Shown here one piece after another: positions 1 through 32,996 of a stretch of DNA of 32,996 nucleotides. This DNA is from Coriobacteriia bacterium (GTDB taxonomy: Bacteria > Actinomycetota > Coriobacteriia > Anaerosomatales > Kmv31). The stretch spans positions 1 through 32,996 of the forward strand of contig JACUUM010000029.1 of NCBI GenBank assembly GCA_014859305.1, read 5' to 3'. The notes under the pieces are model-generated. The model did no database searches, was not told where the DNA came from, and saw nothing but the letters and a program-made list of their open reading frames with translations. Numbering within the stretch: the first letter of the stretch is position 1; each line of letters opens with the position of its first letter. A program made the translations under genes and the position numbers.

Positions 1-63
1 CAGCCGGAGCTCGATGCGAACTACGAGCGCGTGAAGGCCGACGTGTGGGATTGGGATTGCTAG
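1..63 (+). CDS. Type ISP restriction-modification enzyme, C-terminal end (partial)
   Basis: Only the last 20 codons and the TAG stop are inside the window; the reading frame enters from the left edge. The peptide contains LDANYERVKADVWDW. The same residues occur near the end of the fragment at 2942-3289, where the preceding residues (DVYLNDVAYWRCVP, TIGGYQVIKKWLSY) are hallmarks of the C-terminal target-recognition region of single-chain type ISP restriction-modification enzymes. Here the chain ends WDWDC, whereas the downstream copy continues GGSDVRESA. The cassette insertion seems to have replaced the last residues. Whether the upstream gene is intact cannot be seen. Confidence 0.7.
   Translation, partial: QPELDANYERVKADVWDWDC
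3..55 (+). repeat. Left copy of 53-bp direct repeat flanking the inserted cassette
   Basis: Bases 3-55 match 3208-3260 with two mismatches, and 16-55 match 3221-3260 exactly (40 bp). Both copies encode the same end of a type ISP enzyme in the same frame. The repeat may extend further left, outside the window. The layout resembles the ends of an element that integrated into the 3' end of a gene, or an unequal recombination between two alleles. Confidence 0.85.
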
Positions 64-182
64 CGGGTTGACCTGTAGCCGGAGCGAGAACGGAGCCGGT
101 GGCTATCCAGATAGACTCGGTTAAGACGAACAGGCCATGCTGGCGTGAGGGTGATGACTGGAGTCGAGCGGAGGGTGAGTCG

Positions 183-1082
183 ATGAGGAGCGGGCTTGAC
201 GCGGATCAGGTGGCGAGCGCGTTTCCTGAACTAGCCGAGATTGCCGCAACCGGCGATGTCTCCGCCAATCAGAAGTGCGTCTTTCGCGCGGTCATGAATG
301 GCGAAGGACTTGCGCTGAAGCTGATCCCGATCAGCGGCCTGGACTCACCATTGGAGGCGGAGGGAATCGCCACGATTCTGGCAAGGATGGAACGGGAAAT
401 CGGCATCCTCCGCGCGGGGGGATCGAGACACCTTCCAGCGCTAGGCCCCTTGGAACCAGGGGTAAGGGCGGTTGCGGGAGAGCAGTTCGCGTACTTCACC
501 GAGGAGTTCATCGACGGAGAGTCCATCCGCGAGACCCTGGCCGCTGGCGGTCGTCTTCCGGTTCCCGAAGTCGCGCGCCTAGGGTGTGGGGTGGGCCGCG
601 CCATCGAACGCCTCCGAGTTCTGCAGAAGGTGCATCGAGACGTGAAGCCGGCGAACATCATGCGACGCTCGGAAACGGGAGAGTACGTGCTGATTGACCC
701 CGGCTACGCTCTCGACATGTCTGGACCGACGTTGACGAGAGTACTGGCGATACCAGGGACCCTGGCGTATATGTCGCCCGAGCAGACGGTCCTCGACCTT
801 AGGCGCACGCTCGACTTCCGCTCGGATCTGTACTCTCTGGGCGTGGTGATGTACGAGGCGCTGACAGGGGTCCATCCGTATCGAACGCCTGCCATGAGCG
901 ATCAAGAGGTTGTTGAGGCGATCAGGACGGTCCGGCCAGTCGAGAGAGAGGGCGCTGCCCTCGGGCTCGAAGGCATCTGGCAGCCGATACTGCGCCTCCT
1001 GAAGAAGAGGCCTCATCAGCGCTTCAGCGCTGTCGGTGCACTGGTTTCCGCACTGGCGCCGTTCACGGAGGTGGCAGAGTGA
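183..1082 (+). CDS. Serine/threonine protein kinase (defence-type)
   Basis: A Hanks-type protein kinase of 299 residues, predicted cytoplasmic, with no membrane segment or sensor domain. Visible motifs are the ATP-binding lysine in LALKLIP (Lys46), the catalytic loop HRDVKPANI (Asp153), a DPG in place of DFG (Asp172), the activation-segment end GTLAYMSPEQ, and the DLYSLGVVMYEALTG helix. It should be catalytically competent. I chose the ATG at 183 because of the GGAGGGTGA ribosome site just before it; an in-frame GTG at 99 would add 28 residues without a good site. The stop overlaps the next gene's GTG by 4 nt, so the three genes are probably one transcript. GC is clearly lower than in the housekeeping genes further on. 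Kinases beside restriction genes often belong to anti-phage systems; that role is inferred here. Confidence 0.88.
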   Translation: MRSGLDADQVASAFPELAEIAATGDVSANQKCVFRAVMNGEGLALKLIPISGLDSPLEAEGIATILARMEREIGILRAGGSRHLPALGPLEPGVRAVAGEQFAYFTEEFIDGESIRETLAAGGRLPVPEVARLGCGVGRAIERLRVLQKVHRDVKPANIMRRSETGEYVLIDPGYALDMSGPTLTRVLAIPGTLAYMSPEQTVLDLRRTLDFRSDLYSLGVVMYEALTGVHPYRTPAMSDQEVVEAIRTVRPVEREGAALGLEGIWQPILRLLKKRPHQRFSAVGALVSALAPFTEVAE

Positions 1083-2239
1083 TACTTGGCCAAGACGGAT
1101 ACCACGGCCGCAACCTGCTTCGACGCGGACTTGCCGAGGGAGTCCTCGATGGCGTAGTCCTCTCGCCCCGCTACCACACTCCACAGGAGATGATCAAGAC
1201 TGCGAGGGAGTTGGCGTCGACGGGAGCCTTGGTCGTTGTCGATCCGGAGTTTCAGCTGAGTCTCGTTCCTGATGCTGCACTACTGCAACTCTCCGCGTAT
1301 CCGTACTTCACGCCAGACCTTAGTAGGCGCAGCTTCAGCGGTCGCACCATCACGCGAATCGTCTCTTCGTGTCTGCGATTCCAGACCGAATGCTCGTGTT
1401 CGGCCCTACTCACCCCCTCTCTCGAACTTGCGAGTTCAAGAGACTGGATGAGCCAGGTCGTGCTCGCCATGAATGAGGAGGCGCTTGGCCAGCGCGATTT
1501 CCTACCGGACGTCCCTCTCCACGCATCATTGTGCATCGGCGACGCTCTGCTCGCGAGCGACGATCAAGTTGACGAGCTTCTTGACATGGTGACGACTCTG
1601 GATGTTGCTGGCTTCCACATCGTCGCTGCTCGTGCGCGGCAGGATCCCATGTGGTCTTGTCCTGGGTCGAACGTCATGTTCGGGAACTTGCTCTACGTCA
1701 CGGCGATTCTCCGTTCGAATGACTTCGACGTGCACTTGGGATACAGCGACATCGGCGGCGCTCTGGCAATCGCGGCGGGAGCGCGTGGCGTGGCAACCGG
1801 TTGGTTCAAGTCCCAGCGACACTACTGCTCGGACGCTATTGTCGCCTCCGGATTCGGGCGACAGCCACGCAAAGCGTATGCTTCTGCGCCGCTGATGACT
1901 TGGGTCTTCCTCGAGCCCGATCTCGATGTCATTCGCGAGCAGGGGATGCTCGGCGATGTGCTGAGCGGGAATGGATGCGACGACCTGATCGTGAATCGGG
2001 AGTACGATGCGTGGCGGCGGGAACCGATGGTCCTCGGGCTGTGGGAGACGATGCGAGTCCTGGAATCGAGTCTTCTCCCGCGCGATTCGGGTCTGGGATT
2101 GGCCGCGGAGAGGCTGCAGGAGGCACGACGGTTGCACGGGCTGCTGCGCGCTGCGAACCTTCCCCTTGAGAGCGACCTCAGCAACCTGGCGAGTTGGGCT
2201 GGCGCGGTTGACTACGCGATTGGCCGTCTGGAGGCATAG
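1079..2239 (+). CDS. Unrecognised 386-residue protein of the kinase operon
   Basis: I do not recognise a family. The protein is soluble, with no signal peptide or clear membrane helix. Its N-terminus alternates short hydrophobic strands and helices (GVVLSPRYHTPQEMIK, then GALVVVDPEF), and a later strand-glycine pattern (GGALAIAAGARGVATGWF) is compatible with an alpha/beta barrel; I regard that as weak. Cysteines near residues 98, 105 and 107 do not form an obvious metal site. It starts with GTG overlapping the kinase stop (GTGA), preceded by GGAGGTGGC, and its TAG overlaps the next GTG by one base. Translational coupling on both sides suggests it works with the kinase, possibly as substrate or effector. 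Confidence 0.8.
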   Translation: MILGQDGYHGRNLLRRGLAEGVLDGVVLSPRYHTPQEMIKTARELASTGALVVVDPEFQLSLVPDAALLQLSAYPYFTPDLSRRSFSGRTITRIVSSCLRFQTECSCSALLTPSLELASSRDWMSQVVLAMNEEALGQRDFLPDVPLHASLCIGDALLASDDQVDELLDMVTTLDVAGFHIVAARARQDPMWSCPGSNVMFGNLLYVTAILRSNDFDVHLGYSDIGGALAIAAGARGVATGWFKSQRHYCSDAIVASGFGRQPRKAYASAPLMTWVFLEPDLDVIREQGMLGDVLSGNGCDDLIVNREYDAWRREPMVLGLWETMRVLESSLLPRDSGLGLAAERLQEARRLHGLLRAANLPLESDLSNLASWAGAVDYAIGRLEA

Positions 2240-2919
2240 TGCTTTCCGAGAGCGAGTTCGCGCGGGAGTTCGAGAAGACGATCGCCCTCAAGCCCGGAGC
2301 TATCGCTCTCTCGGAGTTGGAGACGAGCACAGGCGTCCCGGACCTCGTGTTGATTGAACACCGGAACGGGTCTGGGGAGTTGGTCATGGACGCGAGGTGC
2401 TCGGCTCTCACCAATGGACGGGCGGCCGTCGCGGCCCGTCTCAAGCGCGCACGGGCTCACCGTGCCGACTACCTGTCGCAGTCCACGGGCCTGTCGGCGT
2501 CGGACACTACCCGCCACTTGCGGCAACTAGCTGCGGCAGGAATCGCTCTGGAATCACGCCCAGGTGCGTGGATACTGTCGTCAGAGGTGTTCGTTTGTGA
2601 ACTCCGGGTGAGCGTGCTCGAATTCAAGCTGGCAGACTGGCGCAAGGCTCTCGCCCAAGCGTGCCGCTATCGGGCGATGGCGGACACCGTCACGGTCGTG
2701 ATGCCGACATCGATCAGCAGACTTGAAGAAGAGGCCCGCGCCACATTCGCGCGCCATGGCATTGGCCTGGTCGCATTCGACAGCTCGACGGGACGCAAGC
2801 GAGTGCTCGTCCGCGCCCGAAGCCTCGGCCCCCTCTCTCTCTCCGCCAAGCTCGACGCCATCGGGCGCGCTGTGGAGAGGTCATGCGGTCAGATGCCGTC
2901 CTGCAACCGCCCATGCTGA
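2239..2919 (+). CDS. Winged-helix / PD-(D/E)XK nuclease-like protein
   Basis: A 226-residue protein. Residues about 60-115 look like a winged helix-turn-helix (ADYLSQSTGLSASDTTRHL, then a wing with WILSS). Residues 120-185 have the pattern of PD-(D/E)XK-fold proteins often linked to winged helices: LEFK (Glu128, Lys130), DWRKALAQACRYR (the QA motif at 140-141), AD-V-VVMP, and a final GIGLVAFD strand. The upstream acidic residue of a full nuclease site is not obvious, so it may bind rather than cut DNA. The GTG start shares one base with the preceding stop, with a GGAGG site. It completes the three-gene cassette and ends just before the type ISP remnant. Confidence 0.72.
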   Translation: MLSESEFAREFEKTIALKPGAIALSELETSTGVPDLVLIEHRNGSGELVMDARCSALTNGRAAVAARLKRARAHRADYLSQSTGLSASDTTRHLRQLAAAGIALESRPGAWILSSEVFVCELRVSVLEFKLADWRKALAQACRYRAMADTVTVVMPTSISRLEEEARATFARHGIGLVAFDSSTGRKRVLVRARSLGPLSLSAKLDAIGRAVERSCGQMPSCNRPC

Positions 2920-2941
2920 TACTCTGACTGCATCGAGCGAC

Positions 2942-3289
2942 GCGCTGTTGCCGCGAAGCTCAGCCGAGCCAGCATCGGGGCTCCTTCCGCTCCTCGGCGA
3001 GACGTGCTTCGACGTGTACCTGAACGACGTCGCGTACTGGCGGTGCGTGCCGGCAAACGTGTGGCGCTACACCATCGGCGGCTACCAGGTCATCAAGAAG
3101 TGGCTGTCGTACCGCGAGAAGGCGCTGCTCGGGCGCGACCTCAAGCCCGAGGAGGCGCGGTACGTGACGGAGATGGTGCGTCGGATCGCGTCGCTGGTGC
3201 TGATGGGGCCGGATCTCGACGCGAACTACGAGCGCGTGAAGGCCGACGTGTGGGATTGGGGCGGCTCGGACGTGCGGGAGTCGGCGTAG
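2942..3289 (+). pseudogene. Displaced C-terminal fragment of a type ISP restriction-modification enzyme
   Basis: About 115 codons from roughly ALLPRSSAEP to the TAG at 3287-3289, with no start or upstream coding region of their own; upstream the frame runs antiparallel to sense through the preceding gene. The strong family motifs are FDVYLNDVAYWRCVP, WRYTIGGYQVIKKWLSYRE and RRIASLVLMGP. These form the C-terminus of type ISP enzymes, which carry helicase, methyltransferase and target-recognition functions on one chain. The full enzyme probably lies left of the window and ends at 63, so this is the 3' end stranded by the cassette insertion. Confidence 0.75.
3208..3260 (+). repeat. Right copy of 53-bp direct repeat flanking the cassette
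   Basis: Matches bases 3-55 with two mismatches. It lies inside the type ISP C-terminal fragment and in the same reading frame. Together the copies bracket about 3.15 kb containing the kinase operon. Confidence 0.85.
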
Positions 3290-3301
3290 GGGGAGGAAGC
3301 G

Positions 3302-4324
3302 ATGGCGCTTTGGTTGGTCCGGGCCGGCAAGTACGGCGAGCGCGAGGACTTCGCCGTTGAGAAGGGGTACGCGGTCATCGGCTGGGACGAGCTTCCGGAC
3401 CTCGCCCCGCTCGACAAGCGGGAGGAGGTAGAGGCGCTGCAGGCCGAGGCGACGCCCGACGCCGGCGTCAATGCCATCAAGAACTGGGCGAATCAGGCGT
3501 GGCGCTTCAGGAGTGAGATTCAGCGTGGAGATTGGGTCGCCCTGCCCTTCAAGCGCCGGTCGATCATCGCCATCGGCGAGGTCGTGGGCGACTACGAGTA
3601 TCACCCGGACTTCCCCGAGGGCGCGAAGCACGTGAGGAAGGTCAGGTGGTTCGCCCCGGACATACCTCGGTCAGCATTCGATCAGGACATCCTCTTCTCC
3701 CTTGGCGCCTTCATGACGGTCTGTAGGATCAGCCGGAACAACGCCGAGGAGCGTGTCCGAGCGATCGCCACGGGGAAGCCGGCGCCGATGACCGGGGGGT
3801 CCCTCGGAGGTGTGGAGCTTCGCGAAGAGGACGAAGAGTCGGCAGTCGACCTGGAGCAGTACGCGCTCGACCAGATCCGCGAACACGTCGGGCGGAAGTT
3901 TCGGGGGCACGACCTGACCAGGCTCGTCGGGGTGCTGCTCCGGGCGCAGGGCTTTCAGACGCTCGAGTCTCCAGCGGGCGCTGACGGAGGCGTCGACATA
4001 CTTGCGGGACGTGGTGAGATGGGCTTCGAGCCGCCGCGGCTGTGCGTCCAGGTGAAGTCGCAGGACAGCCCAGTGGACGTCGCGGTTCTCCGTGAACTCC
4101 ACGGGGTCATGCGAGGGTTCGGTGCAGAGCAGGGTCTGCTCGTTTCCTGGGGAGGGTTCAAGCAGAGCGTGTCGCGGGAGTCGCGGCAGAGCTTCTTCGA
4201 GATCCGACTTTGGGATGCGGACGCGATCGTGCGCGGAGTACTCGAACACTACGACAGCCTGTCGGAGGATCTCCAGGCCGAACTTCCGCTCAAGCGCATC
4301 TGGACGCTGGTGGCGGAGAGCTAG
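3302..4324 (+). CDS. Mrr-type restriction endonuclease with EVE-like N-terminal domain
   Basis: A 340-residue protein. Residues 1-150 resemble the EVE/PUA-like modified-base-reading domains fused to type IV restriction enzymes (WLVRAGKYGE, YAVIGWDEL, GDWVALPFK, AIGEVVGDYEY). An acidic linker follows, then an Mrr-family PD-(D/E)XK domain at about 195-320 with GADGGVDIL as the first acidic motif and the variant QVK (CVQVKSQ) as the second; Mrr enzymes often have QxK. The expected role is cleavage of modified foreign DNA. It begins 12 nt after the type ISP fragment with a GGGGGAGGAAG site, so it may once have been co-transcribed with the restriction-modification gene. Confidence 0.85.
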   Translation: MALWLVRAGKYGEREDFAVEKGYAVIGWDELPDLAPLDKREEVEALQAEATPDAGVNAIKNWANQAWRFRSEIQRGDWVALPFKRRSIIAIGEVVGDYEYHPDFPEGAKHVRKVRWFAPDIPRSAFDQDILFSLGAFMTVCRISRNNAEERVRAIATGKPAPMTGGSLGGVELREEDEESAVDLEQYALDQIREHVGRKFRGHDLTRLVGVLLRAQGFQTLESPAGADGGVDILAGRGEMGFEPPRLCVQVKSQDSPVDVAVLRELHGVMRGFGAEQGLLVSWGGFKQSVSRESRQSFFEIRLWDADAIVRGVLEHYDSLSEDLQAELPLKRIWTLVAES

Positions 4325-4341
4325 ACGTGACGCGCTCTTGA

Positions 4342-4575
4342 TCGCAATGGAGGTCCTTTCCGGATCCCACGAAGGGGGACGACCTTGTCGCGCCGCTCAG
4401 GTGCTGCGTGTACGAGCTCCGCAACCGGCGAACGGGTGAGAAAGTGCTGTCCGGGCGCAGCAGGAACGTCGCGCACGGGATATCGTCTCTGCTGCCGCAG
4501 CTGGTTGTTCCCGACATAGGGCGCCTGGGTCTGCAGTCGGCTACAGAGCCGATTCCTTCGCCCACGCGTAGCTGA
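4342..4575 (+). pseudogene. Remnant of a small GIY-YIG-like protein
   Basis: An open frame of about 77 codons without a usable start. It contains CCVYELRNRRTGEKVLSGRS and NVAHGISSLLPQ, which resemble the opening of GIY-YIG-like bacterial proteins where YELRNKxTGEKV is followed by VAxRMTSLLP. The remainder is missing, the frame begins after a TGA at 4339-4341, and its end overlaps the convergent antitoxin gene. I read it as decayed accessory DNA. The assignment rests on memory of the motif only. Confidence 0.4.
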
Positions 4576-5551
4576 TCCGCTGTCGCTGCGGCGTCTCTCG
4601 CCAAGCCGCCTCCTGATGCGACAGCTCGGTGAGTTGCCGGCTCGTGCGACGCCCGAGTTCCTCGGCCACCAGGCGCACAGTGGTCAACTCCGCCGGCGAG
4701 AAGAGCGACAGGTCCGGCTCGCGGAGGGGCCGGAGCAGCTCGCCGGTGGCGCCGCTCTCGAAGTAGACCTCCTCGGCGGAGAGGTCTCCGCCCTCTATCA
4801 GGTCAGCGATGACCCAGTCGTAGTGCTCGGGCACCGGCCCTCGAGGCATGGCCAGATAGGGGGAGCCCGAGATCGAGACGGACTGCTCGCGGAAGTGCAG
4901 GAAATCGCTGAAGAACAGCAGCTTGTTGAGCTTGGTCGGGTAGGTGTCGGGCAGCTTGCAGAAGTAGAGCATCATCTCGCGAAGCTTGGAGATCTGCATC
5001 GGCAGCCAGCCGCCGTACTCGTCCTGCTCTTCTCGGACCTCGAAGCGGTCGGAGGTCCGGCACGGCTCCACGCGTTGCGCTTCGAGCGACTCCAGCGCCC
5101 TCTCCAGCCGGGCGCGCTGTCTCGCCGTCAGCTTGTGTCCGTTCGCCTGCAGGAGTATCCGGACGTTGGCCGGATCCTCCGCCATCCGGAGGGCGGCTTC
5201 GTGCGCGGAGTCCTGAAGAGATCCCGACTCGTACCTGTGGAGCGTTATCTCACCCCAGCCAAGCAGGAGGGAGAACGGTCGAACGCCGAGCCCGTAGCGG
5301 TCGCGCAGGCGGACCATCTCCTCGGGCGACATCAGCCCGTGCCGCTGCCGGTAGACGTTGAAGGCGGTTCGCAGAGTGGCGTCGTCGAGCTCCTCGACGG
5401 ACATGTCCTCGCCACATTCCGGACAGACCGCGACCCTCGCGGTCACTTCGACGGGCTCACCCTTTACCGGGTACTCCTCGACTCGCACTTCGACGCGAGG
5501 CTGGCAGATCGCCCCGCACTCAAGACACTCCGCCTTCGTCACCCCTCTCAC
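4541..5551 (-). CDS. MqsA-type zinc-finger/HTH antitoxin fused to a Panacea (SocA/DUF4065) domain
   Basis: This is the antitoxin partner of the upstream gene. Two CxxC pairs (Cys9/12 and Cys43/46) form a YgiT/MqsA-like zinc ribbon. Residues about 70-125 are an HTH of the same family (RDRYGLGVRPFSLLLGWGE, LHRYESG). Residues about 195-310 are a Panacea domain (LNKLLFFSDFLHF, ITG-like SISGSPYLAMPRGPVPEHYDWV). Panacea domains neutralise unrelated toxins, while the zinc-finger/HTH half usually binds operator DNA. The GTG at 5551 has an AGGAGA site and overlaps the toxin 3' end by about 30 nt; GTG 5542 and ATG 5605 are alternatives. Its own operon is probably autorepressed. Confidence 0.82.
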   Translation of the reverse strand: MRGVTKAECLECGAICQPRVEVRVEEYPVKGEPVEVTARVAVCPECGEDMSVEELDDATLRTAFNVYRQRHGLMSPEEMVRLRDRYGLGVRPFSLLLGWGEITLHRYESGSLQDSAHEAALRMAEDPANVRILLQANGHKLTARQRARLERALESLEAQRVEPCRTSDRFEVREEQDEYGGWLPMQISKLREMMLYFCKLPDTYPTKLNKLLFFSDFLHFREQSVSISGSPYLAMPRGPVPEHYDWVIADLIEGGDLSAEEVYFESGATGELLRPLREPDLSLFSPAELTTVRLVAEELGRRTSRQLTELSHQEAAWRETPQRQRISYAWAKESAL

Positions 5552-5870
5552 CCCCTTCTCCTCTCCGTACCGTATAGGGGAACGCCATGGGCCACGCGGG
5601 CTCATGGAAGGAGATGCAGACGCACCGCGATCGCTCCGAGCGGACCTCCAGCTTCACGTACAGCGACTCGCCTTCTACCCGCAGGCCGAACACCCAGGCC
5701 TCGTGAGAGGAGCCTGCTGAGCGAGGTGTTGGGCCTTCGACGTACTCGGAAGCGGTGAGCTGCAGGATCCGGGCCTTGGCGTCCCGGATCGTGATCCCGA
5801 GTCTGGCGAGGGTCGCCATGTTCTCGGGGCGTCGTCGGAATCGGAAGTCGTGGGAGGCGCATCGTCGCAT
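5520..5870 (-). CDS. MqsR-family toxin
   Basis: A 116-residue toxin candidate encoded directly upstream of the antitoxin. The sequence ILQLTASEYVEGP, WVFGLRV, LYVKLEV and VCISFHEP fits the MqsR/RelE-like mRNA interferase fold, in which a GLTxxDY helix end is followed by the strands YLKI and xxISFHxA. These enzymes cut mRNA and are held inactive by MqsA. I chose the ATG at 5870 because TTGGAG lies just before it; a TTG at 5903 would add 11 residues. The last 30-90 nt overlap the antitoxin start, so the pair is translationally coupled. Confidence 0.75.
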   Translation of the reverse strand: MRRCASHDFRFRRRPENMATLARLGITIRDAKARILQLTASEYVEGPTPRSAGSSHEAWVFGLRVEGESLYVKLEVRSERSRCVCISFHEPAWPMAFPYTVRRGEGGERGDEGGVS

Positions 5871-5880
5871 GTGCTCCAAC

Positions 5881-5895
5881 GATAAAGCGTGATAA
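5881..5895 (-). promoter_or_regulatory. Possible operator of the toxin-antitoxin operon
   Basis: Two TTATC half-sites (GATAA at 5881-5885 and 5891-5895 on the plus strand) repeat with a 10-bp period immediately upstream of the toxin ATG. One helical turn of spacing is typical of repressor half-sites. The antitoxin has an HTH that could bind here. This rests only on sequence and position. Confidence 0.3.
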
Positions 5896-5906
5896 GACGT
5901 CAAACC

Positions 5907-6473
5907 CTACCCCGCCTCGATCTCCTCGCGGGAGACGCCGAGCTCCTCGGCGGTGAAGACGGGTGTGAAGCGGTAGCCCTCGCGCTCGAAGAGCTCCCGT
6001 GCGCCCTGCTGGCGGTCGACCAGCGCGACGACGCGCACCACCTTGCAGCCGCGCTCCCGTTCCACCGCGTGCGCGGCGTCCAGGATCGACGTGCCGCTGG
6101 TCGCCACGTCGTCCACCACGACCACGCGCGAGCCCTCGGCCAGAGGCCCCTCGACCTGCTTCATCCTGCCGTGGCCCTTGCGCTCCTTGCGGACGATGAA
6201 GGCGGTCTTCGGCGTCCCGAGCTCGTGCGAGAGCGCGGCGACGGCGGAGGCGATCGGGTCGGCGCCGATGGCCATGCCGCCGATGGCGTCGTACTCGTCG
6301 GCCGGGATCGTCTCGAGGAGGTGGCGCGCGAGGTAGTAGGCGCCCTCGGGGCTGAGCGTGACCGTGCGGCCGTCGAAGTAGAAGGCGCTCTTCTGCCCGG
6401 AGGCCAGCACGGTCTCCTCGCGGATGAGCGCGCGTTCGACGAGGGGCCGGAGGAGTTCGCGGAACTGCGGCAT
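5907..6473 (-). CDS. pyrE: Orotate phosphoribosyltransferase
   Basis: Joins orotate to PRPP to make orotidine monophosphate in pyrimidine synthesis. At 188 residues it is typical in length. The catalytic loop RKERKGHG and the PRPP-binding motif VVVVDDVATSGTS are both present, as is the N-terminal SGQKSAFYFDGR substrate region. The ATG at 6473 is supported by a GGGAG site; the open frame extends further upstream but that part runs antisense to purD. It is divergent from purD, with a 97-bp intergenic region between them, and its stop lies close to the toxin promoter region. This marks the return to ordinary chromosomal sequence. Confidence 0.93.
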   Translation of the reverse strand: MPQFRELLRPLVERALIREETVLASGQKSAFYFDGRTVTLSPEGAYYLARHLLETIPADEYDAIGGMAIGADPIASAVAALSHELGTPKTAFIVRKERKGHGRMKQVEGPLAEGSRVVVVDDVATSGTSILDAAHAVERERGCKVVRVVALVDRQQGARELFEREGYRFTPVFTAEELGVSREEIEAG

Positions 6474-6529
6474 GACGGGCGCTCCCGAGGTCGGGGACTT
6501 GCGAAGACGAATGATATCACCGCATGCAG

Positions 6530-6535
6530 TACAAT
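6530..6535 (+). promoter_or_regulatory. Candidate -10 box for purD
   Basis: TACAAT at 6530-6535 lies 36 nt before the purD ATG in an AT-richer patch of the pyrE-purD intergenic region. No convincing -35 box sits 16-18 nt upstream, so the call rests on the -10 element. Confidence 0.35.
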
Positions 6536-6570
6536 CGCCCTTACGTTCGACCCCGGTCCTGGAGGCACGC

Positions 6571-7860
6571 ATGAACGTCCTCATCCTCGGCGGCGGAGGC
6601 CGCGAGCACGCCATCGCCTGGGCGCTCTCGCGCTCGGAGCAGGATCCGAAGCCGAAGCTGATCGTCGCGCCGGGCAACGCGGGGACGGCGAAGCTCGGGC
6701 GCAACGTGACCGATCTCGACATCGAGGACCCGCAGGCCGTCGTGCGGTACGCGGTCGGGCAGTGCATCGACCTGGTCGTCGTCGGACCCGAGGCCCCTCT
6801 GGTCGCCGGCGTGGTGGACGCGCTCGAGGAGGAGGGGATCCGCACGCTCGGCCCTTCGGCGGCGGCCGCGCGGCTCGAGGGCTCCAAGTCCTTCGCCAAG
6901 GACGTCATGCGCCGCGCCGGCGTCCCCACGGGGGAATGGGCGGAGTTCACCGAGGAGGACGCCGCGCTCGCGTACCTGGAGGAGACCGGCGCTCCGGTGG
7001 TCGTGAAGGCCGACGGTCTCGCCGCGGGCAAGGGCGTCACTGTGGCGATGGACCTCGCCGGCGCTCGCGAGGCGGTGCACGAGTGCTTCTCGGGCCGCTT
7101 CGGCGAGGCGGGGCACAAGGTCGTCATCGAGGAGTACCTGGAGGGCCAGGAGGTCTCGCTGCTCGCGCTGACCGACGGGGTGTTCCTCGTGCCGCTGGCT
7201 CCGGCGCAGGACCACAAGCGCGCCTTCGACGGCGACACCGGCCCGAACACCGGCGGCATGGGCTGCTACTCGCCGGTGCCGGTGGTGGACGAGGAGGCGT
7301 TCGCGAAGATGGCCCAGGCCCTCGCCGCGGTCGTCTGGCAGATGGCCGACGACGGCAACCCGTACCGCGGCGTGCTCTACGGCGGCTTCATCCTCACCGA
7401 GGACGGCCCGAAGGTCCTGGAGTTCAACGCGCGACTCGGCGACCCGGAGTCCCAAGTCGTGCTCCCGCGCCTGCGCAGCGACCTTCTGGAGCTGGTGCTC
7501 GCCACGGTCGAGGGCAGGCTCGCGCACGCGGAGCCGGAGTGGAGCGACGACGTCGCCGTCACCGTGGTGCTCGCCTCGGGCGGCTACCCCGGCGCGTACC
7601 AGACCGGCAAGGCGATCGAGGGCCTGCACCACGCCGAGGAGGTCCCCGGCGTCACCGTCTTCCACGCGGGCACGCGCGAGAGCGAGGCCGCGAGCCTGAC
7701 GACGGCGGGGCGGGTGCTGAACGTCACCGCCCTGGCCCCGACGTTCGAGGAGGCCCGCGAGCGGGCGTACGAGGCCGTAGACCGTATCAAGTTCGAGGGG
7801 ATGCACTACCGGACCGACATCGGGCGGCGGGCGATCGTGCAGCAGCACGGGCAGAGCTAG
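6571..7860 (+). CDS. purD: Phosphoribosylamine-glycine ligase
   Basis: Catalyses the ATP-dependent joining of glycine to phosphoribosylamine, step two of purine synthesis. The protein has 429 residues. The N-terminal motif LILGGGGREHAIAW, the ATP-grasp region with PVVVKADGLAAGKGV, and the GARS signature GPNTGGMGCYSPVP are all present, and the C-terminal domain ends with YRTDIGRRAI. ATG 6571 follows GGAGGC. The next gene begins 24 nt downstream. purE lies one gene further on, so the locus groups two purine genes around a radical-SAM gene. Confidence 0.95.
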   Translation: MNVLILGGGGREHAIAWALSRSEQDPKPKLIVAPGNAGTAKLGRNVTDLDIEDPQAVVRYAVGQCIDLVVVGPEAPLVAGVVDALEEEGIRTLGPSAAAARLEGSKSFAKDVMRRAGVPTGEWAEFTEEDAALAYLEETGAPVVVKADGLAAGKGVTVAMDLAGAREAVHECFSGRFGEAGHKVVIEEYLEGQEVSLLALTDGVFLVPLAPAQDHKRAFDGDTGPNTGGMGCYSPVPVVDEEAFAKMAQALAAVVWQMADDGNPYRGVLYGGFILTEDGPKVLEFNARLGDPESQVVLPRLRSDLLELVLATVEGRLAHAEPEWSDDVAVTVVLASGGYPGAYQTGKAIEGLHHAEEVPGVTVFHAGTRESEAASLTTAGRVLNVTALAPTFEEARERAYEAVDRIKFEGMHYRTDIGRRAIVQQHGQS

Positions 7861-7884
7861 CGGGAGCGGGGGCGGGACGGCGCC

Positions 7885-9291
7885 ATGCTCTCCGAGCGCA
7901 TCGTCAGCGCGGTCATGCGCGTGCTCAACGAGCGCTACCTGGCGATCGGACACGAGCCCGGCTTGCGGCTGCCCGACCCGGATCCGGGCAAGACCTACAT
8001 GCTCTACGCCCACGTGCCCTTCTGCGAGCGGCTATGCCCGTACTGCTCCTTCAACCGCTTCCCCTTCGAAGAGGACCGCGCCCGGGCGTACTTCCGCCGG
8101 CTGCGCGAGGAGATGCGCATGGTGGCCGACCGGGGCTTCCGGTTCGGGTCGCTCTACGTCGGCGGGGGCACGCCGACGATCCTCGTGGACGAGCTGTGCG
8201 AGACCCTGGACCTGGCGCGCGAGCTCTTCGGCGAGCTCGAGGTCTCGTCCGAGACGAACCCGAACCATCTGATCGAGGAGGTGGTGGAGCCGCTGTCCGG
8301 CCGCGTCCACCGCTTCTCGGTGGGCGTGCAGTCCTTCGACGACACGCTCCTGCGGCAGATGGACCGCTACGACAAGTACGGCGGCGGCGCGGAGACCCTG
8401 GCGGCGATCGAGCGGACCGCGGGCAGGTTCCGCTCGCTGAACGTGGACCTGATCTTCAACTTCCCGAGCCAGACGGGCGAGATGCTGGCGCGCGACGTCG
8501 AGATGCTGAAGGTCTCCGGAGCCGACCAGGTCACGTTCTACCCGCTGATGGCCTCTCCCGCCGTGCGCCGCACGCTCGCCGAGACCGTCGGCAAGGTGGA
8601 CTACACGCGGGAGGCGCGCTACTACGCGTCACTGTCCCAGGACCTCCTTCCGGACTTCGAACCGTCCTCGGCTTGGTGCTTCTCCCGCACGAGGCACGAC
8701 GACGCCGGCGCGCGCGAGGAGATGATCGACGAGTACATCGTCGACTACGACGAGTACGTCGGCATCGGCTCGGGGGCGTTCTCCTTCCTCGACGGCGCGA
8801 TACGGGTCGACACCTTCTCGCTCAACGAGTACGACGCGCTGGTGGGCGCCGGCGAGATGGCCGTCACGGGCGTGAGGCGCTTCTCGAGGCGGGAGCTGAT
8901 GCGCTACCGCTTCCTGATGGGGCTCTTCGGCCTGCGGCTCGACAAGCGGGCCTTCGCGCGCGACTTCGAGGTGCCGATCGAGCGCGGGCTGCTGCCGGAG
9001 GTGTCGTTCATGCGCGCCGTGGGCGCGTTCGCCCGCGACGACGATGTGGCGTTCACGCTCACCGAGAAGGGCCGGTACCTGCTGGTCGCGATGATGCGCG
9101 AGTTCTTCGCGGGCGTGAACAACGTGCGTGACCAGGCACGCGAGGCGCTTCCCGCCGACGAGCGCGAGCTGCTCTTCGGCGAGGGCGAGGAGTCGGCTCC
9201 GGCCGCCGACTGCGTGCCCGACGAGGCGCACCTGGTCTCCGAGGCCGCGATGCAGACCGAGGACTCGCGCGGAGCGGCGCCGGGACGGTAG
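7885..9291 (+). CDS. HemW/HemN-like radical-SAM protein
   Basis: A radical S-adenosylmethionine protein of 468 residues, longer than HemW (about 380). The cluster-binding motif is CERLCPYC (Cys47, 51, 54), followed by the SAM-binding GGGTPT and the family features FSVGVQSFDD and LIFNFPSQTGEM. These place it in the coproporphyrinogen oxidase-like branch, whose members include heme chaperones and anaerobic oxidases. The C-terminal third contains the usual HemN_C-like winged region (FTLTEKGRYLLVAMMREFF). An acidic tail of about 50 residues follows. I cannot decide between heme handling and another reaction. It sits between purD and purE in the same direction. Confidence 0.82.
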   Translation: MLSERIVSAVMRVLNERYLAIGHEPGLRLPDPDPGKTYMLYAHVPFCERLCPYCSFNRFPFEEDRARAYFRRLREEMRMVADRGFRFGSLYVGGGTPTILVDELCETLDLARELFGELEVSSETNPNHLIEEVVEPLSGRVHRFSVGVQSFDDTLLRQMDRYDKYGGGAETLAAIERTAGRFRSLNVDLIFNFPSQTGEMLARDVEMLKVSGADQVTFYPLMASPAVRRTLAETVGKVDYTREARYYASLSQDLLPDFEPSSAWCFSRTRHDDAGAREEMIDEYIVDYDEYVGIGSGAFSFLDGAIRVDTFSLNEYDALVGAGEMAVTGVRRFSRRELMRYRFLMGLFGLRLDKRAFARDFEVPIERGLLPEVSFMRAVGAFARDDDVAFTLTEKGRYLLVAMMREFFAGVNNVRDQAREALPADERELLFGEGEESAPAADCVPDEAHLVSEAAMQTEDSRGAAPGR

Positions 9292-9312
9292 CCGCGCCGG
9301 GGCCGCGGCCTC

Positions 9313-9318
9313 GGGTAC
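9313..9318 (+). promoter_or_regulatory. GGGTAC box upstream of purE
   Basis: GGGTACACTT lies 36 nt before the purE GTG. It could be a sigma-B-type -10 box or a TACACT-type sigma-A -10. It is one of a series of similar boxes in the window. Confidence 0.35.
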
Positions 9319-9353
9319 ACTTGCCGCGTAGCCGCTTCGCCGAGGAGGTTCCC

Positions 9354-9815
9354 GTGGCCGACACCCTGCTGGTTGGCATCGTGATGGGCTCGAAGTCCGA
9401 CATCGACGTGATGCAGGACTGCGCCGACGAGCTCGACGCGCTCGGCGTGCCGTACGAGATGCTGGTGGCCTCCGCGCACCGCAACCCGCGGCGCGTGCAC
9501 GAGTGGGCGTCGGGCGCGGCCGGCCGCGGGCTGAAGGTGCTCGTCGCCGCCGCCGGCAAGTCGGCGCACCTCGCCGGGGTCGTGGCGGCTTTCACGCCGC
9601 TGCCGGTGATCGCCGTGCCGATGAGGACCTCGGACCTCGGCGGGCTCGACTCGCTGCTGTCGATGGTGCAGATGCCCACCGGCGTGCCGGTGGCCTGCGT
9701 GGCGATCGACGGCGCCAGGAACGCGGCGATCCTCGCGACGCAGATCCTCGGCGTGGAGATGCCCCGCTATCGCGAGGCGGTCCAGGCGCTCAAGGCGCAG
9801 ATGGCCGAGGGGTAG
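9354..9815 (+). CDS. purE: N5-carboxyaminoimidazole ribonucleotide mutase
   Basis: Moves the carboxyl group of N5-CAIR to give CAIR in purine synthesis. It has 153 residues, typical of class I PurE. The motifs GSKSD, SAHRNP and GLDSLLSMVQMPTGVPVA are canonical. The active-site loop usually written AGGAAHLPG reads AGKSAHLAG, keeping the catalytic His but changing the second Gly to Lys and the Pro to Ala. GTG 9354 has a strong CGAGGAGG site. It converges with the PRC-barrel gene. No purK is in the window. Confidence 0.92.
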   Translation: MADTLLVGIVMGSKSDIDVMQDCADELDALGVPYEMLVASAHRNPRRVHEWASGAAGRGLKVLVAAAGKSAHLAGVVAAFTPLPVIAVPMRTSDLGGLDSLLSMVQMPTGVPVACVAIDGARNAAILATQILGVEMPRYREAVQALKAQMAEG

Positions 9816-9846
9816 CCGCAGCGCCTCGCGGACCCCGAGGGGTAGG

Positions 9847-10197
9847 TCACCGCTCGCCTTGGCCGCCCTCGGCCCCGCCCATGCGGTAGTGACGGTACAG
9901 CGCTTCCTTCTCGTCGTGCGTCAGCGAGCCGTGCACCTGCACGGGAGGCGCGCTCATCACCTCGTCCTCGGCGAAGGGCACGCGCATCGTCTTGTCGTCC
10001 ACGGTCTCCATCTCGGCGAGGGGGACGAGGCTCTCGCGCTTGCGCAACAGGCCGCGGCTGACATGCCCCCACTCCGGTTCGCCGCTGCGGCTGTCGTAGA
10101 AGATGTCGTCGATCTGGCCGATCTGCTGTCCGTCGCGGTCCACGAGCGTGCGCCCGCTCCATGTCATGACGTCGGCGCGCGTCATCCCTCTGGGCAT
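9847..10197 (-). CDS. PRC-barrel domain protein
   Basis: A 116-residue cytoplasmic protein. Residues 8-80 fit a PRC-barrel: TLVDRDGQQIGQIDDIFYD, a WGHVSRGLL strand and SLVPLAEMETVDDKTMRVP. The C-terminal HGSLTHDEKEALYRHYRMG is the extra helical piece found in actinobacterial PRC-barrel proteins of the stress-response type. Function is unknown; the fold is a small beta-barrel that binds partners or RNA. ATG 10197 follows GGGAGGTC. A GGGTAT box lies 64 nt upstream with GTAG 14 nt before it. Confidence 0.8.
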   Translation of the reverse strand: MPRGMTRADVMTWSGRTLVDRDGQQIGQIDDIFYDSRSGEPEWGHVSRGLLRKRESLVPLAEMETVDDKTMRVPFAEDEVMSAPPVQVHGSLTHDEKEALYRHYRMGGAEGGQGER

Positions 10198-10260
10198 GGC
10201 GGGGACCTCCCCTCGTCGCCGGTCCGGCAGGCGTCTGGCGGCCCGCCGTTCCCTCTGTGG

Positions 10261-10284
10261 ATACCCAGCCCGCACGGAGGCTAC
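10261..10284 (-). promoter_or_regulatory. Sigma-B-like promoter candidate for the PRC-barrel gene
   Basis: On the minus strand GTAG (10284-10281) is followed after 14 nt by GGGTAT (10266-10261). The sigma-B consensus is GTTT, 13-16 nt, GGGTAT. The -35 half matches at only two of four bases. Confidence 0.4.
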
Positions 10285-11471
10285 GCCGCTCCCGACCAGC
10301 GGTTCCCCGGTCCCAGGTCGAACAGGTACAGCCCCGTCTCCACCGCGCCGTTGAAGAGCGTGTAGCGCTTGTGCGAGCGCAGACCGACCGCGCGCGCGAG
10401 CTCGGGTCCCGCCGTGAACACGGCGGCGCGCCAGCCCTCGCCGAACCCGGCGAGCCGCTGCCCCAGCAGCGCGTAGAGCTCGCGGAGGTCCTCGACACGG
10501 CCGAGCCTCTCGCCGTGCGGCGGGTTCGTCACCACGAGTCCCGGCCTCGCCCCGGCCGGCGGCGCGAACGCCTCGAGCGCCGCGGCCTCGACGCGCACCC
10601 GCTCACCCAGCCCCGCTCGTCGCACGCAAGCCCGCGCGAGCTCGACCGCCCGCGGGTCCACGTCGCTCCCCGCGATCGGCGGCAGACAGCCGCGGCCGGC
10701 CTCGGCGCGCTCGTCGGCGTCGTCCAGCAGCGACGCCCATGCGTCCGCGTCGTGCCCCAGCCAGCGCTCGAAGCCCCAGCGCTGCCGCAGCAGCCCCGGC
10801 GCCTGGTCGGCCGCGATGAGCGCTCCCTCGACGAGCAGCGTCCCCGAGCCGCACATCGGGTCGAGCAACGGTCCTCCGCGCGCCGCGGTGTCCGGCCACC
10901 CGGCGCGCACGAGGATCGCGGCGGCGAGGTTCTCCTTCAGCGGCGCGACGGCCTGCTCGCCGGGCGTCCGGTAGCCCCTGCGGTGCAGCGGCTCGCCCGA
11001 CAGGTCGATCGCGAGCGTCCCGCGCTCCCGGTGCAGCCGCAGGTTCAACCGCACGTCCGGGCGCTCGAGGTCCACGGAGGGACGCCGGCCCTCCCGCTCG
11101 CGAAGCCGGTCGACGACGGCGTCCTTGACCCGCCGCGCGGCGAAGCCGGTGTGCGTGAGCCCCGCGGTCCGCCCGACGGCGTCCACAGCGAGCGTGCCGT
11201 CGGCGGATACGTGCTCCTCCCAGGGCACCGCCGCCACTCCCGCGTAGAGCTCGTCCGCGTCGGCAGCCGGGAACTCGGCCAGGACGAGCAGCACGCGGCT
11301 GGCGAGGCGCGACCACAGGCACGCCCGGTAGCCGGTGACCGGGGGCCCTCGGAACGTGACCGCGGCGCGCGTCTCGCGCACGTCCTCGGCGCCGAGGGCG
11401 CGAAGCTCCTCGGCGAGGATCTGCTCGACGCCCTTGGGGCAGGTCGCGGCGTATGCCAGGCTCCCGGTCAC
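10281..11471 (-). CDS. RlmL-type THUMP/methyltransferase
   Basis: A 396-residue class I RNA guanine-N2 methyltransferase of the RlmL/Trm14 type. It has an N-terminal ferredoxin-like and THUMP region (YAATCPKGVEQILAEEL, HTGFAARRVKDAVVDRLR) and a Rossmann domain with DPMCGSGTLLVEGALIAADQ as motif I and NPPHGERLG as motif IV. Motif IV is normally NPPYGERL; the Tyr is His here. The RlmK half found in the enterobacterial fusion is absent, as is usual outside gammaproteobacteria. GTG 11471 is the first start after an in-frame TAG. The likely substrate is 23S rRNA at the G2445-equivalent. Confidence 0.87.
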   Translation of the reverse strand: MTGSLAYAATCPKGVEQILAEELRALGAEDVRETRAAVTFRGPPVTGYRACLWSRLASRVLLVLAEFPAADADELYAGVAAVPWEEHVSADGTLAVDAVGRTAGLTHTGFAARRVKDAVVDRLREREGRRPSVDLERPDVRLNLRLHRERGTLAIDLSGEPLHRRGYRTPGEQAVAPLKENLAAAILVRAGWPDTAARGGPLLDPMCGSGTLLVEGALIAADQAPGLLRQRWGFERWLGHDADAWASLLDDADERAEAGRGCLPPIAGSDVDPRAVELARACVRRAGLGERVRVEAAALEAFAPPAGARPGLVVTNPPHGERLGRVEDLRELYALLGQRLAGFGEGWRAAVFTAGPELARAVGLRSHKRYTLFNGAVETGLYLFDLGPGNRWSGAA

Positions 11472-11561
11472 CCGGTCACCCTACCACTCTCGAGGGTCCT
11501 CCTCACGGAGCGCCCGGGGCGCTCGCGCAGGCTGACGGGCGCGCCGGCGGCCGCCGTCCGG

Positions 11562-11966
11562 TCAGGGAGCCGGCCGGCCACCGAGCACGAGCACGGTCCC
11601 GGCGGTGGCCTGCACGGGGTACGACTCGGCGACGGGTCCGGTGAACCATACGGCCACGCGGTCGCCTCCGCGGATGTCCTCGGCGGTCCCGGTCCGAGGG
11701 TCTCGAGCCGAGCCGGTGAAGACCCTCGTGTCGCGCGTCACCCGCACGCTGGCCGCGTCGTACTCGCCGCCCGAGGGGAAGCCGCGCTCCTCGAGCCGGT
11801 CCCTCACCAGCATGGTGAGCGTGGTGCCGTCGCTCGAAGCGCGCTCCAGCGACTCGACCTCGCCTACTATCGAGGGCGCCGTGGACGGCACGTCGCGTGC
11901 GCACGCCGTCAGGGCCGGCGTCACGATGAGGAGCGTCAGCGCGCCGGCGAGCAGGAGGCGGTTCAC
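11562..11966 (-). CDS. Small lipoprotein (paralogue A)
   Basis: A 134-residue exported protein. The signal peptide RLLLAGALTLLIVTPA ends in a lipobox LTAC, so the mature chain starts with Cys and is lipid-anchored outside the membrane. The mature part has the pattern GEVESLERASSDGTTLTMLV, RVTRDTRVFTG, IRGGDRVAVWF and GTVLVLGG, an OB-fold-like beta protein as in DUF3221-type lipoproteins. GTG 11966 follows an AAGGAG site at ideal spacing. The gene upstream encodes a paralogue with the same layout, so the two arose by tandem duplication. Function is unknown. Confidence 0.75.
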   Translation of the reverse strand: MNRLLLAGALTLLIVTPALTACARDVPSTAPSIVGEVESLERASSDGTTLTMLVRDRLEERGFPSGGEYDAASVRVTRDTRVFTGSARDPRTGTAEDIRGGDRVAVWFTGPVAESYPVQATAGTVLVLGGRPAP

Positions 11967-12057
11967 ATCGGGCTCCTTCCGCATCCTCCGCATCCCGGTC
12001 GAGCATGTTCGACGCATCCATGCAGGATCGGGTTCGCTCAAGGGCGCAGGATGTCCC

Positions 12058-12453
12058 CTAGCCGCCGTCCAGGACGAGGACGGCGCCGGCGCGGATGCGG
12101 GCAGGGCAGTTGAGTGCCACGTCCCCCGCGTGCCACACCATGACCTCGTCGCCGAGCCGGATCGCGTCGGGCCCCCGCACATCGGCGGCGCGCCTGCCCC
12201 CGGTCAGGATGACGGCGTCCTCCGGCACGCTCACTACCGCGCACCCCAGCGCCTCGCCCTCCACGGGCGGGCCCTCCACCTTCAGCGTGAGCACGCACCC
12301 GTCCTCGAACGGCTCCGCGACGTCCTCGACCCGGCCGGTGATCGACGGCGTCTCCTCGGGCGGCCGCACGCGCTGCGCGCATCCGGCAAGCGCGGACAGA
12401 ACGAGAGCCGATGCCAGCATCGCGGCGGCCGTCGACCTGCCTGAACCTGCCAT
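12058..12453 (-). CDS. Small lipoprotein (paralogue B)
   Basis: A 131-residue exported protein with the signal peptide AAAMLASALVLSALAGC, whose LAGC is a lipobox. The mature region parallels its neighbour: SITGRVEDVAEPFEDGCVLTL, PEDAVILTGG, IRLGDEVMVWHAG and GAVLVLDGG. Three extra cysteines (in FEDGC, LGC and LNC) are not shared with paralogue A. ATG 12453 follows GGGAGGG; a longer open frame upstream runs antisense to the NAD(P)-binding gene and is rejected. It lies 91 bp upstream of paralogue A in the same direction. Confidence 0.72.
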   Translation of the reverse strand: MAGSGRSTAAAMLASALVLSALAGCAQRVRPPEETPSITGRVEDVAEPFEDGCVLTLKVEGPPVEGEALGCAVVSVPEDAVILTGGRRAADVRGPDAIRLGDEVMVWHAGDVALNCPARIRAGAVLVLDGG

Positions 12454-12519
12454 TCCGTTCGCCCTCCCTCCGTCGCGACCCGCGGTTCCTACCCCGGACG
12501 CGAGGAGAAGCGACGCCGG

Positions 12520-12596
12520 CTCGCCCGCGTCCTCGGGTATCCTTGTGCGCGTACGGCTCCTCGCCCGCCTCGTCCGGGTATGCTCAGGCGCGTACG
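12520..12596 (+). repeat. Tandem pair of promoter-like repeats
   Basis: Two near-identical units, 12520-12555 and 12560-12596, each contain CTCGCCCGC, then GGGTAT (12535-12540 and 12576-12581), and end in GCGCGTACG. The period is about 40 bp. The duplicated unit carries a -10-like box, so the downstream gene may have two promoters or a duplicated control site. Confidence 0.6.
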
Positions 12597-12614
12597 CGTG
12601 CCGAGGAGGGACGG

Positions 12615-13238
12615 ATGCGGCTTCTCGTGGTGGTCGCCTCGAGCGGGGTGGGGCGCGAGATCGTGGAGCAGGGGCTCGGGCACGGCCACGAGATCGCGGC
12701 CTTCGTGCACGGCCCCCCACCCGAGCTCGCGCGTGAGCGCCTGCGCGTGCTGGGCGGCGACGCGCGCGACCGCGACGCCCTCGCTCGCGCCGCCGCGGGT
12801 GCGGAAGCGGTGCTGGCGGCCTTCGGCGGGCCCGACGCCTCATGTCGCTCGAAGCTCTGCTCGGACGCCATGTCCTCGGTCGTCTCGGCGATGAAGCTGC
12901 AGCGGGTGAGGCGGCTCGTCGCGCTCTCGGCCGCCGGTGTCGGCGAGAGCCGGGCGTCCGTCCCGCCGGCACAACGTCTCAGGATCGCCACCAGCCGGCG
13001 TGAGGCCTACACCGACCTGGGGCGCATGGAGGAGGTCGTGCTGTTCTCGGGGCTGGACTGGACGGTGGTCCGGCCGGCCGAGCTCAGCGACGGTCCGCTC
13101 ACCGGTCTGTACCGCGTGCGCGACAACGTGCTGCCGGAGCGCGGAAGGACGATCTCGCGGGCCGACGTCGCCGCGCTCATGCTCAAGGCGCTGTCCAGCG
13201 AGCGCTACGTCGGGCGCATCATCGCCCCGGCTGACTAG
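12615..13238 (+). CDS. NAD(P)-binding Rossmann protein (NmrA/SDR-like)
   Basis: A 207-residue atypical short-chain dehydrogenase of the NAD(P)H-binding type. The dinucleotide loop, usually GATGxxG, reads ASSGVGREIV, so two glycines are altered. The rest fits: LRVLGGDARDRDALARA, AVLAAFGG, LVALSAAGVG, and the late strand TVVRPAELSDGPLTG. No Tyr-x-x-x-Lys pair is evident, as in NmrA-like regulators. It may sense or use NADPH without classical catalysis. ATG 12615 has a GAGGAGGG site. The upstream region is the tandem GGGTAT repeat. Confidence 0.78.
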   Translation: MRLLVVVASSGVGREIVEQGLGHGHEIAAFVHGPPPELARERLRVLGGDARDRDALARAAAGAEAVLAAFGGPDASCRSKLCSDAMSSVVSAMKLQRVRRLVALSAAGVGESRASVPPAQRLRIATSRREAYTDLGRMEEVVLFSGLDWTVVRPAELSDGPLTGLYRVRDNVLPERGRTISRADVAALMLKALSSERYVGRIIAPAD

Positions 13239-13367
13239 CCGGCCCGGCCGTCGCGCCGCCGCCCTCCCGGCTCCATTCTGCTAGAGTGATGGGCCGGGAC
13301 CGCCGGTCGCCCAGGGCGCCCGGCAGCGCCCGCCGCCCGCGTCCTACGCCCGCCGAGGAGGGACCGC

Positions 13368-14240
13368 ATGCTGTCGATCGCCCTGCCCAAAGGGAGCCTG
13401 GAGGAGCAGACGATGCTCCTGTTCGCTCAGGCCGACCTCCAGGTCAAGAAGTCGAGCCGAGCGTACAACCCCACCATCGACGACCCCCGGGTCGGCAAGG
13501 TGAAGATCCTTCGCCCGCAGGAGATCCCCGGATTCGTCGCGGAGGGCTACTTCGACCTGGGCATCTCCGGACACGACTGGGTGACCGAGTCCGGAGCCGA
13601 CGTGGTGGAGGTCGCCGAGCTGCCCTACGCCAAGACCGGCGCGGGCGTCGTCAACATGGTGCTCGCCGTCCCCGAGGACGCGCCGGTGGGCTCCGCGCAG
13701 GACGTCGCGCCGGGCAGCCGCATCTCCACCGAGTTCCCGAACATCACCAAGGCCTATTTCGACCGGCTCGGCATCCCCGTGGAGGTGCACTTCTCCTATG
13801 GCGCCACCGAGGCGAAGGTACCGGAGCTGATGGACGCCCTCGTCGACCTCACCGAGACCGGCGCGACGCTCCGGCGCAACGGCTTGCGGATCGTCGAGAC
13901 GCTGATGACCTCCACCACGCGCCTGTTCGCGAGCCGGGACGCCTGGGAGGATCCGGACAAGCGCCGCGAGATCGAGGAGATCCGCACGCTGCTCCTCGGC
14001 GTGATCGAGGCTCGGGGGCGCGTCCTGCTGTCGATGAACGTCTCCGAGGACAAGCTCGACGCCGTGGTGGCTCAGCTGCCCGCCATGAAGCGGCCCACCG
14101 TCAACCGGCTCTACGCGGTGGACTACCTCGAGGTGACGACCGTGGTCGACAAGGCCGGCGTGAACATCCTCATCCCCAAGCTCAAAGCGGCCGGCGCCGA
14201 GGACATCCTCGAGCTTGCGATCTCCAAGATAGTGCGCTGA
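13368..14240 (+). CDS. hisG: ATP phosphoribosyltransferase, long form
   Basis: First enzyme of histidine synthesis, joining ATP and PRPP. It has 290 residues, the long hexameric type. The start IALPKGSLEEQTM, the specificity region GYFDLGISGHDWV, and the PRPP motif region GATEAKVPELMDALVDLTETG are visible. The C-terminal 75 residues (VLLSMNVSEDKLDAVVAQLP to the end) form the ACT-like regulatory domain that binds histidine for feedback inhibition. ATG 13368 follows CGAGGAGG. No other his genes are adjacent. A TAGAGT -10-like box lies at 13282-13287. Confidence 0.95.
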   Translation: MLSIALPKGSLEEQTMLLFAQADLQVKKSSRAYNPTIDDPRVGKVKILRPQEIPGFVAEGYFDLGISGHDWVTESGADVVEVAELPYAKTGAGVVNMVLAVPEDAPVGSAQDVAPGSRISTEFPNITKAYFDRLGIPVEVHFSYGATEAKVPELMDALVDLTETGATLRRNGLRIVETLMTSTTRLFASRDAWEDPDKRREIEEIRTLLLGVIEARGRVLLSMNVSEDKLDAVVAQLPAMKRPTVNRLYAVDYLEVTTVVDKAGVNILIPKLKAAGAEDILELAISKIVR

Positions 14241-14242
14241 GA

Positions 14243-14260
14243 CGGACGCGCCGTCGTCCG
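14243..14260 (+). terminator. Weak hairpin after hisG
   Basis: CGGACG (14243-14248) and CGTCCG (14255-14260) form a 6-bp GC stem with a 6-nt loop right after the hisG stop. There is no T-run, so intrinsic termination is uncertain. Confidence 0.25.
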
Positions 14261-14351
14261 CTTCCCCGAGGGCGGCGGGTGTGAGATTCTACCGGGGTGC
14301 CGTGGCGTCCGGCGCGGCGGCCTGGGATCCGGTCTGCAGGGGGAGGCGCGG

Positions 14352-14627
14352 ATGCGTCCTGAGGAGATGCTCACGCTCGGCGTGACCGTGATGCTGCTCC
14401 CCGTCGTGATCCTGACGCTCAGGGGGCTGTCGATCCCCGGGTCACGCTTCCTTCAGTGGTCGTACGCGGCGATGCTCGTCTCGCACCTCGCCACGAACGT
14501 CGAGGCCTACGTGCTCCCCGATGCGTTCAACCTCCTCGAGCACGCCGCCGTCGGCGCCGCCGGTGTCCTGTTCGCTCTCGGCATCGTCGCCTTCGCGCGC
14601 CGAGAGTGGGAGGGCGAGCCGGAATGA
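14352..14627 (+). CDS. Small three-helix membrane protein, upstream partner of PAS protein
   Basis: A 91-residue membrane protein with three hydrophobic stretches: about 7-24 (LGVTVMLLPVVILTL), 34-52, and 61-82 (EHAAVGAAGVLFALGIVAF). The sequence FNLLEHAAVG resembles SNMLEHGIG in the next protein and the LEH segment of membrane-sensor domains in archaeal and bacterial kinases. It has no catalytic domain. Its stop overlaps the next gene's ATG (ATGA), so the two are translationally coupled and probably interact in the membrane. Confidence 0.65.
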   Translation: MRPEEMLTLGVTVMLLPVVILTLRGLSIPGSRFLQWSYAAMLVSHLATNVEAYVLPDAFNLLEHAAVGAAGVLFALGIVAFARREWEGEPE

Positions 14628-15328
14628 CCGAGGCGGTCATCGTAGGGTTCAACGCCGTCGGCGCGCTGGCGTTCCTCGTCGCGTTCCTCGTCGCGATACG
14701 GATCCCCGCTCGGCGCGACGGCCTGGCGAGCCCCGGCGTACGCATGCTCATCGCGGCCGCCGCGGCGGTGTACCTCTTCGTGTCGGTGTCCAACATGCTC
14801 GAACACGGGATCGGCTACGAGGCCGTCGACGTGGTGGAGGACTACTCCGAGGTGTTCTTCGTCCCGCTGCTCGCCTACACCGCCTACGCTCTCCGCTCCC
14901 GCCAGCAGTACCTCGACGAGGCCCGTCGCGCCCGCATGGCGCGCCGGCAGCACGACTTCCTGCTGCAGGTCATCGACGTCAGCCCGGTCGGGCTGCTCGT
15001 GGTCGACGACATCGGTGGGGTGACGTTCGCGAGCGAGGGCGCGAGGGCGGCCCTGGACATCGGGGAGGCGGCCGGCTCGGTGACGCTGCCGCATCCCGCG
15101 TGGCGGGTGCGGGACCCGGCGGGTGAGCCTCTCGAGCGCGGCTTCGCCTCGCTGTGTCCCCGCCGCGCGGCGGTGGAGGACGTCCCGCTGGTCCTGGAGT
15201 GGCCGGACGGCGCGACCGCCTCCCTGCTCGTCTCAGCCGCACCGATGGCCGACCGCACGGGCCGCCTCGGCGGCTACGTCGTCGCGTTGGAGGACGTCTC
15301 GGCGCGCCGCGCCGTCCTCGGCGCCTGA
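14624..15328 (+). CDS. Membrane-sensor plus PAS protein without an output domain
   Basis: A 234-residue protein. The N-terminal 100 residues have three membrane helices (VIVGFNAVGALAFLVAFLVAI, MLIAAAAAVYLFVSVSNML, VFFVPLLAYTAYAL) with the SNMLEHGIG and VEDYSEVFF motifs of kinase sensor domains. A short helical linker (QQYLDEARRARMARRQHD) leads to a PAS-like domain at about 115-230 (VSPVGLLVVDDIGGVTFAS, GYVVALEDVSARRAVL). The chain stops where a histidine kinase or GGDEF domain would normally begin. It may pass its signal by protein contact. Fpg follows 119 bp downstream. Confidence 0.72.
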   Translation: MTEAVIVGFNAVGALAFLVAFLVAIRIPARRDGLASPGVRMLIAAAAAVYLFVSVSNMLEHGIGYEAVDVVEDYSEVFFVPLLAYTAYALRSRQQYLDEARRARMARRQHDFLLQVIDVSPVGLLVVDDIGGVTFASEGARAALDIGEAAGSVTLPHPAWRVRDPAGEPLERGFASLCPRRAAVEDVPLVLEWPDGATASLLVSAAPMADRTGRLGGYVVALEDVSARRAVLGA

Positions 15329-15386
15329 CGCACGCCCTCCTCCTCGACCGGCAGCCGCCTCCCTTCCCGTCCCGACGGCCTGCCGC

Positions 15387-15411
15387 GTTCGAGCGCGCCC
15401 GTCGCGGGTAC
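15387..15411 (+). promoter_or_regulatory. Sigma-B-like promoter candidate for fpg
   Basis: GTTC (15387-15390) is followed after 15 nt by GGGTAC (15406-15411), 36 nt before the fpg GTG. This matches GTTT, 13-16 nt, GGGTAT at most positions. TACCCT could instead be a sigma-A -10. Confidence 0.45.
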
Positions 15412-15447
15412 CCTTCTTTCGGCCGTCGAGGGAGGGGATGTCCGCCC

Positions 15448-16260
15448 GTGCCGGAGCTGCCCGATGTCGAGACCATGAGGCGCTACCTCGAGCGGACCTC
15501 GCTGCGCCGGCGCGTGGCCGAGGTGGAGCGCGTCGACGGCTACGTCACGCGCGGGACGAGGGCGCGCGAGCTCCACGAGGCGCTTCGAGGCGCTCGCCTC
15601 GCCTCCACCGCCCGCATCGGCAAGAACCTGCTCGTGAGGCTCGCCGACGGGGCCGCCCGGCCGTGGCTCGCGCTGCACTTCGGGATGACGGGGCGGCTGC
15701 TGCGGCTCGAGGCGGGGGAGGTCCCGCCGGCGGAGACGCGCCTGCTGCTCCGCTTCGCAGGCGCCGGCGGCGGCGCGCTGGCGCTGGTGGACCGGCGGCG
15801 GCTCGGGCGCGTGGCGCTGGCCGACTCGCCCGGCGGGTTCGCGGACTCGCGTCGGCTCGGCCCCGACGCGCTGGACCCCGCGCTCACCGAGGAGGCGTTC
15901 CTGCGCCTGCTCGAGCGCCGACGCGGGCGGGTCAAGGCGGCGCTGATGGACCAGTCCCTCGTCGCCGGCATCGGCAACGTGTACTCCGACGAGATCCTCT
16001 TCCAGGCCCGCATCGCGCCGCTCGAGAGGCTCGCTAGGATGAGCGCGCCGAGGCGCCGCAGGCTGTACCGGGCCCTGCGCGAAGTCCTGCGCGCCGCCGT
16101 CGAGGCCGAGGGCGACCCGGCCCGGATGCCGGAAGGCTGGCTGCTGCGCCGGCGCCGCGAGGGCGAGCCGTGCCCCGGCCGGTGCGCCGGCACGGTCGAG
16201 CGGGTCAAGCTCGGCGGCCGTTCCGCGTACTGGTGTCCCCGGTGTCAGAAGGCGGGGTGA
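15448..16260 (+). CDS. mutM: Formamidopyrimidine-DNA glycosylase
   Basis: A DNA repair enzyme removing oxidised purines such as 8-oxoguanine, with lyase activity. It has 270 residues. After the start Met it begins PELPDVETM, giving the catalytic proline and Glu. The lysine in IGKNLLVRL and the helix-two-turn-helix motif AGIGNVYSDEILFQARI are present. The C-terminal zinc finger is CPGRC, then YWCPRCQ; the first pair has three residues between cysteines instead of the usual two. GTG 15448 is fixed by the N-terminal Pro requirement. It may share a transcript with the next gene, 8 nt downstream. Confidence 0.93.
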   Translation: MPELPDVETMRRYLERTSLRRRVAEVERVDGYVTRGTRARELHEALRGARLASTARIGKNLLVRLADGAARPWLALHFGMTGRLLRLEAGEVPPAETRLLLRFAGAGGGALALVDRRRLGRVALADSPGGFADSRRLGPDALDPALTEEAFLRLLERRRGRVKAALMDQSLVAGIGNVYSDEILFQARIAPLERLARMSAPRRRRLYRALREVLRAAVEAEGDPARMPEGWLLRRRREGEPCPGRCAGTVERVKLGGRSAYWCPRCQKAG

Positions 16261-16268
16261 GGCGGCGG

Positions 16269-17054
16269 ATGCGACAGCCTCGGTCATCGTCGGCGGCAGA
16301 CCACGGGAGGCCCCCCGGCCGCGGGTTGCGCCGCGTGCTCGCCGTGGGGGCCGCGCAATCCGTCGTGGCCGCCGTCGCGCTCCTGCTCGCCCCGCTGCCC
16401 GTGTTCACGCGCCTTCCGGGGACCGAGCCCCTCGGAGCCGAGTCGGACGCGCGCAGCTACGCCGGAGAACCGCTGCCCGCCGCCATCCCGATCCCTCCGC
16501 CGGACCGTTCGCGAGCGGTCTTCGGGTACCTCGGCCCCGAGGAGCGTTTCGACGCCTACGTGTTCATCATGCCGGTCACCGCCGAGGAGGGGATCACCGT
16601 GAGCGTCCCGCTCGAGTCCGGCGGCGAGGCCATGCCGGCGCTCGCGATCCTCGACGCCCGAGGAGAGCGGATCGCGTGGTCGGCCGAGGCCGGAGCGGCC
16701 CCCGACGACCACGTGTACGACGCGATCTCGTTGGAGAAGCTGCGGCCCACGGGCCCGGCTCGCGTGCGCTTCGAGTCCGGCGAGACATACTACGTGCGGG
16801 TCGAACCCGGTCCGGACGGGTACCGCGGGCCCTACGTCGTCAACCTCGCCGGGACCGGACGCGTCAGCGCCACGGAGGGCTTGAGCGCCACGGCGAAGGT
16901 GCCGAGGATATGGCTCGGGCTCTACGGGCAGAGTCCGCTGCGCCTCGACGGCCTGGCCAGGCTCTCGCTGGGGGCGGGCCTGTGCTTCGCCTCGCTACTC
17001 CACGCTCACCGGATGCGTCACCCGCGCCGCCGGGTGGCAGCGCGAGGGCGCTAG
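16269..17054 (+). CDS. Membrane-anchored beta-sandwich protein, LGLYGQ family (copy 1)
   Basis: A 261-residue protein. A basic N-terminus leads into a signal-anchor (AVGAAQSVVAAVALLLAPL). An extracytoplasmic beta domain at about 75-220 includes VFGYLGPEERFDAYVF, ETYYVRVEPG and GPYVVNLAG. The motif VPRIWLGLYGQ precedes a weak membrane stretch (LSLGAGLCFASLLHA) and a basic tail. The gene at 23087 encodes the same layout with matching motifs, so this is a paralogous family. I do not recognise a named domain. ATG 16269 lies 8 nt after mutM. The gene overlaps the convergent ferritin-like gene by 4 nt. Confidence 0.72.
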   Translation: MRQPRSSSAADHGRPPGRGLRRVLAVGAAQSVVAAVALLLAPLPVFTRLPGTEPLGAESDARSYAGEPLPAAIPIPPPDRSRAVFGYLGPEERFDAYVFIMPVTAEEGITVSVPLESGGEAMPALAILDARGERIAWSAEAGAAPDDHVYDAISLEKLRPTGPARVRFESGETYYVRVEPGPDGYRGPYVVNLAGTGRVSATEGLSATAKVPRIWLGLYGQSPLRLDGLARLSLGAGLCFASLLHAHRMRHPRRRVAARGR

Positions 17055-17590
17055 TGAGAGTGCGACAACCCCTCGGGGGTGGAGTCGAAGTCGTCGGGGT
17101 TCCTGTCGTCGACGTAGAGATGGTCCGTGGAGACCCCGCCGCCGGCGACCTCGATGGGCAGCGTCCCGATCCGGTCGGCCAGCGCCGAGACGTGCCACTG
17201 CTCGGACGCGAGGTGCTCGCGCACGGTGGACGCCAGCTCTTCGGGAAGCTCCATCGCCGAGGCCAGGCCGTATTGAGCGGCGGCGACCTCCTCCATCAGC
17301 AGCAGGGCCTCGAGCGCCTCGTCCCGGCGCCCGGCCTCGCGGACCAGCCGCAGGTGCTCGCGCTCGAGCTCGCCGAAGCCCGGCGGCGGTGAGGCCGACG
17401 CCGCTCCCATCCGCGAGAGCATGCCCGCCAGCTCCTCGGAGCGCCTGGCGTGCTCGTCACGGAAGCCCGCCACCAGTCTGGCGGCCTCCCCGTCGCCCAG
17501 CGTGGCCATGGCCGCGTCGGCCATCTCCGCCGAGCGGTCGTGCAGGTAGCGCAAGGTCCCGAGCGTCGTCACGGTCTCCCGGTCGTTCAT
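17051..17590 (-). CDS. DUF2383/ferritin-like protein (copy 1)
   Basis: A 179-residue all-helical protein. Four helices show ferritin-like motifs: RDEHARRSEEL in helix two, MEEVAAAQY in helix three, and SEQWHVSAL in helix four, which keeps an ExxH pair. The C-terminal 35 residues (VSTDHLYVDDRNPDDFD) are an acidic extension ending HSH. The fold is that of DUF2383-type proteins, which may bind a di-iron centre or act structurally. It is read in the same direction as the second copy 36 bp upstream, so the two may form an operon. Confidence 0.7.
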   Translation of the reverse strand: MNDRETVTTLGTLRYLHDRSAEMADAAMATLGDGEAARLVAGFRDEHARRSEELAGMLSRMGAASASPPPGFGELEREHLRLVREAGRRDEALEALLLMEEVAAAQYGLASAMELPEELASTVREHLASEQWHVSALADRIGTLPIEVAGGGVSTDHLYVDDRNPDDFDSTPEGLSHSH

Positions 17591-17626
17591 AGTCCCCTCC
17601 CGCGGCTGTTCCCCGGTTCTCCCGCG

Positions 17627-18067
17627 TCAGGCCTGGCCCAGTCCATGACCGGCTATGTTCAGCAGGTTCGGCATCTCCTGCTCGTCGCGGAGGTAGGCGC
17701 GCACCGTCTGAGCCGCCTCATCCGGCAGCCCCGACCCGACGGCCTCCTCGTACTGGAGGCGAAGCGCCGCTTCCATCGTGCGCATCGTGGAGAACAGGCC
17801 GTGGTAGTCCCGCGCCTGCCGCACGGAGTCGACCACGTCGTCCATGTACGCCTGGTAGGCGCCGCTGCCCACGGGCCCCTCGCCCACCTCGGCCGTGAGC
17901 CGCTGCAGGCCCTCGGCATGCTCCTGATGGGTCTGGCGGAACCGCACCATCGACGGACGGATCTTGCTGCCCGGCACCTTGGCCAGTGCCGCGTCGTACG
18001 CCTCGCGCGCCGTCTCCTCCATGCGCATCAGATGCGTGATCCTCTTGACCGCTGCGTGCTCGTCCAT
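17627..18067 (-). CDS. DUF2383/ferritin-like protein (copy 2)
   Basis: A 146-residue helical protein. Motifs equivalent to the other copies are METAREAYDAAL, RQTHQEHAEGL, TMEAALRLQYEEA and RDEQEMPNLL. In the last one the ExxH pair has become E-Q-E-M, losing the His. The start is ATG 18067. A sigma-B-like promoter (GTTA, 15 nt, GGGTAT) lies 73-97 nt upstream. Its downstream neighbour is copy 1. Confidence 0.7.
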   Translation of the reverse strand: MDEHAAVKRITHLMRMEETAREAYDAALAKVPGSKIRPSMVRFRQTHQEHAEGLQRLTAEVGEGPVGSGAYQAYMDDVVDSVRQARDYHGLFSTMRTMEAALRLQYEEAVGSGLPDEAAQTVRAYLRDEQEMPNLLNIAGHGLGQA

Positions 18068-18139
18068 CCTCCGCCCCCTAGACGCTCGTGTGGACGCCGG
18101 GACGGCCGAGACGACCCGGCCGCCGGCGTGCCCGGTTGA

Positions 18140-18164
18140 TACCCGCGCGTGGCGCGGGGTAACT
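18140..18164 (-). promoter_or_regulatory. Sigma-B-like promoter candidate for the ferritin-like pair
   Basis: On the minus strand GTTA (18164-18161), then 15 nt, then GGGTAT (18145-18140). This matches the sigma-B consensus GTTT, 13-16 nt, GGGTAT at 9 of 10 bases and is one of the best candidates in the window. Confidence 0.5.
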
Positions 18165-18175
18165 GTGCCCGTGCC

Positions 18176-18421
18176 TCACAGGTCCTCGAGGTCGCGCTCG
18201 ACCTCGGCGTCGGCCATGTCCCCTCCGCCCGGGAACGGTTCTCCCGGCGAGGGCGGGCGGTGCGCCACCTCCGAACCCGCCTCGCCGGGCGTCCCGCGCA
18301 CGACGGCCGCGTCATCGGCCACGAAGTCCTCGGCGTCGGGAGGCGCCTCGGGAAGCTCGGTGTCCGGCAGGGGCTGAGCGGGCAGCCGCTCCTCGTCGCC
18401 CTCGCGCTCCTCGCGATGCAT
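18176..18421 (-). CDS. Small acidic, probably disordered protein
   Basis: An 81-residue protein rich in Glu, Asp and Pro, with no hydrophobic core (MHREEREGDEERLPAQPL at the start, DAEVERDLEDL at the end). I recognise no family. ATG 18421 has a GAGGAGG site at good spacing; a GTG at 18451 would add 10 residues. Acidic composition and gene position among stress-type genes fit a small stress-related protein. It might also be a chance frame, as GC-rich DNA allows long open frames. Confidence 0.5.
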   Translation of the reverse strand: MHREEREGDEERLPAQPLPDTELPEAPPDAEDFVADDAAVVRGTPGEAGSEVAHRPPSPGEPFPGGGDMADAEVERDLEDL

Positions 18422-18604
18422 CTGCTCCACCTCCTCGGTCTTCGTATGCACTTTTCCGAACGGCCTGGAGGGCTAAACTGACGGTACCGCGTGGCGCCGG
18501 CCCGTGAGCGTCCGCCGCTCGAGCCCCGCCGCCCCGAGCCTCGCGCCCGAGCCCCGTCGACTGCGAGAAGCACGCCGGTCTCGAGCGGGCCGTCGGCGAA
18601 GCGG

Positions 18605-18610
18605 GGGTAT
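18605..18610 (+). promoter_or_regulatory. GGGTAT box upstream of the hemerythrin gene
   Basis: GGGTATCAC lies 28 nt before the ATG at 18638. No GTTT-like box is present 13-16 nt upstream. Confidence 0.35.
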
Positions 18611-18637
18611 CACTACCGGTGAGGGAAGGAGGCGGCG

Positions 18638-19252
18638 ATGACGCCGACGGAGTGCACGGCCGACCTGCGAACCGAGCACCGCGCCGTGATGGCGGTGCTG
18701 GGCGTGATCGAGGAGATGGAGCAGCGCTTCGAGGAGGCGCGCTCGGTCCCTGCCGAGGACATGCGGGACATCCTCGAGTTCCTTAGGGAGTTCGTCGATG
18801 CGTGCCACCACGCCAAAGAGGAGCGGATGCTCTTCCCGGCGATGCGCGAGGCCGGAGTGGCGGGAGCCGAGGACACCATCGGCTTGCTGATTGGGGAGCA
18901 CGTCATGGGACGCAACTACGTCGGGCGCATCGCCGAGCGGCTCGACCGCTACGAGGCCGGCGACGTCACCGTGGCCCGCGAGCTGGCCGGAGACCTGCAC
19001 GGCTACGCCGAGCTCCTCCGGCGGCACATCGACACCGAGGAGGACGTGCTCTTCCCCATGGCCGACGAGGCGCTCCCTCCCGAGGAGAGGCGCCGGCTCG
19101 CCGAGGCGTACGAGGAGCACGAGCGCGTGACAGTGGGCGAGGGACGGCACGAGGAGTTCCACGAGCTCATCGGCGGGCTGCGGCGTAAGTACCTGGAACC
19201 CGGGGCGTCGACCGAGACGTCGAGGAACGAGCCGCTCCCCCGGGTCCCCTAG
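18638..19252 (+). CDS. Hemerythrin HHE-domain protein
   Basis: A 204-residue cytoplasmic protein with a hemerythrin-like four-helix bundle at about 8-150. Candidate ligands are His in RTEHRAVM, CHHAKEERMLFP, GEHVMGRNYV and HIDTEEDVLFPMAD, giving the H...HxxxE...H...HxxxE pattern of a non-heme di-iron site that binds O2 or senses iron or NO. The C-terminal 50 residues carry further His/Glu and a polar tail. ATG 18638 follows AAGGAGG. It stands between ferritin-like copies 2 and 3, on the opposite strand. Confidence 0.88.
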   Translation: MTPTECTADLRTEHRAVMAVLGVIEEMEQRFEEARSVPAEDMRDILEFLREFVDACHHAKEERMLFPAMREAGVAGAEDTIGLLIGEHVMGRNYVGRIAERLDRYEAGDVTVARELAGDLHGYAELLRRHIDTEEDVLFPMADEALPPEERRRLAEAYEEHERVTVGEGRHEEFHELIGGLRRKYLEPGASTETSRNEPLPRVP

Positions 19253-19259
19253 GCGCGTG

Positions 19260-19697
19260 CTACCGGCGGGGGAGCATCTCGGGAGCGACCTCGGCGAGGA
19301 AGCCGACGCGGCCGCGCGCTTGCGCGAGCCGCTCCCGCACCAGCCGGCCCGTCTCTTCGGGCAGGCCCGTTTCCAGCGCCGACTCGTACGAGGCCAGGCC
19401 GGCCCGCTCCGCGTCGAGCATCGCGGCGACCACGCCGTCGGCGTCGTGCGCGTGACGCACGCCACGTTGAAGGGCCCGGACGGACTCGCGCAGCTCGCCC
19501 GGGACGCCCGCCTCCCCGCCGGCGTCCTCCAGCGCCTCCCCGAGCCGTGCGGCGGCGTTCTCGTGGTCGTCGCGGAGGTCCCTGAGGTGCTCGGCGACGT
19601 CGGGGTCGGTCATGCGCCCGGCGGCCTCGTCGGCCAGCCAGGACAGCTCCCGTTCCATGAAGGCGAGTTCGCTCAGACTCTCTCTCTGGCGTGCCAT
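19260..19697 (-). CDS. DUF2383/ferritin-like protein (copy 3, ligand-poor)
   Basis: A 145-residue helical protein with FMERELSWLADEA, RDDHENAAARL and LDAERAGLASYESAL. The helix-four segment is AQARGRVGFL, where the other copies have EQWH, EQEM or ERSH, so both ligand positions are gone. It probably keeps the bundle but not a complete metal site. It converges on the hemerythrin gene with a 7-bp gap. The start is ATG 19697. Confidence 0.65.
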   Translation of the reverse strand: MARQRESLSELAFMERELSWLADEAAGRMTDPDVAEHLRDLRDDHENAAARLGEALEDAGGEAGVPGELRESVRALQRGVRHAHDADGVVAAMLDAERAGLASYESALETGLPEETGRLVRERLAQARGRVGFLAEVAPEMLPRR

Positions 19698-19785
19698 CGC
19701 CGGCTCCTATCGCAGGTCGGGAGAGGTAGGTTCCCGCCCGCTCAGGGCGCTACACAACGCCGCCCCGCCCGCGCCTTCGCTTGCG

Positions 19786-19791
19786 TATACT
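19786..19791 (+). promoter_or_regulatory. Candidate -10 box for the GAF/SpoIIE-like gene
   Basis: TATACT at 19786-19791 lies 31 nt upstream of ATG 19823. No -35 box is evident in the GC-rich flank. Confidence 0.4.
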
Positions 19792-19822
19792 GTCCCAAGA
19801 CCCATCCGGTCCGGGAGGCGTG

Positions 19823-21232
19823 ATGATCCAAGGGGGTACGCCGGAGGCGGCCACGGCCCAGGCCCGTCTCGACGATGTCGCGCGCCTCGTGCGCGAGCTT
19901 CTCGGGCTCGGGCGCGAGGGCTGCGCCGGCGAGGAAGCCGCCGGGGAGGCGGCCGTGGCCTCGTGCGTCGGCGGGCTCGGATTGAGCGCGGCGATACTCT
20001 CCCTGGCCGAGGACCGCTCCGGCCGGGTGGTGCTCAAGCCGGTGGCGGCGGCGGGCAGCCACGCGCCCCTGACGAAGCACATCGTGCCGGCCGGCTTCGA
20101 GTCGATGGCGGAGACGGCCCAGGCCTTCGCGGAGCGCAGCGCGGTCTTCCGCGCTTCGGCTCACGGCGCCGGCCCGGGACGGGGCGGGAGCGGCATCGCC
20201 CGCTGGCGCGAGGGGATCGCGACGCAGGCGTACTGCCTGCTCCCGCTGGTCGCCTCCGGCCGGCCGCTGGGCGTGCTGGGGCTGGAGTGGCCCGAGCCCA
20301 CGCGCTTCGACACGCCTCTCCGGGCGGCGCTCGAGTCGCTCGCGGACGCCGTGGCGCTGCTGCTCGCCTCCGAGCGGGCCGCCCCCGCCGAGGACCGCCC
20401 GGACCCGCCGCCGTCACCCGCGCCCCCCGCCGCACCCGCCGCCGCGCAACCGCTCGCCGAGCCCGCGGCCGCCGCCGAGCCTGCCGCCACGCCCATGGGC
20501 TCCCAGCCCCGGCCGGACCGGGCCGCCTGCTACGAGGTCGACCCCTCGGGCGGGGTCCGGACCGGGCGCAGCGGTCGCCTCGACGTGCTGCGCCTGCACT
20601 TCCGGACCTCCGTCGAGGAGGCCCTGGCGTGGTGGGACGTGACGGGATCGGGCTCCGGGGAAGCGGCGCTCGCGGTCTGCCTCGCCGACGAGGGCGGCTT
20701 CGAGGCCGACGCCGTGAGGCACGCGTTCCACGCGCTGGCCGCCAAGGGCGTCGCGCCCGAGAAGGCACTGCGGCTGATCAGCGAGGCGTTCCGGCTGTCC
20801 GAGGCCCCCGGCGCCCGGGCGGCCCTTCTGGTCGCGTCGGTCATGCCCGCACAGCGGGCGCTCGCCTTCGCCGCGGCGGGCACTCTGGCGCTCGACATCG
20901 CCGCGGCCGGCGGCCATCGCTCGACCCGGGAATGGCGCGCCGGCCTCCTGGCGTCCCGGGTGGCGCCGGAGACCGTGGAGCACGCCTCCGTGCTGCTCCC
21001 CGGAGACGCCGTCGCGCTGCGCCTCGCGCTTCCGGAGACCGGGGAGGCGGGCACCCCGCGGTCCGTCACCTTCGTGCTCGACGTCCCCGGAGCCGGGGGG
21101 CGGCCGCGCCGCGAGGCCGGCGCCCCGGCGATCGCTCCCTCGCCGTCCGGCGAGACGCTGGTCGTCCCCGCGTCCACGCCGGCGCCGCGCGTCGAGCAGT
21201 CCACCCCCGTGGCAGGGGCGGGGCGCGGCTGA
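19823..21232 (+). CDS. GAF domain protein with degenerate SpoIIE/PP2C-like domain
   Basis: A 469-residue cytoplasmic protein. Residues about 15-185 fit a GAF sensor (LGLSAAILSLAEDRSGRV, YCLLPLVASGRPLGVLGLEW). A Pro/Ala-rich linker (about 190-230) follows. Residues about 240-400 follow the SpoIIE/RsbU outline: ALAWWDV in the place of GGDWxD, CLADEGGF in the place of GDVxGxG, ALAFAAAGTLALD, and LLPGDAVALRL. The first metal-binding Asp and the final TDG motif are missing, so it is probably a pseudophosphatase that binds a partner. In sigma-B circuits such phosphatases act on anti-sigma antagonists; that link is inferred. ATG 19823 has GGGAGG upstream. Confidence 0.65.
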   Translation: MIQGGTPEAATAQARLDDVARLVRELLGLGREGCAGEEAAGEAAVASCVGGLGLSAAILSLAEDRSGRVVLKPVAAAGSHAPLTKHIVPAGFESMAETAQAFAERSAVFRASAHGAGPGRGGSGIARWREGIATQAYCLLPLVASGRPLGVLGLEWPEPTRFDTPLRAALESLADAVALLLASERAAPAEDRPDPPPSPAPPAAPAAAQPLAEPAAAAEPAATPMGSQPRPDRAACYEVDPSGGVRTGRSGRLDVLRLHFRTSVEEALAWWDVTGSGSGEAALAVCLADEGGFEADAVRHAFHALAAKGVAPEKALRLISEAFRLSEAPGARAALLVASVMPAQRALAFAAAGTLALDIAAAGGHRSTREWRAGLLASRVAPETVEHASVLLPGDAVALRLALPETGEAGTPRSVTFVLDVPGAGGRPRREAGAPAIAPSPSGETLVVPASTPAPRVEQSTPVAGAGRG

Positions 21233-21253
21233 GAGAGCGGTCCTCGCCAGGGC

Positions 21254-21769
21254 TCAGTCGAACGCGTGGAAGAGCCACTGCAGCGTGACCACGATCCCTA
21301 CCAGCGAGAACACGAGCATGCACGTGGCGATGATCAGGAACGCCGCTCCTCCGATCACCGCCTCGCGCTCCGTACGCCGCCGGCGGGTCCTCGGCTCCAA
21401 GCAGCGGAGGTCGGCGCCCGCGGCGGCGGCCAGCTCGCGCAGCCGCCGCTCCGCGAAAGAGCCCGCGATCGCGTCGATCCCTCCTCGGTAGGAGATCTCG
21501 GCGAGCATCGGTCTGGCATCGGCGGCGAACTTGCGCTCGAAGGCGGCGCACGCGCGCTCCATCTCCGGCGTGACGGGCTCGAAGAGGTACCAGTACCGCC
21601 CGGCGAGCTCCGGGTACTGCAGCCGCCAGTAGACCTCGCCGAGTCTGTCGCGGACGTAGAGGTTCGCGGGGTAGGTCCGCAGCAGGCCCAGCAGGCGGTC
21701 GCGCGCCTTGCCGAGGTCCCCCCGTTCGATGTCCGCCTCGACCCTGCCCAGCGTCTCCGCGAGCGCCAT
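21254..21769 (-). CDS. DUF6584-like protein with C-terminal membrane helix
   Basis: A 171-residue protein. The N-terminal half is a TPR-like helical domain (RGDLGKARDRLLGLLRTYP, VRDRLGEVYWRLQYPELAGRYWYLFEP) that matches the actinobacterial DUF6584 pattern. A basic linker follows, and a membrane helix near 140-165 (GAAFLIIATCMLVFSLVGIVVTL) ends the chain. The TPR-like part is therefore probably cytoplasmic, tethered to the membrane. Its role is unknown. ATG 21769. It converges on the GAF/SpoIIE-like gene. Confidence 0.7.
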   Translation of the reverse strand: MALAETLGRVEADIERGDLGKARDRLLGLLRTYPANLYVRDRLGEVYWRLQYPELAGRYWYLFEPVTPEMERACAAFERKFAADARPMLAEISYRGGIDAIAGSFAERRLRELAAAAGADLRCLEPRTRRRRTEREAVIGGAAFLIIATCMLVFSLVGIVVTLQWLFHAFD

Positions 21770-22089
21770 GGTCGTGTCCGTTCCCGGGGTCGGTGCCCTG
21801 CCCCCGGGAAGAGGATTCGGGGCGCGGCCGCTCGTTCCTGCCCCCGGTCCGGCCGGCGTCTGGCGCCGACATCCGATCCCCGGCCGGAACAGGCCCGGCC
21901 CTCCAGTGTGCGGGACGCACTTGACGGGCGCGGGCCGGCGCGCCGAGTATCGCCGGAAGGGGCGTCGATGGGTGCCGCGAGAGGCGGAGGTGCCGAGTGC
22001 GGATGCCGAGGACCGTCCGGGACGCGCTCCCGGCGGCGGCGTGGTACGCCGCCCCTGCCAGCGGGCGCGACGGGACGGAAGCCTAGCCG
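21770..22089. other. Intergenic region without a supported gene
   Basis: 320 bp between two divergently read genes. The open frame from ATG 21968 runs antisense-like, Arg/Gly-rich, through the next gene and is not credible. A GAGTAT near 21944 is the only promoter-like element I can see. Confidence 0.5.
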
Positions 22090-22494
22090 TTGTACCAGCA
22101 GGACTACATCCTGCGCCTCATCGAGCAGGTGGGCGCCGTGCTGCGCCGCATGGCGCTGAGGATCGCCGAGGGGCGTGCCGGCGAGGCGCTCGAGGATTCC
22201 GGCGAGGCTCTCGGGCTGGTGCTCGAGATGGACCCGCGCTTCGTCGAGTCGCTCTCCGGCGCGAGCCTGGTGTCGCTGCTGGGCGCCGGCGGCCGCCTGG
22301 ACGCCAAACGCGCCCTCCTGCTGGGGCAGGTGTTCGCCCGCCGGGCCGAGGCGCGCGGCGCCGCGGGGGACGCGGACGGCGCCACGGCCGAGCGCGACAA
22401 GGCGGCGGCTCTGCTGACGGCGGTGGCCGACCTGGGTGACCGGGAGGACGCGCGCCGCGCCGACGATCTCCTCGGCGCCCCGCCCTTCGTGTAG
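22090..22494 (+). CDS. DUF6483-like protein
   Basis: A 134-residue helical protein beginning YQQDYILRLIEQVGAVLRRM, the typical opening of DUF6483-type proteins. The middle repeats helix pairs (LLLGQVFARRAEARGAAGD) like a TPR. The start is TTG 22090, forced by an in-frame TAG just upstream; no ATG or GTG precedes the conserved opening. The ribosome site is weak. Its function is unknown. It ends 10 nt before the convergent ferritin-like gene. Confidence 0.65.
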   Translation: MYQQDYILRLIEQVGAVLRRMALRIAEGRAGEALEDSGEALGLVLEMDPRFVESLSGASLVSLLGAGGRLDAKRALLLGQVFARRAEARGAAGDADGATAERDKAAALLTAVADLGDREDARRADDLLGAPPFV

Positions 22495-22504
22495 CCGCCC
22501 GCCC

Positions 22505-22942
22505 TCAGCGTCCGCCGAAGACGTGCTCGAGCGCGTACGCGTGCGACCGCTCGTCCGCGAGGTGCCGCGCGAGCAGGCCGTCGAGGTCGCCCACTTCGCC
22601 GCTCGCCAGCGCGTCCTCGTACTGGCCGGCGGCGAACCGCTCGGTCACCAGCACCTCGCGCAGCGTCTCCGAGCGTCCCTCCGCCGCGTCCAGGGCTGCC
22701 GTCCTGGCGCCGACGCTCTCCCGGAAGTCCTCGGGCAGGCCCGATCCCGGCCGGCGGTGGAGCAGCTCCAGCGCGTCGTCGAGCTCGCGCACGTGCCGCT
22801 CGTGGTCGTCGGCGATCCGCCGTACCCGCGCCTCGAGCGCCTCGTCGTCGGCCCGGCCGGCGACGCCCTCCACCGACCGGGTCGCGCTGTCCTCCAGGTG
22901 CCGCAGCATCGCCAGACGACGGCCCCTCGCGGCTCTGGTCAT
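22505..22942 (-). CDS. DUF2383/ferritin-like protein (copy 4)
   Basis: A 145-residue helical protein with DDHERHVREL, TERFAAGQYEDAL and ADERSHAYALEH. It keeps the ExxH pair in helix four, as copy 1 does, so it is a candidate metal binder. The N-terminus is basic (MTRAARGRRLAM). ATG 22942 follows GAGGAGGTGG. A sigma-B-like box pair lies 40-65 nt upstream. Confidence 0.7.
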   Translation of the reverse strand: MTRAARGRRLAMLRHLEDSATRSVEGVAGRADDEALEARVRRIADDHERHVRELDDALELLHRRPGSGLPEDFRESVGARTAALDAAEGRSETLREVLVTERFAAGQYEDALASGEVGDLDGLLARHLADERSHAYALEHVFGGR

Positions 22943-22981
22943 CGGCACCACCTCCTCGTCGGTCCTCGCCTCGCAGGGCGG

Positions 22982-23007
22982 GTACCCGCGCGCGGGGCGG
23001 CGGTAAC
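22982..23007 (-). promoter_or_regulatory. Sigma-B-like promoter candidate for ferritin-like copy 4
   Basis: On the minus strand GTTA (23007-23004), 16 nt, GGGTAC (22987-22982). The arrangement is nearly the same as upstream of copy 2. Confidence 0.5.
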
Positions 23008-23049
23008 CGGCGCGACGTGCCCTCCCCGGACATCCGCGTCCGGCGGGTC

Positions 23050-23055
23050 GGGTAT
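23050..23055 (+). promoter_or_regulatory. GGGTAT box upstream of LGLYGQ-family copy 2
   Basis: GGGTATCAAAC lies 31 nt before the ATG at 23087. No good -35 partner is visible. Confidence 0.35.
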
Positions 23056-23086
23056 CAAACCGGTGATGATCCTGGAAGGAGAGGCC

Positions 23087-23812
23087 ATGACCCCCCTCGC
23101 CCGCACCGCCGCCCCGGCAGCCGCCCTTGCGGCCGTCGCGCTCGCGTGCGCCCTCGCGGCGCCCGCTCCGGCGTACGCCCACGTTCCGGTGCTGGAGCCC
23201 TCCCGCTCCTCCGACGAGGTCGGCCGCCCGAGCGAGCCGTATCCCGGCGCCGTGGGGGTCCGCGCGCCGGAGGTCTCCCTGGCCGTCTACGGCTACCTCG
23301 CCGAGGACGAGCTGTTCGACGTCTACGACTTCACGCCCTCGGAGCCCGTCTCGACACACGTGTCGATCCTCGTCCCCGCCGAGGAGGACCTCGGCCGTTT
23401 CCGCCCGGTGGTGACGGTCGAGCGCGCGACGGGCACGGGGGCGCGCCTCGTGGCGGAGGCGGCCAGCCCGCCGAGGCGCGAGACGTTCTTCGAGCCGTTC
23501 ACGCTGCAGACGCTGTACCGCGGCGAGGAGGCGACGGTCACGCTCGAGGCCGGACAGCGCTACTACCTGCGCGTCTCGCCCGGATCCGGGGGCAGGCGCA
23601 CCGGCCCCTATGTCGTGGCGTTCAGCGGGCCGGAGCGTTTCGGCGCAGGGGACGCCGTCCGCACGCTCGTCCGCGTGCCGAGGATCGTGCTGGGCCTCTA
23701 CGGCCAGGCGGCCTTCGACCCCGTGCCGCTGTTGGTCCTCGGCGCCGTGCTCGCGATCGGCGCGGGCATCCTCATCGCGATCCGCAGACGGGCGGGTTCG
23801 CGAAGCCGCTAG
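23087..23812 (+). CDS. Membrane-anchored beta-sandwich protein, LGLYGQ family (copy 2)
   Basis: A 241-residue protein. A signal peptide (AALAAVALACALAAPAPAYA) is followed by an extracytoplasmic domain: VYGYLAEDELFDVYDF, TVTLEAGQRYYLRVSPG, GPYVVAFSG. Then VPRIVLGLYGQ leads to a membrane helix (PLLVLGAVLAIGAGILIAI) and a short basic cytoplasmic tail, RRRAGSRSR. It pairs with the copy at 16269 motif by motif. The layout is a single-pass surface protein facing outward. ATG 23087 has GGAAGGAGAGG upstream. The VOC protein gene follows after 72 bp. Confidence 0.75.
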   Translation: MTPLARTAAPAAALAAVALACALAAPAPAYAHVPVLEPSRSSDEVGRPSEPYPGAVGVRAPEVSLAVYGYLAEDELFDVYDFTPSEPVSTHVSILVPAEEDLGRFRPVVTVERATGTGARLVAEAASPPRRETFFEPFTLQTLYRGEEATVTLEAGQRYYLRVSPGSGGRRTGPYVVAFSGPERFGAGDAVRTLVRVPRIVLGLYGQAAFDPVPLLVLGAVLAIGAGILIAIRRRAGSRSR

Positions 23813-23884
23813 GGGAATATCCACCGTGTGGCCCTCGCGCCCGTCCCCCGACGCGCGCGGGCAGCCCCGAGCCGAGGAGGAGCC

Positions 23885-24610
23885 ATGGGGAGAGTGGTGC
23901 ATTTCGAGATCTACACCGACGAGACCGCCAAGGTGACCGAGTTCTACCGGTCGGTCTTCGGCTGGCACATCGAGTCCTGGTCGGGGCCCTTCGAGTACCA
24001 CCTGGTCGGCACCGGCCCCCGCGAGCAGATCGGCATCGACGGCGCCATCGCGCCGTTCGGCGTGGCCGGCGATCAGCGCGTCGCGCTGACCGTCGACGTG
24101 CCGGACCTGGACGACGCGATCATGCGGGCGGTGGACTCCGGGGCGGAGGTCGTCGCAGGGAAGAGCGAGGTCCCGCGGATCGGGTGGGTCGCGTACATGC
24201 GCGACCCGGGCGGGACGGTCTTCTCGATGATGCAGCCCATGCCCGAGGCGGCCGAGGCCGCCGGCGCGGGGCGAGACGTGTGGACGGAGTTCGGAGACAG
24301 CCTTCGGGAGCTCGGCGACACGGTCTCCAAGGCGTTCTCCGGCGCCGCGGGTTCCCCGCAGGCGCAGCGCGCGCGGGTGGAGGCGGAACGTGCCGCACGC
24401 GGCATCCGTGACGCGTCGGTCGACGCGGCCGACAAGGCACGCCCGCACGTGATCTCCGCGCTGGACCGCGTGAGCGTGGAGCTCGGCAACCTGGCCGCCC
24501 GCCTGCGCCGCGAGGAGGCGGGCGAGGCGACGCAGGCCCCGCCGTCATCGGAAGGCGAGGGGCGCGGCGCTACCGGCGAGGGACCCGCTCCTCCACCCGA
24601 CGAGTACTAG
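23885..24610 (+). CDS. VOC-fold protein with amphipathic helical tail
   Basis: A 241-residue protein. Residues 1-120 are a VOC (glyoxalase/bleomycin-resistance) fold: VVHFEIYTDETAKVTEFYR, FGWHIESW, VDVPDLDDAIMRAVDSG, VAYMRDPGGTVFSMMQP. The metal-ligand positions are only partly clear (His in VHFEI, Gln and Glu elsewhere). Residues about 135-240 are helical, rich in Ala, Arg and Glu (WTEFGDSLRELGDTVSKAF), like amphipathic tails of actinobacterial proteins, and end in a disordered acidic segment. The fusion is unusual. ATG 23885 follows GAGGAGG. Its 3' end overlaps the convergent membrane gene by 41 nt. Confidence 0.75.
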   Translation: MGRVVHFEIYTDETAKVTEFYRSVFGWHIESWSGPFEYHLVGTGPREQIGIDGAIAPFGVAGDQRVALTVDVPDLDDAIMRAVDSGAEVVAGKSEVPRIGWVAYMRDPGGTVFSMMQPMPEAAEAAGAGRDVWTEFGDSLRELGDTVSKAFSGAAGSPQAQRARVEAERAARGIRDASVDAADKARPHVISALDRVSVELGNLAARLRREEAGEATQAPPSSEGEGRGATGEGPAPPPDEY

Positions 24611-25046
24611 CGCCGGCGGCTGCGGCGCCCCGCGCGGCGGACAGCGGGCAGGGCAACTCGCAGGTGGGGCAGACCTTGGTGCCGTAGGACCACAGCGCGA
24701 ACGCAGCATAACCCAGCGCCACGAACCCGAAGACGCGGTCGTAGATGAAGACCGCGATCAGCAGCGCGCCCACCATCAGCGGGAACGACGTGTAGAACGC
24801 CGGCCTCTCCCAGCCGCGGAAGCCCGGCTCGGCGCCCGCGGGCGGCCGCCCGATGGGGTGCCCCGGGCAATCCCTCTGCCGGCAGAATGCGCACATGCGC
24901 AGCCGGTGGAGGACCATCCAGACGACCACGAGGTACACGGGTGCGACGACGGCCAGCGGCCAGAACACGTGCGCGGCGGCGAACGTCCCGAGCCCGAACA
25001 GCGCGGTCACCGTCCCGTACGACAGCATGAATCGCGTCCGCCCCAT
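24570..25046 (-). CDS. Cysteine-rich four-helix membrane protein
   Basis: A 158-residue protein with about four hydrophobic segments (TVTALFGLGTFAAAHVFWPL, LAVVAPVYLVVVWMVLHRL, TSFPLMVGALLIAVFIYDRV, GFVALGYAAFALWSY). After the second comes CAFCRQRDCPGH and after the fourth CPTCELPCPLS, matching clusters that could bind a metal or form disulfides. The duplicated TM-TM-Cys unit suggests an internal repeat. I recognise no family. ATG 25046 has GGGAGG upstream and a GGGTAT box 30 nt before. Confidence 0.7.
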   Translation of the reverse strand: MGRTRFMLSYGTVTALFGLGTFAAAHVFWPLAVVAPVYLVVVWMVLHRLRMCAFCRQRDCPGHPIGRPPAGAEPGFRGWERPAFYTSFPLMVGALLIAVFIYDRVFGFVALGYAAFALWSYGTKVCPTCELPCPLSAARGAAAAGASTRRVEERVPRR

Positions 25047-25075
25047 GGTTGCCTCCCTTCGTCGCTCGCGTGTTC

Positions 25076-25081
25076 ATACCC
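25076..25081 (-). promoter_or_regulatory. GGGTAT box for the cysteine-rich membrane gene
   Basis: GGGTAT on the minus strand 30 nt upstream of the ATG. A GTCA lies 18 nt further upstream, slightly too far for sigma-B. Confidence 0.35.
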
Positions 25082-25155
25082 GCGCCGCCCGAGGGGGCTT
25101 GACCCCGGCTCGCGCCCCCCGCCACACTCTGTGTCGCCCCCTGCGGAAGGAACGC

Positions 25156-27414
25156 GTGCACCTCCGTCGTGCCAACCGGAACCGCCGGCTACGCAGCGGC
25201 GCTCTCGTCTTCGCGCTCGCCTCGGCTCTCGCGCTGCCGGCTCCCGCGGCCGCGGGCGCTCCTCGGCCGTTCTTCGTCCGCGACGGGGCCAAGGAGGCCT
25301 TCTACCTCGATTTCGCGATCCGGCCCCAGGCGCTCACCGTCGGCGAGCGCACGTTCGTGGCGTACCAGGGTCCGGGGCTGCACCCCTACGTGGCGGAGTA
25401 CCGGCACGACACGCGCGCGTGGCGCGGGCCGGTGCGCGTGGGACAGAGCTCTCTCGCCGGCGACACGCACGGCGCTCCCGCGTTGGCGGTGGATTCCGGC
25501 GGGTACGTCCACGTGTTCTACGGCCCGCACCACGACCCGATGCGTCACGCTCGCTCAGAGCGCCCGCTCGACATCGGCGCCTGGCTCGCGATGCCCGAGA
25601 TCGGCTCGAGCACGACCTACCCCCAGCCGGTCGTGAGAGCCGACGGCACGCTGGAGCTGTTCATGCGCGAGCAGCTCCCCGGGCAGGGGCAGTGCTGGAC
25701 GTCACGGACCTCGCCCGACGGGGGACGCACATGGTCCGCGCCCTTGCGGGTGCTGGCCTCCTCGGGCGAGAACCTCTGGTACGCCGGCTTCGCCGCAGGG
25801 CAGGACGGTACGGTGGCGTGCGCGTTCGTCCGCGTGGACTTCGCCGCCTACCGCGATCGGGCCAAGTGGGCCCGGTACGACCTGCACTTCCTCCGCCGAG
25901 GGACGGACGGGGTCTGGCGCGACGCCGGCGGCGCCGCTCCCGCCCTGCCGGTCAAGCCGGGCTCCGGCGCGGCGCTGGCCTGCCGGGTCGTCTCCTCGGG
26001 CAGCCGCTACGTCAACCAGCCCACGCCGCGGATCGCCGCGGACGGCACCCCCGGCGTGCTCTACCTCACGGGCTCGGGTTCCGGTCCGGCGTCGTACGCG
26101 TGGCGGTTCTCGCGCTACGACGGCGCCGGGTGGGTCGACGGGCCCATCGCTGAGACCGACCACTTCTTCGACTCCGGCACGCTGCGCGCTCCTTCGACCG
26201 GAGGCTTCGAGGCGGTCGTCGTGACGGGGGGCAGCGCGGGAGACGGGGGCGGCGACCGCACGTACCAGGACCGCGGGGGCGGGATCCGCCGGTGGTCGTC
26301 GGTCGACGGGGAGGCCTGGCAGGGCGGCGAGCTTCTCTCGCCCGCCGAGCCCGGCACGCTGTACAACCAGCCGCAAGCCGCCGAGGGGGACGATTCCTCG
26401 GTGGTGTTCATGGAGTGGCGCAACGGAGCCTCCATCGAGGCGAACCGGCTGTTCCTCATCACCCCGGAGGGCTTCGCCTCCCGCGAGCAGAAGCCCGTCG
26501 CTTCCCGGCTCGCGGGCGCCGACCGCACGAAGACGTCCGTGCGCGTCTCGCGCAAGTCGTTCCCCAACGGCGCGCAGACCGTGGTCGTGGCTTCGGGCGA
26601 GACGTTCCCCGACGCGCTCGTCGCCGGCCCGCTGGCGGTCGCGCTCGACGCGCCGATCCTGCTGACGCCGCGCACGCGCCTCCCCTCCGCGCTCGCCGAC
26701 GAGATCGCCAGACTCGGCGCGAGGAAGGCGGTCGTCGTCGGCGGCGGCCCGGCGGTGGACAGCTCCGTGGCGAGGCGGCTCGACTCGCTCAGGGGCGTCA
26801 GCGTGGAGCGGATCGCCGGGAGGGACCGGTACGAGACCGCGGCGAAGGTGGCTGTGCGTCTGAGGGCGTTGTCGGGCCGCCCCGATCGCGTGTTCGTCGC
26901 GAGCGGCGAGGGCTTCGCCGACGCGCTGTCGGCCGGCCCTCTCGCCGCCGCTGAAGGCGCGCCGATCCTGCTCACGCGGCCAAGCTCGCTGCCGGGCGTC
27001 ACGCGCGAGGCGGTGGCGGCGAGCCGCGCGGGAAGCACGCTCGTGGTGGGAGGCTCCGCCGCCGTGAGCGAGAGCGTGCTGCGGCGGCTGCCATCCCCGC
27101 GGCGGGTGGGCGGGCGCGATCGTTACGAGACCTCGCGTCTGCTCGCCGAGCTCGCGCTCGCCGAGGGGTTCCTGCCGCTTCGCGCGCTCGCGGCCTCGGG
27201 GGCCTCGTACCCCGACGGCCTCGCGGCGTCCACCCTGGGCGCGCGTCTCCGCGCCCCGCTCGTCCTGACGCCGCCGGCCGGCCGTGACCGGCAGGCGACC
27301 GCGCTGCTGCGCTCGCTTCGCGGCGAGTTGCTCGACCTCTACGTGATCGGCGGCGAGGCGGCGGTGGGCGACCCGCGCTGGCGCGAGCTGCGCGCCGCGG
27401 CTTTCGGCGGGTGA
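25156..27414 (+). CDS. Secreted BNR-repeat protein with three cell-wall-binding-2 repeats
   Basis: A 752-residue surface protein. A basic start and signal peptide (GALVFALASALALPAPAAA) lead to a beta-propeller-like region at about 45-430 resembling BNR_4 sialidase-type proteins: FYLDFAIRPQALTVGERTFV, GDTHGAPALAVDSGGYVHVF, DGGRTWSAPLRV, YNQPQAAEGDDSSVVFMEWR. Residues about 450-750 are three cell-wall-binding-2 repeats, marked by RLAGADRTKT, RIAGRDRYETA and RVGGRDRYETS, each followed by a VASGE-FPDAL-like strand. These anchor proteins to the cell wall by polymer binding. Hydrolase residues are not evident, so it may bind rather than cut glycans. GTG 25156 has GGAAGGAA. Confidence 0.85.
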   Translation: MHLRRANRNRRLRSGALVFALASALALPAPAAAGAPRPFFVRDGAKEAFYLDFAIRPQALTVGERTFVAYQGPGLHPYVAEYRHDTRAWRGPVRVGQSSLAGDTHGAPALAVDSGGYVHVFYGPHHDPMRHARSERPLDIGAWLAMPEIGSSTTYPQPVVRADGTLELFMREQLPGQGQCWTSRTSPDGGRTWSAPLRVLASSGENLWYAGFAAGQDGTVACAFVRVDFAAYRDRAKWARYDLHFLRRGTDGVWRDAGGAAPALPVKPGSGAALACRVVSSGSRYVNQPTPRIAADGTPGVLYLTGSGSGPASYAWRFSRYDGAGWVDGPIAETDHFFDSGTLRAPSTGGFEAVVVTGGSAGDGGGDRTYQDRGGGIRRWSSVDGEAWQGGELLSPAEPGTLYNQPQAAEGDDSSVVFMEWRNGASIEANRLFLITPEGFASREQKPVASRLAGADRTKTSVRVSRKSFPNGAQTVVVASGETFPDALVAGPLAVALDAPILLTPRTRLPSALADEIARLGARKAVVVGGGPAVDSSVARRLDSLRGVSVERIAGRDRYETAAKVAVRLRALSGRPDRVFVASGEGFADALSAGPLAAAEGAPILLTRPSSLPGVTREAVAASRAGSTLVVGGSAAVSESVLRRLPSPRRVGGRDRYETSRLLAELALAEGFLPLRALAASGASYPDGLAASTLGARLRAPLVLTPPAGRDRQATALLRSLRGELLDLYVIGGEAAVGDPRWRELRAAAFGG

Positions 27415-27431
27415 CGAGCGGGCGCCCGGCG

Positions 27432-28073
27432 TCACCGCCTCAGCAGCTTCGCCTCGAGCACCATGCCCTCCATGCGCCGCCGCGACTCGGCGAAGCGCAG
27501 GCCGTGCGGCTCGAACAGCTCGACGACGCGCTCCTCGGTGAGCGGCGAGTGCGACACCGCCGCCCGTGCCCATCCCGACGGCCCCGAGACGTCCTCTCCG
27601 GCGGCCCGCCTCTCCTCCAGGTGGCGGTCCATGCGCGCCGGCGTCATCAGGGGCGTCGGCTCGTGCAGGGCGACGAGCCCGCCCGAGCGCGTGACGCGCG
27701 CCATCTCCTCGGCCGCCCGCGGCTGATCGGAGACGAGGTAGAGCACCGAGGACGTGGTCGCGAGGTCGAAGGTGACCTCCGCGTAGGGCAGCTCCTCGGC
27801 CCGGGCGACCCGGAAGGCGCAGTTCGCCGGCGTCGAGGCGGCGCACTTCTCCCTCGCGCGCTCCACCATCCTCGGGGAGACGTCGATGCCTTCCACACGC
27901 GCCACCCGGCTCGCCAGCGTCAACGAGAGGTTGCCCGCGCCGCAGCCGATGTCCAGAGCGGTCCAGGACGGCCGGGGGCCGATGAAGGCGATGAACTCCT
28001 CCATGACCCGCCTGCCCCACTCGGACTGCCGCATCCGGTCGAAGAAGTCGACCGATTCGTCGAAGCTCGTCAT
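27432..28073 (-). CDS. Class I SAM-dependent methyltransferase
   Basis: A 213-residue methyltransferase of the type-11 group. Motif I is ALDIGCGAGNLSLTLA, the acidic residue ending strand two is in VEGIDVSPRM, and motif IV is FDLATTSSVLYLV. The C-terminal part (VVELFEPHGLRFAESRR) forms the remaining strands. The substrate is unknown; the neighbours give no pathway. ATG 28073 begins TSFDESVDFFDRM. It converges on the BNR protein gene with 17 bp between. Confidence 0.82.
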   Translation of the reverse strand: MTSFDESVDFFDRMRQSEWGRRVMEEFIAFIGPRPSWTALDIGCGAGNLSLTLASRVARVEGIDVSPRMVERAREKCAASTPANCAFRVARAEELPYAEVTFDLATTSSVLYLVSDQPRAAEEMARVTRSGGLVALHEPTPLMTPARMDRHLEERRAAGEDVSGPSGWARAAVSHSPLTEERVVELFEPHGLRFAESRRRMEGMVLEAKLLRR

Positions 28074-28148
28074 CTCCGCTCCGATCCCCTCTCGCCTGTC
28101 AGGTGGCTGGAAGGTAGATGCCCCTTGCGCGGCCGCGGCAGCGCCGCC

Positions 28149-28154
28149 GGGTAC
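28149..28154 (+). promoter_or_regulatory. GGGTAC box upstream of the TVP38-type gene
   Basis: GGGTACAGA lies 21 nt before GTG 28176. It is close to the GGAAGGAGG ribosome site and has no clear -35 partner. Confidence 0.3.
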
Positions 28155-28175
28155 AGACCTGGAAGGAGGTGGGTC

Positions 28176-28949
28176 GTGGAGCCGGACAGGATGCTGGAAT
28201 GCATGGAGGCCGACGACGGCCTCGATAGGCGGACGCAGCGGCTTCCCTGGCGGTTCGTCGTCCTCGCCACCGCCGTCGCGATGCTGGCGGTGTCGTGGCC
28301 GGTCCTCGGCGTCGGCGAGTCCTTCGAGCGGCTCCAGGGGTGGGTGGCCTCCCTCGGGCTGCTCGGCCCGGTCGCGTACGCAGCGCTCGGCGCCCTCGCC
28401 GTCACCGTCCTCGTGCCGGCCGGGGTCGTGGCCGTCACGGGCGGCGCTCTGTTCGGTCCGGTCGTGGGAACCGTCTCGGTGGCCGTCGCCGTGAACGGCG
28501 CCTCGGCGGCCACCTTCTTGATCGCGCGCTACGTCGCGCGCGACGAGGTGCACGAGAGGCTGTGCCGCCGCCGCGGGTTCCGGCGGCTGGACGGCGCGGT
28601 GGCGGCCAGCGGCCCCCTGGCCGTGGGGTTCGTGCGGTTCGTCCCGGTCTTCCACTTCGGCGTGATGGGCTACGCGCTCGGGTTGACGGCCGTTCCCTTC
28701 GGCACGTACGCGCTCATGACCGGGCTGGCGAGCTTTCCGGGTGTGCTGCTCTACACCGTCGGGTCGGCGGCGATCATAGACCTGCTCACCGGGGAGGGTG
28801 TGTCCGCGCCGCTGGTCGCCGTCGTGGTGGCCGCTCTGGTCGCCGTCGTGGTGGTCTACGTATGGGCACGACGCCGGATGCGGAGACCGGGTGGCGGTAG
28901 GCCGGATGAGGTCTACCGCACGCCGCCGCGAGAGCGCTCCGACCCGTAG
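28176..28949 (+). CDS. TVP38/TMEM64 (DedA-type) membrane protein
   Basis: A 257-residue inner-membrane protein with about six hydrophobic segments. The VTT/SNARE-associated pattern is visible: GALFGPVVGTVSVAVAVNGA, then VGFVRFVPVFHFGVMGYALGLT, then YALMTGLASFPGVLLYTVGS. The family is linked to lipid scrambling and undecaprenyl-phosphate recycling. GTG 28176 follows GGAAGGAGGTGG; the open frame extends upstream but that part is antisense to the methyltransferase. The stop lies inside the convergent channel gene by 37 nt. Confidence 0.85.
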   Translation: MEPDRMLECMEADDGLDRRTQRLPWRFVVLATAVAMLAVSWPVLGVGESFERLQGWVASLGLLGPVAYAALGALAVTVLVPAGVVAVTGGALFGPVVGTVSVAVAVNGASAATFLIARYVARDEVHERLCRRRGFRRLDGAVAASGPLAVGFVRFVPVFHFGVMGYALGLTAVPFGTYALMTGLASFPGVLLYTVGSAAIIDLLTGEGVSAPLVAVVVAALVAVVVVYVWARRRMRRPGGGRPDEVYRTPPRERSDP

Positions 28950-29395
28950 AGGCTGACCAGCCTGGCGACGAAGGTGACCAGGAACACCTGCCCGATCAGC
29001 GCTTCGAGCACCGCGAGGGCCTGCCCCGACTTCGTGAGCGGGGCCAGGTCGCCGTAGCCTGTCGTGGTGAGCGTGACGAAGCTGAAGTACAGGTGATCGG
29101 AGTACTCGTCGGCACGGCCCGCGAAGAGCGGCGCGCCTGCTCGGCCAATGGTCGTGAAGACGAAGGCGAAGACGAGGCCGATGAGCATGTAGACGCACAC
29201 CGCGCCGAGGACGGTGCCCGCCTCCACCCGCGAGTGGTGCGCGATCCTTCGGAGCACCGCGACGGGAGCGGCGAGCAGCAGCGCGCCGGCAAGCGCCTCC
29301 GCGAGCCCCGGAAGAGCCAGGGCGTCGAGTCCCAGCAGGGTGCCGGCCCCGAGTGCGACGAGGGCCGCGGCCAGCGCCGCCGCCGCCGCGCGCAC
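28913..29395 (-). CDS. Two-helix potassium channel
   Basis: A 160-residue membrane protein with an Ion_trans_2 domain. The selectivity filter is TLTTTGYGDL at about 110-119, preceded by the pore helix YFSFV and followed by the inner helix LAVLEALIGQVFLVTFVARL. Two helices precede the outer helix, in an Ala/Leu-rich N-terminus. The GTG at 29395 has no clear ribosome site; an in-frame stop lies about 120 nt upstream and the intervening coding-like residues (FGIIPRIGLQGATTLFALR) have no standard start, so the true start may be further upstream or non-canonical. No cytoplasmic regulatory domain is present. Confidence 0.82.
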   Translation of the reverse strand: MRAAAAALAAALVALGAGTLLGLDALALPGLAEALAGALLLAAPVAVLRRIAHHSRVEAGTVLGAVCVYMLIGLVFAFVFTTIGRAGAPLFAGRADEYSDHLYFSFVTLTTTGYGDLAPLTKSGQALAVLEALIGQVFLVTFVARLVSLYGSERSRGGVR

Positions 29396-29639
29396 GACTC
29401 GGGGGCGAACGCCGGAAGCGCGCAGCGCGAACAGGGTGGTCGCGCCCTGAAGGCCGATGCGGGGGATGATTCCGAACCGGGCCGCGGCGCAATCCTCGGC
29501 GGCCGGTCAGGGATCCGGAGCCCGACGGCCGCCGGCGTTCGCGGCGCTCGGGCTCATGGCGAGAACGAGGGCGGGGGCGTAGAGTGGGTCGCGGACTGCG
29601 ATGAGCATCGCCCGCGCGGCGACCCTCCTCTCTTCCAGG

Positions 29640-29664
29640 GTCAGCCGCGCCGTCAGCGGGGTAC
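29640..29664 (+). promoter_or_regulatory. Sigma-B-like promoter candidate for the B12 radical-SAM gene
   Basis: GTCA (29640-29643), 15 nt, GGGTAC (29659-29664), 22 nt before ATG 29686. Confidence 0.4.
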
Positions 29665-29685
29665 GAAACTCTCGAGGGGGATCAC

Positions 29686-31218
29686 ATGGCGGTACCGGCC
29701 GAGCCCCTGCGGGTCGCGCTCGTCGAAGCCGGCTCGCCCGGGCTGAACATATACTCCCACGTCTCCATGGGGCGCGGGACGGCGATCCTCGCGACGGTGG
29801 TGCGCGACGCGGGGTTCGAGGTACGCGGCTTCATCGAGGACGTGAGCGGCAAGGACTCGATCGACTGGGACTTCGTCGGCGGCGCCCGCGTGGTCGGGTT
29901 CTCCGCGATCACCTGCACGCTCACCCGCACTCGCGACCTCGTGAGCGAGACGCGGAGGCGGAACCCGGCTGCCGCGATCGTCCTCGGCGGACCGGAGCCG
30001 ACCTGCGCGCCGCAACGAGCGTTCGAAGCGGGTGCCGACTACGTCATCAGGGGCGAGGGGGAGTTCACCCTGCCGGAGTTCCTCCGGAAGCTGGCCGAGG
30101 GTGCGGACGTGCGCGACGTGCCCGGGGTGTGCTGGATGGAGGACGGCGCCCTGCGCAGCGGACCGCCCCCGCGTCAGCTCACGCGCGAGGAGGTCTCCGC
30201 GCTGCCGCTGGTGGACGAGTCGCTGGTGGCGGGTGCGGAGCAGCGGACGACCGGTCTCGTGTGGCGCTCGCGCGGGTGTCCCGAGCGCTGCGGGTTCTGT
30301 GAGGTGCACGAGATCTGGCCCCGGTACGTGCTGCGCGAGGAGGAGACGAGCGTCGAGGAGCTCGTTCGCTGCCAGGAAGCCGGCCGGGGAGGGGCGTTCC
30401 TCATCGACGACAACGCCGCGGCCAACAAGCCCTCGTTCAAGCGCTTCCTCCGAGGAGCGATCGAGCGCGGCTTCTCGCGGCCCATCGCGGTGCAGCTCAG
30501 GGCCGACGCGGTGTTCGACTCGGACGGGCGGCTCGACCACGAGCTCCTGCGTCTGCTGCGCGACCTCGCCCCGACCACGATGGTGTGCGTGGGGGTGGAG
30601 TCGGCCGACGACGCCGGCCTCCTGGAGATCGGCAAGCGCGACGACAGCACGCGCATGGCCGCCGCCTTGAAGGCGATGCGCGGGTACGGACTGCTGGTGC
30701 ACGGCATGTTCATCGCCCTGGCGGGGGACACGGTCGAGACGCTGAGGCGCAACGGCCGCTACGCCCGCCGGTACGTGACCAGCCTCCAGTACCTGTTCGA
30801 GACGCCGCTCCCGGGCACGAAGCGGACCGCCGAGCACGAGCGTGCGGGCCGCGTGATCTTCCGCGACCTCGCGGAGCTGCGGTTCCTCGACGGCATGCAC
30901 GTGTCCATCCGCCCGGAGAACATGTCCCCACGCGAGATGCAGGACCGAGTCCTCGCGGAGTACCGCCGCTTCTACTCGCGGGTCCGGCTCACCTGCGCGT
31001 TCCTCGGCGGGCTGCTGCTGCGGTACCGGCGCCTGGGACCGGGGCACCGAGCGTATCTCAGGACCCTGGGGGGGTTCGACAGGCTCCGCGAGTGGGCGTG
31101 GCTGCACCTGCAGTTCAAGTTCGCTCCGTGGGTACTGCTGCGCATCGGCCGCAGGCGCGTGCTCGACTTCCTGCACGACACGGACTACGCGGCCTACCGC
31201 GAGCGGCTGGAGGGGTAG
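29686..31218 (+). CDS. B12-binding radical-SAM protein
   Basis: A 510-residue enzyme. Residues about 10-150 form a cobalamin-binding-like domain (LNIYSHVSMGRGTAIL, VVGFSAITCTLTRTRDL, IVLGGPEPT, DYVIRGEGEFTLPEFL). The radical-SAM motif is RGCPERCGFC (Cys198, 202, 205). Later parts include IDDNAAANKPSF, CVGVESADDAGLLEIGKR and a C-terminal DUF4070-like region. It belongs to the BchE/HpnJ-like superfamily, which does methylations or cyclisations. The conserved His of the classic B12 DxHxxG motif is not seen, so cobalamin use is uncertain. ATG 29686 has GAGGGGG. The DUF2795-like gene follows after 29 nt. Confidence 0.85.
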   Translation: MAVPAEPLRVALVEAGSPGLNIYSHVSMGRGTAILATVVRDAGFEVRGFIEDVSGKDSIDWDFVGGARVVGFSAITCTLTRTRDLVSETRRRNPAAAIVLGGPEPTCAPQRAFEAGADYVIRGEGEFTLPEFLRKLAEGADVRDVPGVCWMEDGALRSGPPPRQLTREEVSALPLVDESLVAGAEQRTTGLVWRSRGCPERCGFCEVHEIWPRYVLREEETSVEELVRCQEAGRGGAFLIDDNAAANKPSFKRFLRGAIERGFSRPIAVQLRADAVFDSDGRLDHELLRLLRDLAPTTMVCVGVESADDAGLLEIGKRDDSTRMAAALKAMRGYGLLVHGMFIALAGDTVETLRRNGRYARRYVTSLQYLFETPLPGTKRTAEHERAGRVIFRDLAELRFLDGMHVSIRPENMSPREMQDRVLAEYRRFYSRVRLTCAFLGGLLLRYRRLGPGHRAYLRTLGGFDRLREWAWLHLQFKFAPWVLLRIGRRRVLDFLHDTDYAAYRERLEG

Positions 31219-31247
31219 GGATCGGCCCTGAGGCCAGGGAGGACGTC

Positions 31248-31514
31248 ATGGACATGGCGCAGATAGACCGCATGCAGGGCTGGATCGCCGAGAACACCGG
31301 CGAGCGCGTCTCTCGCGACGAGCTGCTCGGGAAGGCACGCGGTTCCGACCTCCCGCAGGAGGTCAAGCGGCTCATGGAGGAGATGCCCGAGGGCGAGTGG
31401 GCCCGGGACGACCTCGTCGGCGAGCTCCGGCGCGTGGCGCAGGAGCGCTTCGGCGCCGGGGTCGGGGCGGACATGGGCGGCGAGCTGGGCGGGGGCGGCG
31501 TTTTCGGGGAGTAG
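31248..31514 (+). CDS. DUF2795-like small protein
   Basis: An 88-residue protein: SRDELLGKARGSDLPQEVKR then LMEEMPEGEWARDDLVGELR fits DUF2795, where a helix with a conserved LP-x-xxY/W ends a small helical fold. A Gly-rich tail (GADMGGELGGGGVFGE) ends the chain. It is probably cytoplasmic. ATG 31248 has a GGGAGG site. It may be co-transcribed with the radical-SAM gene. Its function is unknown. Confidence 0.65.
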   Translation: MDMAQIDRMQGWIAENTGERVSRDELLGKARGSDLPQEVKRLMEEMPEGEWARDDLVGELRRVAQERFGAGVGADMGGELGGGGVFGE

Positions 31515-31586
31515 CGCGGCCGCCGCCGGCAGCGAGGCCGGCCGGCCGATCCGCTTGGTCGCTCCGCGGTTCCCGCCGGCCCGTGG

Positions 31587-32411
31587 CTATCCGACGGGCT
31601 TGCGCGCGCTGACGTGCACGCTCGCGAACAGGCCCGCGGCGTTTCGCGCCTGCTCCGGCGACAGCCGCCCGGCCAGTCCCAGGTCGTCCACGAGCATCGC
31701 CAACGTCGAGTCGTCCTCGTCCGCGAACGGGCGCTCCTCGGTGACCCGCACGTCCTCGAACCCCGCGGCCGCGATGTCGGCCAGGTAGCCTTCCTTGGGC
31801 GAGGCGCCCGCGAGGCACCCCGCATAGGCATCGACCGAGTCCCTGAGCGCCTGGGGCGGCTCTCCGAGGGTCACGATGTCGCTCACCTCCAGTCGCCCCC
31901 CCGGCTTGAGCGCGCGGAACGCCTCGCGGAACGCCTGCGGCTTGTCCGGGACGAGGTTGACCACGCAGTTCGAGATCACGACGTCCGCCACGGAGTCCGC
32001 GACCGGCAGAGCCTCGAGCTCGCCGAGGCGGAACTCGACGTTGCCGTAGCCGCCTTCGCGCGCGTTGCGCCGGGCGAGGTCGATCATCTCGGCGGTCATG
32101 TCCACGCCGATCACGCTGCCGGCAGGGCCGACTCGCCGAGCCGCGATGAAGCAGTCGATGCCGCCGCCCGAGCCCAGGTCGACCACCGTCTCGCCTTCCC
32201 GCAGGGCCGCGACCGCCGTCGGGTCGCCGCAGCCAAGACCCAGGCCGGCGCCTATCGGGACCTCCGCGAGCTCGGCGGGGGAGTAGCCCGCCTGGCAGCC
32301 GGCGCCCCCTGAATCGCAGCAGGCCGGCGACGCGCACTCCTGACGCTCGGGGGCGTTCGCCCGAGCCCGCGCGGCGTAGCGCTCACGCACCGCCCTCTTG
32401 ACGTCGTCCAT
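31587..32411 (-). CDS. arsM: Arsenite S-adenosylmethyltransferase
   Basis: Methylates arsenite to mono-, di- and trimethyl forms, using SAM. It has 274 residues. The family pattern is clear: [82 protein letters not shown] and AYAGCLAGA. The three conserved cysteines that bind As(III) are GLGC, SNC and AGC. An N-terminal cysteine cluster (CASPACC, GAGC) is usual in anaerobe enzymes. It begins 6 nt after the AbrB-type gene, so the two form an operon. Confidence 0.93.
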
Positions 32412-32417
32412 CCCCGG

Positions 32418-32678
32418 TCACCTTCCCTCCAGCAACGGGCCGAGCATGTCCCTGACGGCCTCGGCCAACCTGTCGGCGCGCACCAGAGCGATACAGCAGG
32501 TGCCGGCGCCCTCGCCGTACGTCACCACCGCGAGCTTGTCGCCCGCCTCGAGCCCGAGCCTGGTCCGGACGTGCTTCGGCAGCACGAGCTGCCCGCGCTC
32601 GTCCACGCTCACCACCGCCTCCATCCGGCAGCAGGCGGGCTCCGGCCCACAGCCCCCGCCCGCGCTCTCCTTCGCCAT
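32418..32678 (-). CDS. AbrB/SpoVT-type regulator, HgcC-like (HgcAB-associated family)
   Basis: An 86-residue swapped-hairpin DNA-binding protein: EAVVSVDERGQLVLPKHVRT and LGLEAGDKLAVVTYG are the AbrB/MazE/SpoVT fold. Cysteines in GGCGPEPACC at the N-terminus and TCCIALV near the end give a CC...CC set that could bind As(III) or another thiophilic metal. The same pattern occurs in the protein called HgcAB-associated HgcC. No hgcA or hgcB is in the window. It is first in an operon with arsM and has a strong promoter, so I infer it regulates the operon in response to arsenic. Confidence 0.8.
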   Translation of the reverse strand: MAKESAGGGCGPEPACCRMEAVVSVDERGQLVLPKHVRTRLGLEAGDKLAVVTYGEGAGTCCIALVRADRLAEAVRDMLGPLLEGR

Positions 32679-32713
32679 GCCGGCCTCCGCTCGTTCGACG
32701 CGCCCGGATCATC

Positions 32714-32747
32714 ATCAGAATAGTCAGAGAAATCAGAAGCGTCAACA
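32714..32747. repeat. Four 7-mers at 9-bp period overlapping the arsM operon promoter
   Basis: ATCAGAA (32714-32720), GTCAGAG (32723-32729), ATCAGAA (32732-32738) and GTCAACA (32741-32747) repeat every 9 bp. They cover the -10, spacer and -35 of the operon promoter and stand out as AT-rich. This looks like an iterated operator. Confidence 0.55.
32717..32745 (-). promoter_or_regulatory. Sigma-A promoter of the HgcC-like/arsM operon
   Basis: On the minus strand TTGACG (32745-32740), a 17-nt spacer, and TATTCT (32722-32717). Spacing is ideal and both boxes are near consensus. It lies 39 nt upstream of ATG 32678. Confidence 0.7.
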
Positions 32748-32914
32748 ACAACGACCTCGAGTGGGGCGTCGCCGCGCAGCGCACCTTCGGGGAGCGTGCC
32801 GTCCGCGACGCTCACCGAGGAGGTGGCAGGCGATCGGCGGTTGGGAACAAGACGGATGGCGGACCGAGCCCGTCGGCGGACGGGGCGGGAGGACGCGAGT
32901 CGGGAGGCTGCGGA

Positions 32915-32996
32915 ATGGCGATCAGACGGCAGATCCTGCGGTTCGAGTACACCGAGACGCTGGACGAGAAGACGCGCGAGCTCGTGGGCCTCGCGG
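32915..32996 (+). CDS. Carboxymuconolactone-decarboxylase-like (AhpD-type) protein, partial
   Basis: The first 27 residues of a gene running off the right edge: AIRRQILRFEYTETLDEKTR then ELVGLA. LDEKTRELVGLA is the usual helix at the start of carboxymuconolactone decarboxylase/AhpD domains. ATG 32915 follows GGGAGGCTG. It diverges from the arsenic operon, and AhpD-like genes often sit beside arsM or HgcC-like genes in anaerobes. The rest is not visible. Confidence 0.6.
   Translation, partial: MAIRRQILRFEYTETLDEKTRELVGLA

Follow-up and report, generated by a model that had tools for sequence, protein, structure and literature searches.

A TCWGA array at 9-bp spacing over the hgcC-arsM promoter, the probable operator of the AbrB-superfamily regulator HgcC

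AbrB is known for loose recognition; MraZ, an autoregulator of the same superfamily, has several short TGGG-type direct repeats upstream of mraZ, and MazE, a swapped-hairpin protein, uses an iterated operator built as an alternating palindrome for autorepression. To our knowledge, both the regulation of hgcAB and the native purpose of HgcAB are open questions in the mercury field. Two studies have pointed to regulator genes upstream of hgcAB or hgcA, the older of which, from 2020, we take to be that of McDaniel et al. That study (PMC7438021) gives, in its accessible portion, 112 genomes in which hgcAB is preceded by a putative regulator left unnamed, and the accessible sections of Zhang et al. 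2023 (PMC10349881) describe an AbrB/PrlF-like gene that precedes hgcA, for the most part in archaea, and cite ArsR-like regulation of hgcAB in P. mercurii ND132. The AbrB/PrlF-like gene probably represents the same family as the HgcC proteins treated here or a sister family, and the unnamed regulator is possibly HgcC-like too; as far as the available text of the two papers goes, they cover gene neighbourhood and transcript presence, and hold neither an operator or target sequence nor a linkage to arsM. For Bacillus AbrB, the pseudo-consensus TGGNA-XXXXX-TGGNA is quoted in the available part of PMC11497800, and bipartite TGGNA sites appear in that of PMC11135676.

The window (the whole stretch of DNA analysed, 32,996 nucleotides from a Coriobacteriia bacterium) carries at 32714-32747 four copies of RTCARMR at 9-bp steps with 0 mismatches by pattern match, an arrangement absent from 100 of 100 dinucleotide shuffles of the 33-kb sequence with one mismatch allowed. 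Its tighter form, TCWGA-N4-TCWGA-N4-TCWGA (W = A/T; Table 1), occurs once in the window against 0 in 100 shuffles, and this three-box array is the sole perfect match in the 2,128,137-base genome. The minus strand of the array region reads GTTGACGCTTCTGATTTCTCTGACTATTCTGATGATGATCC. A promoter scan found TTGACG-17-TATTCT on the minus strand (32745 to 32717) once against 0.0 expected, as the single promoter-like site within the last 600 bases of the window, and the three perfect boxes span the -10 and the spacer of this hgcC promoter. The preliminary description had claimed four 9-bp copies over the -10, spacer and -35 of a near-consensus promoter and had taken them for an iterated, operator-like array: all four copies are present, the fourth being weak, the promoter is real as a pattern, and the array does overlap the -10 and the spacer.

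Table 1. Positions of the array, promoter elements and genes in the window
Feature	Position	Strand	Basis
Putative core operator (TCWGA x3, 9-bp steps)	32715..32737	-	TCAGA on +, TCTGA on -; exact match, also in relatives
Perfect boxes TCAGA	32715-32719, 32724-32728, 32733-32737	+	sequence
Weak fourth box GTTGA (TCAAC on +)	32742..32746	-	in register, 2 mismatches to TCWGA, overlaps -35
-35 hexamer TTGACG	32740..32745	-	promoter scan, 17-bp spacer, 9/12 matches
-10 hexamer TATTCT	32717..32722	-	promoter scan; box 32715-32719 overlaps
Ribosome-binding site GGAGG	32684..32688	-	sequence; 5 nt before ATG at 32678
hgcC, 86-aa AbrB/SpoVT-like regulator, Cys16/17 and Cys61/62	32418..32678	-	NF040962, PF04014, conserved Cys, fold
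arsM, arsenite methyltransferase	31587..32411	-	NF008823, 319.9 bits, cut-off 263
AhpD/CMD-like gene start	32915..32996	+	PF02627; continues on contig C74 (L002) by 55-bp overlap

The regulator behind this promoter is HgcC: it scores 102.2 bits against NCBIfam NF040962 ("HgcAB-associated protein HgcC"; curated cut-off 70), with residues 15-83 matching profile positions 1-69 of 70, and its AbrB-type domain is recognised by TIGR01439 (40.3, cut-off 28.3) and PF04014 (30, cut-off 24.7); the MraZ profile yields 16 bits, below its cut-off of 162. By sequence, its nearest solved relatives are SpoVT and AbrB-family proteins. A single-chain model (pLDDT 77.5; N-terminal 14 residues below 50) has SpoVT/AbrB as best PDB matches, with probabilities up to 1.00 but E-values above 0.01, and Foldseek gave no match at E <= 0.001 for it; the predicted fold agrees with the SpoVT/AbrB type, on weak E-values. 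The arsM gene starts 6 bp after hgcC and the two are probably co-transcribed. Profile search thus confirms the AbrB-type regulator with arsM second that had been proposed from the sequence; that proposal included neither the identity of the regulator as HgcC nor the hgcA operons that the array also fronts. Pfam and NCBIfam scans gave no ArsR domain match, no toxin gene of the MazE type adjoins HgcC, the neighbour being arsM or hgcA, and no HgcC was found among the plasmids and viral contigs searched. Contrary to the family name, the window HgcC adjoins arsM and not hgcAB: hgcA (cap helix NVWCAAGK) and hgcB of this genome lie on contig C37 (L165, L167), with no adjoining HgcC and no perfect array; the organism is therefore predicted to methylate mercury, with its HgcC serving arsM.

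HgcC homologs were drawn from 9 of 69 genomes of the same order (over the cut-off), 15 of 400 of a Chloroflexi set, 35 of 297 of the phylum of genome G101, and one Abyssobacteria genome, giving after removal of duplicates 58 distinct loci from at least three phyla. The gene after hgcC is arsM in 46, hgcA (recognised by the cap-helix motif NxWCA(A/S)GK) in 7, and neither, within the stretch examined, in 5; since 46 of the 58 members flank arsM, the name "HgcAB-associated" is narrower than the family, whose membership in NF040962 is defined by the curated cut-off and not by an hgcAB neighbourhood. Since boxes often differ from TCWGA at one outer base, a strict pattern search overlooks the majority of hgcC operators, and register was therefore tested with CTGA/TCAG 4-mers, measuring distances between TCWGA pentamer centres. 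These sites are threefold enriched upstream of the 58 HgcC genes (183 vs 56 in shuffles), and 83 pairs lie at exactly 9 bp (shuffle mean 0.4, maximum 3), followed by 57 at 18, 21 at 27 and 10 at 36, with a single pair at 8 bp and another at 10 bp. A motif-free lag analysis of the upstream regions likewise peaks at 9, 18 and 27.

Counted within 200 bp upstream of corrected hgcC starts, at least three in-register boxes precede 43 of the 58 HgcC genes (36/46 for hgcC-arsM and 6/7 for hgcC-hgcA), as against 0/725 control tiles from the same loci, 0/31 non-HgcC AbrB genes and 0/6 arsM genes without HgcC. At least two precede 50/58 vs 32/725 tiles, and the 8 regions that miss an in-register pair include some at contig ends or with long leaders. 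The recurrence in relatives on which the preliminary description had staked its reading is thus found, and this conservation is stronger evidence than the chance statistics. Apart from the array, the upstream regions have diverged (median best-shift identity 0.40). The array patch is indeed AT-richer than the window, as a chance periodicity in a compositionally odd promoter patch would have it, but such an origin has practically no probability given that none of the 100 shuffles reproduces the array and that it is conserved across phyla. The 149 units that keep the register give a TNTNCTGATTA-like consensus. Boxes can face either way and all four orientation combinations are present, so that the box is best taken as a pseudo-palindrome TC(A/T)GA with one outer base variable.

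Individual loci show further features. The HgcC-arsM promoter of L010 (G007) has a single TCWGA-type box, but it also contains TGCAT/CGCAT words that recur every 9 bp and may reflect an altered recognition code. In three loci (L085, L086, L093) hgcC is preceded by a long leader, part of which is conserved (approximately CCCATG.TGGGGGTAGCAAAGTT) and may be an RNA element or a small gene. A second, divergent HgcC paralogue lacking the CC pair (L066, on contig C82 of G100) adjoins neither arsM nor hgcA in the stretch examined, and its promoter holds a variant 9-bp repeat of ACGGA boxes (TCAGAAAAT ACGGAAAAT ACGGAAATG); this single case is suggestive of co-variation of protein and repeat. In three hgcC-hgcA operons (L098, L112, L113), HgcA has an N-terminal Cys-rich extension, e.g., VRIGDIRKQTSCCGPK...SCC, which by eye resembles the ArsM N-terminus.

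The arrays of relatives cover the spacer, the -10 or the start-site region, and box offsets to the -10 differ by lineage (-13/-4/5, 7/16/25, 8/17/26, 10/19/28), the window offset (-13, -4 and +5 from the first -10 base) being common to the Chloroflexi-set loci L074, L075, L077 and L078. A sigma element would hold one offset, which a polymerase-blocking operator need not do, and the varying offset therefore indicates that the array is not a sigma element. That promoter sequence alone (an extended -10 or sigma element) gave rise to the repeat could be argued from the box that overlaps TATTCT, and an origin as a coding repeat (Asp-x-Ser codons in an overlapping frame) from the open minus-strand frame, which reads DASDFSDYSDDD, and from 9-bp Ser-Asp coding repeats that exist elsewhere (e.g., L120). 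Boxes extend downstream of the -10, however, and the variable offsets, together with the non-coding leaders in which relatives' arrays lie, led us to reject both as highly improbable.

The array tracks hgcC and not the pathway gene: it is found before hgcC-arsM and before hgcC-hgcA, it sits between hgcB and hgcC in G039, and it is missing from G014, in which hgcAB-arsM is divergent from an ArsR-like gene and HgcC is absent. Binding by HgcC would be the simplest reading of this pattern, and judging from sequence comparison the array is probably (at about 0.78) an operator bound by HgcC for autoregulation. We infer that HgcC itself, as dimers with an AbrB/SpoVT-type DNA-binding fold, would bind successive TCWGA boxes 9 bp apart and sit side by side over the spacer and the -10, where it would block RNA polymerase, repressing rather than activating hgcC-arsM and thereby its own gene; a thiophilic ligand, most likely trivalent arsenic, would then bind C17 and the C61-C62 pair and release the operator. 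The association of array and hgcC is positional, and another conserved factor could bind hgcC promoters, in which case the array would be the operator of a different, unlinked regulator and HgcC a client or active at another level. We consider this unlikely, because array and hgcC stay together in three or more phyla and with two different downstream pathways, because arsM or hgcAB genes without HgcC have no such array in front of them, and because HgcC has a DNA-binding fold of its own.

In a variant that shares the first step, binding of the array by HgcC, the protein would act as activator or co-activator, or would sense metals or redox state (through a disulfide), instead of being a repressor released by arsenite. 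It is a possibility that we take seriously while leaning against it: the cysteines could serve redox or Zn/Cu/Hg sensing, and array position varies, from the spacer in some loci to the surroundings of the start site in others, but overlap with the -10 or start site is typical of repressors, and the neighbours arsM or hgcAB point to thiophilic elements. For P. mercurii ND132, the accessible text of PMC10349881 cites hgcAB as being under ArsR-like control and responding to arsenic, which also counts against the variant.

Among 52 HgcC proteins, C17 is conserved in 48, C61 in 48 and C62 in 50, further N-terminal cysteines are present, and the CC pair occurs in 0/31 other AbrB proteins of these genomes. 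These HgcC-specific residues (C17, C61 and C62) probably sense a thiophilic ligand. ArsR-type sites offer an analogue for As(III) binding by thiolates, and by that analogy the conserved cysteines together with arsM suggest As(III), a best guess to which we would give about even odds. Part of the CC pair is missing in four HgcC proteins, three of which (L073, L081, L087) still have the array, so the array as such does not depend on the pair. Where relatives have arsM but no HgcC, an ArsR-like gene adjoins in at least two, which fits the earlier suggestion that the regulator acts in place of ArsR; HgcC seems to be an alternative to ArsR.

Perfect arrays occur in 5 of 59 HgcC genomes. Three of the sites are at hgcC (G059, G549, G552), and G521 has two perfect arrays in or near coding repeats. 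In an hgcC-hgcA genome, a perfect three-box array is intergenic, before a frame named by eye as DUF3842-like (L119, on contig C63 of G758), a possible second HgcC target. In a 2-mismatch scan of eight same-order genomes, matches away from hgcC were about at control level, and no regulon is therefore claimed beyond the local operon. The preliminary description had also suggested a possible effect on the divergent AhpD-like gene, which finds no support: the closest perfect box lies 178 bp from its ATG (32915), the promoter scan found no promoter facing it, and such a divergent gene is not conserved beside the HgcC of relatives. Within this gene a CxxU motif (GRCHH-U-VRQHF) contains a TGA in frame. 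As the genome also encodes a tRNA-Sec (73.4 bits; ARAGORN reads its anticodon as tca), the product is probably a selenoprotein.

More broadly, HgcC may represent a new class of metalloid-responsive repressor, a cysteine-bearing AbrB fold that acts on an iterated operator of TCWGA boxes every 9 bp and would put arsM and hgcAB under one cis-element in several phyla, with arsenic and not mercury as the native signal of hgcAB there; we offer this tentatively, at somewhat less than even odds. An operator common to arsM and hgcAB operons makes hgcAB regulation testable by gel shift and provides specific grounds for trying arsenite as an inducer of methylmercury genes, and, being defined by sequence, it predicts HgcC-controlled operons from DNA alone. 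Searches of open-access literature for AbrB with mercury methylation or arsM turned up no operator, and an earlier description elsewhere is possible; the array adds a new operator to an established regulator superfamily, to which it gives a clear, strictly spaced DNA code.

HgcC shares its superfamily (AbrB/SpoVT) with the Bacillus transition state regulator AbrB, whose pentamer half-sites lie about 10 bp apart, but its half-site is TCWGA and not TGGNA, the spacing is strictly 9 bp and boxes usually number at least three; in place of a global regulon it has a predicted local, autoregulated operon, and it carries extra conserved cysteines. HgcC differs from MraZ in its one AbrB domain, in its half-site and spacing, and in having boxes that face either way, and unlike MazE it has no toxin partner gene, its partners being arsM or hgcAB. 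Finally, ArsR-like control of ars and hgcAB likewise places a local regulator at arsenic or mercury methylation genes, whereas HgcC belongs to an unrelated family and has a different operator.
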